Shown: in pieces, positions 1-51,594 of the stretch
How the letters are laid out: each line of letters opens with the position of its first letter
Numbering within the stretch: the first letter of the stretch is position 1
Source of the DNA: an uncultured Lachnospiraceae bacterium
GTDB taxonomy: Bacteria > Bacillota > Clostridia > Lachnospirales > Lachnospiraceae
Length of the DNA stretch: 51,594 bases
Assembly (NCBI GenBank): GCA_900319245.1
Contig: ONNQ01000028.1
Location: 1-51,594 of the forward strand
Direction of reading: 5' to 3'
Position numbers and translations under genes: made by a program
Notes under the pieces: generated by a model
Told to the model about the DNA's origin: nothing
What the model saw: only the letters and a program-made list of their open reading frames with translations
Databases searched by the model: none

Positions 1-108
1 TACCGTATGAGCGAGACTGTTGTTTTTGTGTATAAATACTTGCTTTTCATAGATGTATTATAGCACAAAACTGTAGATTATTAAATAATAAACATCTACG
101 ATAGAAAA

Positions 109-157
109 GAGAAAGAGCGGATTCATCCCACGGTTAAAACCGTGGGCTTTCTCCGAA
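109..157 (-). mobile_element. IS200/IS605-like end hairpin (remnant)
   Basis: A perfect hairpin, CCCACGGTT at 127-135 and AACCGTGGG at 138-146, is flanked by complementary GAGAAAG/CTTTCTC stretches. Read on the minus strand it has the layout AAAGCCCACGG, loop, CCGTGGGATGAATCCG, which from memory is typical of the right end of IS200/IS605-family elements in Clostridia, just downstream of tnpB, where the end also forms the 3' part of the omega/reRNA. No tnpA or tnpB reading frame lies next to it: 158-219 is non-coding and 1-108 has only an AT-rich imperfect palindrome (about 71-100). This is therefore a remnant or a small non-autonomous element. Family assignment is by recall, not by search. 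Confidence 0.5.
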
Positions 158-219
158 ATCTATTGTAAATACCCGCATGCTCAGAAATCCGCGCATTCGT
201 AAAGCTTATGGAATACCAT

Positions 220-249
220 TTGACAAATCTTCCCGCCGCGTTTTATAGT
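220..249 (+). promoter_or_regulatory. Promoter of the riboswitch-permease unit
   Basis: TTGACA at 220-225 is followed after 18 bases by TATAGT at 244-249, close to the sigma-A consensus. The predicted start of transcription, about 255-257, coincides with the first base of the riboswitch aptamer, which supports both calls. Confidence 0.8.
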
Positions 250-255
250 AGCTTT

Positions 256-350
256 GTATGAGGGAGTAGCTTGCACAGATTGTGTAACATATATTCGTCA
301 GTACGGGAGCCGTGCTCCCCGGAGTATGTTCGAAGAAGCGAGACTTTTAC
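256..350 (+). promoter_or_regulatory. yybP-ykoY (manganese) riboswitch aptamer
   Basis: The segment carries the conserved blocks of the yybP-ykoY class: GGGAGTAGC at 262-270, CGTCAGTACG around 296-305, CCCCGGAGTATG around 317-328 and GCGAGAC at 338-344. It folds as a three-way junction: P1 is GTATGAG (256-262) with CTTTTAC (344-350), one small hairpin has CACA/TGTG arms near 274-284, and a long arm pairs ACATA with TATGT and GGGAGC with GCTCCC. The 3' strand of P1 is also the 5' strand of the terminator at 340-385, so ligand binding would block termination: an ON switch. The class is known to sense Mn2+ and usually controls manganese exporters. Assignment is from consensus memory; a covariance-model search would settle it. 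Confidence 0.85.
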
Positions 351-385
351 TGCATTTTTATGATGCAGTAAAGGTCTCTTTTTTT
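340..385 (+). terminator. Riboswitch expression-platform terminator
   Basis: The 16-base arms GAGACTTTTACTGCAT (340-355) and ATGCAGTAAAGGTCTC (363-378) pair with a single G-U wobble and are followed by a run of seven T at 379-385. Its 5' arm overlaps the P1 strand of the aptamer, so aptamer and terminator are mutually exclusive. The leader from 386 to 508 up to the gene has no further clear signal except the ribosome binding site. Confidence 0.85.
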
Positions 386-508
386 GACAGCAGCGCCCTG
401 GTACGCGAAGCATAAACAAGCATCGTCGCTCGATGAGCGGACTTCTCATTGCTCGACGAACGAATTTCTCGTCCTCTCAATGCGACGGGCTCTGAAAAGA
501 GGTATGAC

Positions 509-1777
509 ATGAAAGTATTTGCGCTAATCCTGTTTGTTCTAATGTATGTGCTCATGATCACAAAGCCCAAATATCGCCCCTACTATGCGCTGGGCACCGG
601 ACTGATCTTTCTGATTGCAGGGATCCTTCCCTTTTCGATCCTTCTCTCCGTGATCAACTGGAACGTCCTTCTTATGATCACCGGTACTATGATCCTCGTG
701 GACTTCTTTATCGCGTCCAGGATGCCCAACCTGATGGCGGATATCCTGCTCGATAAGTGTCCCAACGTCATGTGGGTCACGATCAGCATGTCTCTCTTTG
801 CGGGCCTCATCTCCGCCTTTATCGACAACGTCGCTACCGTGCTCATGGTCGCTCCGGTCGGACTTGCAGTATGCAAGAAGCTGAACATCAATCCCGTTGC
901 CATGATCATTTCCATTGCGGTCTCCTCCAATCTGCAAGGCGCCGCAACGCTCGTGGGCGATACGACTTCCATCATGCTCGGCGACTACGCCCACATGAAC
1001 TTCATGAATTTCTTCTGGATGAACGGAAAGCCCGGCATGTTCTTTGCGGTGGAGCTCGGCGCTCTGGCCACCATTCCGATCATGATGATCCTTTTCCGCA
1101 AGAACCGCGAACCGGTAACCTCCAAGGAAAGAACGGTTGTCACAGACTATGTGCCCTCCTTCATGCTCCTTCTGATGGTCGCCGCCCTGATCACCGCGTC
1201 CTTCATCCCCAATACGCCGGACATCACAAACGGCGCGATCTGCTGCATCCTTGGAATCGTCACAGCGGTTCTTGATTCTGTCAGAAATCACAAGCCGGAG
1301 AACATCCGCCGCACTGTCCATAGTATCGATTATGAGACGCTTCTTCTGCTTCTCGGCCTCTTTGTCGTCATCGGCGGCATCACCGAGGCAGGTATTATCA
1401 CAGACTTTGCGAACGCCATCGTGAAGTTCGGCGGAAGCAGTCTCTTCCTCCTCTATACCATTATTGTGTGGGGTTCTGTCCTAATCTCCGCTTTCGTGGA
1501 CAACATCCCCTATGTAGCGACCATGCTGCCCGTACTGACTGTTGTCACTACGCAGCTGGGCGTCGATCCCAACCTTCTGTATTTTGGCCTATTGTGCGGC
1601 GCGACCCTCGGCGGCAACCTGACGCCCATCGGCGCCTCCGCCAACATTACTGCGGTCGGCCTTCTCAAAAAAGAAGGCTATGAGGTGGGGTTCCCGGACT
1701 TCATGAAAATCGGGGTTCCTTACACGCTCACAGCCGTGATCGTTGGATATCTCTTTATCTGGTTTGTATGGGCGTGA
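509..1777 (+). CDS. ArsB/NhaD/SLC13-type ion permease
   Basis: This is a 422-residue polytopic membrane protein of the ion transporter superfamily (ArsB/NhaD/CitM-like, SLC13 group), with about ten or more hydrophobic segments. The two-fold internal repeat of the family is visible: SAFIDNVATVLMVAPV near residue 102 and SAFVDNIPYVATMLPV near residue 327, each a re-entrant-loop Asp-Asn motif, plus GGNLTPIGASAN near 368-379. I chose ATG 509 because AGAGG lies six bases upstream and the hydrophobic segment begins at once; an in-frame ATG at 449 has no binding site and would add a charged extension. The gene stands alone between a manganese-type riboswitch and the convergent MATE gene. The substrate cannot be read from sequence; the riboswitch suggests Mn2+ or another divalent cation efflux, which is inference. 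Confidence 0.85.
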   Translation: MKVFALILFVLMYVLMITKPKYRPYYALGTGLIFLIAGILPFSILLSVINWNVLLMITGTMILVDFFIASRMPNLMADILLDKCPNVMWVTISMSLFAGLISAFIDNVATVLMVAPVGLAVCKKLNINPVAMIISIAVSSNLQGAATLVGDTTSIMLGDYAHMNFMNFFWMNGKPGMFFAVELGALATIPIMMILFRKNREPVTSKERTVVTDYVPSFMLLLMVAALITASFIPNTPDITNGAICCILGIVTAVLDSVRNHKPENIRRTVHSIDYETLLLLLGLFVVIGGITEAGIITDFANAIVKFGGSSLFLLYTIIVWGSVLISAFVDNIPYVATMLPVLTVVTTQLGVDPNLLYFGLLCGATLGGNLTPIGASANITAVGLLKKEGYEVGFPDFMKIGVPYTLTAVIVGYLFIWFVWA

Positions 1778-1814
1778 CATCCCTGGCAGCTGATGCTGGC
1801 GTGATATACACCAG

Positions 1815-3203
1815 TTAGCTGTTTCCCGTCACCAGGTTGGCCTTCGTCTTCCACTTGCCCATCCGATAGACCACCAGTGTGATGGCAGCGCCAAGGCTCC
1901 AGGAAACCAGCATGGAGACATACATCATCGCGCAGTTGCCCTGGGGCAATTCCGGCGTCTTGGTCATACCGACCAGGATGTAGGCCAGCGGCACACGGAT
2001 CGCCACCGATGTCGCGATGGAGATCCACATGGGCCGAACGGTGTCTCCGGCGCCGCGCATGATGCCGCATAGACATTGTGTGATCTCGATAATGATATAG
2101 CCGAACGCAATGATCTGCATCATGCGGTAGCTCAGGTCGATCAGTTCCTGCGTTGTCGTAAAGAGCCCCATGATGGGCTTTCCGAAGAGGAGGATGATTC
2201 CTGTGACCACCGCGGAAATGATCATGGCTGTGATCGTGCCCTTCCGTGCGCCTTCCACAACGCGGTCCATGTGGCCCGCGCCGATATTTTGACCCGCATA
2301 GGTGGTCATGGCTGCGCCGAAGGACAGGGCCGGCAGCACGACGAATCCGTCAATTCTCATGACAATGACGTTGGCCGCGATGAACTGCTCGCCGAAGGTA
2401 TTGGTGAGCGACTGCACGACGATCATGGACATGGAGAAGATGGCCTGCGTAATACCCGAGGGAATACCGAGACGGATCAGCTGACTGATATAGTCGCTGT
2501 CCGGAATCAGGTATTCCTTTTTCATGTCAAAATACTCTTTCATCTGCGTCAATCGCCGCAGCGAGAGAAACGCGGAGACGAACTGCGCGATGACGGTCGC
2601 AAGCGCCACGCCGGCGACGCCGAGCCCCAGATACGCGACAAACACATAGTCCAGCACAATGTTGATGCCCGTCGCCACCAGCAGATAAATCAGGGCGGAC
2701 ATGGAATCGCCGAGGCCGCGCAGCACGCCGCTGAGAATGTTGTAATAGCCGCCGCCCGCGATGCCCAGGCAGATGATGATCAGATAGTTCCGGCACCAGC
2801 CGATGATGCTCTCGGGCGTTCCCAGAAGCCGCAGGAGCGGCATGGTGACGATCGGCCCCACGATCATGATGATCAGAGACGCTGCACCGGTCAGCACTAC
2901 GCAGGCGCCGATGGATCTCGACAGGGATTCCCTCTGACGCGCGCCAAAAAATTGAGACACCATAATACTGGCGCCCACGGATATTCCCATGAAGAGAACC
3001 AACATCAGATTCAGAATGGGGCCGGCGCTTCCGACCGCGGCCAGTGCGTTATCTCCCACAAAGCGGCCGACAATGATACTGTCTACTGTGTTGTAGAGCT
3101 GCTGGGCCACATTTCCCAGAAGCATGGGGATCGTAAATTTGATGATCTGCATGACGGGATCTCCCACCGTCATGTCTACTGGGGCAAATAATTTAGACTT
3201 CAT
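1815..3203 (-). CDS. MATE family multidrug exporter
   Basis: The 462-residue product is a twelve-helix MATE (multi antimicrobial extrusion) transporter of the plasma membrane. It begins with the typical layout of the family, a short cytoplasmic N-terminus followed by MLLGNVAQQLYNTVDSIIVG, and repeats this pattern at the start of the second half (SGITQAIFSMSMIVVQSL). Length is normal for the family. Such proteins export cationic drugs, or sometimes small metabolites, using Na+ or H+ gradients; the substrate is not predictable here. The start ATG follows GAGGAAAC. It is convergent with the permease at 509-1777; the 37-base gap holds only a weak dyad. A good promoter lies about 110 bases upstream, so it is probably monocistronic. 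Confidence 0.93.
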   Translation of the reverse strand: MKSKLFAPVDMTVGDPVMQIIKFTIPMLLGNVAQQLYNTVDSIIVGRFVGDNALAAVGSAGPILNLMLVLFMGISVGASIMVSQFFGARQRESLSRSIGACVVLTGAASLIIMIVGPIVTMPLLRLLGTPESIIGWCRNYLIIICLGIAGGGYYNILSGVLRGLGDSMSALIYLLVATGINIVLDYVFVAYLGLGVAGVALATVIAQFVSAFLSLRRLTQMKEYFDMKKEYLIPDSDYISQLIRLGIPSGITQAIFSMSMIVVQSLTNTFGEQFIAANVIVMRIDGFVVLPALSFGAAMTTYAGQNIGAGHMDRVVEGARKGTITAMIISAVVTGIILLFGKPIMGLFTTTQELIDLSYRMMQIIAFGYIIIEITQCLCGIMRGAGDTVRPMWISIATSVAIRVPLAYILVGMTKTPELPQGNCAMMYVSMLVSWSLGAAITLVVYRMGKWKTKANLVTGNS

Positions 3204-3313
3204 AGTTTCCTCACTTTTCTTTTTCTTTCATGAACCTCCACCCCCATGCGCTGTATGCCATTTGCGTATATAACGGGCACATCAGCCGCTGTTAGTTAGC
3301 TTTGTCTACCCGA

Positions 3314-3342
3314 ATTATACAACCAGGCAGGAGTATAGGCAA
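3314..3342 (-). promoter_or_regulatory. Promoter of the MATE gene
   Basis: On the minus strand TTGCCT (3337-3342) and TATAAT (3314-3319) are separated by exactly 17 bases. The -35 abuts the stop codon of the upstream gene. It leaves an untranslated leader of about 100 bases with no obvious regulatory fold. Confidence 0.7.
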
Positions 3343-3343
3343 G

Positions 3344-4138
3344 TTACGCCACCAGCCACGTATATTTCTCCACGCTGTAGAGCGGGATGAACGGGATCAT
3401 GATCGGCGTTGTCTTTACATAGTTCTGGTATACGGGGTCATCTCCGTACGTCCTGTTCTGGCGGATTTCCAATCTTCTGGCACCGCCGAACATGACATAG
3501 ATGATGCCGATGTAGCCGGCCAGCGCTGCGATCCACTGGAGCGCGCCGTGCAGGGCCGGAATCCCACCGACAAAGACGCCTGTCCAGAAGAGCATCTCGC
3601 CAAAATAGTTGGGGCAGCGTACGATTTTGTACAAGCCAGTGTCCACGAAGCGGCGGGGATTCACTTTTTTGGCCGCGTTCTTCTGAAGATCGGCGCAGGT
3701 CTCGACAATAAGGCCGACAATACTGATTGCAATTCCAACGAGCAGGAAGGCGTCCGTCCCTTTCCGGTTCATAATCCGGAAGATTACCGGAGAGGTCTCG
3801 CAGACGTAGAGGAGCGCGGCGCTGATCCAGATCGCGCACTTAGCGGCGATGCTCATATCCTTGCCGGACTTGATCTCGGTCTTCATCTTGTTATTGTAGC
3901 TGGCGCTCTTCAGCTCCCGATAGGCCAGATAGCCGCCGAGCCGCAGGCCATACAGTATGAATAGGATCGAGGCGCAGATTGTGCCCGCTGTCAAACCGTC
4001 CTTTCCCAGGATCAGAAGGCCCGCGCCAATGGCCGCGACAGAAAATCCGTATCCGATTGAGATAAACCAGACGTATTTCTTAAATCCTATGCTGCTAAAA
4101 ACCAGAGCCACGATTGCCATTATCCAGAATAAATTCAT
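3344..4138 (-). CDS. DUF1295 / steroid 5-alpha-reductase-like membrane protein
   Basis: This 264-residue integral membrane protein has about seven hydrophobic segments. The C-terminal half holds the DUF1295 signature: NPRRFVDTGLYKIVRCPNYFGEMLFWTG, followed by a small Gly-rich helix, RRLEIRQNRTYGDDPVYQNYVKTTPIMIPF, the same architecture as isoprenylcysteine methyltransferases and steroid reductases, where the RxPNY...E region binds a nucleotide cofactor. The start at 4138 is set by GGAGG a few bases upstream; an in-frame ATG at 4186 would overlap the GH2 gene. It follows the GH2 gene by 16 bases and is probably co-transcribed with it. The reaction is unknown; lipid or sterol-like reduction or methylation is only a family-level guess. 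Confidence 0.8.
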   Translation of the reverse strand: MNLFWIMAIVALVFSSIGFKKYVWFISIGYGFSVAAIGAGLLILGKDGLTAGTICASILFILYGLRLGGYLAYRELKSASYNNKMKTEIKSGKDMSIAAKCAIWISAALLYVCETSPVIFRIMNRKGTDAFLLVGIAISIVGLIVETCADLQKNAAKKVNPRRFVDTGLYKIVRCPNYFGEMLFWTGVFVGGIPALHGALQWIAALAGYIGIIYVMFGGARRLEIRQNRTYGDDPVYQNYVKTTPIMIPFIPLYSVEKYTWLVA

Positions 4139-4154
4139 GTAAGTCCTCCAAGTC

Positions 4155-5975
4155 TTATCTTCTAAGCTTTTCTGCCTTCCGGTCATAGGTCAGAAGGCCG
4201 TTTGTCTCCTCTTCGATGTCGGAGACCTGCGTGTACACAGCGGCGCACAGACCGTCGTCAATCAGCGCATGGATCGTCTCCATTGTTTCTGCGAACGCCT
4301 TCGGGAATTCCTCCACTGTCGTCTGGTGATATCCATACACTTCACTGCTCATGGAGTGCTCCGGGATCTGGCAGTTGATCCCGCCGTACTCAGAGATCAC
4401 GAAGGCTCTCCGATCGTTCTCAACCACCAGAGGCCGGAAGTAATTGTGCACGCTTCGCACATCCCCACCTCCCTGGTCGAACCAGCCGCTGGCGTGGTCG
4501 ATTGGCCTTGTAGGGTCCTCTTCGTGGACGATCTGCGCGATCCGCAGTGCGTCAAACTGTCCCCATCCCTCATTGAAGGGAACCCACAGTCCTATGCACG
4601 GATAATTGTAGAGCTGCCGAACCATGCAGGCGATGTCCCTCTCGAACCGCCTCCGCGCCTTTTCATCCTCTCTCGCAAACAATTTGTAGTGGTTGTCCCG
4701 CAGATGCCTGCCAACCGCCGGTATGACCGTCGGCAGATAGGTCTCTAAGAGCGACTGCACGGGGCCTCCGCCGTTCACCATGTCCTGCCAGACCACCATT
4801 CCAAGCCGGTCGCAGTGATAGTAGAAGCGGGCCGACTCTATTTTGACATGCTTGCGGAGCATGTTGAAGCCATACTTCTTCATCTGCTCTATATCGTATA
4901 CCAGCGCCTCGTCCGCGGGCGGCGTCATGAGGCTCTCCGGCCAGTATCCCTGGTCCAGGATTCCATTAAAGAAATAGGGTTCGCCGTTCAGAAGCAGCCT
5001 GGCTTTTCCCTTGTCGTCCGTTCCAACGCCGAAGGAACGCATGGCAAAATAGCTCTCGACCGTGTCCTCCCCGGCCTCGATCCGCATTTGATAAAGTTCC
5101 GGCTGTTCCGGACTCCAGAGGCGGGGATTCTTCACAGGGATCCGGACTTTGATCCGGGAGGACATGGGATAGGTGTAGATATTTTCGTCGCCCTGCACGG
5201 TGATCCGAATCTCTCTGCGCACACCTTTTACCGTTTCTTCCGCATCACCTTGCCGTACATTCGCCGCTTCAGTGAGCCGCAGCGCCAGTTCAACTGCTTC
5301 CTCTTCCGGGTAAGGAGTAATATTCATATGCTTGAGATAGATTTCCGGAACCATTTCCATCCAGACAGTCTGCCAGATGCCGCTCTGCGCGTGGTAGAAC
5401 ATGCCGCCCGGATTGAGGGTCTGCTTGCCCCGGCACTCGTTTCCTTCATCCGTATCATCCCGAACCAGCACTTTCAGCTCATTGGTGCCGGGCGTCACAT
5501 ACTCTGTCACATCAAAGCTGAAAGCAAGGTATCCGTTCCGATGGCTTCCCACCTTATGGCCATTCCAATATACGGTACAGCGCTCATCCACTGCGCCAAA
5601 GTGGAGGATGAGACGCCTGCCCTCCGGCAGGGCAAGATCGTCGATCGTTCTTCTGTACCAAAGCGTCTCTCCAGGCTGTAGAATACGGTTTACGCCTGAG
5701 CGCGCCGTCTCGGGCGAAAAGGGCACCAGAATCTGTCCGTCGGGGAAAAGGTCTGCCCCGGCATTTGATAAAGATCCTGTGACGAATCCATACTCCCACC
5801 ATCCGTTCAGGCAGGTCCAATCCGCGCGCCGCATCTGCGGCCTCGGATATTCCGGCAGCGGCACAGCCTGCGGCCCGTCATCGGCCTGTTCGCTCCATAT
5901 GGTGCATAAATTCCTTCGCTCGGGATTCTTCTTCCTTCCAAGCTGCAGGGATGTGATCGCGTCTTTGAGTCTCAT
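4155..5975 (-). CDS. Glycoside hydrolase family 2 protein
   Basis: The 606-residue product has the GH2 order: N-terminal sugar-binding jelly roll (about residues 45-215, with LNGWWEYGF and YRRTIDDLALP), an immunoglobulin-like domain (about 220-320) and a TIM barrel to the end. WVPFNEGWGQ contains the acid/base Glu at about residue 469 and VISEYGG the nucleophile Glu at about 529. There is no signal peptide, so it acts in the cytoplasm, probably on imported oligosaccharides; specificity (beta-galactosidase, glucuronidase or mannosidase type) is not clear. The protein is short for a beta-galactosidase and lacks C-terminal domains. ATG 5975 was chosen because GAGGT lies seven bases upstream; longer in-frame starts would run back into the terminator at 6041-6083. 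Confidence 0.88.
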   Translation of the reverse strand: MRLKDAITSLQLGRKKNPERRNLCTIWSEQADDGPQAVPLPEYPRPQMRRADWTCLNGWWEYGFVTGSLSNAGADLFPDGQILVPFSPETARSGVNRILQPGETLWYRRTIDDLALPEGRRLILHFGAVDERCTVYWNGHKVGSHRNGYLAFSFDVTEYVTPGTNELKVLVRDDTDEGNECRGKQTLNPGGMFYHAQSGIWQTVWMEMVPEIYLKHMNITPYPEEEAVELALRLTEAANVRQGDAEETVKGVRREIRITVQGDENIYTYPMSSRIKVRIPVKNPRLWSPEQPELYQMRIEAGEDTVESYFAMRSFGVGTDDKGKARLLLNGEPYFFNGILDQGYWPESLMTPPADEALVYDIEQMKKYGFNMLRKHVKIESARFYYHCDRLGMVVWQDMVNGGGPVQSLLETYLPTVIPAVGRHLRDNHYKLFAREDEKARRRFERDIACMVRQLYNYPCIGLWVPFNEGWGQFDALRIAQIVHEEDPTRPIDHASGWFDQGGGDVRSVHNYFRPLVVENDRRAFVISEYGGINCQIPEHSMSSEVYGYHQTTVEEFPKAFAETMETIHALIDDGLCAAVYTQVSDIEEETNGLLTYDRKAEKLRR

Positions 5976-6040
5976 TATGTACCTCGCATAGTAATATTCC
6001 GGTCTGGCGTCGCGCAGCAGTGCAGCGTAATCGCAAGAAC

Positions 6041-6083
6041 AAAAAAGCGGTGCCATATTCTCTCTTGAGAGATTATAGCACCG
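6041..6083 (-). terminator. Intrinsic terminator after the rpe remnant
   Basis: On the minus strand a 17-base stem (arms at 6067-6083 and 6048-6064, one mismatch and one wobble, loop of two) is followed by CTTTTTTG. It separates the truncated rpe from the GH2 gene, which must then have its own promoter between about 5990 and 6040. Confidence 0.85.
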
Positions 6084-6139
6084 GGAATATTTGTTTGTCA
6101 GTATTTTGGCCTTTGATGCTCGCACTAGTGAAGAGCCAG

Positions 6140-6592
6140 TCAGGCAACCTCCAGGACATCCATAAAAGCTCGTGCCTTCACCTGTACATCATCTCCTCCG
6201 AGCACGGCAGAGCCTGCTACGATCATATCCGCGCCTGCATCAAGCACGGTCTGCACGTTTTCTGTCTTAATACCTCCGTCCACTTCAATACGAAGCTCCG
6301 GATTGACATAACCGGCATGGGTACGAAGCGCACGGATCCTGTCTGTAGATTCCGGGATATACTTCTGCCCTCCGAATCCGGGTTCAACGGTCATCACAAG
6401 GATCAGATCCGCCTTATCCATAAGATCGAAAACTACTTCCACAGGTGTCCTGGGTTTGATGGAGACACCGGCCTTCATTCCGTATGAATGGATCTTCGCA
6501 ATGATCCTCGCCGCTTCGTGCACTGCAGCATCCAGATCCTTATAACCGCCATAGGACGAATTACCGCCCGCCATTGCCTCAAAGTGGAATGA
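6140..6592 (-). pseudogene. rpe: rpe, ribulose-phosphate 3-epimerase, 5' truncated
   Basis: The reading frame encodes the C-terminal two thirds of ribulose-phosphate 3-epimerase: KAGVSIKPRTPVEVV, LILVMTVEPGFGGQKYIPES, the IEVDGGI strand with the catalytic Asp, and VAGSAVLG with the phosphate-binding loop. Similarity continues upstream of the first ATG (6572-6574) as HFEA, matching the family's HxEA metal-site strand, and is then cut by TAA at 6593-6595. About 70 N-terminal residues, including the first barrel strands and the first His of the metal site, are absent, and no ribosome binding site precedes the ATG. I read this as a decayed fragment, created by a deletion or by arrival of the neighbouring A+T-rich gene. 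A frameshifted N-terminus was not found in the 60 bases before it. Confidence 0.8.
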
Positions 6593-6655
6593 TTACTTCT
6601 ATTCCAGATTGGTATTATTTATGTCTTGCTTTTTCACTGCTCAAAGTTACTATAC

Positions 6656-8374
6656 CTATCTATACTGTATCAGATCGATTGAGATTGACGCAGATCTGGT
6701 ATGCGCTGTTGAATTGTATAGCCCCATGTCAATCCAATAGAGATCTCGTAAATCCAGCGTCTGACTGGTAAATCCGTAGTAATACTTATCACCGATCTTA
6801 AGGAAATCATCAGGTGAGACATCTGCGTTTATAAACTTTTCCTGGCCCTCCACGAATAGGTGAACGAACAGCTTCTTCTCCCCTGGTTCTGCGTAATCCG
6901 AAACACAGTGATCAAATTCAAAGACCACAGTGTTTTCAAATGGCGGGCTTAGTTTTGTGTAAATGTTTTCCAGCACTAAGTCGTCTTTGAATGTCTGCTC
7001 AACATGTATAGGATTCCCTGTTCTGATCGCAGCATAGTTGTAATTGATATTCTGCCACTCAATATCTTTCATCCCATAGTAATCAAACATGATTGATGAT
7101 CTGAATGTATCAATCTTATCAGTGTTCTTTAACAGACGCGTAAAATACCAGTCCGGTATGACAGCCGTGTCATTGCCCTCCCCTTTCGCATCCATAATAA
7201 TTCCTTCCCGGATTTCAGACTGTACCATGATCTGACGGTATGCATGTTCGATCATCGCGTAACTAGGGACAAAAAAGACCATCCCAATCAATATGGCACA
7301 TCCAAGTGGTATATTGCTTTTTTCCGGCTTTGCATGCACCAGAATATCTGCTGTAAAAGAAAGCGACAACAGGGTAAAGAACAATGCTGAATTTTCACTT
7401 CTCCTGGGCATTGTGGGTGAAACGACAAAAACAAACAGCGCACATACCGAAAGCGCGGCAAACCCTAAGGCAAATACAACAGATTGGATATTGTCCTCTC
7501 TCTCCTTCTGGATCAGTAATGTGACGATCAGTATGAAGATCATCACTATATACAGTAAGAAAAATCCCTTGAACGCCTTCGTCATGCGGTCATATATATG
7601 TTCAATGACTTTCTCCATCAGAGACATAGCGTGCCATTTATTATAACTGTCATTTTCCAGGCGGACATAATTCCCCGGTGCGAAGAGCAATAAAGCATAC
7701 CCGACACATGTGGAGAAAAGGCCCGTGAGAAGAATTCTTCGATCTCCCTTCCAATACAAGGCTATCAGGCACAGGCTGAAAAACGCCATGCAAAAGCCCA
7801 GTGATTCATTGGAGAGTCCGGCGCCTGCACCTAATATCCCCAGAATGATCAGTTGGACCGTATTCATCCTTCGTTCGCGGGAAAGAAAATAAAGAATGAA
7901 CAAGAGATAGGCGCCTGCCCACACAAGCGGCCACAAATAGTTCGCCGAACCCACCAGCCAAAAGCTTGTCTCTCCGATGTTGGGATTCCCGCTCCAGTAC
8001 ATTATAAATACAAGCCAGACGATTAAGAAAGTGGACTTATCAACCAGTTCGCTTTTCCTTACAACGCCAGGCAATAATGTCACCATAACGGAAACAGAGA
8101 GAAAGGCTAACGAATTTAGCGCCATATACACCTGCCTGCTAAACAGATTCATCAGAAGTGACGATGTATAATCTGCGATAAACCTGCCGCTCCAGTTCAG
8201 ATAATGTGAAATATGATTTGATAGCGAAAGCCCCTTGAGGTAATACGCATAGTCATCTGAGTGCATAGGAACCTGAATGGCGGTCCGATATATCAAAAAA
8301 TAGATCACGATGACCGTAAATATAAAGAATACTTTGGCGCTGTGAAATTCTGTTGTTTTCTTATACTCGTTCAT
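6656..8374 (-). CDS. DUF6056-like polytopic membrane protein
   Basis: This 572-residue protein has about ten or eleven transmembrane segments in its first 380 residues and a soluble C-terminal domain of about 190 residues. An early loop reads [13 protein letters not shown] and a later one [17 protein letters not shown], features I associate with DUF6056/GtrII-like membrane proteins, which resemble lipid-linked glycosyltransferases; the acidic pair in HSDDY would then sit where such enzymes bind substrate. Catalytic activity is inferred, not seen. The start ATG overlaps the guaA stop codon (ATGA), so translation is coupled to guaA. Its codons are clearly richer in A and T than those of the flanking genes and it ends beside a truncated rpe, both consistent with horizontal acquisition. 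Confidence 0.6.
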
Positions 8375-9930
8375 TCCAGTTCGATCGTTCCCGGCGGCTT
8401 GCTGGTCAAGTCGTAGAGAACTCTGTTCACTCCTTTCACCTCGTTAATGATCCGCGTCATGCAGGTCTGCAGCACGTTCCACGGAATCTCCGCCGCCTCC
8501 GCTGTCATGAAGTCGCTGGTCAGGACGCCGCGCAGCGCCACTGCGTAATCGTAGGTCCTGCCGTCTCCCATGACGCCGACGGAGCGCATGTTTGTCAGTG
8601 CGGCAAAAAACTGGCCTTTTCCGGTGTCGATGCCGCCCTTATCCAGTTCTTCTCTGAAGATCGCATCCGCTTCCTGCACGATCCGGACCTTCTCAGCGGT
8701 GATATCGCCGACGATCCGGACGCCAAGACCCGGTCCCGGGAAGGGCTGACGGAAAACAAGATGTCTTGGAAGCCCCAGCTCCAGTCCGGTCTGTCTCACT
8801 TCATCCTTAAAGAGCATGCGAAGCGGCTCCACGATCTCTTTGAAGTCCACATGCTCGGGAAGGCCGCCCACGTTGTGATGGGACTTGATCACAGCGCCGC
8901 CGTTTCCGGTTCCGCTCTCGACAACGTCAGGGTAAATTGTTCCCTGTGCGAGAAAATCCACTTGTCCGATCTTCTTGGCCTCTTCTTCAAATACATTAAT
9001 GAATTCCGCGCCGATGATCTTTCTCTTCATCTCGGGATCCGTGATACCGGCCAGCTTGATGTAAAAGCGATCCTGCGCGTTGACGCGGACAAAGTTGAGT
9101 TCGAAGGGGCCTTCCGGTCCGAATACCGCCTCGACTTCATCTCCCTCGTTCTTTCGTAGGAGGCCATGATCCACAAAGACGCAGGTGAGCTGCTTTCCAA
9201 CTGCTTTCGCGAGGAGGGCCGCTGCTACAGAGGAGTCGACGCCGCCGGACAGGCCCAGCAGTACTTTGCCATCGCCAATCTTGTCCCGCAGCTCCTGTAC
9301 GGTTGTCTCCACGTAAGAGGACATCTTCCAGCTGCCGCTGCAGCCGCAGATATCCAATACGAAATTCTTTAATAGCTGCGTGCCGAAAGGCGTATGGACC
9401 ACTTCCGGATGGAACTGCACCGCGTAAAGCCTGTTGCCGGTGCTCTCCATCGCTGCGACAGGGCAATGCGCAGTGTGCGCCGTCACCTTAAATCCTCTCG
9501 GCGGCTTTGCGATGTAATCCGTGTGGCTCATCCAGCAGGTGGATTCGCTCTGTTCCTCCAATCCCTTGAACAGCTTGGATCCGGTCGTGGCGCCGTCCAG
9601 CGTGATCGCTGTATGCCCGTACTCGCTCACGGGCGCTGTCGCCACCTGGCCGCCCAGTTTGTAGGCCATGAGCTGGGACCCGTAGCAGATGCCAAGGACA
9701 GGAATGCCGAGCCCGAACAGCGCGGGATCACAGGTCGGTGAATCCTCCGCATATACACTGTTGGGGCCACCGGTCAGAATGATTCCCTTGGGATGCATAG
9801 CCAGGATCTCCGCCGGCTTCTTGGTATAGGGGTGGATCTCGCAATAAACATTGCATTCTCTGACTCTTCTCGCGATCAGCTGCTTGTACTGTCCGCCAAA
9901 GTCCAGAACGATAATGAGTTCTTTGTCCAT
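8371..9930 (-). CDS. guaA: GMP synthase (glutamine-hydrolysing)
   Basis: The 519-residue enzyme converts XMP, ATP and glutamine to GMP in purine synthesis, in the cytoplasm. The N-terminal glutamine amidotransferase domain has the nucleophile Cys82 in GICYGSQ and the His-Glu pair in QFHPEV. The ATP-pyrophosphatase domain has the P-loop [11 protein letters not shown], and the C-terminal dimerisation domain ends with the conserved PPGTIELE. Length is typical. AGGAG precedes the ATG. It lies 109 bases downstream of asnS in the same direction, with a dyad between them, and is followed with a 4-base overlap by the DUF6056-like gene, which is an unusual partner. Confidence 0.98.
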
Positions 9931-10003
9931 CGGTATACTCCTTTCTTGTCCTCACTATAATGAAATGCTCCGCACCATTCATGCCAGTTTCCAATATAGC
10001 AAT

Positions 10004-10029
10004 GAGACAGGAGAGGTCTCTCCTGTCTC
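10004..10029 (-). terminator. Hairpin after asnS, possible terminator
   Basis: A perfect 11-base inverted repeat GAGACAGGAGA/TCTCCTGTCTC with a four-base loop lies 10 bases past the asnS stop. On the minus strand it is followed by ATTGCTATATT, a poor U-tract, so termination may be weak or factor dependent. Confidence 0.5.
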
Positions 10030-10039
10030 ATGATATTCT

Positions 10040-11443
<1,404 letters not shown>

Positions 11444-11482
11444 AGTGTTATTTCCCCACTCCTTTGTTTCAAAATATTGTGA

Positions 11483-12709
11483 TTACTGCGCTGCTTCCTC
11501 TTCCGCTGCTGTCGCACCGGTATTGCCCTCGCCTGCAACGGGTGCGATCACAGTCGCTTTATTCTTGAGGAAGTCCATTGCGCTTCTCTTATCAAGTGCC
11601 TCTCTATAGGCCTCAATATCTTCCTTGGGTACGTCGTTTACAGAAGTATAACCGGTCGTGCTGCTGATCGCCTTCTCCAGTTCCGCCTGGAAGTCCGCGT
11701 CGCTCATGCTCAGTTTCTCCGCATCCGCAACGGCCTGCAGAATGATCGTAGTCTTGGCGTTCTCCGCAGCCAGATCCTTGATGTCCTGCAGATAACTGTC
11801 TTCTGTGGAGCCGTACGCCAGCTGCATCAGGGTCTTCAGGTCTACGCCATACTGCTGCGCGTAGGAGGAGAGTTCCTGTCCCATGGAGTCATAAATTCTC
11901 TCCACCATTGCCTGGGGAACATCCTGCTTAAAGGTGCTGTTTTCCATCAGTTTCGTTCTGATCGCCTCTTCCAGTCTCTGGGTGTACTGGCTCTCATTGT
12001 TCTCGATCAGATAATTTCTGACATAGGCGCGGAACTCATCGACCGTGCCGACATCATTGCCGAACTCGTCCTGCAGCGCAAGGCCTGCCACAAACTCTTC
12101 TGTCAGATCCGGCACAACGTACTGCTGGATCGAATTGACGGTAACGTCAAATTCAGCGTCCACGCCGGCCTTTGTCGAATCGGCGTAGTCCTCCGGGAAT
12201 GTGAGCTCGAGTGTAACGGTGTCGCCCACTTTTGCGCCTACAAGGCCGCTCTCAAATCCCTCGATGAAGCTATTTGATCCGATCTCCAGATTATATCCTT
12301 CCGCGCTTCCGCCGTCGAACTCTTCGCCGTCAATGCGCCCGACATAATCGATATTTACAACATCGCCTTCCTGCACGATTGAACGGTTGGTGATCTCCTG
12401 CAGTTCCTTCTTGGCCTCTCTCTGGCTGTCGATCAGATTCTCCACTTCCTCGTCTGTGACTTCTGCAGCGGGTTCCACTTCGACAGTCAACGCGGAATAA
12501 TCCGCGGGAAGTTCCACGTAGTCAGATGCTGTGATGCCGGACAGGTACGCAGTGGGATCTGTCTGCCACTCATTCTCCGCCGCCACTTCCGCGGACGCTT
12601 CCTGTGTTGTGGCGGACGCCGCAGATTCCGCAGCGGTGTTGCCGCCGCAGCCGGTCATAGCCATTACGATCGCCGTAGTTAATAATACCGCTAAGACTCT
12701 CTTCTTCAT
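11483..12709 (-). CDS. Trigger-factor-like FKBP lipoprotein
   Basis: The 408-residue product looks like the PPIase and C-terminal chaperone parts of trigger factor placed behind a lipoprotein signal. Residues 1-20 form a signal peptide ending in a lipobox with the lipidated Cys at 21 (AMTGCGG), followed by a low-complexity Ala/Ser/Glu linker to about residue 55. An FKBP domain spans about 112-200 (GDVVNIDYVG, GSNSFIEGFESGLVGAKVGD), and a helical trigger-factor-like C-terminal domain follows. The ribosome-binding tail of cytosolic trigger factor is missing. It is probably an extracytoplasmic foldase anchored on the outer face of the membrane, in the role PrsA plays elsewhere; that is inference. 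ATG 12709 is chosen because MKKRVLAVLL gives a normal signal peptide; a start at 12742 does not. Confidence 0.85.
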   Translation of the reverse strand: MKKRVLAVLLTTAIVMAMTGCGGNTAAESAASATTQEASAEVAAENEWQTDPTAYLSGITASDYVELPADYSALTVEVEPAAEVTDEEVENLIDSQREAKKELQEITNRSIVQEGDVVNIDYVGRIDGEEFDGGSAEGYNLEIGSNSFIEGFESGLVGAKVGDTVTLELTFPEDYADSTKAGVDAEFDVTVNSIQQYVVPDLTEEFVAGLALQDEFGNDVGTVDEFRAYVRNYLIENNESQYTQRLEEAIRTKLMENSTFKQDVPQAMVERIYDSMGQELSSYAQQYGVDLKTLMQLAYGSTEDSYLQDIKDLAAENAKTTIILQAVADAEKLSMSDADFQAELEKAISSTTGYTSVNDVPKEDIEAYREALDKRSAMDFLKNKATVIAPVAGEGNTGATAAEEEAAQ

Positions 12710-12773
12710 AACTAAAGTTCTGCCTTTCCAATTGTAATACATGTAACAAAATTAAACCGAAAATAACTAATAC

Positions 12774-12782
12774 AGTTTAGCA
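12774..12782 (-). promoter_or_regulatory. Possible promoter of the FKBP lipoprotein gene
   Basis: An extended -10 (TG, one base, TAAACT) is seen on the minus strand about 65 bases before the start codon. The -35 region is weak, so this is tentative. Confidence 0.35.
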
Positions 12783-12889
12783 TAAGAAGTCCATTCTTAA
12801 AAGCTTTTTACTGGCCGCAAATGTGAACTTACTATAAATTTCGTAACATTTTTTCTATATTTTGCCAAAATATCTTTCTCATTCGCTTG

Positions 12890-12918
12890 TTGCCTTGCCT
12901 TTCATTCAATGTTAAAAT
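12890..12918 (+). promoter_or_regulatory. Promoter of the 12951 gene
   Basis: TTGCCT (12890-12895) and TAAAAT (12913-12918) are separated by 17 bases, with an extended -10 TG. The start of transcription would be about 25 bases before the coding region. Confidence 0.65.
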
Positions 12919-12950
12919 GTTAAGCAGCGTATTAGTAGGAGGGTTTCGAT

Positions 12951-13430
12951 TTGAAAACAGGTACAATTGTTTTACTGGTAATTCTTGTGATATTGATCGG
13001 CATTCTGGTCGCTCTTTATTTCATGGGCAGGAACCTGCAGAAGAAGCAGGAAGCGCAGAATGCCCAGCTTCAGGCTAACAAGCAGCCAGTCGTCATCATG
13101 GCGGTTGACAAGAAGCGGCTCAAGCTCAAGGAGTCCGGCCTTCCCCAGGAAGTGATCGACTCGACGCCATGGTATGCGAAGCGCTCCAAGGTTCCGATCG
13201 TCAAGGCAAAGGTTGGCGCACGCTTCATGAATCTGATCGCAGATGAGAAGGTATTCGACCTGATCCCTATCAACCAGCAGGTTAAGGCCATGGTCAGCGG
13301 CATCTACATCGTGGAAGTCAAGGGCATGCGCGGCAAAAAGCTCACGCCCGACACAACGGTGAAGAAGAGCTGGTGGCGCAAGCAGATGGACAAGCTGCAG
13401 GAGAAGGCAGGCGCAAAACCCGTCAAGTGA
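12951..13430 (+). CDS. Single-pass membrane protein of unknown function
   Basis: This 159-residue protein is not one I recognise. Residues 4-24 form one strongly hydrophobic segment, followed by a Lys/Gln-rich stretch (residues 27-45) and a basic soluble domain with the conserved-looking block RSKVPIVKAKVGARFMNLIADEKVFDLIPINQQVKAMVSGIYIVEVKG. The tail is Lys-rich. The topology suggests an N-terminal anchor with a cytoplasmic or cell-surface basic domain. The start is TTG at 12951, supported by TAGGAGGG nine bases upstream and by the hydrophobic segment beginning at once. It has its own promoter and terminator and is divergent from the FKBP lipoprotein gene, so it is a monocistronic unit. Confidence 0.8.
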   Translation: MKTGTIVLLVILVILIGILVALYFMGRNLQKKQEAQNAQLQANKQPVVIMAVDKKRLKLKESGLPQEVIDSTPWYAKRSKVPIVKAKVGARFMNLIADEKVFDLIPINQQVKAMVSGIYIVEVKGMRGKKLTPDTTVKKSWWRKQMDKLQEKAGAKPVK

Positions 13431-13503
13431 TCCGGGCCGCTTCGATCTGCGAGTTCAATTTCATACAGATTCACAAGACTCACACCATACACGTGAACAG
13501 ACA

Positions 13504-13539
13504 AGAACCGGTGAAGCGGATGCTCCACCGGTTCTTTTT
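13504..13539 (+). terminator. Intrinsic terminator of the 12951 gene
   Basis: A 10-base stem AGAACCGGTG/CACCGGTTCT with a 12-base loop is followed by TTTTTAG. The gene at 13557-13985 converges on it and the reverse strand has only a short T stretch. Confidence 0.85.
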
Positions 13540-13556
13540 AGTTATATTCTCATTTT

Positions 13557-13985
13557 TTACGTGTCAATCGGCTCTGCCTTGATCGTCACCGCGCAGTCCA
13601 TGGGGTCGCCCCCCACGAACGATAACGTGTACGAAACTCTTGCATGGAAATTTTGCCCGATCTGCTTCATCGCAATCCGTTTCGTATCGATCTTCATCGG
13701 GATCTCGCCATAAGCCGTCCCATACATACACTCGTATTCGCGGCCCGGTGAAAATTGCATGGTCGTCGTCACAGCGCCTTTGCGAAGGATTCTGCACGCG
13801 TTATCTGCAAATACCATTTCCGATTCCGTCACCGCCCCGCTCTCCGGGTCTGTCTCCCTGTAGGTAAAGATGTGCGCCTGCCCTCTCTTTTCATAGAGTG
13901 CGCGGCATTGTACTGCGTTGCGGTCAGCCCTGCCGTCACTGTCCTTCTGTTCTCCGGTCACAGTGAGCCAAATCTCTGTCGTCAA
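13557..13985 (-). CDS. DUF1934 (YwiB-like) beta-barrel protein
   Basis: The 142-residue product matches the DUF1934 family, related to B. subtilis YwiB: a small cytoplasmic calycin-like beta barrel with alternating hydrophobic strands, including ALYEKRGQAHIFTYRE, MVFADNACRILRKGAVTTTMQFSPG and ARVSYTLSFVGG. Function is unknown. The start is TTG at 13985, supported by GGAG ten bases upstream and by similarity of MTTEIWLTVTGEQ to the family N-terminus. It is the last gene of the plsC-pyrK-pyrD-ispE-gntR cluster, five bases after gntR. Confidence 0.75.
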   Translation of the reverse strand: MTTEIWLTVTGEQKDSDGRADRNAVQCRALYEKRGQAHIFTYRETDPESGAVTESEMVFADNACRILRKGAVTTTMQFSPGREYECMYGTAYGEIPMKIDTKRIAMKQIGQNFHARVSYTLSFVGGDPMDCAVTIKAEPIDT

Positions 13986-13990
13986 GTTCT

Positions 13991-14692
13991 TTATTCTCCG
14001 TTCTCTCTAAGAAGCTGCTCCCTGATGTAGTGCCATTGGCGGGCAATATGATTGCGGGCCGCTCTCTCTGCCCCCTCTCTGTCGCCGATATAAATCGTGC
14101 GGAAGATCTCATTGTGTTCGATGATCAGATGCTCGTAGTGCTCATCGTCCCTGATATACTCGTATCTGTAACGGTAGATGTTGTCTGCAAGCCCGTTCAG
14201 GATACTGGCGAGCTTCTCGTTTTTGGCAGCCTTTAAGATCATGTCGTGGAATTGGACGTCCGCTTCCGCAATGGCAAGGCTGTCACCGTGCTGTGTGATC
14301 CGCATGAACGCGTTGCAGGCGTCCCGCAGCTGCTCCTTCTCCTCTTCGGTGATCCTCTCGCTGGCAAGTCCTGCACTGAGCTGTTCCAGCGCGCTGCGGA
14401 CTTCCATAACTTCCTGCAGATCCTCCACCGTCATGCCGGATACTCTGGCGCCGCTTCCGGGAACGATCGTCACAAGGCCTTCCAGTTCCAGCTTGCGAAT
14501 GGCCTCTCTGATCGGCGTCCGGCTGGTTCCCAGGAGTTTCCCCAGCTTCACCTCCGTGAGCCTCTCGCCCGGTTTGAGTTTTCCGGTCAAAATTGCTTTG
14601 CGCAGAGACATGAATACCGCCTCTCGCAAGGGCATCGATTGCTGCTCTTCTGTCATGGTCATATCTGCGGCAAGCAACTTCTCTTCTCCCAT
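13991..14692 (-). CDS. GntR/FadR-family transcriptional regulator
   Basis: The 233-residue protein has an N-terminal winged helix of the GntR type (about residues 20-85: LREAVFMSLRKAILTGKLKPGERL then LGTSRTPIREAIRKLELEGLV) and a C-terminal helical FCD effector domain (about 95-220). In the FCD domain, Asp and His of ADVQFHDMI plus later His residues (EHNEIF, RNHI) fit the metal/carboxylate site of the family. The ligand and target are unknown. The start at 14692 follows GGAGGAAA; the frame is open further upstream but without a binding site. It lies 20 bases after ispE. Regulators of this type often control sugar-acid genes, but no such genes are adjacent. Confidence 0.9.
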   Translation of the reverse strand: MGEEKLLAADMTMTEEQQSMPLREAVFMSLRKAILTGKLKPGERLTEVKLGKLLGTSRTPIREAIRKLELEGLVTIVPGSGARVSGMTVEDLQEVMEVRSALEQLSAGLASERITEEEKEQLRDACNAFMRITQHGDSLAIAEADVQFHDMILKAAKNEKLASILNGLADNIYRYRYEYIRDDEHYEHLIIEHNEIFRTIYIGDREGAERAARNHIARQWHYIREQLLRENGE

Positions 14693-14712
14693 TGATTTCC
14701 TCCGTCTGTCGT

Positions 14713-15600
14713 CTAGATCTGATAAATAAATTTGCACGGGAATACTATACAATCCCCGTCTTTATGGGCCGCTGCAAAGGCAGCCGCTGCTTCCTGTGCC
14801 TGCTCCTGTGTGGCAAAAATCGCAAATACTGTCGGCCCGCTGCCGGACATGCGCGACACCAGCGCGCCTTCGTTTTCCAAAAACCGCTCGATCTCGCCGA
14901 TCTGCGGGTAGATGGCACCTGTCACTTCTTCCAGTACATTTATACAGCATTTTGCCATTTTTTCCAAATCGCCGCGATGGATTGCCTCGATCTGCGCGTC
15001 CACATCCGGATGGTGGACGTCTGTCAGACTGTCGTAGCGGGTGTAGACCTCTCCGGTCGAAACGCCCATGGAGGGCTTACAGATCACAAGTCCGCACTGG
15101 GGTGCATCGGGCAGAACCCGGAGTTTCTCTCCGATTCCCTCCGAGAGCTGTGTGCCTCCCGTAATGCAGTAGGGGATATCCGCGCCCAGTGTGACGCCGA
15201 TCTTCTGCAGCTCTTCATTGGTCACGTCCGGAACAAAAAGATCCCGCATAGCCCGAAGCGCCGCTGCCGCATCCGTACTGCCGCCGGCCATGCCGGCTGC
15301 AAGGGGAATCCTTTTTTTCAATTTGATCCTGAGATCTTTATGGATTCCATACCGGGCTTCCATGCAGCGAACGGCCCGCACGATCAGGTTGTCTTCTCCG
15401 CAGGAGAGGTCGCCGTTGTCCGTTTCCAGAACAACGTCCATCGCCGGACATTCCATATCCTTCGTCTCAAACGTCAGCTCGTCGCACAGGTCAATGGTCT
15501 GCATGATCATTCTGACGATATGATATCCATCATCCCTACGTCCGAGTACGTCAAGACTTAGGTTGATCTTTGCGTACGCATTCTGCTTGATTTTTCTCAT
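14713..15600 (-). CDS. ispE: 4-diphosphocytidyl-2-C-methyl-D-erythritol kinase
   Basis: IspE phosphorylates CDP-methylerythritol in the MEP pathway of isoprenoid synthesis. The 295-residue protein is a GHMP kinase: an N-terminal AYAKINLSLDVLGRRDDGYH with the catalytic Lys and substrate-binding region, the ATP loop PLAAGMAGGSTDAAAALRAM at about residue 95, and the C-terminal MSGSGPTVFAIF motif. Length is typical. Its ATG overlaps the pyrD stop codon (ATGA), so it is translationally coupled to pyrimidine genes. Confidence 0.97.
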   Translation of the reverse strand: MRKIKQNAYAKINLSLDVLGRRDDGYHIVRMIMQTIDLCDELTFETKDMECPAMDVVLETDNGDLSCGEDNLIVRAVRCMEARYGIHKDLRIKLKKRIPLAAGMAGGSTDAAAALRAMRDLFVPDVTNEELQKIGVTLGADIPYCITGGTQLSEGIGEKLRVLPDAPQCGLVICKPSMGVSTGEVYTRYDSLTDVHHPDVDAQIEAIHRGDLEKMAKCCINVLEEVTGAIYPQIGEIERFLENEGALVSRMSGSGPTVFAIFATQEQAQEAAAAFAAAHKDGDCIVFPCKFIYQI

Positions 15601-16556
15601 AAAACGGCTCCTGTCAGTTCTCTTGCTGTCTTGTAGCTGTGTCTATACAGATACTGTTCCATGCCGTCCACTACTTTTTGGGTCAGATAGGGATCATGGA
15701 AATTCATAGCACCGACGGCAACCGCCGATGCGCCTGCAAGCATGAACTCCACCGCGTCCTCATAGGAAGCGATGCCGCCCATGCCTATGATCGGTATGCG
15801 AACCGCCTGCGCAGCCTGCCATACCATTCTGACCGCAATGGGTTTGATGGCAGGCCCTGACAGTCCTCCTGTCTTGTTGGCCAGTACAAATTTTCTTTTC
15901 TCTATGTCGATCTTCATCCCCATCAGTGTATTGATCAGGGAGATCGCATCGGCGCCCCCGGCCTCTGCCGCGCGGGCCATCTGCGCGATGTCTGTCACAT
16001 TGGGGGTCAGCTTCATGATCACGGGCTGCTTGGCAACTTTCTTAATCTTCTCCGTGATCTCACACAGGCACTTCGGGTCCTGTCCGAACTGAATCGCGCC
16101 CTGCTTGACATTGGGGCAGGAGACGTTGATCTCCAGCATGTCCACCGGCTGATCCGCGAGGCGTTCCACCACTTCCAGGTACTCTTCCTCCGTGTGCCCG
16201 CACACATTGACAATGATCTTGGTATCAAACTGCTGCAAAAAGGCGAGATCTCTCTCAATGAACACGTCGATGCCCGGATTCTGCAGGCCGATCGCATTGA
16301 GCATACCGCCGTATACTTCCGCGACGCGGGGCGTAGGATTTCCCTCCCACGGCACATTGGCGACGCCCTTGGTCACAACCGCGCCAAGATGATTCAGGTC
16401 CACAAATTCCGAGTATTCCATACCGGAGCCAAAGGTCCCGGACGCGGTCATGACCGGATTCTTAAAGGTCACGCCCGCAATTTCCACAGACATGTCCGGT
16501 CCGGGCTGCGTGTCTATAGGCGTCCATACATTGCTGTTTGTTCTATCCGCGCTCAT
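15597..16556 (-). CDS. pyrD: Dihydroorotate dehydrogenase B, catalytic subunit
   Basis: This 319-residue class 1B enzyme oxidises dihydroorotate to orotate with FMN; electrons leave through PyrK to NAD+. The barrel shows NPVMTASGTFGSG, NAIGLQNPG, the catalytic Cys in EINVSCPNVKQG, the FMN-binding VMKLTPNVTDI and LINTLMGMKID, and the phosphate loop GMGGIASYEDAVEFMLAGASAVAVG. Family members normally begin near the internal MSVEIAGVTF (residue 22); the extra 21 residues depend on the upstream ATG at 16556, which overlaps the pyrK stop (ATGA) and so is likely used. Function requires the adjacent pyrK product. Confidence 0.97.
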   Translation of the reverse strand: MSADRTNSNVWTPIDTQPGPDMSVEIAGVTFKNPVMTASGTFGSGMEYSEFVDLNHLGAVVTKGVANVPWEGNPTPRVAEVYGGMLNAIGLQNPGIDVFIERDLAFLQQFDTKIIVNVCGHTEEEYLEVVERLADQPVDMLEINVSCPNVKQGAIQFGQDPKCLCEITEKIKKVAKQPVIMKLTPNVTDIAQMARAAEAGGADAISLINTLMGMKIDIEKRKFVLANKTGGLSGPAIKPIAVRMVWQAAQAVRIPIIGMGGIASYEDAVEFMLAGASAVAVGAMNFHDPYLTQKVVDGMEQYLYRHSYKTARELTGAVL

Positions 16557-17347
16557 CCGATCTGTACCTCCTCCGCCTTAAACACCGGTCCTTCTGTGCA
16601 GATCCGTGCATTCCGGACATGGGAATGCGCATCCACGTCCCTGGTCCTCGTCACACATCCAAGGCATGCGCCGACGCCGCACGCCATTCTCTCCTCCAGG
16701 GAGATATACGCAGGAATTCCCTTCTCCTTTGCATAAGAAGCTACTGCACGCAGCATCGGCATGGGGCCGCATGCGCACACAGCGTCTGCCATAACTTCGT
16801 TGTCCCGTACGGCGTCCAGCACATTTCCTTTGGTGCCGACACTGCCGTCCTCGGTTGCGATGAGCAGGCGGCTATAGGCAGACAGCTCCTCCGTCAGGAA
16901 CAAATGGCTGTCCCGATATCCCATTGCAGCCGTCACTTCTGTGCCGGGAAGCGCATGCAACGCCTTGGCAAGCCCCAGCATGGGCGGGATTCCGATTCCT
17001 CCTCCCAATAAGAGCACTTTGCGGCCCTCCAGCATAGACAGATCATATCCATTGCCAAGAATCCCCAGCATGTCTGCCTGACCTCCCTCTTTCATGGCCG
17101 CGAGTTCAGCCGTGCCGGCACCCGCCACCCGAAATACGAAGCGGAGCGCCCTGTCTGCCGGATCCCAGTCACAGATACTGATGGGCCTTGGAAGCAGCAT
17201 GGCCGGATTCCCTGTATAGATTCCCGCGAACTGACCGGGCTTCACCGCCTCGGGCATCTCCCCTTCCGGATACTGCAGCGTCATACTGTAAATTCCATCT
17301 GTGAGACATCGATTGGATGTCACCGTCATTCTAGTCTTTCTTTTCAT
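16553..17347 (-). CDS. pyrK: Dihydroorotate dehydrogenase B, electron-transfer subunit
   Basis: PyrK is the FAD and [2Fe-2S] subunit that passes electrons from PyrD to NAD+. The 264-residue protein has a ferredoxin-reductase-like FAD domain (LPRPISICDWD at about residue 53), an NAD domain with LLLGGGIGIPPMLGLA and CGPMPMLRAV, and a C-terminal iron-sulphur loop with Cys223, Cys228, Cys231 and Cys250. All four cysteines are present. AGGAAAA precedes the ATG. An 80-base gap separates it from plsC upstream; downstream it overlaps pyrD by four bases. Confidence 0.97.
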   Translation of the reverse strand: MKRKTRMTVTSNRCLTDGIYSMTLQYPEGEMPEAVKPGQFAGIYTGNPAMLLPRPISICDWDPADRALRFVFRVAGAGTAELAAMKEGGQADMLGILGNGYDLSMLEGRKVLLLGGGIGIPPMLGLAKALHALPGTEVTAAMGYRDSHLFLTEELSAYSRLLIATEDGSVGTKGNVLDAVRDNEVMADAVCACGPMPMLRAVASYAKEKGIPAYISLEERMACGVGACLGCVTRTRDVDAHSHVRNARICTEGPVFKAEEVQIG

Positions 17348-17427
17348 GCGTTTTCCTATTTTGTCTGATTAAAGTTTCCGCCGGCCGTCTAAGTGAATCC
17401 GCAGATCGTCTTTCCCACTGCGATGCA

Positions 17428-18174
17428 TCATTTCTGCGCGATCAGCGCACTGTTCTTTTTGTAGGTCTCCTCCATCAGGGCCTTGACCCTGTCCGGAAGC
17501 TCCTTCTGCGCGTTTCGGTCCATGTCCGCCGTCTCGATCGGCTCGCCGAATTCGATCACGACAGGCGCCCATTTGAGGCGGGGATAGTGATCCTCAAATA
17601 CGTCTCCCATTCCGACGATGGTGACAGGAATGATCGGGGCCTTGGCCTTGGTCGCGATCTTAAAGCTGCCTGCGTGGAAGGGGAGGAATTTCCCCTCCTC
17701 CTTGCTTCTTGTTCCCTCCGGGAAGATAAACATGGAAATGCCGCTCTTTACGTAATCAATCGCGGTCAGGATGGTCTTGAGGCCCTGCCTTGCGTCCTCT
17801 CTGTCGAGAAACAGGCAGTGGATCTCCTCCATGATGAGTCTGATCGGCGTCCCCTGCAGCTCTTTCTTGGCCACAAATCCGACAGGGACCGGGATCAAAG
17901 AACCCGCGAGGATGATATCAAAGATACTTCTGTGATTGCCCACAAAGAGAACGGGGCGGTCCTTTGGGATGTTGGAAAGGCCTATGACCGTCGCCCTGCC
18001 GCCGGCAAGAAACCAGATGCCCTTCATAGCAAATCTTGCGTATCCATGGCGGAATCCTGTGCAGGCGCCCGGCTTTACCTTTTCAATCAGCCAGGTGATC
18101 AGGTGAAGCGGCAGATCGATCAAAATGATCGCCGCGGCAAAAATAAGCGCGAGAAGCGCACGTATAACCCACAT
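17428..18174 (-). CDS. plsC: 1-acyl-glycerol-3-phosphate acyltransferase
   Basis: The 248-residue PlsC-type enzyme adds the second acyl chain to lysophosphatidic acid in membrane lipid synthesis. An N-terminal hydrophobic segment (residues 3-30) places it at the membrane. The HX4D catalytic motif is H81 to D86 in NHRSIFD, the glycerol-phosphate motif is FPEGTRSKEEGKFLPFHAGSF, and VPVTIVG corresponds to the fourth block. AAGGAAT precedes the ATG. It is the first gene of the pyrKD-ispE cluster; a strong extended -10 lies about 70 bases upstream. Confidence 0.92.
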   Translation of the reverse strand: MWVIRALLALIFAAAIILIDLPLHLITWLIEKVKPGACTGFRHGYARFAMKGIWFLAGGRATVIGLSNIPKDRPVLFVGNHRSIFDIILAGSLIPVPVGFVAKKELQGTPIRLIMEEIHCLFLDREDARQGLKTILTAIDYVKSGISMFIFPEGTRSKEEGKFLPFHAGSFKIATKAKAPIIPVTIVGMGDVFEDHYPRLKWAPVVIEFGEPIETADMDRNAQKELPDRVKALMEETYKKNSALIAQK

Positions 18175-18245
18175 AAATGGTATTCCTTTCTGTTTCTTAT
18201 TGCGCCTTGTCCTGTAAAAGGAAGGTGCTGTACTATTCCAAGATA

Positions 18246-18254
18246 ATTATACCA
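18246..18254 (-). promoter_or_regulatory. Promoter of the plsC-pyrKD-ispE cluster
   Basis: TGGTATAAT on the minus strand is an extended -10; the -35 is poorly conserved. It is back to back with the pyrC promoter, about 45 bases away. No PyrR-type attenuator is visible on either side. Confidence 0.6.
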
Positions 18255-18295
18255 GAAAAAATGGAATCTGCCACCGTGCCTCGCTCCGATCTGCA

Positions 18296-18304
18296 TGCTA
18301 TACT
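18296..18304 (+). promoter_or_regulatory. Promoter of pyrC
   Basis: TGCTATACT forms an extended -10 about 65 bases before the pyrC start; no clear -35 is seen. Confidence 0.55.
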
Positions 18305-18370
18305 GTTCTTGTAGCGACAGACCCTCACCGGGCGCCATTGTTTTCGCAGCGCCAGACAGGAGTACGATCT

Positions 18371-19642
18371 ATGCTGTTCATACACAACTGTTACCTCATC
18401 GATCCCGCCTCTGACACGGAGGGCCGGCGCGATATTCTGATCGACCACGGCCGCTTTGTCAAAATACAGAAGAACCTGATGGCTCCCGCGGGCGTCCCTG
18501 TCATCGACGCCGGCGGCATGATCACCTGCCCCGGACTCATCGACACCCATTCCCACTTCCGCGATCCCGGGTTTACCTACAAGGAAGACCTCGCAACCGG
18601 TGCGGAGGCCGCCATAAAGGGCGGATATACCTCGATCATCCTCATGGCCAATACCAAGCCGCCTGTCGACTCCGCGGAAATCCTCAGCGATATCCTCGCT
18701 CGCGGGAGAACCCTTCCCGTCCACCTCTACAGCTGCGCCAATGTAACAAAGGGCATGGCCGGTCAGACGCTCTGCGACCTGGAGGCACTGGCGGATTGCG
18801 GCGCGGCCGGCTTTACCGACGACGGCCTCCCGATCATGGATCCCGAAGTCCTCACACAGGCCCTCATCAGAGTGAAGGCACTGGGACTTCCTGTCAGTCT
18901 CCACGAGGAGGACAAACGCCTGATCTCGGAGAATGGCGTCAACGGCGGCGGAAAGGCCGCGGAGGCGCTCGGTCTCACAGGATCGCCCCGCGAAGCAGAA
19001 TACACGCTGATCGCCAGAGACGTGGCGATCGCGGCTTCCCTGGATGCTCCTCTGTGCGTCCAGCACATCAGCACGGCGGAAGGCGTGGACTATGTGCGCA
19101 AAGCAAGAGCGGCGCACCCCTCTATCCACGCAGAAGCAACGCCGCACCACTTCTCTCTGACCGAGGACGCCATCCTCACCAGGGGGACTCTGGCCAAAGT
19201 GAATCCGCCCCTTCGCACCGAAAAAGACCGGCTTGCCATCATCCGGGGCCTTCAGGACGGCACGATCGACCTGATCGCGACCGACCACGCGCCTCACGCG
19301 ACCTACGAGAAAGAAAAGCCCTTCGTACAGGCGCCCAGCGGCATGATCGGACTTGAGACCGCCCTCTCCCTTGCGATCAAGCACCTCGTGCAGCCCGGTC
19401 ATCTCACAATGCTGCAGATGCTGGCCTGCCTGACCTGCAATCCGGCCGATTTCTATCACCTCGATGCCGGCCGCGTAGAGGTCGGCGCGCCTGCGGATCT
19501 CACCATCTTTGATCCCGACCAGGAGTGGACCGTTCCCACGGCGTTTGCCTCCAAATCCTGCAATTCGCCCTTCATTGGCGATCGCCTTCCCGGCGTTGTG
19601 CGCTTTACGATCAAGGACGGAGAGGTCGTATACAGAAGGTGA
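18371..19642 (+). CDS. pyrC: Dihydroorotase
   Basis: PyrC cyclises carbamoyl-aspartate to dihydroorotate in pyrimidine synthesis. The 423-residue protein is a class I amidohydrolase barrel: the metal-binding HxH is H60 and H62 in DTHSHFRDPG, later metal ligands lie in VQHISTAEG and ATPHHFSLTED, and the catalytic Asp in IATDHAPHA. The end resembles the family's DLTIFDP segment. ATG 18371 was chosen because GGAG lies nine bases upstream and MLFIHNCYLID fits the family; an in-frame ATG at 18338 adds an unrelated stretch. It is divergent from the plsC-pyrKD cluster, so the two pyr units share a 200-base control region. Confidence 0.96.
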   Translation: MLFIHNCYLIDPASDTEGRRDILIDHGRFVKIQKNLMAPAGVPVIDAGGMITCPGLIDTHSHFRDPGFTYKEDLATGAEAAIKGGYTSIILMANTKPPVDSAEILSDILARGRTLPVHLYSCANVTKGMAGQTLCDLEALADCGAAGFTDDGLPIMDPEVLTQALIRVKALGLPVSLHEEDKRLISENGVNGGGKAAEALGLTGSPREAEYTLIARDVAIAASLDAPLCVQHISTAEGVDYVRKARAAHPSIHAEATPHHFSLTEDAILTRGTLAKVNPPLRTEKDRLAIIRGLQDGTIDLIATDHAPHATYEKEKPFVQAPSGMIGLETALSLAIKHLVQPGHLTMLQMLACLTCNPADFYHLDAGRVEVGAPADLTIFDPDQEWTVPTAFASKSCNSPFIGDRLPGVVRFTIKDGEVVYRR

Positions 19643-19678
19643 GGACCTGCCTTTTCAACCGGGGAAACCCTCTGTGTG

Positions 19679-19824
19679 GAAGAATATACCCCGTCAGTAA
19701 CGACTTTTCACGGGTGGGGAAGTACCACAGATAAAAAGAGATGGCGCCAATGAGCCATCTCTTTTTCATTACAATATTTCTTCCCCGCCCGTGAAACCGG
19801 AGTGGATGACGGGGTATATTCTTC
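19679..19824 (+). repeat. Nested dyad repeat element, copy A
   Basis: Three concentric inverted repeats are present. The outer 18-base arms (19679-19696 and 19807-19824) pair perfectly, the middle 17-base arms (19706-19722 and 19780-19796) have one G-U, and the core is a terminator stem. Between outer and middle stems is an asymmetric internal loop, GTAACGACT on the 5' side and CCGGAGTGGA on the 3' side. The same loop sequences recur in copy B at 30366-30512 on the other strand, while stem bases differ. It lies 36 bases past pyrC, in sense orientation, and its distal arm overlaps the murF stop codon. I do not recognise the family. Confidence 0.85.
19733..19766. terminator. Bidirectional terminator between pyrC and murF
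   Basis: AAAAAGAGATGGC (19733-19745) and GCCATCTCTTTTT (19754-19766) form a perfect 13-base stem with T runs on both strands. It is the core of repeat copy A. Confidence 0.9.
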
Positions 19825-21274
19825 AGCTGCAGGATTCCCTTACGAAGCTGCACAGCTCCTCCAGCGCCATTCCGCGGGAGGCCTTGAACAGGAAGGCTGT
19901 GTCCGGCCCGATCAGTTCAGCAAGCACTTTTTTGGCTTCTTCCTTGTCCTCACAGGGACGGACGTCCTCCATATCCTGCTCCAACGCCGCCTCGGCCAGC
20001 CATCCCGCGCGGGTTCCGACCGTGACAAGTGTGTCGATGGCCAGTCCTGCCGCATATTCGCCGACTTCGCGGTGCAGCTTCTCCTCAAAGGCGCCCTGCT
20101 CCAGCATATCGCCGAGAACCGCCACTTTGCGGGCTGCTCTGGCGTTTGCCAGAATGCTGAGCGCCGCTTTCATGGACTGTGTGTTCGCGTTGTAGGAGTC
20201 ATTGAAAAGAATCACGCCATTTTCGCACTTCTCCACGTCCATGCGCATGTGCGTCGCCTGGAAATTGCTGATCCCCTCGGCGATCTCCTCCTCCGTGAGG
20301 CCAAAACACTGCCCCACCGCAGCCGCCGTCATGGCTGGATAGATCATGTGCCTGCCAAGGCTGGGGATCTCCAGTGCAAAGGTTCCCGCCGGCGTCTGCG
20401 CGTCGCAGCGCACCTCGTCGGGCAGCGTGTCGTCGATGTTCACAGCCCTGTAATCACAGGCTTCTGACTCGCCGGCCCAGTGGTATGTGAAGCCTCCGGC
20501 ATCGATTTCCGCGTACATCTTCGAAAAGTCATCGCTGCCTTCCGGATCGCCGACTCTGGAAGCGCCCGGACGGAGCGTCGCAAGCAGTGCGTCGTCGCCG
20601 TTTAGTACGGCTGTGCCGCCCTTCTTAAGGCCATGGAAGATCTCACACTTAGCGCGCAGGATATTCTCCTTGCTGCCCAGATTTCCGATGTGCGCGTCGC
20701 CGACGTTTGTGATCACCGCCACATCCGGCTGCGCGATGCGGACCAGATAGTCGATCTCGCCGAGGTGGTTCATGCCCATCTCCAGGACCGCGATCTCATC
20801 CTCTGCGTTCAAACGGAAAACCGTCATGGGAAGGCCCAGATGGTTGTTGAGATTGCCGGCGGTCTTGAGCGTGCGATAGCGGCTCGAGAGCACAGAAGCT
20901 ACCATATCCTTGGTCGTCGTCTTGCCGACACTGCCCGTGATGGCTACGACCGGAATCCCCAGGCGGCGCCTGTAATAGGCCGCCAGATCACCCATGGCTT
21001 TTGCGGTGTCCTCCACCAGCACGCAGAATTTTCCTTCCGGAATCGTCTCCGGTGCCTTGCTGACAAGGCACCCTTCCGCGCCGGCTTCCATGGCGCCGGG
21101 CACAAAGCGGTGCGCGTCGAGGCGCTCTCCCACGATCGCCACGAACAGGTCGCCTGCTGCGGCCGCTCTGCTGTCTGTCTGCACATTCGTGACAAACCGT
21201 GTTTCCGCGTCTATATTACCAAGAAGCTGTCCGTCGACCGCTTCGAGGATCTCTTTTACATAAATCTTTTCCAT
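19823..21274 (-). CDS. murF: UDP-MurNAc-tripeptide--D-Ala-D-Ala ligase
   Basis: MurF joins the D-Ala-D-Ala dipeptide, made by the neighbouring ddl product, to UDP-MurNAc-tripeptide, the last cytoplasmic step of the peptide stem. The 483-residue protein has an N-terminal UDP-binding domain, the P-loop ITGSVGKTTTKDMVA, the conserved NLNNHLGLP and EMGMNHLGEI blocks, and NDSYNANTQSMKAAL in the C-terminal domain. ATG 21274 is preferred because the family begins close to MEKIYVKEILEA and because AGGGTGAG precedes it; that binding site lies in the first unit of a 16-bp tandem repeat. Its stop codon overlaps the arm of repeat copy A. Confidence 0.97.
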   Translation of the reverse strand: MEKIYVKEILEAVDGQLLGNIDAETRFVTNVQTDSRAAAAGDLFVAIVGERLDAHRFVPGAMEAGAEGCLVSKAPETIPEGKFCVLVEDTAKAMGDLAAYYRRRLGIPVVAITGSVGKTTTKDMVASVLSSRYRTLKTAGNLNNHLGLPMTVFRLNAEDEIAVLEMGMNHLGEIDYLVRIAQPDVAVITNVGDAHIGNLGSKENILRAKCEIFHGLKKGGTAVLNGDDALLATLRPGASRVGDPEGSDDFSKMYAEIDAGGFTYHWAGESEACDYRAVNIDDTLPDEVRCDAQTPAGTFALEIPSLGRHMIYPAMTAAAVGQCFGLTEEEIAEGISNFQATHMRMDVEKCENGVILFNDSYNANTQSMKAALSILANARAARKVAVLGDMLEQGAFEEKLHREVGEYAAGLAIDTLVTVGTRAGWLAEAALEQDMEDVRPCEDKEEAKKVLAELIGPDTAFLFKASRGMALEELCSFVRESCS

Positions 21275-21282
21275 TCTCTGCT

Positions 21283-21362
21283 CACCCTGATTATGAATCA
21301 CCCTGATTATGAATCACCCTGATTATGGATCATCCTGATTATGAATCATCCCGATTACGGAG
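21283..21362. repeat. 16-bp tandem repeat, five units
   Basis: Five head-to-tail 16-base units begin at 21283, 21299, 21315, 21331 and 21347. Units one and two are identical (CACCCTGATTATGAAT); the third differs at one base, the fourth at one, and the fifth is more diverged. The array lies between ddl and murF. On the transcribed minus strand each unit reads TCAGGGTG or similar, so the array repeats a Shine-Dalgarno-like block; the unit nearest murF supplies its binding site. Confidence 0.95.
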
Positions 21363-21402
21363 CGCCTAGTCCTCTGCTCCTTGGCTCGCGATGCATCGAC
21401 TG

Positions 21403-22470
21403 TTATGCCCTGGTAAGTCCGTCGCTGATGATAAACTCACACAGTTCCTCATAGGAGATGCCCACTGCGGCCGCCTCCTGGGGCACAAGGCTGGTAGGCG
21501 TCATGCCGGGCAGGGTATTGACCTCGAGGAACCAGGCGTTGTCGTACTTGTCCACGATAAAATCGCTGCGGGAGTAGGTGCGAAGGCCCAGCACCTCGTG
21601 GACGCGGAGGGCCATCTCGCCCATCTGCTTCTCTACTTCAGGCGTGCAGCGTCCGGGGCAGATCTCCTCCGTCGCGCCGGCCTTGTACTTGTTCTCATAG
21701 TTGTAGAAGTCGACCTTGGGAACGATTTCCACAGAAGGCAGCGCTCTGTCGCCGAGGACCGCACAGGTAAACTCCCGGCCCTCGATCATCTGCTCGACAA
21801 GAATGTCCGGGCCAAACTTCAGGCACTTCTCCACGGCGGGACGGATGCCGTCCTGGCTGGTCACGATGTAGACGCCGACAGAAGATCCCCCGGTCGGTGT
21901 TTTGACAACGCAGGGCGCCTCGATCTGGGACGCGATCTTCTCCGCCGTCTGCGCGGCGTCCTCCTTGCTGGTGATCGCACCGGCGTGGAAAGTCTTCCAT
22001 GCGGGCGTCCGCACGCCTTTGTCCTTGATCATCTCCTTGGTGAGCATCTTGTCCATCGCGATCGCGGCGCCAAGATAGCCCGATCCGGTGTAAGGGATGC
22101 CGAGCATGTCGAAGGTCGCCTGCACGCGGCCATCCTCGCCGTTCATGCCGTGCAGGGCCACAAATACGATGTCTGCCATGCGGCAGATTTCCAGTACGCC
22201 TTTCCCGAACAGAGAGGGACTCTTCCACTTTCTGGACTCCTTCACGGCTTCCAGATCCGGCGCCGTCCCGTCAAAAGACAGAGGCGCAAGCGCCGGCAGC
22301 TCGTCAAAGAGGGAGGCGGGATCGTCCGTCACGTCCTCCAGCCCCATGAAGAGGTCAACCAGCACAGCCTTGTGGCCTCTGGCCCTGAGCGCTCTGCACA
22401 CCTTGTTTCCCGACAGAAACGATATATTTCTCTCTGTGCTCAGTCCGCCGCACAGCACTACAATTTTCAT
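21403..22470 (-). CDS. ddl: D-alanine--D-alanine ligase
   Basis: Ddl condenses two D-alanines using ATP for peptidoglycan synthesis. The 355-residue ATP-grasp protein begins MKIVVLCGGLSTERNISFLSG, has HGMNGEDGRVQATFDMLGIPYTGSG, the ATP-binding VVKTPTGGSSVGV, and the C-terminal RSDFIVDKYDNAWFLEVNTLPGMTPTSL with the Mg-binding Glu and Asn. The serine-containing loop and overall length are ordinary for a D-Ala-D-Ala enzyme; I see no reason to call it a D-Ala-D-Lac ligase. ATG 22470 is chosen because GGAGG lies just upstream. It is followed by murF after 128 bases holding the tandem repeat, a natural operon order. Confidence 0.96.
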   Translation of the reverse strand: MKIVVLCGGLSTERNISFLSGNKVCRALRARGHKAVLVDLFMGLEDVTDDPASLFDELPALAPLSFDGTAPDLEAVKESRKWKSPSLFGKGVLEICRMADIVFVALHGMNGEDGRVQATFDMLGIPYTGSGYLGAAIAMDKMLTKEMIKDKGVRTPAWKTFHAGAITSKEDAAQTAEKIASQIEAPCVVKTPTGGSSVGVYIVTSQDGIRPAVEKCLKFGPDILVEQMIEGREFTCAVLGDRALPSVEIVPKVDFYNYENKYKAGATEEICPGRCTPEVEKQMGEMALRVHEVLGLRTYSRSDFIVDKYDNAWFLEVNTLPGMTPTSLVPQEAAAVGISYEELCEFIISDGLTRA

Positions 22471-22577
22471 AAAAACCTCCATCCGGAGCGCTCCCGGTGA
22501 AAGATCCCTGCGGGAACTCTCACACCGCCTCCATTTGTGAAACGGCGCTTCGCCGACGCCCTAATACTATTCGCCCC

Positions 22578-22586
22578 ATTATAGCA
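22578..22586 (-). promoter_or_regulatory. Promoter of ddl-murF
   Basis: TGCTATAAT on the minus strand, about 110 bases before ddl, is an extended -10; the -35 is weak. Confidence 0.55.
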
Positions 22587-22605
22587 TGTTTTGCCCGCAA
22601 CGCAC

Positions 22606-22698
22606 AGCACCCGGGCGCTTGCAGTGCCGCTGCCGCATAGACAGTCTGCGCTTCACTCCCGGGTGCTTTTCGTACTGGTCCCTATGGACCGGTTTTTT
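22606..22698 (+). terminator. Two tandem plus-strand terminator hairpins
   Basis: The first has arms AGCACCCGGG (22606-22615) and CCCGGGTGCT (22658-22667) and ends in TTTT. The second has arms ACTGGTCC (22674-22681) and GGACCGGT (22686-22693) with a six-base T run. Both face plus, although the flanking genes ddl and glgP are on minus; on the minus strand neither has a T run. They may stop antisense transcripts or mark a small plus-strand RNA. Confidence 0.65.
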
Positions 22699-22712
22699 GA
22701 TTCAAAATCGGC

Positions 22713-25226
22713 TTACGCCTCAGTCTTCTTGGGCTTTCTGCCTCTTCTTGCGGGGATCATGACCTTTTCAAGGCCCCAGATCTCCTGGGCATACTGCTCG
22801 ATGGTTCTGTCAGAAGAGAACTTGCCGACGTTGGCAACGTTCAGCATTGCCATCTTGGCCCATCTCTTACTGTCGTTGTAGGCCTTCTCCACTTCTCTCT
22901 GTGCGGCCGCATAGGACTCGAAGTCTGCAAGGATGAAGTATCTGTCCGCGCGATCGGTTCCATGTCTGTTGAGCAGGGAATCGTACAGAGGGCGGAACAG
23001 ATCCGGATCCTCGGGAGAATAGGTGCCGTCTACCAGCTGTACAAGAACCTGACGGACGTTCTGGTCCTCGTTGAAGATCTTCTTGGGATCATAGCCGCCG
23101 TAGTTCTCATAGTTGATGACCTCCTGCGAGGACAGGCCGAAGATGAACGCATTCTCTTCGCCGACTTCTTCCACGATCTCGACGTTGGCGCCGTCCATGG
23201 TTCCCAGGGTCACTGCGCCGTTGAGCATGAACTTCATGTTGCCGGTACCGGATGCTTCCTTGGAAGCTGTGGAGATCTGCTCGGATACATCCGCTGCAGC
23301 GATAATGATCTCTGCGTTGGATACGCGGTAGTTCTCGATGAAGACGACCTTGATCTTGTCGTCGATATCGGGATCGTTGTTGATCACGTCTGCGACGGAG
23401 TTGATCAGCTTGATGGTCAGCTTCGCGGTCTTGTAGCCTGCTGCAGCCTTGGCGCCAAAGATGAAGGTTCTCTTCTTGAACTCCATGTTGGGATTGGCCT
23501 TGAGCTGGTTGTACAGATACATGATGTGCAGGATATTGAGGAGCTGTCTCTTGTACTCGTGCAATCTCTTGACCTGTACGTCAAAGATCGATCTGGGATC
23601 GACTTCGATTCCGTTGTGCTCGAGGATGTACTTGGCCAGACGGACTTTGTTCTTGTACTTGATGTTCATGAACTCCTTCTGTGCCTTGGTATCATCCGCA
23701 TAGATCTCCAGCTCTTTCATGTGAGACAGATCTGTGATCCACTCGTCGCCGATCTTGTCTGTCACCCACTTGGCAAGGTTGGGGTTGGCGTGCAGGAGGA
23801 ATCTTCTCTGTGTGATTCCGTTGGTCTTATTGTTGAACTTCTCAGGGAACATCTCATAGAAGTCCCTGAGCTCTTCGGTCATCAGGATCGCGGTGTGAAG
23901 CTCCGCAACGCCGTTGACGGAGAAGCCTGCCACGATGGCAAGGTTGGCCATGCGGACCTGTCCGTCATAGATGATGCCCATCTTGTAGATCTTGTGGCCT
24001 ACGTCTACGCCGGTATTGTCATAGCGGTTGTGGATCTCGCGCTCAAATCTGCGGTTGATCTCCTCCACGATGGAGTAGATTCTGGGAAGAAGTCTGGAGA
24101 ACAGCTCGATGGGCCATTTCTCAAGGGCTTCCGCCATGATCGTGTGGTTGGTATATGCGCAGCTCTTTGTGACGACATTCCACGCCTCGTCCCAGGTAAG
24201 CGCATACTCATCCATAAGGATGCGCATCAGCTCGGGGATGGCCAGTGTGGGATGGGTATCATTGAGCTGGAAGACATACTTCTCATGCAGCTTTCTGATA
24301 TCGTCGTGGGTCTTCATGTACTTCTGGATCGCGCACTGCAGTGTCGCGGATACGAAGAAGTACTGCTGTTTGAGGCGCAGCTCCTTACCCTGGATGTGAT
24401 CGTCGCAGGGATACAGGACGTTGCAGATCGTGCGGGCAAGGTTTTCCTGCTCGACGGACTTCTGGTACTCGCCTCTGTCAAAAGAGTCAAGCTTAAAGCT
24501 TACTACCGGCTCCGCATCCCAGATTCGGAGGGTATCTACAAAGCCGTTGCCATAACCGATGATCGGAAGATCGTAGGGAACCGCCTTGACAGCGCTGTAG
24601 CCTTCCTGCTTGTACATGGTGCGGCCGTTTCTGTCAAGGTAAGAAGTGACATAACCGCCGAAATGTACTTCCTGGGTGTACTCGGGTCTGCGCAGTTCGA
24701 GGGGATTGCCGTTCTCCAGCCAGTTGTCCGGCACTTCCACCTGATATCCGTCTCTGATCTCCTGCTTGAACATACCGTACTGATAACGGATACCTGCGCC
24801 GTAGGCGGGGTAGTTCAGGGTTGCAAGGGAATCGAGGAAGCACGCTGCCAGTCTGCCGAGACCGCCGTTTCCGAGCGCTGCGTCGGGCTCCTGGTCCTCG
24901 ATGGCGTTGAGCTTAAATCCGAGTTCCTTGAGTGCCTGCTTGATGGGCTCATACGCCATCAGGTTGATGGCGTCGTTACCAAAAGCGCGGCCCATAAGGA
25001 ATTCCATGGACAGGTATACGACCTGCTTGGGATCCTTCTCGTCGAATACCTTCTGGGTTCTCATCCAGCAGTCAATGATCTGATCCTTCAGAGCCATTGC
25101 GGAGGCCTGGAAGACCTGCTGGTCTGTAGCTTCCTTCATGGTGCGTCTGTACATTGTACGGACATTGTACTCAACACTTCTCTTAAAAAGATCCTTGTCA
25201 AACGTAAATTGGGGTCTTTTAACCAT
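22713..25226 (-). CDS. glgP: Glycogen phosphorylase
   Basis: This 837-residue GT35 enzyme releases glucose-1-phosphate from glycogen or maltodextrin, in the cytoplasm. Diagnostic blocks are EDQEPDAALGNGGLGRLAACFLDS near residue 110, QLNDTHPTLAIPELMR near 315, and EASGTGNMKFMLNGAVTLGTMDGANVEI near 650, where the Lys carries pyridoxal phosphate. Length is normal. The C-terminus is Lys/Arg-rich (ARRGRKPKKTEA). AAGGAG lies eleven bases before the ATG. It follows ileS by 14 bases on the same strand, so the two may share a transcript; glgC and glgD lie elsewhere in the window. Confidence 0.97.
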   Translation of the reverse strand: MVKRPQFTFDKDLFKRSVEYNVRTMYRRTMKEATDQQVFQASAMALKDQIIDCWMRTQKVFDEKDPKQVVYLSMEFLMGRAFGNDAINLMAYEPIKQALKELGFKLNAIEDQEPDAALGNGGLGRLAACFLDSLATLNYPAYGAGIRYQYGMFKQEIRDGYQVEVPDNWLENGNPLELRRPEYTQEVHFGGYVTSYLDRNGRTMYKQEGYSAVKAVPYDLPIIGYGNGFVDTLRIWDAEPVVSFKLDSFDRGEYQKSVEQENLARTICNVLYPCDDHIQGKELRLKQQYFFVSATLQCAIQKYMKTHDDIRKLHEKYVFQLNDTHPTLAIPELMRILMDEYALTWDEAWNVVTKSCAYTNHTIMAEALEKWPIELFSRLLPRIYSIVEEINRRFEREIHNRYDNTGVDVGHKIYKMGIIYDGQVRMANLAIVAGFSVNGVAELHTAILMTEELRDFYEMFPEKFNNKTNGITQRRFLLHANPNLAKWVTDKIGDEWITDLSHMKELEIYADDTKAQKEFMNIKYKNKVRLAKYILEHNGIEVDPRSIFDVQVKRLHEYKRQLLNILHIMYLYNQLKANPNMEFKKRTFIFGAKAAAGYKTAKLTIKLINSVADVINNDPDIDDKIKVVFIENYRVSNAEIIIAAADVSEQISTASKEASGTGNMKFMLNGAVTLGTMDGANVEIVEEVGEENAFIFGLSSQEVINYENYGGYDPKKIFNEDQNVRQVLVQLVDGTYSPEDPDLFRPLYDSLLNRHGTDRADRYFILADFESYAAAQREVEKAYNDSKRWAKMAMLNVANVGKFSSDRTIEQYAQEIWGLEKVMIPARRGRKPKKTEA

Positions 25227-25240
25227 TCTTTGATTTCTCC

Positions 25241-28200
25241 TTACATCTTCTGGACACCGATCGTGACCTTCTCACCGTTGATATCCCATTTCTTCTCGTT
25301 AGCCAGTGCCGTATCCTTCTCGATCTTCTCGGCAAGAACCTTGCCTGCGATCGCCGCTTCGTTAGAAGCCGCCACCTTGGACAGCTTCTCGTTGCCGCTC
25401 AGGGAGACGCGGATGCGGTCCATGACCTCAAATCCGGACTCTTTTCTCATGGTCTGGATCTTACTGATCAGCTCATATACATAGCCCTCTTCCACCAGTG
25501 CAGGCGTCAGGTTGGTATCCAGAACGACTGTGAAGGTGCCGTCTTCCTGGCTCACATAGCCCTCTTTGCGTGCTGTATCGATGAGCAGGTCTTCTTCTGT
25601 CAGCTCGACTGTGACGCCATTTACGTCAAAACGCAGCGCGCCGTCCGCTTTCAGCGTATCCATCGCGGCGTTGCCGTCCAGCTCTGCCAGATATTTGCGA
25701 ATACCGCCCAGCTGCTTGCCGTACTTGGGTCCGACTGTGCGGAGCTGGGGCTTGAAGGTATAGCTTGTAAACTTGCGGACATCGTCCGTGAAGATCACTT
25801 TTTTGACATTGAGTTCGTTCTCGATGATCTCCTGATAGAAGAGGTCGAGCGCCTTGTCGGCCTTGACGAACATCTGCGCGATCGGCTGTCTGTTCTTGAT
25901 GTTGGACGCATTGCGGCATGCACGGCCCATCACGACAATGCGAAGGACCTCGTCCATGCTCTCTTCCAGCTCCTTGTCAACATGCGCCTCGTCTGCTTCG
26001 GGGAACAGGCAGAGGTGGATGCTCTCGGGTGCGGAGGCGTCTACGCTGCGGACGATGTTCTGATAGATCTCCTCTGTCATGAAGGGGATCATGGGTGCCG
26101 CGCACTTGCAGACGTTGACCAGTGCTGTATACAGAGTCATATACGCATTGACCTTGTCCTGCTCCATGCCCTTGGCCCAGAAACGGTCACGGCAGCGGCG
26201 GACGTACCAGTTGGACATCTCGTCGACGAAGGTCTCGAGCGCCGATGCGGCCTCGGGGATCTTGTACTGCTCGAGATTCTTGTCCGTTGCAGCGATCATG
26301 GTGTTCATTCTGGACAGGAGCCACTTGTCCATGACGGACAGCTTATCGTAATCCAGGGTGTACTTGGTGGGATCGAAGCCGTCGATATCCGCGTACAGTG
26401 TGTAGAACGCATAGGTGTTCCACAGTGTACCCAGGAACTTGCGCTGGCCTTCCTTAACTGTCTTGTCAGAGAACTTATTGGGAAGCCAAGGCGCGCTGTT
26501 GGTGTAGAAATACCAGCGGATCGCATCCGCGCCGTGTGTCTTAAGCGCCGTGAAGGGATCTACTGCATTGCCCTTACTCTTGGACATCTTGTTGCCGTCC
26601 TCATCAAGGACCAGGCCCAGAACGATGACGTTCTCATAGCAGGGCTTGCCGAAGAGGAGCGTTGACTCCGCGTGCAGGGAATAGAACCAGCCGCGGGTCT
26701 GGTCGACCGCTTCGCTGATGAAGGCAGCGGGGAACCATTTCTCAAAAAGTTCCTTGTTCTCAAAAGGATAGTGGAGCTGTGCGTAAGGCATGGCGCCGGA
26801 GTCAAACCAGCAGTCGATGACTTCGGGCACGCGGTGCATTTCACCGCCGCACTCAGGGCAGCGGATCACGTACTCGTCCACGTAGGGTCTGTGAAGCTCG
26901 GTCTTTTCCGCATCCGGATTGCCGGACAGCTCGGCGAGCTCTTTTCTGCTGCCGACGCTCAGCTGGTGGCCGCAGCCCTTGCACTCCCAGATATTCAGAG
27001 GCGTACCCCAGTATCTGTCACGGGAGATACCCCAGTCCTGGATGTTCTCCAGCCAGTTGCCAAAACGGCCCTCTCCGATGGTCTGCGGGATCCAGTTGAT
27101 CTTCTTATTGCCGCTTACAAGGCTGTCCCTGACGTCGGTCATCTTGATGAACCAGGACTGACGTGCATAGTACAGAAGCGGGGTTCCGCAGCGCCAGCAG
27201 TGCGGGTAGTCGTGCTCAAACTTGGGAGCAGAGAACAGGATGCCGCGTGCGCTCAGATCCTTCAGCACTTCGGGATCCGCGCTGATCGCGCCCTTCTTCA
27301 TCTCCGCCTCAGTGGGCTTGCAGCGCATGCCGGCAAAAGGAGTGCCCTCTACCAGGCAGCCCTGTGCATCGACAAGCTGCACAAAAGGAGCATCATATTT
27401 ACGTCCGACTCTCGCGTCGTCTTCACCGAAGGCCGGTGCGATGTGTACGATGCCGGTACCGTCTGTCATCGTTACATAATCGTCGCAGTATACGAAGAAC
27501 GCTTTCTTGTGCTGCTGCGCCGTTCTTCTGGCCGCCTCTTCATAGAGGGGCTCATAGGACTTGTACTCGAGGTCTGTGCCCTTCATGGTCTCCAGAACTT
27601 CGTACGCCTTGCCGTCCTCGGTCGCTGTGAACTTGTCCTTCAGGGGCTCCAGTACCTTATCCAGCAGTGCTTCTGCCATATAGTAGGTGAAGCCGTCGAT
27701 CGCCTTGACCTTGGCGTATGTGTCTTCCGGGTTCACGCAGAGCGCGATGTTGGAAGGCAGAGTCCAGGGCGTTGTTGTCCATGCCAGGAAGTACGCGTCC
27801 TCATCCGTCAGCTTGAAGCGAACGATCGCAGAGCGCTCTTTGAGTGTCTTGTAGCCCTGCGCCACTTCGTGGGAGGACAGAGGCGTTCCGCAGCTGGGGC
27901 AGTAGGGGACAACCTTGAAGCCCTTATAAAGAAGGCCCTTCTCCCAGATTGTCTTGAGCGCCCACCACTCGGACTCGATATAGTCGTCATAATAGGTGAC
28001 GTAAGGATTGTCCATGTCAGCCCAGAAGCCTACGATGCCGGAGAATTCCTCCCACATGGATTTGTACTTCCAGACGCTCTCCTTACACTTCTCGACAAAG
28101 GGTGCAATGCCGTACTCTTCGATCTGCTCCTTGCCCTCGATGCCGATCTCTTTCTCAACTTCCAGTTCCACAGGAAGTCCGTGGGTATCCCAGCCGGCCT

Positions 28201-28390
28201 TTCTGGGGACCTGATATCCCTTCATCGTGCGGTAACGCGGCACCATGTCCTTGATGACTCTTGTCAGAACATGACCGATGTGCGGCTTTCCGTTTGCCGT
28301 GGGCGGGCCGTCATAGAACATATATGTCGGGCAGCCCTCGCGCTCCTTCACGCTCTTTTCAAAAATCTGATTGTCTTGCCAGAATTTCAG
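25241..28390 (-). CDS. ileS: Isoleucyl-tRNA synthetase, non-standard start
   Basis: This class Ia synthetase charges tRNA-Ile. It is of the long, eukaryote-like type, about 1049 residues from the start proposed here. HIGH is in GKPHIGHV (residues 35-41) and KMSKSKGN is further on; editing-domain blocks include TTTPWTLPSN and GTGIVHIAPAFGEDD. The start is a problem. The first normal codon in frame is GTG at 28351, which lacks a binding site, yet family-like sequence LKFWQDNQIFEKS extends 13 codons upstream. There is no ATG, GTG or TTG between this and the in-frame stop. CTG at 28388-28390, with AGGCGG seven bases upstream, is the best candidate; an ATT further up is an alternative. No T-box leader is seen. 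Confidence 0.93.
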   Translation of the reverse strand: MKFWQDNQIFEKSVKEREGCPTYMFYDGPPTANGKPHIGHVLTRVIKDMVPRYRTMKGYQVPRKAGWDTHGLPVELEVEKEIGIEGKEQIEEYGIAPFVEKCKESVWKYKSMWEEFSGIVGFWADMDNPYVTYYDDYIESEWWALKTIWEKGLLYKGFKVVPYCPSCGTPLSSHEVAQGYKTLKERSAIVRFKLTDEDAYFLAWTTTPWTLPSNIALCVNPEDTYAKVKAIDGFTYYMAEALLDKVLEPLKDKFTATEDGKAYEVLETMKGTDLEYKSYEPLYEEAARRTAQQHKKAFFVYCDDYVTMTDGTGIVHIAPAFGEDDARVGRKYDAPFVQLVDAQGCLVEGTPFAGMRCKPTEAEMKKGAISADPEVLKDLSARGILFSAPKFEHDYPHCWRCGTPLLYYARQSWFIKMTDVRDSLVSGNKKINWIPQTIGEGRFGNWLENIQDWGISRDRYWGTPLNIWECKGCGHQLSVGSRKELAELSGNPDAEKTELHRPYVDEYVIRCPECGGEMHRVPEVIDCWFDSGAMPYAQLHYPFENKELFEKWFPAAFISEAVDQTRGWFYSLHAESTLLFGKPCYENVIVLGLVLDEDGNKMSKSKGNAVDPFTALKTHGADAIRWYFYTNSAPWLPNKFSDKTVKEGQRKFLGTLWNTYAFYTLYADIDGFDPTKYTLDYDKLSVMDKWLLSRMNTMIAATDKNLEQYKIPEAASALETFVDEMSNWYVRRCRDRFWAKGMEQDKVNAYMTLYTALVNVCKCAAPMIPFMTEEIYQNIVRSVDASAPESIHLCLFPEADEAHVDKELEESMDEVLRIVVMGRACRNASNIKNRQPIAQMFVKADKALDLFYQEIIENELNVKKVIFTDDVRKFTSYTFKPQLRTVGPKYGKQLGGIRKYLAELDGNAAMDTLKADGALRFDVNGVTVELTEEDLLIDTARKEGYVSQEDGTFTVVLDTNLTPALVEEGYVYELISKIQTMRKESGFEVMDRIRVSLSGNEKLSKVAASNEAAIAGKVLAEKIEKDTALANEKKWDINGEKVTIGVQKM

Positions 28391-28469
28391 TGTCTTTCCG
28401 CCTTTCTCGTCAGCTTTTAGTAGAATGGATCAAGCGCTAGACCTTGCACTTCTCCACATTAACCATGAG

Positions 28470-28499
28470 ATTATAACTTTTATGCCAAAAACCTGTCAA
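28470..28499 (-). promoter_or_regulatory. Promoter of ileS-glgP
   Basis: TTGACA (28494-28499) and TATAAT (28470-28475) on the minus strand are separated by 18 bases, a consensus-grade promoter. It gives a leader of only about 70 bases, too short for a T-box. The rest of the interval up to 28690 is A+T-rich and shows no other clear signal. Confidence 0.85.
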
Positions 28500-28694
28500 G
28501 GACTGCGCCACATCTTGTCATAAAAACGTAAAATTTGAATTGTTACTGTGCATTTGTATGTTTTGACCGAAAATATCGTACTCATTTGTCGACATGCATC
28601 GTTTTAATCTACTCATTTAATTCCATGCGGCGAAGCAAATCGTCAAATTGCTCAAGACTGCCTATGGATTTTGCCGTAAAACTGTCTAAATAAT

Positions 28695-28723
28695 TTGCAG
28701 AACCCGCCATTTCGTAGTATCAT
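28695..28723 (+). promoter_or_regulatory. Promoter of pncB
   Basis: TTGCAG (28695-28700) and TATCAT (28718-28723) are separated by 17 bases. Transcription would begin near 28730, just before the palindrome at 28734-28753. Confidence 0.6.
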
Positions 28724-28733
28724 CAGTGCAACT

Positions 28734-28753
28734 AGTGGTGTCTTGACACCACT
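28734..28753. promoter_or_regulatory. Palindromic operator, NiaR-like
   Basis: AGTGGTGTC, TT, GACACCACT is a perfect 9+2+9 palindrome located about +4 to +23 of the pncB transcript. Its centre, GTGTCTTGACAC, resembles the niacin-responsive NiaR (YrxA) operator as I remember it, and pncB is a known type of NiaR target. An RNA hairpin is possible but there is no T run, so it is not an intrinsic terminator. Confidence 0.6.
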
Positions 28754-28785
28754 GATTACCGTTTCAAACTCCTGGAGGAATCATT

Positions 28786-30258
28786 ATGGACAGACAAAAC
28801 CTGACACTGCTCACCGATCTGTATGAGCTGACAATGATGCAGGGATATTTTAAGAATAAGGAAGAGAACAATACTGTAATCTTCGATGCTTTCTTTAGAA
28901 ACAATCCCTTCGGCGGCGGCTACTCGATCATGTGCGGTACCGAACAGTTGGTCAAGTATATCAAGGAGCTGCACTTTAGTAAGCAGGACATCGACTATCT
29001 GCGCAGTCTCGGCATTTTTGATGAGGATTTCCTCGCCTATCTCGAAAGCTTCAAATTCACAGGTTCCATTTACGCGATTCCCGAGGGTTCGCTGATGTTC
29101 CCCAGAGAGCCCATGGTCAAGGTCATTGCCCCGATCATGGAGGCGCAGCTCGTGGAGACCGCGATCCTCAACATCATCAACCACCAGAGTCTGATCGCCA
29201 CAAAGGCAGCGCGCATTTGTTATGCAGCCCGCGGCGACGGAATCATGGAATTCGGCCTTCGCCGCGCGCAGGGTCCTGACGCCGGTACTTACGGCGCCCG
29301 CGCCGCAGTCATCGCAGGCTGCGTCGGCACTTCCAACGTCCTGTGCGGACAGCTCTTCGACGTCCCGGTCAAGGGCACGCATGCACACAGCTGGATCATG
29401 AGCTTCCCGGATGAGCTGACCGCCTTCAAGACCTACGGCGATCTGTATCCCAACGCCTGTATCCTTCTGGCCGACACTTACGACACACTTAAATCCGGTG
29501 TCCCGAACGCGATCAAGACTTTCCAGTATCTGCGCGACAAGGGCACGCTCGGCAAGGGCTACGGCATCCGCCTCGACAGCGGCGACCTTGCCTACATCTC
29601 CAAAAAGGCGCGCAAGATGCTCGATGAGGCCGGCTTCCCGGATGCGATCATCTCCGCCTCCAACGATCTGGACGAGCACCTGATCGACTCCCTGAAGAAC
29701 CAGGGCGCAGCCATCACCTCCTGGGGCGTCGGCACACACCTGATCACAGCCAAAGACAACCCGTCCTTCGGCGGCGTCTACAAGCTTGCGGCGATCCAGA
29801 GACCCGACGGCACCTTCGAGCCCAAGATCAAGCTCTCCGAGAACACAGAGAAAGTCACCAACCCCGGCGACAAGAAGATCTACCGCATCTACGAAAAGGC
29901 CAACCACAAGATCATCGCCGATCTGATCTGCCTCGAGGAAGAGATCTTCACCGATCAGCGGCCGCTGGTCCTCTTCGACCCCGCAGAGCCTTGGAAGAAG
30001 ACCAAGCTCGAAGCCGGCGAGTTCGAACTGCGCGAGCTCATGATCCCTCTCTTCAAGGACGGCGAATGTGTCTATGACTTCCCCAAGACCATGGACATCC
30101 GCAAGAAGTGCCTGGAAGAGCAGGACACCCTCTGGGAGGAATCCAGACGTCTCGTCAACCCTCACCAGATCTACGTCGACCTGTCCAGAAAGCTGTACGA
30201 CACCAAGCTCCGCCTGCTCGACGAAGTCGGCGAGAGAACACAGGGAATCCAGAGCTGA
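28786..30258 (+). CDS. pncB: Nicotinate phosphoribosyltransferase
   Basis: PncB makes nicotinate mononucleotide from nicotinate, PRPP and ATP in the NAD salvage pathway. The 490-residue protein has the N-terminal LLTDLYELTMMQGYF, the phospho-acceptor region FGLRRAQGPDAG, HAHSWIMSF with the conserved His, and the phosphoribosyl-binding RLDSGDLAYISKKAR plus GVGTHLITA. It is of the long bacterial form with an extra C-terminal domain after about residue 350. GGAGGAATCATT precedes the ATG. It is a single-gene unit with its own promoter and palindromic operator, divergent from ileS and convergent with the ECF gene. Confidence 0.96.
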   Translation: MDRQNLTLLTDLYELTMMQGYFKNKEENNTVIFDAFFRNNPFGGGYSIMCGTEQLVKYIKELHFSKQDIDYLRSLGIFDEDFLAYLESFKFTGSIYAIPEGSLMFPREPMVKVIAPIMEAQLVETAILNIINHQSLIATKAARICYAARGDGIMEFGLRRAQGPDAGTYGARAAVIAGCVGTSNVLCGQLFDVPVKGTHAHSWIMSFPDELTAFKTYGDLYPNACILLADTYDTLKSGVPNAIKTFQYLRDKGTLGKGYGIRLDSGDLAYISKKARKMLDEAGFPDAIISASNDLDEHLIDSLKNQGAAITSWGVGTHLITAKDNPSFGGVYKLAAIQRPDGTFEPKIKLSENTEKVTNPGDKKIYRIYEKANHKIIADLICLEEEIFTDQRPLVLFDPAEPWKKTKLEAGEFELRELMIPLFKDGECVYDFPKTMDIRKKCLEEQDTLWEESRRLVNPHQIYVDLSRKLYDTKLRLLDEVGERTQGIQS

Positions 30259-30283
30259 TCTGCCTGTGCATCGGGCTTTCAGA

Positions 30284-30366
30284 GAAACTGGACCATTCTG
30301 TGAACCGGGCTGTTATGGAAACCGGGCCATTGTGGAAGCTAGGCCGTCGGAAAACCGGACAACCAG
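30284..30366. repeat. Degenerate 15-18 bp tandem repeat, five units
   Basis: Five consecutive units each begin with GAA and contain a CNGG core: they start at 30284, 30302, 30318, 30335 and 30350. Typical units are GAACCGGGCTGTTATG and GAAACCGGGCCATTGTG. The array begins 26 bases after the pncB stop and runs directly into repeat copy B. No function is evident. Confidence 0.6.
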
Positions 30367-30512
30367 GGTACCCCCTGTCATCCACTCCGGTTTCTCGGCC
30401 GGGCAACATAGGATATCGATAATAAAAGGGATGACGCGCCGCGTCATCCCTTTTTCTTTGTGCAGTATGATCACCCCGCCCGAGAAAAGTCGTTCCTGAC
30501 AGGGGGTATCCC
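30366..30512 (-). repeat. Nested dyad repeat element, copy B
   Basis: Read on the minus strand this has the same plan as copy A at 19679-19824: outer arms TACCCCCTGTCA and TGACAGGGGGTA pair perfectly over 12 bases (30497-30508 with 30369-30380), a middle stem follows, and the core is a terminator. The loop sequences AACGACTTTTC (30484-30494) and GAAACCGGAGTGGATGAC (30377-30394) are identical to copy A, while the middle stem begins T-A instead of A-T and the outer stem is two base pairs longer. It lies in sense orientation downstream of the ECF gene. Confidence 0.85.
30424..30455. terminator. Bidirectional terminator between pncB and the ECF gene
   Basis: AAAAGGGATGACGC (30424-30437) and GCGTCATCCCTTTT (30441-30454) form a perfect 14-base stem with a T run on plus and a four-T run on minus. 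It is the core of repeat copy B and differs in sequence from the core of copy A. Confidence 0.9.
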
Positions 30513-30526
30513 GATTGACCCACTTT

Positions 30527-31141
30527 TCAGAAGTAGAAAAACAGTCCTGTCTTCTTGAGCGGCGCCCGCAGCGCCATGTAGAGTCCGGTTGCTACGAAGG
30601 CCGATACGACCGAGTTGATAACGGTGACGCCAATGTTGATCGCAAAGGACACTTCCGCGGCAGGCTTGCCCAAGATCAGAATCTTGTAGAAGTAGCGAAT
30701 CGTCGGGTCGAAGATTGCATTAAACGCAAGTCCCGCGATGACCGCTGCCAGTGTCCAGCGGAAGACCTTGCCCAGGTCTCTTTCTGTTGTGATGTGCCCC
30801 ATCTTGTGCGCGACCACGCCGACAAGAATTCCCATCAAGAACTTGATCACGAATGTGATCGGCGCCTGCACGATATATACTGGATCCATCAGGTCTGCGA
30901 TTGTAAGACCAAGGGCGCCGCCGGCTCCGCCGTACGCGCTTCCCAGGATCAAGGCGCCCAGTACGCAGAAGGCATTGCCCAGATGCACTGTGACTTTATC
31001 TCCTGCGATAGTGGGGATCGGGATGGACAAGAATGTAAATACAATATACGTAAGTGCCGCGAAAATTCCCGAAAATACAAGTCTTCTCAAGCTCTCTCTC
31101 CTTGCACTGTCAATTGCTGCGGTTGAATTCAGACTATTCAT
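30527..31141 (-). CDS. ECF transporter S component (substrate unknown)
   Basis: This 204-residue membrane protein has about six hydrophobic segments and the layout of ECF-type vitamin transporter S components (ECF-ribofla_trS-like). Near residue 20 is RRLVFSGIFAALTYIVFTFLSI, then VTVHLGNAFCVLGALILGSAYGGAGGALG with the small-residue helix that contacts the ECF-T subunit, and LADLMDP-like and FVIKFLMGILVG segments that line the substrate site. It would pair with ECF A/A'/T subunits encoded elsewhere. The vitamin cannot be told from sequence; pyridoxine or hydroxymethylpyrimidine-type compounds are family possibilities. GGAGG lies seven bases before the ATG. No recognisable riboswitch is upstream. 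Confidence 0.82.
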   Translation of the reverse strand: MNSLNSTAAIDSARRESLRRLVFSGIFAALTYIVFTFLSIPIPTIAGDKVTVHLGNAFCVLGALILGSAYGGAGGALGLTIADLMDPVYIVQAPITFVIKFLMGILVGVVAHKMGHITTERDLGKVFRWTLAAVIAGLAFNAIFDPTIRYFYKILILGKPAAEVSFAINIGVTVINSVVSAFVATGLYMALRAPLKKTGLFFYF

Positions 31142-31448
31142 AATAAACCTCCGTTTATGTTTGGCTTTTGTTTATGAAAAGTATATCCGCATCTGAATAT
31201 ATTAATAGCATCAATGCAGTATTATTTTATATAACCAGATTTCTGTAGGCCCCAATCCGCACTTGCTTTTCCTCGGCTGTTCATCGCTGTTCATCGCTTT
31301 TCATCGGATCGAAGGCCTATAGGCCATCATAAATCAACGATATTTCGTACATTTGAAATGGTTGGGTACAGGAGCCTGTATTTCAAAAAATAGTTCCAAA
31401 CAAAAATTGTTATTTTGTTCTAAACTGTTCAATATTTTGAAATACGCA

Positions 31449-31498
31449 AAAAAGTTGGGTACTACAGCCATCTTCAGCTGTACTGTACCCAACTTTTC
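31449..31498. repeat. Large hairpin, possible bidirectional terminator
   Basis: AAAAGTTGGGTAC (31449-31461) and GTACCCAACTTTT (31484-31496) pair perfectly over 13 bases, with an inner ACAGC/GCTGT stem. There are T-rich tails on both strands. GTTGGGTAC occurs a second time at 31360 and its complement at 31558, so alternative pairings are possible. Confidence 0.7.
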
Positions 31499-31572
31499 TT
31501 CGTAATCATAGTAAACCCGTATTTTTCTTAGGAACTTTTCTTAAGAAATCAGCTTCTGTACCCAACCGCCGC

Positions 31573-31652
31573 AAGAAAAGCTTCTACTCAGTGGATAATA
31601 CACCGCAACCGCCATAAGAAAAGCTTCTTCTCGGTGGATATTACACCGCAAC
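31573..31652. repeat. 37-bp imperfect direct repeat, two copies
   Basis: Copies at 31573-31609 and 31616-31652 match at 34 of 37 positions, sharing AAGAAAAGCTTCT and TACACCGCAAC at their ends. They lie 40 bases beyond the mfd stop codon. No coding potential or dyad explains them. Confidence 0.85.
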
Positions 31653-31693
31653 TACCGCGCAGCCGCACCACACAACAACACGAGCGAATCCAC

Positions 31694-34600
31694 TCACGCC
31701 AAGTACTTCGCCATCGCCACCAGCAACTCCTCCACCGCCGAGAGCAGGATTTCCTCATCCCGGACCGTGACGCCGACCGCCTTGTACTGGTACATAAACT
31801 CCGGCAGGCCCTTGTTGCTGAATCCCTTGACGCTGAAAGAGAGATTCTTTCTGTAGTTGCGAAGGAGCAGCGGGATGTTCTCGCCGCGCACCTTGGCGGA
31901 CGGATCCATATAGAAGCGAATTGTGCCGGGATGGCCCACGATTTCTGTGACGCCGATGCGGGCGGCCACAGAGCGGATCAGCGCGACGCGCAAAAGGTTG
32001 CCCGCCGGCGCGGGGATCTCTCCGAAGCGGTCGACCAGCTCTTCTTTGACGTCGTCATAGTCGTCTGTGGACTCGATGGCCGCGATCTTCTTGTAGATCT
32101 CCAGCTTCTGCTCTTCATTGATGATATAGGATTCGGGCAGGAAGGCGTCTGCGCTCAGGTTGACGCGCACCATGCGCTCTTCATTGACCGGCTCGCCCTT
32201 GACCTGCTTGACCGCCGTGTTGAGGAGCTTGCAGTAGAGGTCGTAGCCGACCGCCTGCATGTGGCCGTGCTGCGCCCTTCCCAGCACACTTCCGGCGCCG
32301 CGGATCTCCAGATCGCGCATGGCAATCCTGAATCCGCTGCCCAGATCCGTGTACTCCTTGATGGCGCGCAGGCGCTTCTCCGCAACTTCACGGAGCATCC
32401 GGTCCTTTTTGTACATTAGGAAGGCGTAGGCTGTGCGGCCGCTCCGGCCGACGCGCCCGCGCAGCTGATAGAGCTGCGACAGGCCCATCTTGTCCGAATC
32501 GTGAATGATGATCGTGTTGACATTGGAGATGTCAAGGCCTGTCTCAATGATCGTCGTGGAGACCAGCACGTCGATCTCACCGTTAATGAAATCGTACATG
32601 ATCTTCTCCAGCTCGGATTCCTTCATCTGGCCGTGCGCATAGACGATATTGGCCTCCGGCACAAGCTTCTGCAGGCGGAAGGTCACGTCCTCAATGTCAT
32701 GGACTTTGTTGTGGACATAGTAGACCTGTCCTTTGCGGGAGAGCTCCCGCAGGATGGCCTCTCTGACCATCTCCTCGTCGTATTCCATGACGTAGGTCTG
32801 GATCGGGACGCGCCCCTCCGGCGCCTCCTCCAGGACCGTCATATCACGGATGCCCACAAGGCTCATGTGAAGGGTGCGGGGGATCGGCGTCGCGGAAAGG
32901 GTCAGCACGTCCACGTTCTCCTTCATCTTCTTGATCTTTTCTTTGTGGGTCACGCCGAAGCGCTGCTCCTCGTCCACGACAAGGAGACCCAGGTTCTTGA
33001 ATTTGACGTCCTTGGACAGGAGCCTGTGGGTCCCGACGACGATATCGCAAAGTCCCTGGGAGACCTCCTTGATGGTCTGTTTCTGCTCCGCGGACGTGCG
33101 GAAGCGGGAAAGCATGCCGACTGTGACCGGATATCGGCGCATCCTCTCGCAGAAGGTATTGTAGTGCTGCTGCGCAAGGATCGTGGTGGGGACGAGGACG
33201 GCGACCTGCATGCCCTCCTGCACGGCCTTGAAGGCGGCCCTGACGGCGATCTCTGTTTTGCCATATCCGACGTCGCCGCAGATCAGGCGGTCCATGATCC
33301 GGTCGCTCTCCATATCTTTCTTGGTCTCTTCGATGGCTGTGAGCTGGTCGTCCGTCTCCTCGTAGGGGAACATCTCCTCGAACTCCTTCTGCCACTCAGT
33401 GTCCGGACCAAACCGGTGCCCCTTCTTCTCCCGGCGCGCCGAATAGAGCTGCACGAGATCCTCCGCGACCTCGTCCACCGCGCTCTTGACCTTTCGCTTG
33501 GTGCCGGCCCATTCCTGCGTGCCCAGCTTGTTGAGCTTGGGCTTCGCGGCGCTCGCCGACGCATATTTTTGCAGGACCGAGAGCTCTGTTGGCAAAACAT
33601 AGAGCGTTCCGCCTCCGCCGTACTCGATCTTGATATAATCCTTGGCGATGTGATTGACCTCGATCTTCTCCACGCCCCGGTAGATGCCGATGCCGTGATC
33701 CTCATGGACCACGTAATCGCCCACTTTCAGTTCGGAGAAGGCCTGGATCTGCTCGCCCTCATACTTCTTCTTTTTGACTTTCTTCTGTCTCTTGGTGCCA
33801 AAAATATCCGATTCCGCAATGACGGCGAATCCGATCGAGGGATATTCAAATCCCTGCCGGATCTGCCCGTAATAGGTCATGATCTCGCCTGGCTGCAGCC
33901 TGCGCTCTGGGTTCTCGCTGTAGAAGGCCGTGAGGCCGTCCGCCGTCAGGTCCTGGGCCAGTCTCCGGGCTCTGGTTCTCGAGGGCGAGATCAGGATCGT
34001 CCTGTAGCCCTTCTTTTTAAACGTCGCGAGGTCCTTTTCGAGGGTCTCAAAGCTCTTATTAAAGGGAGACATGGTCTTAGCGTGAATCGAAACGGTCAGT
34101 TCCGGTTCCATCCAGCCGCACCCGTTGGCAAGGCCCGCAAGACCCACGCATCGGTACTTAAGGATCTGCGCGGTCACTTCGTCGCGGCCGGCCAGGAGCG
34201 CCATTTGCCCCGGCAGCACATAGCCCTTGTCCGCGCGGCTCTCCATACTCTCGCGAAATTCCGTTTCCACCGCCCCTGCGTGCTGGTGCACTCGGTAGGG
34301 CTCATCCAGATAGACCGTCGTCGCTCTCACCGGAAACAGCTGCAGAAAGTTCTCTGTCATAGGGTAAAAATAATGAATATAGCTTTCCAGCGCGCCGAAC
34401 TGCTTCCATTCCAGCGCCTCTTCTTCCATCTGTGCGACCGTCGTCTTAAGGCGGTGTGCTTCCTCCGTGCGATTTGCATCCCGCCAGCGCTTCTCGAGCG
34501 CCTTCTCTTCCTTGCGGATCCTGTCCAGGCCGTCCATGAGTCTGTGGTCCGACAGGATCATTTCCGTCGCGGGATAGATCCGGACCGACTCCAGCTTCGT

Positions 34601-35254
34601 GATCGACCGCTGACTGAGCACGTCGAAGGACCGGATGGAATCCACTTCGTCGCCCCACAGCTCAATTCTATAGGGGTTCTCCTCCGTCAGCTCAAAGATA
34701 TCCAGGATATCGCCGCGGATCGCGAACTGGCCCGGCTTCTCCACCTGGTACTGCTTCTCATAGCCCAGAAAGACCAGCCGCTTCGCCGTCTCCGTGAGCG
34801 AGAGCTCGCCTCTCTTTCTCACCTCCAGGACGCTCTTTTTCAGCACGTCCAGGGGCACCTGCGGCGTCATCAGCGCCGAGAACGTCGTGACCACGGTCGC
34901 AGGACGCCCTTCCATCAGGCGCCGCAGACACTTGATCCTCTCTGTATCCAGTTCCCTGCCCCTGAGGTCCGCCTGATAAAAGATCAGGTCTTTGGCCGGA
35001 AAGAGCACGACGTTTCTGTCATAGAAGCGGTATGCCTCCTGGATTTCTCTGGCTCTCTGGTCGCTGTACGTCACGATCAGGCGAAATCTCGCTGTCGCCG
35101 AGAGAGACTCCTCCCTGGAAAGTGCGTAGACCAGATGGAGCTTCTGCGCCTCCGCGCACCCCTCTGTCAAAACACTGGCCGGGCCGCCGGTAAGCGCCTC
35201 AACTATGCGATTGTAATTCTCCGACTCCTTCAGCGGGGCTGTTAGTGTTGACAT
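31694..35254 (-). CDS. mfd: Transcription-repair coupling factor
   Basis: Mfd removes RNA polymerase stalled at DNA lesions and recruits UvrA. The 1186-residue protein has the UvrB-like N-terminal module (about residues 1-350), the RNA-polymerase-interacting CarD-like domain (about 500-570, KVGDYVVHEDHGIGIYRG), and a RecG-like SF2 translocase with Walker A GDVGYGKTEIAVRAAF, the DEEQ box VVDEEQRFGVTHKEK, motif III TLSATPIPRTL and motif VI QLRGRVGRSGR. The C-terminal TRCF domain ends it. Length is normal. The ATG lies inside the end of pth (56-base overlap), so the two are likely co-transcribed. Confidence 0.98.
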   Translation of the reverse strand: MSTLTAPLKESENYNRIVEALTGGPASVLTEGCAEAQKLHLVYALSREESLSATARFRLIVTYSDQRAREIQEAYRFYDRNVVLFPAKDLIFYQADLRGRELDTERIKCLRRLMEGRPATVVTTFSALMTPQVPLDVLKKSVLEVRKRGELSLTETAKRLVFLGYEKQYQVEKPGQFAIRGDILDIFELTEENPYRIELWGDEVDSIRSFDVLSQRSITKLESVRIYPATEMILSDHRLMDGLDRIRKEEKALEKRWRDANRTEEAHRLKTTVAQMEEEALEWKQFGALESYIHYFYPMTENFLQLFPVRATTVYLDEPYRVHQHAGAVETEFRESMESRADKGYVLPGQMALLAGRDEVTAQILKYRCVGLAGLANGCGWMEPELTVSIHAKTMSPFNKSFETLEKDLATFKKKGYRTILISPSRTRARRLAQDLTADGLTAFYSENPERRLQPGEIMTYYGQIRQGFEYPSIGFAVIAESDIFGTKRQKKVKKKKYEGEQIQAFSELKVGDYVVHEDHGIGIYRGVEKIEVNHIAKDYIKIEYGGGGTLYVLPTELSVLQKYASASAAKPKLNKLGTQEWAGTKRKVKSAVDEVAEDLVQLYSARREKKGHRFGPDTEWQKEFEEMFPYEETDDQLTAIEETKKDMESDRIMDRLICGDVGYGKTEIAVRAAFKAVQEGMQVAVLVPTTILAQQHYNTFCERMRRYPVTVGMLSRFRTSAEQKQTIKEVSQGLCDIVVGTHRLLSKDVKFKNLGLLVVDEEQRFGVTHKEKIKKMKENVDVLTLSATPIPRTLHMSLVGIRDMTVLEEAPEGRVPIQTYVMEYDEEMVREAILRELSRKGQVYYVHNKVHDIEDVTFRLQKLVPEANIVYAHGQMKESELEKIMYDFINGEIDVLVSTTIIETGLDISNVNTIIIHDSDKMGLSQLYQLRGRVGRSGRTAYAFLMYKKDRMLREVAEKRLRAIKEYTDLGSGFRIAMRDLEIRGAGSVLGRAQHGHMQAVGYDLYCKLLNTAVKQVKGEPVNEERMVRVNLSADAFLPESYIINEEQKLEIYKKIAAIESTDDYDDVKEELVDRFGEIPAPAGNLLRVALIRSVAARIGVTEIVGHPGTIRFYMDPSAKVRGENIPLLLRNYRKNLSFSVKGFSNKGLPEFMYQYKAVGVTVRDEEILLSAVEELLVAMAKYLA

Positions 35255-35846
35255 TCTTTTTCTTTTCCTTCTTGGTATTAAAGAGATTCATCGCCTTGTC
35301 GGGGCCTTCTTTAAGGGCACACTCGATCGCGTCCGCCGCCTTCTTGTAGGCCTCTTCCATCGTGGCCCTGTCCTTACCTGTAAAGTGGCCAAGGACATGG
35401 TTAGCAAGATCTGCCGACGGGTCGGGCTTTCCGCCGACGCCGATCCGGATTCTCGTAAACTCGTTATCTCCCAGATGCTGAATGATATTCTTGAGGCCGT
35501 TGTGCCCGCCGGCGCTTCCCTTCTTGCGGATCCTGAGGTGCCCCACGGGAAGATCGATATCATCCGAGATCACGATGAGATGGCTGTGGGGATCCACTTT
35601 ATAGTAGCTTACGACCTCGCGGATCGCCTCGCCGCTCAGGTTCATATACGTGAGAGGCTTCATCAGAATGACCTTCTGCCCTGCGATCGTGCCCTTTCCG
35701 ATCATGGATTTGCCAAATCGGACCGGTCCGCTGATCGAAAAGCGGTCGACCAGTTCATCGATCACACAGAATCCGACATTATGTCTGGATCCGTCATATT
35801 GGCGTCCGGGGTTTCCAAGTCCTGCGATTACATAATAAGTGTCCAT
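35199..35846 (-). CDS. pth: Peptidyl-tRNA hydrolase
   Basis: Pth releases peptides from prematurely dissociated peptidyl-tRNA. The 215-residue protein has the signature IAGLGNPGRQYDGSRHNVGF with the catalytic His22, the KPLTYMNLSGEA loop with its substrate-binding Asn, and DDIDLPVGHLRIRKKGSAGGHNGLKNII. The last 25 residues form a Lys/Asn-rich tail (KKEKKKNVNTN) that extends beyond the usual length, and this tail is encoded where the mfd start overlaps. AGGAGAGAGCAGG precedes the ATG. pth followed by mfd is a common order in Firmicutes. Confidence 0.97.
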   Translation of the reverse strand: MDTYYVIAGLGNPGRQYDGSRHNVGFCVIDELVDRFSISGPVRFGKSMIGKGTIAGQKVILMKPLTYMNLSGEAIREVVSYYKVDPHSHLIVISDDIDLPVGHLRIRKKGSAGGHNGLKNIIQHLGDNEFTRIRIGVGGKPDPSADLANHVLGHFTGKDRATMEEAYKKAADAIECALKEGPDKAMNLFNTKKEKKKNVNTNSPAEGVGELQSHS

Positions 35847-35978
35847 CCTGCTCTCTCCTGCTCTACGTTTCTGGTCTTCGTCTCTGCTCTGAATCTCTTC
35901 TATGAGTTTATGGTCTGCGTCTCTGCGCTATGTTTTGATCATTGATCGTGCGCTGTCACGCCGCGCCGCGTATTTCCT

Positions 35979-36008
35979 TACATACCATAAATATACATCT
36001 GCCGTCAA
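35979..36008 (-). promoter_or_regulatory. Promoter of pth-mfd
   Basis: TTGACG (36003-36008) and TATGTA (35979-35984) are separated by 18 bases on the minus strand, directly behind the spoVG terminator. The leader of about 130 bases shows no clear structure. Confidence 0.55.
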
Positions 36009-36048
36009 GAAAAGTATCGCCGCGGGCCCTTGCGGCCTGCGGCGATAC
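36007..36048 (-). terminator. Intrinsic terminator after spoVG
   Basis: GTATCGCCGC (minus strand, 36039-36048) pairs with GCGGCGATAC (36014-36023) around a GC-rich loop with its own small stem, and is followed by TTTTCTT. It ends the glgC-glgD-spoVG unit. Confidence 0.85.
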
Positions 36049-36089
36049 ACTCCCATATTCCATATTCAGATAAAAGACGCTGTGCTCTG

Positions 36090-36380
36090 CTATGCTGTCG
36101 TACCTGTCGTGAAGTTATCCTCCTGCAATGCACTTTTCTCATACTCTTCCAGGATAATGCTTTCCAGCATTGCTCTGGTCTCTGTATTGATGGGATGAGC
36201 GATGTCTCTATACTCACCATCGGCTGATTTTTTGCTCGGCATCGCGATGAAAAGACCCTTTTCACCTTCGATGACCTTGATGTCATGCACTACGAAAACC
36301 TGATCGATTGTTATAGAGACGACTGCCTTCATCTTGCCTTCTTTGGCAATTCTTCTAACTCTTACATCCGTCACCTGCAT
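36090..36380 (-). CDS. spoVG: SpoVG regulatory nucleic-acid-binding protein
   Basis: SpoVG is a small protein that binds DNA and RNA and affects septum formation, sporulation and gene expression in Firmicutes. The 96-residue product matches from its start, [26 protein letters not shown], through the conserved [23 protein letters not shown] and FRDIAHPI-like block ([13 protein letters not shown]). Its final 13 residues are a short polar tail. The start at 36380 is chosen because GGAG lies six bases upstream and the family starts here; ATG 36392 has no binding site. It follows glgD by 14 bases, an unusual neighbour. Confidence 0.96.
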
Positions 36381-36394
36381 AGCGTTCTCCATTT

Positions 36395-37513
36395 CTAAAT
36401 GGTATAACGTTCGCCCTTTTCTACTACGATCCTTATACCATTTTCACCTTTGTAACAGGAATTTGCCTGAATGGTGTCGCCACTCTCCACGACGCAGTTC
36501 TCAATGATGGTATTGTCTCCGATGTAAACATCATTCAATATAAGGGAATTCCTAATTACACAATTATTGCCAACATAGACCTGCTGGAACAATACAGAAT
36601 TCTCTACCGTTCCGTTCACGATACAGCCACTGGAAAGCAGGCTGTTCTTAATATGTACTCCCACATTGTATTTGGCAGGAGGAAGGTCCGCGACCTTCGA
36701 GTGAACTTCGGGATACTGTTTGAAGAAATAGTCCCTGATCTCCGGATTTAGAAAATCCATGTTTGTCCTGTAATAATCCTCAACAGTTGCAATATTGCTC
36801 CAATAGTTGTGCAGCTTATACCCGTAGATTCTCTTCAGACCTCTATAACGTATGAGGATATCCTGAACCAGATCATACCGGTTCTCTTCCATGCTTTTTT
36901 CCAGTAATTCGATCAGCAGTCTTCTCCTGATCACATATATTCCACATGAAATCGTACTGTACTGCGCGACCACAGGTTTCTCCACGAATTCCTGGATCCT
37001 GCCGTCCGCATCCATCTGCACTGTGCCATACCGTTCCACATTAAAGCTTTCCGGCATTTCTTTGACCACGACAGTGATATCCGCTCTCTTTTCGACGTGG
37101 TACTCGAGCACCTCGTTGTAGTCCATCTTGTAGACGCAATCGCCGGAGGCGATCACAACATAGGGCTCATGCGACGTCTTCAGAAAACTGATATTCTGCG
37201 CGATCGCGTCAGCTGTTCCACGGTACCACTGACTGTTAGCGTCTGCAAAAGAGGGAGTGAAGAGGAACATTCCTCCCTGTTTACGTCCGAAGTCCCACCA
37301 CTTGCTCGATGCCAGATGTTCATTCAGACTTCTGGAATTATACTGTGTCAGGACCGCAACCTTCTGAATGCGGGAATGTTCCATATTACTAAGCGCAAAG
37401 TCGATGCTTCTGTAACTGCCTGCCACTGGCATTGCGCATACTGCCCTTCTCTTGGACAACTCCTTCATTCTTCTACTGTTGCCGCCGGCTAAGATAACTC
37501 CTACTGCCCTCAT
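36395..37513 (-). CDS. glgD: Glucose-1-phosphate adenylyltransferase, GlgD subunit
   Basis: GlgD is the regulatory or helper subunit of the Firmicute ADP-glucose pyrophosphorylase. The 372-residue protein keeps the nucleotidyltransferase fold ([42 protein letters not shown]) followed by a left-handed beta-helix with hexapeptide repeats ([20 protein letters not shown]). Compared with GlgC, the N-terminal glycine-rich loop and some catalytic positions are altered, as usual for GlgD. Its ATG overlaps the glgC stop (ATGA), ensuring paired synthesis of the two subunits. Confidence 0.95.
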
Positions 37514-38787
37514 TGCATGTCACCTTCTTTCACCAGAGTTCTGCCGCTCTCTAGCCTGCTGCCGGGATAATCCTCCAGCGTCGTTGCACCGGAAATCATG
37601 ACATTCTTTCCGATGCTGACTCTTTCAGGAACCACCGTGCCTTCTCCCAGTGTTACGATACCCTCTCTATAAATGTCAGGTCTTGTGTCATTGGGAATGT
37701 CATAGCCTTCACCCAGGACAGCTCCGTCCCCGATCGTGACGTTCTCCGCCGCTATAACCTTGTACAGCCTGCAGCCCGCGCCGACATGGGTCCCGTTCAT
37801 CAAGATCGAGTCCCTGACCTCGGCGCCTTTTTCGATCGTCACATCACAGCCGATGACAGAGTTATACACTCTGCCGTACACTTCCGTTCCTTCACCGATG
37901 ATCGTCCGTTCCGCAGTGCTTTCAGGGCCAAAATACTGTGGCACATTGGAAGTACTCTTTGTGTAGATCTTCCAGTACTCCTCGTAGAGATTGAATTCCG
38001 GCACGATGTCTATAAGCTCCATATTGGCTTCCCAATAGGAGGTCAGGGTCCCGACATCCTTCCAGTATCCGTTAAACTCATACGCATAGAGAGGAGATCC
38101 GTTGTCGCGGCAATACGGAATAATGTGCTTTCCAAAGTCAAGATTGGGCAGCTCTTTGTTGGAGATGAGTGACTCTTTGAGAACCTTCCAGTTAAAGATG
38201 TAGATTCCCATAGATGCCAGATTGCTGCGTGGGTGCGCAGGCTTCTCCTCAAAGTCCACGATCTTCTTGTCTTCATCCGTGATCATGATTCCGAAACGGC
38301 TTGCCTCTTCCATAGGGACCGGCATGACAGCGATGGTCACATCCGCATTGTTTTCCTTATGGAAATCCAGCATCGCTTCGTAATCCATCTTGTAGATATG
38401 ATCTCCCGACAAAATCAGCACGTAATCGGGATTGAAGCTTTCCATATATGCAAGGTTTTGATAAATCGCGTTCGCAGTGCCTGTGTACCACTCCGTATGG
38501 CTGATCTGCTCATAGGGAGACAGTACCGAAACGCCGCCAACATTCTTATCAAGATCCCACGGAATCCCGATTCCAACATGCGTATTAAGTCGAAGAGGCA
38601 TATACTGCGTAAGAACGCCGACCGTATCCACACCTGAATTGATACAGTTGCTCAGCGGGAAGTCAATGATCCTGTACTTTCCGCCGAATGATACCGCCGG
38701 TTTGGCCATATTTGATGTAAGAATACCCAGTCTGCTCCCCTGGCCGCCTGCAAGCAGCATAGCGATCATCTCTTTCTTTACTATCAT
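37510..38787 (-). CDS. glgC: Glucose-1-phosphate adenylyltransferase, catalytic subunit
   Basis: GlgC makes ADP-glucose, the committed step of glycogen synthesis. The 425-residue protein begins with the nucleotide-binding [38 protein letters not shown], then has [15 protein letters not shown] with the metal-binding Asp, and [21 protein letters not shown] around the glucose-1-phosphate site. A beta-helix forms the C-terminal third ([28 protein letters not shown]). GAGGTGG precedes the ATG. It forms an operon with glgD and probably spoVG; a promoter and a 20-bp palindrome lie in the leader. Confidence 0.97.
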
Positions 38788-38819
38788 GTTGCCACCTCTG
38801 GTATGTTTATTGCGAAAGA

Positions 38820-38839
38820 ATATACATAATTACGTATAT
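38820..38839. promoter_or_regulatory. Near-perfect 20-bp palindrome in the glgC leader
   Basis: ATATACATAATTACGTATAT is palindromic except at one symmetric pair. It lies 15-34 bases downstream of the glgC -10, so about where a repressor would block transcription. The factor is unknown. Confidence 0.5.
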
Positions 38840-38853
38840 AATTTTACAAGGAT

Positions 38854-38862
38854 ATTATAGCA
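38854..38862 (-). promoter_or_regulatory. Promoter of glgC-glgD-spoVG
   Basis: TGCTATAAT on the minus strand is an extended -10, about 65 bases before glgC; the -35 is weak. Confidence 0.6.
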
Positions 38863-38976
38863 CACCGACTACAGAAAAGAAACTGTACATTCTATTTACC
38901 AAATTGTTCTTCTTTGTACTATATTTCGTTTTATTCCCAGATATTTTGCGGTTTTGACAAACAATTGTCCACGCCT

Positions 38977-39005
38977 TTGACTTGTCCAATATCTTATTGT
39001 ATGAT
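38977..39005 (+). promoter_or_regulatory. Promoter of murC
   Basis: TTGACT (38977-38982) and TATGAT (39000-39005) are separated by 17 bases. An imperfect dyad, GACAA, four bases, TTGTC, lies just upstream at 38955-38968. Confidence 0.7.
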
Positions 39006-39072
39006 ACGAACGACATCACTTGATGCATGATTTTATCCATATATATACATAGCACATAATAAAGGAGGGCCT

Positions 39073-40461
39073 ATGATGCAGCTCGATTTCAACACCCCGA
39101 TCCACGTCTATTTTTCGGGGATCGGCGGAATTTCCATGAGCGGTCTGGCAAGGATTCTTAAGAGCAGGGGCTTTACCGTCTCCGGCTCCGACCGCGCGCA
39201 GAGCGCGCTCACTGACGCGCTCGCTGCTGACGGCATTCGCGTCATCATCGGACAGAAGAAAGAGAATATTACACCGGATATCGATCTCGTCGTGTTCACA
39301 GCGGCGATCCGTCCCGATAATCCCGAATATATTGCGGTTATGGAAAACGGAATTCCGCACATGACAAGATCCGTTCTGCTTGGACAGATCATGCGCGGCT
39401 ACAAAGATCCTGTCGCGATCAGCGGCACGCACGGAAAGACGACTACCACGTCCATGATCTCTGAGATCCTCATGGAAGCCGGCACCGATCCGACGCTCTC
39501 GATCGGCGGTATTTTGGACAGCATCGGAGGAAATGTAAGGATCGGAAACAGCTCCTATTTTGCCGCCGAGGCCTGCGAGTATACCAACAGCTTCCTGGAT
39601 ATGTTCCCCGGGATCGGCATCATTTTGGACATCGATGCGGACCACCTGGACTTCTTTAAGGATCTGGCGGATATCCGCCGCTCCTTTAGAAAGTTCGCAC
39701 AGCGCATTCCGGAGGACGGCGCGCTGGTCATCAACGCCCAGATTCCCGATTATGAAGAGATCATAGAGGGCCTTTCCTGCGACGTCATCGTCTATGGCCC
39801 GGACGACAGCGCCGATTACTGGCCGGAAAACATCCGCTACAACAAACTGGCCTATCCCACGTATACGCTCTGTTCCCGCGAGAGCGACGGCAGCGTGAAG
39901 AAGCAGGAAATCTCCCTCAGCGTCCCCGGCGAGCACAACGTCTTTAATTCCATGGCAGCCGTCGCTGCTGCAGACCGTCTCGGCATCTCCCGTGACGACG
40001 CCGCCGCTGCGCTAAAGAAATACACAGGGACGGAGAGACGCTTCCAGGTGCTCGGCACACGAAATGGCTTTACGGTCATCGATGACTATGCGCATCATCC
40101 CACAGAGATCGAGGCGACGCTTAGAACCGCCTCCAATTACCCGCACAGAGAGCTCTACTGTGTATTCCAGTCCCACACGTATACAAGGACCAAGGCACTG
40201 ATGGACGACTTCGCGAAGGCGCTGACACTGGCCGACCATATCATCCTCGCCCCGATTTACGCAGCCAGAGAGACCGATACCCTCGGGATCAGCGAGCACA
40301 CACTGGCCGGGAAGATCGAGGCGCTCGGCCATCCCTGCCTGTGTCTTTCAACTTTTGAAGAAATAGAAAAATATCTTCTGCAAAATTGCCAATCGGGTGA
40401 TTTGGTGATAACCATGGGCGCCGGAAATATCAATGAAGTAGGCGCAAATCTGGTTTCCTGA
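39073..40461 (+). CDS. murC: UDP-N-acetylmuramate--L-alanine ligase
   Basis: MurC adds L-alanine to UDP-MurNAc, the first step of the peptide stem. The 462-residue protein has the UDP-binding HVYFSGIGGISMSGLARIL, the P-loop ISGTHGKTTTTSMI, EACEYTNSFLDMFPGIGIILDIDADHLDFF in the central domain, and DDYAHHPTEIEATL plus FQSHTYTRTKALMDDFA in the C-terminal domain. GGAGG lies four bases before ATG 39073 and seven before ATG 39076, so either could be used. It is a single transcription unit, or the first gene of the unit with the DnaD gene. Confidence 0.97.
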   Translation: MMQLDFNTPIHVYFSGIGGISMSGLARILKSRGFTVSGSDRAQSALTDALAADGIRVIIGQKKENITPDIDLVVFTAAIRPDNPEYIAVMENGIPHMTRSVLLGQIMRGYKDPVAISGTHGKTTTTSMISEILMEAGTDPTLSIGGILDSIGGNVRIGNSSYFAAEACEYTNSFLDMFPGIGIILDIDADHLDFFKDLADIRRSFRKFAQRIPEDGALVINAQIPDYEEIIEGLSCDVIVYGPDDSADYWPENIRYNKLAYPTYTLCSRESDGSVKKQEISLSVPGEHNVFNSMAAVAAADRLGISRDDAAAALKKYTGTERRFQVLGTRNGFTVIDDYAHHPTEIEATLRTASNYPHRELYCVFQSHTYTRTKALMDDFAKALTLADHIILAPIYAARETDTLGISEHTLAGKIEALGHPCLCLSTFEEIEKYLLQNCQSGDLVITMGAGNINEVGANLVS

Positions 40462-40476
40462 CAACCTTGCCCGTAG

Positions 40477-40593
40477 TTTTCCACATCATCCCCATTAAAG
40501 GCAATGAACTCGAATGTGGATATCCCCATCTCCTGAATGGTCCTAAATATAGGGCCTTCGGGAGATGTTTCCATGTTGTCCACATTATCCACA
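40477..40593. other. DnaA-box-like cluster around a long hairpin
   Basis: The perfect DnaA consensus TTATCCACA is at 40585-40593 and directly abuts TTGTCCACA (40576-40584). TGTGGATAT, an inverted near-match, is at 40515-40523, and TTTTCCACA at 40477-40485. A long dyad spans 40513-40586: AATGTGGA/TCCACATT outside, CATCTCC/GGAGATG next, GAA/TTC and GGTCCTA/TAGGGCC inside, with loop AATA. The boxes thus lie in the outer arms. It separates murC from the DnaD and DnaC-like genes. Binding by DnaA is inferred. Confidence 0.6.
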
Positions 40594-40671
40594 ATCCTCT
40601 TCCGCGGCCCATCATTTGAGAGACCCGGAAATTTTATGGACAAAATGACCATATCTTGCCCTTTGCGCCTG

Positions 40672-40680
40672 TGTTATACT
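40672..40680 (+). promoter_or_regulatory. Promoter of the DnaD-DnaC-prs unit
   Basis: TGTTATACT forms an extended -10 about 80 bases past the DnaA-box cluster. It predicts a leader of about 147 bases before the GTG start. Confidence 0.55.
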
Positions 40681-40763
40681 GCATTTATCAAAAAATGCCA
40701 TATTGTCGCCGAAGACCGGAATACGGCCGCGGCGGTCATACTTATATAAAGTTACAGAAGTTC

Positions 40764-40805
40764 AACGCAGTGGGGGCTGCTTTCCAACCGAAAGCATGCT
40801 GCGTT
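40764..40805 (+). promoter_or_regulatory. Leader hairpin of the DnaD-like gene
   Basis: AACGCAG (40764-40770) pairs with CTGCGTT (40799-40805), enclosing GCTTTC/GAAAGC with loop CAACC. It lies within the 147-base leader and ends 15 bases before the ribosome binding site. It has no T run, so it may act on translation or RNA stability. Confidence 0.4.
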
Positions 40806-40834
40806 CTCTGTAGGGGAAACGGGAGGTTCGTGAA

Positions 40835-41767
40835 GTGTTCACGGTCTACAGCGAAAACGACAGGGGATCCACGCCGATCTCCAATTTATTCATCGATCAA
40901 TATATGAAGGACGCCAATGACGCGCAGCTCAAGGTCTATCTCTACCTGCTTCGCATGATGAACGCCGGAAGGCCCACCAGCATCAGCGACATGGCGGACC
41001 AGTTCAATCACACCGAGAAGGAAGTACTGCGCTCTCTTCGCTATTGGGAGAGCCGCGGCCTCATCGCGTTTGAATATGGAAATGGCGGGGAGCTTCTGTC
41101 CCTGCATATGCTCACGCCCCGAAACGGTGCGCCTCAGCAGCAGAGCTTGCCGCAGGCAGAGGCGGTGCAGCCCGTCAGCTCCGGAATATCCTCACAGACT
41201 TCCTATGCTGACCCTGCTTCTTCTATCCCCGGCCTGCCCAGGCTGCAGCCCATGGCTATTCCGGCTGCGCCGCACACGGCTGCCGCGAAGGAAGTAGTGC
41301 CGGCCTCTGCGCCCTCTCACGAACGGGAGAGCACGTCTCCGGCCGCGCCCAAGGTGTCTGCAAGGCATCCTGACGCCGCCTCTGTGGAAGCATTCCGCAG
41401 CAGCGCCAAACGCGCCCAGCTTCTGTTTGTAATCGAACAATATATTGGCAAACCTCTTGCGCCAAGTGAAGTAGAGTCCGTATACTATATATCAGAACAG
41501 CTTCATTTCTCTGATGCGCTGATCGACTACCTGCTTCAGTATTGCATCGACAGAGGTAAGAAGGATTTCCGTTACATTGAAAAGGTAGCAGTCAACTGGG
41601 CGGAACACGGGATCACAACGCCCAAGCAGGCGGAACGCGCCGCGTCCGGATTTGGCAAGAGCCGCCGTGGCATTGCAGGCATCAAGTCCTCCGCCAATCC
41701 CTTCAACCAGTTTGAACAGAATCAGTATGATTTTGACCAGCTGGAAAAAGAAATCCTCGGCAACTGA
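40835..41767 (+). CDS. DnaD-domain primosome-like protein
   Basis: This 310-residue protein is related to DnaD/DnaB of Firmicutes, which help load the replicative helicase at origins and restart sites. Residues about 15-95 form a winged-helix domain (FIDQYMKDANDAQLKVYLYLLRMM, TEKEVLRSLRYWESRGLI). A Pro/Ala/Ser-rich linker covers about 100-190. The DnaD C-terminal domain (about 195-262) has FVIEQYIGKPLAPSEVESVYYISEQLHFSDALIDYLLQYC and the family's YIEKVAVNWAEHGI. The start is GTG at 40835, with GGGAGG eight bases upstream. The next gene encodes the partner helicase loader. Confidence 0.88.
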   Translation: MFTVYSENDRGSTPISNLFIDQYMKDANDAQLKVYLYLLRMMNAGRPTSISDMADQFNHTEKEVLRSLRYWESRGLIAFEYGNGGELLSLHMLTPRNGAPQQQSLPQAEAVQPVSSGISSQTSYADPASSIPGLPRLQPMAIPAAPHTAAAKEVVPASAPSHERESTSPAAPKVSARHPDAASVEAFRSSAKRAQLLFVIEQYIGKPLAPSEVESVYYISEQLHFSDALIDYLLQYCIDRGKKDFRYIEKVAVNWAEHGITTPKQAERAASGFGKSRRGIAGIKSSANPFNQFEQNQYDFDQLEKEILGN

Positions 41768-41796
41768 TCTACTCACATTCCTACGAGGGAGAACTT

Positions 41797-42810
41797 GTGT
41801 CACTGACCAGAGAGCAATATGACGACATCATGCGCGGTTATATGCAGAAGCAAAGCCGCCGACACCAGCTGAGCCTGCAGCGTAGAGATGAAATATACGA
41901 AAAAATTCCCGCCTATAAAGAGCTCTCGGAGCGCGTCTCCGAGGTTGCGGTGGGATATCTTCATAAGAGACTGGGAGAAAAGCAGAATGGATCTTCTGCT
42001 ACTCCCTCTTTTGTGCGTCCTGAACTGGACAAGATTGCCGCCCGCAAAAAGGCCCTTTTGATTGCCAATGGCTACCCGGAAGACTATTTGAATGTGAAGC
42101 CCGAATGCCCCTATTGTGGGGACACGGGCTTTATTGATGGGGTCAAATGCCGCTGCTTTAAGCGCAAGGAGATTGAGATTCTCTACGACCAGTCCCACCT
42201 TGAAGAGCTTGCCCGCGAACAAAATTTTGACAAACTCTCTGAAAGCTATTATCATGGCGATGACTTAAAGCGCTTTCGCATCGCAAGTAATGCCTGCCGC
42301 CGCATGGCAGCAGAATTCGATTCTGTCTTCCGTAATCTCTATCTTTATGGTACAGTGGGTACCGGAAAATCCTTCCTATCCATTTGCATCGCGAAAGAAG
42401 TTCTCGAAAGCGGCCACTCCGTCCTGTATTTCAGTGCGGCTGCGCTTTTTGACAAGCTTTCCATGTATTCCTTTGATGTACGAGTCAAGGATGAACTACG
42501 CAGCTTTACAAATGACCTGTATAATTGCGATCTCCTGATCATTGACGATCTGGGAACCGAACTTACCAACCAGTTTATTTCAGCACAGCTCTTTACTTGT
42601 CTGAATGAACGCCACCTCGGCCGCAAGTCAACCGTGATCTCCACCAATCTCTCTTTAAAAGAGATGCAGGCCCGTTATTCAGACCGTGTCTTTTCAAGGA
42701 TCACAAATGACTATGAGCTCTACAAATTGACAGGCAGCGATATCCGCGTTCTCAAGCGCAGGCTTAGGAGCGCCGCCGCCACACCCACAAACTGGACACA
42801 GCCGTCTTGA
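41797..42810 (+). CDS. DnaC/DnaI-like helicase loader ATPase
   Basis: The 337-residue AAA+ protein resembles DnaI/DnaC, which deliver the DnaB-type helicase to DNA. A likely zinc site is formed by Cys104, Cys107, Cys118 and Cys120 (CPYCGDTG...CRC), matching the N-terminal zinc domain of DnaI. Walker A is GTVGTGKS at 185-192, Walker B LLIIDDLG with Asp250 and Asp251, followed by a sensor-1-like STNLSLKEM and the arginine-finger region DRVFSRI. The start is GTG at 41797 after GAGGGAG. It follows the DnaD-domain gene by 29 bases. IstB, the transposon relative, is unlikely because no transposase is near. Confidence 0.92.
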   Translation: MSLTREQYDDIMRGYMQKQSRRHQLSLQRRDEIYEKIPAYKELSERVSEVAVGYLHKRLGEKQNGSSATPSFVRPELDKIAARKKALLIANGYPEDYLNVKPECPYCGDTGFIDGVKCRCFKRKEIEILYDQSHLEELAREQNFDKLSESYYHGDDLKRFRIASNACRRMAAEFDSVFRNLYLYGTVGTGKSFLSICIAKEVLESGHSVLYFSAAALFDKLSMYSFDVRVKDELRSFTNDLYNCDLLIIDDLGTELTNQFISAQLFTCLNERHLGRKSTVISTNLSLKEMQARYSDRVFSRITNDYELYKLTGSDIRVLKRRLRSAAATPTNWTQPS

Positions 42811-42868
42811 CCGACGATGTTCACTACATAAAACTTCTTACTATGCCAGAAAGCGAGGAAACGAACTC

Positions 42869-44077
42869 ATGGAACCGATCAAACAACATGACAAGAGACA
42901 TCTGGATACAATGCCCGCAGGTGCCCTTGGAATAGTTCCAATTAAAGGATGCGAGGAAATGGCTTCTGAAATTGACTATTACCTTACACGGTGGAGAGCG
43001 GAACGCGAAAGCGAGCACAAGGATTCATTGGCTTACATCAGCTACAAACGTCCTTCCTACATTCTCGACTGCAATCTTCCCCGCTTCGGAACCGGTGAAG
43101 GAAAAGGCGTAATGCTGGAGTCTGTTCGAGGTATGGACCTGTACCTGATCGCAGACGTCGTCAATTACAGCGAGACCTATAAGATGTTCGGATTTGAGAA
43201 CCATATGTCTCCTGACGATCACTATCAGAACCTCAAGAGAGCCATCGCAGCGATCGGCGGAAAAGCCCGCAGGATCACTGTGATCATGCCCTATCTCTAT
43301 GAGAGCCGCCAGCACAAGCGCACAGCGCGCGAGTCTCTTGACTGTGCGATCGCCCTGCAGGAGCTGGTCCGCATGGGCGTAGATAACATCATTACCTTCG
43401 ACGCGCACGATCCCCGCGTCATGAATGCAATCCCGCTCAACGGTTTTGATACCGTACAGCCGGCCTACCAGTTCATCAAGGGACTTCTGCGCAATGTAGA
43501 TGACCTGCACATTGACAATGAACATATGCTGATCATCAGCCCGGACGAGGGTGGCATGAAGCGTGCCGTCTACTACGCCAACGTCCTGGGGCTTGATATG
43601 GGTATGTTCTACAAGCGCCGCGATTACACACAGATCGTCAACGGCGAGAACCCTGTTGTTGCCCATGAATTCCTGGGCTCCAGCGTAGAAGGCAAGGACA
43701 TGGTCGTGATCGACGACATGCTTTCTTCCGGCGACAGCATCATCGAAGTGGCGAGACAGCTCAAAAAGCGCAAAGCGAAAAGAGTATTCATCTGCGAGAC
43801 CTTTGGCCTGTTCACAGACGGCATCGAGAAATTCGACAAAGCCTATGAAGATGGCATCATCGACAAGATCATCACCACCAATCTCGTTTATCAGAAACCC
43901 GAACTGCAGGACCGCCCCTGGTATGTCTGCTGTGGCATGAGCAAGTATCTTGCTTATATCATCGATACACTCAACCACGACAGTTCCATCAGCGATCTGC
44001 TTGATCCCAGGGAGAAGATCCTGAACATCATTGAGCGCTACAACAAGGCTCGCGAAGAGGGTGTCAAATTCCAGTAA
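42869..44077 (+). CDS. prs: Ribose-phosphate pyrophosphokinase (long form)
   Basis: Prs makes PRPP, used by pncB, upp, purine and pyrimidine enzymes in this window. The 402-residue protein is longer than the usual 310-320: it has an N-terminal extension of about 60 residues and an insertion before VRGMDLYLIAD. The core keeps MPYLYESRQHKR, TFDAHDPRV and the PRPP loop VVIDDMLSSGDSI. Catalytic residues appear present, though motifs deviate from the classical form, as I recall for the Clostridial variant. GAGGAAA lies ten bases before the ATG. A strong shared terminator follows. Confidence 0.92.
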   Translation: MEPIKQHDKRHLDTMPAGALGIVPIKGCEEMASEIDYYLTRWRAERESEHKDSLAYISYKRPSYILDCNLPRFGTGEGKGVMLESVRGMDLYLIADVVNYSETYKMFGFENHMSPDDHYQNLKRAIAAIGGKARRITVIMPYLYESRQHKRTARESLDCAIALQELVRMGVDNIITFDAHDPRVMNAIPLNGFDTVQPAYQFIKGLLRNVDDLHIDNEHMLIISPDEGGMKRAVYYANVLGLDMGMFYKRRDYTQIVNGENPVVAHEFLGSSVEGKDMVVIDDMLSSGDSIIEVARQLKKRKAKRVFICETFGLFTDGIEKFDKAYEDGIIDKIITTNLVYQKPELQDRPWYVCCGMSKYLAYIIDTLNHDSSISDLLDPREKILNIIERYNKAREEGVKFQ

Positions 44078-44096
44078 ATCGATTCCAGACATGCAA

Positions 44097-44136
44097 CTAA
44101 AAGAGAGCGCTTCCATTAGGGAGCGCTCTCTTTTAG
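44097..44136. terminator. Bidirectional terminator between prs and the deaminase
   Basis: CTAAAAGAGAGCGCT and AGCGCTCTCTTTTAG form a perfect 15-base stem with a 10-base loop. The U-rich side works in both directions for the convergent genes. Confidence 0.92.
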
Positions 44137-44152
44137 TGTCTTTATATAATTG

Positions 44153-44650
44153 TTACAGGTCAACTTCTATCTTCCTGCCGGTCCTCTGGTACTGATAATA
44201 CCTGACGCCTGCCGCGTCAAACATCCGCTTGCTGGCGATTGTCGTATCGGAATCCGCATATTTGTCGCTGTCAAATACGACGGTCTTGATCCCGCACTGG
44301 ATGATCGCCTTCGCGCATTCATTGCAGGGAAACAGAGACACATACAAGGTGGAGCCCTCGAGGCTTCCGCCGCGATAGTTCAGGATCGCATTCAACTCAC
44401 TGTGTGTCACATAGGCATACTTGGTATCTAATGTGCTGCCCTCTCTCGCCCAGGGAAAATCGTCGTCCGAGCAGCCGGAGGGAAATCCATTATATCCCAT
44501 GGACAAGATCTTGTGCGTACTGCTGACGATGCAGGAACCAACCTGTGTGTTGGGATCCTTGGACCGCAGCGCAGACAGCTGCGCGACGCCCATGAAGTAC
44601 TCGTCCCATGTAATATAATCGTTTCTCTTACTCGTTATTTTGACAGCCAT
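44153..44650 (-). CDS. Deoxycytidylate deaminase
   Basis: This 165-residue zinc enzyme converts dCMP to dUMP for thymidylate synthesis. Zinc ligands are His83 in THSELNAIL, with the catalytic Glu85, and Cys109 and Cys112 in PCNECAK. GYNGFPSG at about residue 52 is the family's substrate loop. The same family includes ComEB-type proteins, but no competence genes are nearby. It lies 52 bases downstream of upp on the same strand, giving a small pyrimidine-salvage operon. The ribosome binding site is weak (GAGGT, 13 bases from the ATG). Confidence 0.92.
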   Translation of the reverse strand: MAVKITSKRNDYITWDEYFMGVAQLSALRSKDPNTQVGSCIVSSTHKILSMGYNGFPSGCSDDDFPWAREGSTLDTKYAYVTHSELNAILNYRGGSLEGSTLYVSLFPCNECAKAIIQCGIKTVVFDSDKYADSDTTIASKRMFDAAGVRYYQYQRTGRKIEVDL

Positions 44651-44702
44651 ATATCACAATACCTCATTCATAGCTCTCATTGCGAGCCGACGCGTTTAGA
44701 AA

Positions 44703-45332
44703 TTACTTCGTGCCAAAGATGCGGTCGCCTGCATCGCCAAGGCCGGGAACAATGTAGCCGTGATCATTGAGATGATCGTCCAGCGCACCGATATAGAGGT
44801 CTACATCGGGGTGAGCCTCTGTGAACGCCTTAACGCCTTCGGGTGCTGCGATGATGCAAAGGAAGTGCAGCTTTCTGCAGCCGTGCTTCTTGAGCATGTC
44901 AACCGCTGCCAGGGCGGAACCGCCGGTCGCAAGCATAGGATCTACGACGAAAATCTCTCTTTCCGCGCAGTCAGCCGGAAGCTTGCAGTAATATTCGACA
45001 GGCGCCAGTGTCTCGGGATCTCTGTAGAGACCAATGTGGCCGACCTTCGCAGCCGGAATCATCGTCAGCATGCCTTCTACCATGCCAAGACCTGCTCTGA
45101 GGATCGGAACAACGGCGAGCTTCTTGCCCTTGATCTCCTGCACGGTTGTCTTGCAGATCGGTGTCTCAATTTCCACATTCTCAAGTTCCAGCTGTCTGGT
45201 AGCCTCATAGCACTCAAGCATTGCGATCTCGCTGATGCCCTCGCGGAACTCCTTGGTTCCGATCTCTTTGCGGCGGATCAGGCCGATCTTGTGCTTGATC
45301 ATAGGGTGGTCCATTACTACTACTTTTGCCAT
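44703..45332 (-). CDS. upp: Uracil phosphoribosyltransferase
   Basis: Upp converts uracil and PRPP to UMP. The 209-residue protein begins [31 protein letters not shown], has the phosphoribosyl loop [19 protein letters not shown] and the uracil-binding C-terminal [17 protein letters not shown]. All features and the length are standard. GGAGGAG lies five bases before the ATG. It has its own promoter and heads the operon with the dCMP deaminase. No attenuator is visible in the short leader. Confidence 0.98.
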
Positions 45333-45374
45333 TTTACTCCTCCATACTTATGAATCATTCCTGCTGTATTAATC

Positions 45375-45404
45375 AGTATATGCCGACTCCTCTGCGGGGG
45401 TCAA
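45375..45404 (-). promoter_or_regulatory. Promoter of upp
   Basis: TTGACC (45399-45404) and TATACT (45375-45380) are separated by 18 bases on the minus strand, about 43 bases before upp. Confidence 0.75.
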
Positions 45405-45462
45405 ACTATACAATACTCCATCTTGCGCTTTCTGTCACCTCTTGTGCCCGAAATCATCTGCC

Positions 45463-45482
45463 AAAAAATCGCCAACCGGCGA
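45463..45482 (-). terminator. Short terminator after tsaC
   Basis: TCGCC, loop GGTT, GGCGA, then six T on the minus strand. The stem is only five base pairs but the U-run is good. Confidence 0.55.
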
Positions 45483-45497
45483 CCACCCGTCCAAAAA

Positions 45498-46556
45498 TCA
45501 TTCGTCGCTAAGATCAATGACTTTGTGGCCGGCTGCCTTCATGAGGCGGTTCATGATCGCCTGTCCCAGGTCGCCTTCCCGGAAGGATTCCGAGTAGATA
45601 TGCCCAACGTTTTCGTCGTCGAATTCCCTGAGAATACGGAATAATTCACGGGCGATGCTCTCCTCGTCTCCCCGCGCGCCGGCGCTCTTGACGCAGTCTG
45701 CGCTATACATATCCCTGGTCTCATCGGTGCAGATGACGCCCGACCGGATCCCGTTCTCCCTGTCCTTCGCGGCCGCCTTGTTGATTTCCGCCACCACATT
45801 GCCGCGGCTTCCTTCCAGGATCACCAGCTCGCCTTTGGGCGCGTAATGGCGGTATTTCATACCCGGCGCCTTGGGGGCGATCCCCGAATCCGGCGTGATG
45901 ATCGTGCGGTCCACGTCGACGTTTCCCAGCACCTGGGCGAGTTTCTTTTGGGTTATGAAACCGGGCCGTAAAATGACAGGTTCCTCTTCTGTAAGATCGA
46001 TGATCGTCGACTCGAGCCCGATCCCCACCTGTCCGCCGTCTATCACCATCTCCACTCTTCCGTCAAGGTCTTCCATACAATACCTGGCAAGCGTAGGACT
46101 GGGTCTTCCGGATCTGTTGGCGCTCGGCGCGGCGATATAGCCGCCGGACGCCTTGATCAGCGCCTGCGCGATCGTATTACTGGGAAAGCGGATTGCGACG
46201 GTGTCAAGGCCTCCCGTTGTCTCTGCGGGCACGCGATCGTTCTTGTGAAAGATCATGGTGAGAGGGCCGGGCCAGAACGCCTCGGCAAGCTGCACGGCCT
46301 GCGGCGGGATCTCGCGTACGATCGGCCCAATATCTTCAAACCGGCACACGTGCACGATCAGAGGATTGTCGGACGGCCGCCCCTTGGCTGCATAAATCTT
46401 TTTGGACGAGGCGGGATTCAGCGCGTCTCCGCCCAGTCCGTACACCGTTTCCGTCGGGAAGGCAACCAGTCCTCCATTCTTTATGATCTGCCCCGCCCGC
46501 TCGATCACAGCCGGGTCCGGCGTCTCTTCATTCAGTACCACATACTCTGTTGTCAT
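45498..46556 (-). CDS. Threonylcarbamoyl-AMP synthase (Sua5 type)
   Basis: The 352-residue protein makes threonylcarbamoyl-AMP for the t6A37 modification of ANN-decoding tRNAs. The YrdC domain (residues about 15-215) has GGLVAFPTETVYGLGGDA, KIYAAKGRPSDNPLIVH, WPGPLTMI, TVAIRFP and PSANRSGRPSPT. The C-terminal Sua5 domain (about 240-350) distinguishes it from the short TsaC form. AAGGAAAC precedes the ATG. It lies 39 bases downstream of the GH18 gene on the same strand. The missing partners TsaB, TsaD and TsaE are not in this window. Confidence 0.95.
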   Translation of the reverse strand: MTTEYVVLNEETPDPAVIERAGQIIKNGGLVAFPTETVYGLGGDALNPASSKKIYAAKGRPSDNPLIVHVCRFEDIGPIVREIPPQAVQLAEAFWPGPLTMIFHKNDRVPAETTGGLDTVAIRFPSNTIAQALIKASGGYIAAPSANRSGRPSPTLARYCMEDLDGRVEMVIDGGQVGIGLESTIIDLTEEEPVILRPGFITQKKLAQVLGNVDVDRTIITPDSGIAPKAPGMKYRHYAPKGELVILEGSRGNVVAEINKAAAKDRENGIRSGVICTDETRDMYSADCVKSAGARGDEESIARELFRILREFDDENVGHIYSESFREGDLGQAIMNRLMKAAGHKVIDLSDE

Positions 46557-46595
46557 TGTTTCCTTTCATCCAGGATTGATTTGAAACCGTCCCGG

Positions 46596-48287
46596 TCAAT
46601 GATTCATATATTCGGCAATGACGTCCCAGACATTGCTGCTTTCCATGCCAAGGCACCACTCCGCAACGCCGATAATGCCGTTGGCGTCCATCACTTCCAG
46701 TTTCTTTTCGACCGATTCCGCATCCTCCACCCAGATCTGGTAGGTGGCGTCGTCTTCGGAGACCTCTGCGTAATTTTGTCCGCAGGATGCGTTCCACTCC
46801 ACTTCCATATTGTGGTTGGCGATGAAGGTTTGTATCTGGTCCATGCCATACGCTTCGCTGGATACGCCTTCCGCAGTCGTCTTCCAGATTCTTGTATAGA
46901 AGGGAATTCCGTTGATCAGCTTGTCCGCGGGCACAGAATTGAGCGCCTCCTCAATCCCGTAGGTGACATAATCGATGGAAGCGACGCTGCCTGCCTCCTG
47001 GCTTCCCGCGTAGTGTTCGTCATAGCCCATGACTACGACGTAATCCGCAAACACGCCCTGCTCGTCCAGGCGATAGTGATCGTTGAAATTATAGGGCACA
47101 TAGTTGTCCACGGAGAGGATGCATTCCTCCTTGCGGCATTCGATCGATAGTTCCCGAATGAACTCAATATAGTCTTCGCCGTATTCCTCGGTGATGCCCT
47201 CAATATCTACATTGACGCCATCAATTCCCATCTCTTTGACCGTGTCCATGACACTGCTGATCACAGCGTTTCTGGACTCGGCGGAAGCGAGGAACCTCTG
47301 CTGCACGCCTTCAGGCCCGTTGAAATTATCCAGCACGGCCCAGACCTGCATATCTCTTTGGTGCGCGCCGTCCACATACTCCTGCGTCGCACGGGAATCC
47401 ACCGATCCGCTCTCGTTCAGGACAGAGAACCATGTGGGTGCGATCACGTTGATCGACTTTGTGTTGTCGACGCGCTCCGCCAGGGTTGCGTTTCCGGCTG
47501 CGCCTGCGATCATATGCCACGCCATATTTACTTTGCCGTCCAGTGCGGTTCTCTTATAGGCAGGTTCTGTATAATTCGTGACCGGCGTTGTCGTCACCGT
47601 TTCCGAATCCGTCATTTTCCGGTTCTCGATGTAACCGATCAGGGCGTCCTCTGTCTCTACCTTGCACCAAGTATCCATCTTGTCGAGGATGACCACTCTG
47701 GTCCCGGAAGGGACTTCCGCCACCACTGCGCTCTTGACGCCGCCCGATACTCGCAGGCTCGTATCTCTTGTGACGGTCGCTTCCTGGCGCTCGCCCCACT
47801 CTGTATAGATCCTCATGCGGTTGGGTGCGGAGAAGGTCTCATACGAGAAGTTGCTGTATTTGGCCACAAAATCCAGTGCCACATACAGGATCTCTCCGTT
47901 CTGGACACAGATCGCATACTCCTCCGTGGTCTCATTGCCAGACGTGTCTTTCCATGTCTGACTCCCTTCCTGCGCGTACACACGCGTCTCGGGAAGACAA
48001 TAGCTGAGCTCGATATCCTCCTCCGAGTAGTAGAACCGGTCGTTGATCAATGACTTTACGGCCTCCAGATCCAGATAATAGTGCTCGCCGATCTTCTTTG
48101 CGTGATAATCGGACAGCTGGTCCTGAAGGATCACGGGATAATCGTCTTCACTCTCCACTCCGTAATATGCGTTCACATCCGCTTTCTCTGCGCTATATGA
48201 GTATTTGACATAATAAGTCCTGTAGAACACTGTGCCAAGGACGCCGATCAGAATCAAGATCACAATTGTCGGCAATACTTTCTTCAT
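46596..48287 (-). CDS. Membrane-anchored GH18 family protein with SH3 domain
   Basis: This 563-residue protein starts with one N-terminal membrane segment (residues 4-24), so the rest lies outside the membrane. Residues about 50-165 resemble a copper-amine-oxidase-N-like domain, 170-225 form a bacterial SH3 domain (VTRDTSLRVSGGVKSAVVAEVPSGTRVVILDKMDTWCKV), and 250-560 are a GH18 barrel. The GH18 motif is DGVNVDIE, with Asp356, Asp361 and catalytic Glu363 all present. Relatives such as YaaH/YdhD act on spore or cell-wall glycan, so a peptidoglycan or spore-cortex role is likely but inferred. AAAGGAGAG precedes the ATG. Confidence 0.9.
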   Translation of the reverse strand: MKKVLPTIVILILIGVLGTVFYRTYYVKYSYSAEKADVNAYYGVESEDDYPVILQDQLSDYHAKKIGEHYYLDLEAVKSLINDRFYYSEEDIELSYCLPETRVYAQEGSQTWKDTSGNETTEEYAICVQNGEILYVALDFVAKYSNFSYETFSAPNRMRIYTEWGERQEATVTRDTSLRVSGGVKSAVVAEVPSGTRVVILDKMDTWCKVETEDALIGYIENRKMTDSETVTTTPVTNYTEPAYKRTALDGKVNMAWHMIAGAAGNATLAERVDNTKSINVIAPTWFSVLNESGSVDSRATQEYVDGAHQRDMQVWAVLDNFNGPEGVQQRFLASAESRNAVISSVMDTVKEMGIDGVNVDIEGITEEYGEDYIEFIRELSIECRKEECILSVDNYVPYNFNDHYRLDEQGVFADYVVVMGYDEHYAGSQEAGSVASIDYVTYGIEEALNSVPADKLINGIPFYTRIWKTTAEGVSSEAYGMDQIQTFIANHNMEVEWNASCGQNYAEVSEDDATYQIWVEDAESVEKKLEVMDANGIIGVAEWCLGMESSNVWDVIAEYMNH

Positions 48288-48316
48288 AAGCTCTCTCCTT
48301 TCAAATATACGTGCCT

Positions 48317-48345
48317 ATTATACCAAAGTATGCCTATCGTAACAA
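48317..48345 (-). promoter_or_regulatory. Promoter of the GH18-tsaC unit
   Basis: TTGTTA (48340-48345) and TATAAT (48317-48322) are separated by 17 bases on the minus strand, with an extended -10 TG. It lies only 30 bases before the GH18 start. Confidence 0.75.
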
Positions 48346-48891
48346 ACAAAAGAATCCAGGCATGACGGAACGCTTCGCACACCGTCTGTCGCAAGCGGGT
48401 CTTCCGCAGTACTGGCCGATATACGAAGCGTTCCCAGAAATGAAGGCAATATGACTTAAGATTTGGCGTAAGACGCAAGACGACAGTCTTACAATGATTA
48501 GCGGCGGCCGTAAGAGACACAAAGGAGTCTTTTTTTCCGTGAGTTTGTCCGCTGTACCCGACAGCCGCCCGGGAAGCATCGAAACTGTATCTTTTTTTCA
48601 CAAATAGCAGTTTATATTTTGACGCTTAACTCGTTGGAAGCTTTTCATGTCGATCTGACAATGGATCTCAGACAACAGGAGTTTCCCATTGATAATATGT
48701 ATTTAAGATATGAATAAATAAAACAGGTTGTGGGCCATCACCTCCCCGCCGATACAGACTGTTTCATCTGCTTCCGCCCATATTCTAGTACAGGCTTTTG
48801 CCGCGCTTCAACACTGCGGAGCTCCTAAAATACGAAAGCGGGCATTCTTGTGATTTTCGCACAAAGCGTCTTTTGCGCGCTAAATCTTCTA
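48346..48891. other. Gene-free interval between the GH18 gene and mecA
   Basis: I see no convincing gene here. A 105-codon frame on minus (48284-48601) contains the GH18 promoter, begins with GTG without a binding site and looks accidental. AAACAGGT and ACCT/CTGTTT near 48720-48765 could form a structured RNA, and CGC.CAAA/TTTG.GCG forms a small hairpin near 48858-48880. None has a T run. Confidence 0.5.
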
Positions 48892-48920
48892 TTGACGAGG
48901 GTTGTCTCTATGGGTAAAAA
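48892..48920 (+). promoter_or_regulatory. Possible promoter of mecA
   Basis: TTGACG (48892-48897) and TAAAAA (48915-48920) are separated by 17 bases, 46 bases before the start codon. Confidence 0.5.
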
Positions 48921-48965
48921 TGTATTCAATACAGTATTCCAAACACAGATTTAAAAAGGATGAAT

Positions 48966-49685
48966 ATGAAGATAGAAAAGATCAGCAACACCCAGATCCG
49001 CTGTATTCTGACAGGCGAAGATCTGGCGAGCAGACAACTTAGATTAAGTGAACTGGCATACGGAACGGAGAAAGCGCGTGCCTTATTCCGCGATATGATG
49101 GAACAGGCCGCCATCCAGTGCGGCTTCGACGCCGAGAACTATCCGCTCATGATCGAGGCCATTCCTCTTGGCGCCGACAGCATTGTCCTCATCGTGACCA
49201 AGGTGGATAATCCGGAGGAGTTGGACACACGCTTTTCCAATTTTGCCCCCTCTGTCAAGAAGGATGCGCTGCCGCCCCAGGCGCCGCCCTCACAGCTCAG
49301 TCAGCTGCTAAACGCCCTGAAGGCGAACGGCACCGGTCCGCAGGGAAAGACGCCGGAAGAGGTCATGAAGGAGAGGCGGGACTTTCTTTTGACGTCACGC
49401 CTGTATTCCTTTACGTCTATGTCCGACGTCATCCGCGCCTCGAAGCTTCTCGCCGGTGCGTATGAGGGAGACAGTTCTTTGTACCGCGACGAAAAGACAC
49501 AGCTCCTGTATCTTCTCCTGAAGATGCACGACGTCGACGAAGTCAGCACCATGCAGAGCGCACTGGCCGCGCTCTCCGAGTACGGGCAGCTCGAAAAGAT
49601 CAGTCCGGCCAGACAGCAATATGTAGTCACGCATTGCAGTCCGATCCTGCAGCGCGCCGCGATCGAGACGCTGTCTACACTGTAA
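48966..49685 (+). CDS. mecA: MecA-like adaptor protein
   Basis: MecA-type adaptors bring substrates to the ClpCP protease. The 239-residue product has the family's N-terminal substrate-binding part (MKIEKISNTQIRCILTGEDLASRQLRLSELAYGTEKARALFRDMMEQA, then ENYPLMIEAIPLGADSIVLIVTKV) and a C-terminal ClpC-binding domain (LYSFTSMSDVIRASKLLAGAYEGDSSLYRDEKTQLLYLLL). A Pro/Gln/Ala-rich linker of about 30 residues lies between. ATG 48966 is chosen because AAAGGA is six bases upstream; ATG 48960 would be too close. It is monocistronic with its own terminator. In B. subtilis MecA controls competence, but its role here is unknown. Confidence 0.88.
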   Translation: MKIEKISNTQIRCILTGEDLASRQLRLSELAYGTEKARALFRDMMEQAAIQCGFDAENYPLMIEAIPLGADSIVLIVTKVDNPEELDTRFSNFAPSVKKDALPPQAPPSQLSQLLNALKANGTGPQGKTPEEVMKERRDFLLTSRLYSFTSMSDVIRASKLLAGAYEGDSSLYRDEKTQLLYLLLKMHDVDEVSTMQSALAALSEYGQLEKISPARQQYVVTHCSPILQRAAIETLSTL

Positions 49686-49708
49686 ATATGATTTGCATAT
49701 TTTGTGAA

Positions 49709-49736
49709 AACAGGTGCATTCCGGCACCTGTTTTTT
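49709..49736 (+). terminator. Intrinsic terminator of mecA
   Basis: AACAGGTGC and GCACCTGTT form a nine-base stem with a six-base loop, followed by TTTTTT. Confidence 0.9.
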
Positions 49737-49858
49737 CTGTTTTGCTCCATATAGATTGATTTCTAATCCATTAAGACATACCTTGTTTTCTGTAATTATT
49801 TCGCAATAATTTGTCAAAGCATTCCATTTTCAGATTTATTGAGATTTCCGTCTTTTTC

Positions 49859-49873
49859 TGTGAAACTTTCACA
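49859..49873. promoter_or_regulatory. Palindrome upstream of nifJ
   Basis: TGTGAAACTTTCACA is a perfect 7+1+7 palindrome, about 30 bases upstream of the -10 at 49905-49910 and so close to the -35 region. The form TGTGA, five bases, TCACA resembles Crp/Fnr-type sites but with one base less than usual. The remaining leader to 50046 has a small AGCGG/CCGCT hairpin at 50009-50022 and no other clear signal. Confidence 0.45.
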
Positions 49874-49904
49874 ATAGTTAGGGATTACTAACCTATTTTT
49901 TCGT

Positions 49905-49910
49905 TATAAT
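49905..49910 (+). promoter_or_regulatory. -10 box of nifJ
   Basis: A perfect TATAAT lies about 137 bases before the start codon; the -35 is poorly matched, suggesting activator dependence or a different start site. Confidence 0.5.
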
Positions 49911-50010
49911 TACTGGACTTTTCTAGATACAATCATAAAATGACATTGTATTTTACAGTACCCGATGCTAGAATTAAAATGCTAGATAAGCTGTGGGTTA
50001 TACAACTTAG

Positions 50011-51594
<1,584 letters not shown>

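Follow-up and report, generated by a model that had tools for sequence, protein, structure and literature searches.

The attC sites of integrons are folded DNA whose sequence varies while the structure is conserved, and their consensus features are the RYYYAAC and GTTRRRY boxes together with an integron integrase. REP sequences usually occur in more than 100 copies per genome, and a RAYT gene lies between two inverted copies of the unit (PMC2817692); REP and BIME sequences are also treated in PMC3116915 and PMC8266576. CGTC-tagged REPs have a stem of 8-9 bp, a loop of 4-5 nt and an unpaired CGTC end (PMC3733652). The bcr repeats of the Bacillus cereus group are taxon-restricted and intergenic, and some, of about 150 bp, have a common predicted structure (PMC3446304, PMC2267715). 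Template switching is a known process by which paired changes arise in one step with no wobble intermediate (PMC8794818; also treated in PMC7202029). These descriptions follow the accessible portions of the papers cited. The literature searched, likewise accessible in part and with most subscription journals outside its coverage, contained no account of an element like the following one in Lachnospiraceae.

We analyzed a stretch of 51,594 nt from an uncultured Lachnospiraceae bacterium (the whole of it is called the window here; contig ONNQ01000028.1, assembly GCA_900319245.1). In one branch of a Lachnospiraceae genus, a large repeated palindrome appears to have taken the place of the usual transcription stop downstream of some genes; two of its copies (A and B) lie in the window.

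Anatomy of the element and its place between genes

Both copies are made of arms nested around a terminator-like hairpin, with a conserved L motif in one half and a conserved R motif in the other. The features are as follows.

18338..19642, + strand, pyrC-like amidohydrolase gene, convergent neighbor on the L side of copy A
19679..19824, + strand, copy A, whole element with three concentric stems (inverted-repeat and folding analysis)
19679..19696, + strand, left arm of the copy A outer stem (inverted repeat)
19699..19709, + strand, conserved L motif of copy A, AACGACTTTTC (motif match)
19706..19722, + strand, left arm of the copy A middle stem (inverted repeat)
19733..19766, no strand assigned, core hairpin of copy A with an A-run 5' and a T-run 3', terminator-like on both strands (by reading)
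19780..19796, + strand, right arm of the copy A middle stem (inverted repeat)
19793..19810, + strand, conserved R motif of copy A, GAAACCGGAGTGGATGAC (motif match)
19807..19824, + strand, right arm of the copy A outer stem, its last 2 bases being part of the murF stop codon
19823..21301, - strand, murF, host gene on the R side of copy A
28786..30258, + strand, pncB-like nicotinate phosphoribosyltransferase gene, host gene on the R side of copy B, 99 nt off
30357..30520, - strand, copy B, whole element (inverted-repeat, pattern and covariance-model match)
30377..30394, - strand, conserved R motif of copy B (motif match)
30424..30454, no strand assigned, core terminator-like hairpin of copy B (by reading)
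30484..30494, - strand, conserved L motif of copy B (motif match)
30527..31141, - strand, ribU-like ECF transporter gene, convergent neighbor on the L side of copy B

The outer arms of copy A (18 nt) and its core arms (13 nt; 19733-19745 and 19754-19766) are 100% matched, and the middle arms (17 nt) are 94% matched. The folding z-scores against shuffles were -13.0 and -9.8 for copy A as + and - strand RNA, -10.8 for copy A as DNA and -7.2 for copy B as RNA; none of the shuffles folded as well in any of the four tests. The 18-mer GAAACCGGAGTGGATGAC, searched with up to 3 mismatches, gave exactly two matches in the window vs. 0.06 expected, and a third exact copy lies elsewhere in the source genome (C35). 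The source genome holds three strong copies, A and B among them, with B the more diverged of the two by covariance model (117 bits vs. 162 for A). The nested-dyad element reported in the first-pass annotation is therefore real, and its overlap with the murF stop was confirmed, as the outer arm of copy A ends inside the murF TGA. No known Rfam family accounts for it, as that annotation had supposed: Rfam 15 gave no match in the window at the gathering score, and only far-sub-gathering matches at A and B.

Other parts of the earlier description need revision. The core terminators of the two copies had been called unrelated, but AAAAAGAGATGGC of A and AAAAAGGGATGAC of B align at 11 of 13 positions, and a core helix is common to the aligned long copies. 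The internal loops quoted for A and B are conserved as described but partly paired (TTTC/GAAA, ACT/AGT, GTC/GAC), and the truly unpaired parts are shorter than those loops and unequal between the two sides. Copy A does lie downstream of pyrC in the sense direction, but this does not hold as a rule for the family; the constant neighbor is the gene on the opposite (R) side, which is murF for A and pncB for B.

A simple terminator scan of 19300-20200 gave no site, probably missing the core of copy A because the T-run sits within the stem. Outward promoters in both halves were also considered, as GTGAAA-17/18-TATATT occurs on either side of A. This reading was dropped because the last -10 position varies (column 180, an R-arm letter; G 13, A 8, C 7, T 6 and 4 unpaired in 38 rows). 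Between pncB and copy B (window 30258-30357) there is a series of short alike units, GAAACTGGACCATTCTGT / GAACCGGGCTGTTAT / GAAACCGGGCCATTGT and so on, which is absent at the equivalent position in genome G081.

Distribution, inheritance and modular growth

A pattern search of 61 genomes gave 17 distinct copies for a first alignment. The consensus runs from the outer stem through GTCn, 2 nt, AACGACTTTTC, the middle stem and GTACC... to the terminator-like hairpin, and from there through the middle stem and GAAACCGGAGTGnAnGAC to the outer stem; there are also short copies without the core hairpin. By covariance model (E 0.01 or better), the family is present in 9 of 62 genomes of one Lachnospiraceae genus, with 2 to 18 both-strand matches or ∼1-9 copies in each positive genome; the filters were strict, and weak copies may go undetected. 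The larger alignment (A2) has 38 rows, of which 37 were counted, since one repeats another copy as read on the opposite strand. Of 42 listed copies, five that are weak, partial or short (L098, L112 short, L113, L116 and L119) are not part of it. The nine element-bearing genomes form a single clade in a gdhA tree (support 98/98; 29 rows from 30 fragments, G083 with under 600 nt excluded). A search of 392 genomes of the order gave matches in three, including the source genome, and those in the other two were weak (35-48 bits), so that no convincing member was found outside the genus. In the genome-contig collection, 20 stretches contain the exact 18-mer, and one of these (RUG14676, L042) was confirmed by reading; the whole-element pattern gave no further distinct element among the 20. 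There was no match in plasmids or phages, nor in viral contigs for an exact pattern, and an origin from phage, plasmid or virus was dropped.

In all 30 main copies, the R side is turned toward a host-gene stop codon, at a distance from overlap up to about 100 nt; a fixed orientation to genes was among the checks proposed in the first-pass annotation. The hosts are gdhA (8), argG (5), a SSF transporter gene (4), htpG (4), murF (4), pncB (3), an ABC transporter gene (1) and a POR-family gene (1), as identified from one representative each plus clustering, or by flank identity where the R-side ORF was antisense or unlisted. That leaves 7 of the 37 aligned copies, which are partners in inverted pairs and whose R side points toward the upstream region of the next gene. 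The SSF-transporter copies (L090, L099, L112, L116) lie upstream of the S10-Clostridia ribosomal leader RF03136, and the element may there separate the transporter gene from the ribosomal operon. An Rfam scan of 18 fetched loci, including 7 of 8 inverted-pair places, gave tRNAs and the S10 leader as the only known RNAs near or between paired copies.

The element has been inherited mostly vertically at fixed loci. At gdhA, where 24 of the 30 loci retrieved were read, it is present in 8 of 9 clade genomes and G081 has a different terminator-like hairpin; it is absent from all 12 outgroups in which both flanks were found (3 more showed one flank only). The outgroups have different sequence in its place, often a simple terminator-like hairpin by reading. 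The pncB-ribU gap holds other sequence in G081, G024 and G035; G063 and G067 have other sequence after pncB, with ribU located differently, and G079 retains a short remnant of the arm. In a small copy tree with few strong branches (12 of 34 starred), copies cluster by locus (11 changes vs. 23.4 shuffled) and not by genome (25 vs. 23.6). The exceptions to clustering by locus indicate that copying or conversion between copies has occurred: the murF and pncB copies of G003 and G013 cluster together, with common flanks in G003; the murF copies of G000 and G081 cluster with those of htpG; the two copies that G077 has at the htpG locus cluster together; and so do the gdhA and pncB copies of G000, the latter on a long branch.

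The element is modular. Upstream there are additional L motifs, mostly 55-59 nt apart (one L pair at the gdhA locus of G000 is 90 nt apart), and downstream there are additional R motifs with a spacing of 52-61 nt, so that half-units recur mostly every 52-61 nt and build further concentric storeys. A second storey is present in G003 at gdhA and htpG, with predicted folds of -163 and -150 kcal/mol (z -15 and -16). The gdhA copy of G079 pairs its inner L arm with the outer R unit in the fold, as though one L unit were missing. By reading, L and the reverse complement of R have stem sequence in common and differ in the loop, and in the hybrid copy G067:C48 an R unit in reverse complement makes up the left half. 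Five genomes have inverted pairs with L sides facing, at eight places in all, the two copies of a pair lying about 180-1,120 nt from each other; these places belong to three loci (argG, SSF transporter and htpG).

A second repeat family seems to be associated with the elements. A tandem array of 72 nt x 6.3 lies between the paired copies at htpG in G013:C15 (L109:4745-5198), and one of 63 nt x 6.7 lies beyond the L side at pncB in G013:C3 (L107:4240-4660); the units of both look internally hairpin-forming. Units of the GAGCCCTTAG type recur beside several copies, by reading.

Covariation and the maintenance of the arms

The stems covary, as the first-pass annotation had stated for two copies. 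Both sides were changed in 30 of 51 pairs among 17 copies vs. 11.8 in shuffles, and 154 cells were double-changed in 38 rows vs. 38.9. Local hairpins within each half (CCCnGTC/GACnGGG) were rejected, with 4 double-changed cells vs. 2.1, and 37 of 500 shuffles did as well. Selection for an RNA fold on one strand is expected to allow G-U pairs but not A-C. The 37 copies and 51 pairs give 1,806 cells, of which 1,684 are Watson-Crick, 34 G-U, 28 A-C and 60 other. The control, an S10 leader from the same genus (30 of 44 leader-bearing genomes), gave 425 Watson-Crick, 128 G-U, 3 A-C and 5 other in 561 cells; its structure came from RNAalifold, which favors G-U over A-C columns, and the element under the same treatment gave 37 G-U vs. 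23 A-C. The two differ in G-U/A-C with a Fisher value of 1.9e-13, on rows that are related to one another. The double changes of the element were 75 transversions vs. 75 transitions, and those of the S10 leader 4 vs. 27. A tRNA control (ARAGORN parse) gave 11 G-U, 2 A-C and 25 other of 140 pairs and carries little weight, as some ends were misparsed. The earlier claim that covariation marks a structured RNA is not supported by these counts. The near-equal G-U and A-C, like the equal transversions and transitions, mean that the pairing overall behaves as though each change in one arm were copied into the opposite arm, and the 60 other mismatches indicate that such correction is incomplete. Equal G-U and A-C would also be expected if both strands were used as RNA.

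Columns 23-29 and 31-33 (AACGACT, TTT) in one loop, and columns 154-164 together with 166 (AAACCGGAGTG, A) in the other, show little or no variation among 37 copies; conservation is lowest at column 157 (32/37). Mean identity is 0.86 and 0.89 in the two ten-column loop regions and 0.76-0.83 in the stems. Among gdhA orthologs the values are 0.865 for the L loop, 0.939 for the R loop and 0.83-0.86 for the stems; since this gap is modest, the case for separate selection rests mainly on the comparison between loci. On that comparison, separate selection probably keeps the loops.

A structured 3'-UTR RNA is one way to read these data: the whole nested hairpin would be transcribed, and its loops would bind a protein setting mRNA stability or termination. 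We regard this as rather unlikely. Very strong covariation, conserved loops, the 3'-end position and stable RNA folds all fit it, and the use of both strands would reconcile it with the equal mispairs, but the overall counts, in which transversions equal transitions, speak against it. The eight copies classed as convergent lean toward an RNA-like pattern (G-U 14 vs. A-C 3), a class assigned by judgement in which seven are murF or pncB copies and not all are independent; the remaining 29 have 20 vs. 25, though mostly one strand there has an obvious transcript. Covariation with G-U tolerance on the transcribed strand was thus not found for the family overall. The terminator-like hairpin, moreover, sits between the halves that need to pair, and an efficiently terminated transcript would contain one half of the long stems only.

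The DNA-like pair statistics would also suit a non-autonomous mobile element, whose folded single strand would be recognized by a putative recombinase or transposase (REP/REPIN- or attC-like), with pairing kept by selection on the hairpin and not by copying. Occupation of at least eight gene loci, the inverted pairs and the between-locus copying seen in the murF and pncB clusters of G003 and G013 point the same way; however, inheritance mostly by locus, the low number per genome, no visible insertion duplication, none of 20 RAYT-like neighborhoods with L and R motifs together and the empty searches of plasmids, phages and viral contigs (exact pattern) make it, in our judgement, improbable. A repeat that is only an elaborated terminator, its loops conserved by recent common descent, is consistent with a single origin in one clade by the gdhA tree and with the simple hairpins often read at the same place in outgroups. 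It is very improbable, as the stems diverge between loci while L columns 23-33 and R columns 154-164 remain nearly invariant in 37 copies.

We consider it somewhat probable that the element is a clade-specific, BIME/REP-like extragenic palindromic mosaic that stands in place of ordinary terminators behind a few genes, with arms matched at the DNA level. The core hairpin with its A- and T-runs would end transcription, probably in both directions. A mutation in one long arm would be copied into the other, most likely by template switching or else by gene conversion at the palindrome, and copying of this kind would also explain the duplicated storeys, the arm-swap hybrid and the local loss of a unit. 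Template switching might yield loop inversions or flipped copies, and none was seen. The loop motifs would most simply be a recognition site, in folded or duplex form, for a putative protein. A more specific proposal we offer as a tentative one: a new kind of element, a self-nesting DNA hairpin that would grow by concentric storeys, keep its arms complementary by DNA-level copying and present two unequal conserved loops to a dedicated putative factor, and that would act as the 3'-end terminator and boundary of chosen genes in one clade.

Covariation is widely held to be strong evidence of a functional RNA, and here 150 double-changed cells in 37 copies come with almost no overall wobble bias. 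Counts of G-U against A-C and of transitions against transversions therefore offer a simple, testable filter for palindromes maintained at the DNA level. One clade has an elaborate common element where its relatives have other, simpler sequence, and the orthologous loci of nine related genomes allow the steps of palindrome growth and loss to be traced.

Comparison with known systems

Among 20 RAYT-like loci in nine genomes, some ending early at contig ends and all called by judgement from length and a weak Y1 score, none had L and R motifs together; two had a lone L (1 mismatch) and five a lone R (2-3 mismatches), and a RAYT-linked REP was dropped. Y1 transposase genes are present in 44 of 62 genomes, also in genomes without the element. 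G069, of the same genus, has 38 Y1 transposase matches in a 4.3-Mb genome, the next highest of the 62 being 9. RAYT-like ORFs of about 205-337 codons (L160-L179) are common in the genus, and some adjoining frames look repetitive in translation, perhaps as their own REPs.

The element resembles attC sites in its variable sequence and conserved folded structure; the attC end boxes were not recognized in it by eye. It departs from the CGTC-tagged REPs, as far as the available text describes them, in its nested stems of 13-18 bp and in the paired GTC of the L half. A MITE or REP sequence had been named as what would refute a structured RNA. MITEs are marked by fixed terminal inverted repeats and a target-site duplication. 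Here the outer arms differ by locus, no clear target-site duplication was seen by reading, and a gdhA or pncB site that has the element differs from one that lacks it over the whole intergenic stretch (by reading); the classical MITE/REP form is not borne out, although a kinship to REPs in the wider sense is retained below. The hairpins attributed to template switching have the same one-step paired changes, but those described in the accessible part of PMC8794818 are in rRNA stems, unlike the present arms of 13-18 bp, nested three deep between genes.

The bcr repeats are alike in being taxon-restricted intergenic repeats with a predicted structure, a likeness taken from their descriptions; the available parts of PMC3446304 and PMC2267715 mention no concentric storeys or central terminator. 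Unlike REP, BIME and REPIN sequences, the element has half-units spaced about 52-61 nt apart and unequal conserved loops nested round a terminator-like core, and it occurs in about 1-9 copies per genome vs. the usual >100 given in the portion consulted of PMC2817692. What it has in common with them is a set of imperfect palindromes outside genes, in units that are clustered and inverted, with a mosaic make-up and a restriction to one taxon. By analogy, then, we place the REP/BIME and bcr repeats as its nearest known systems.
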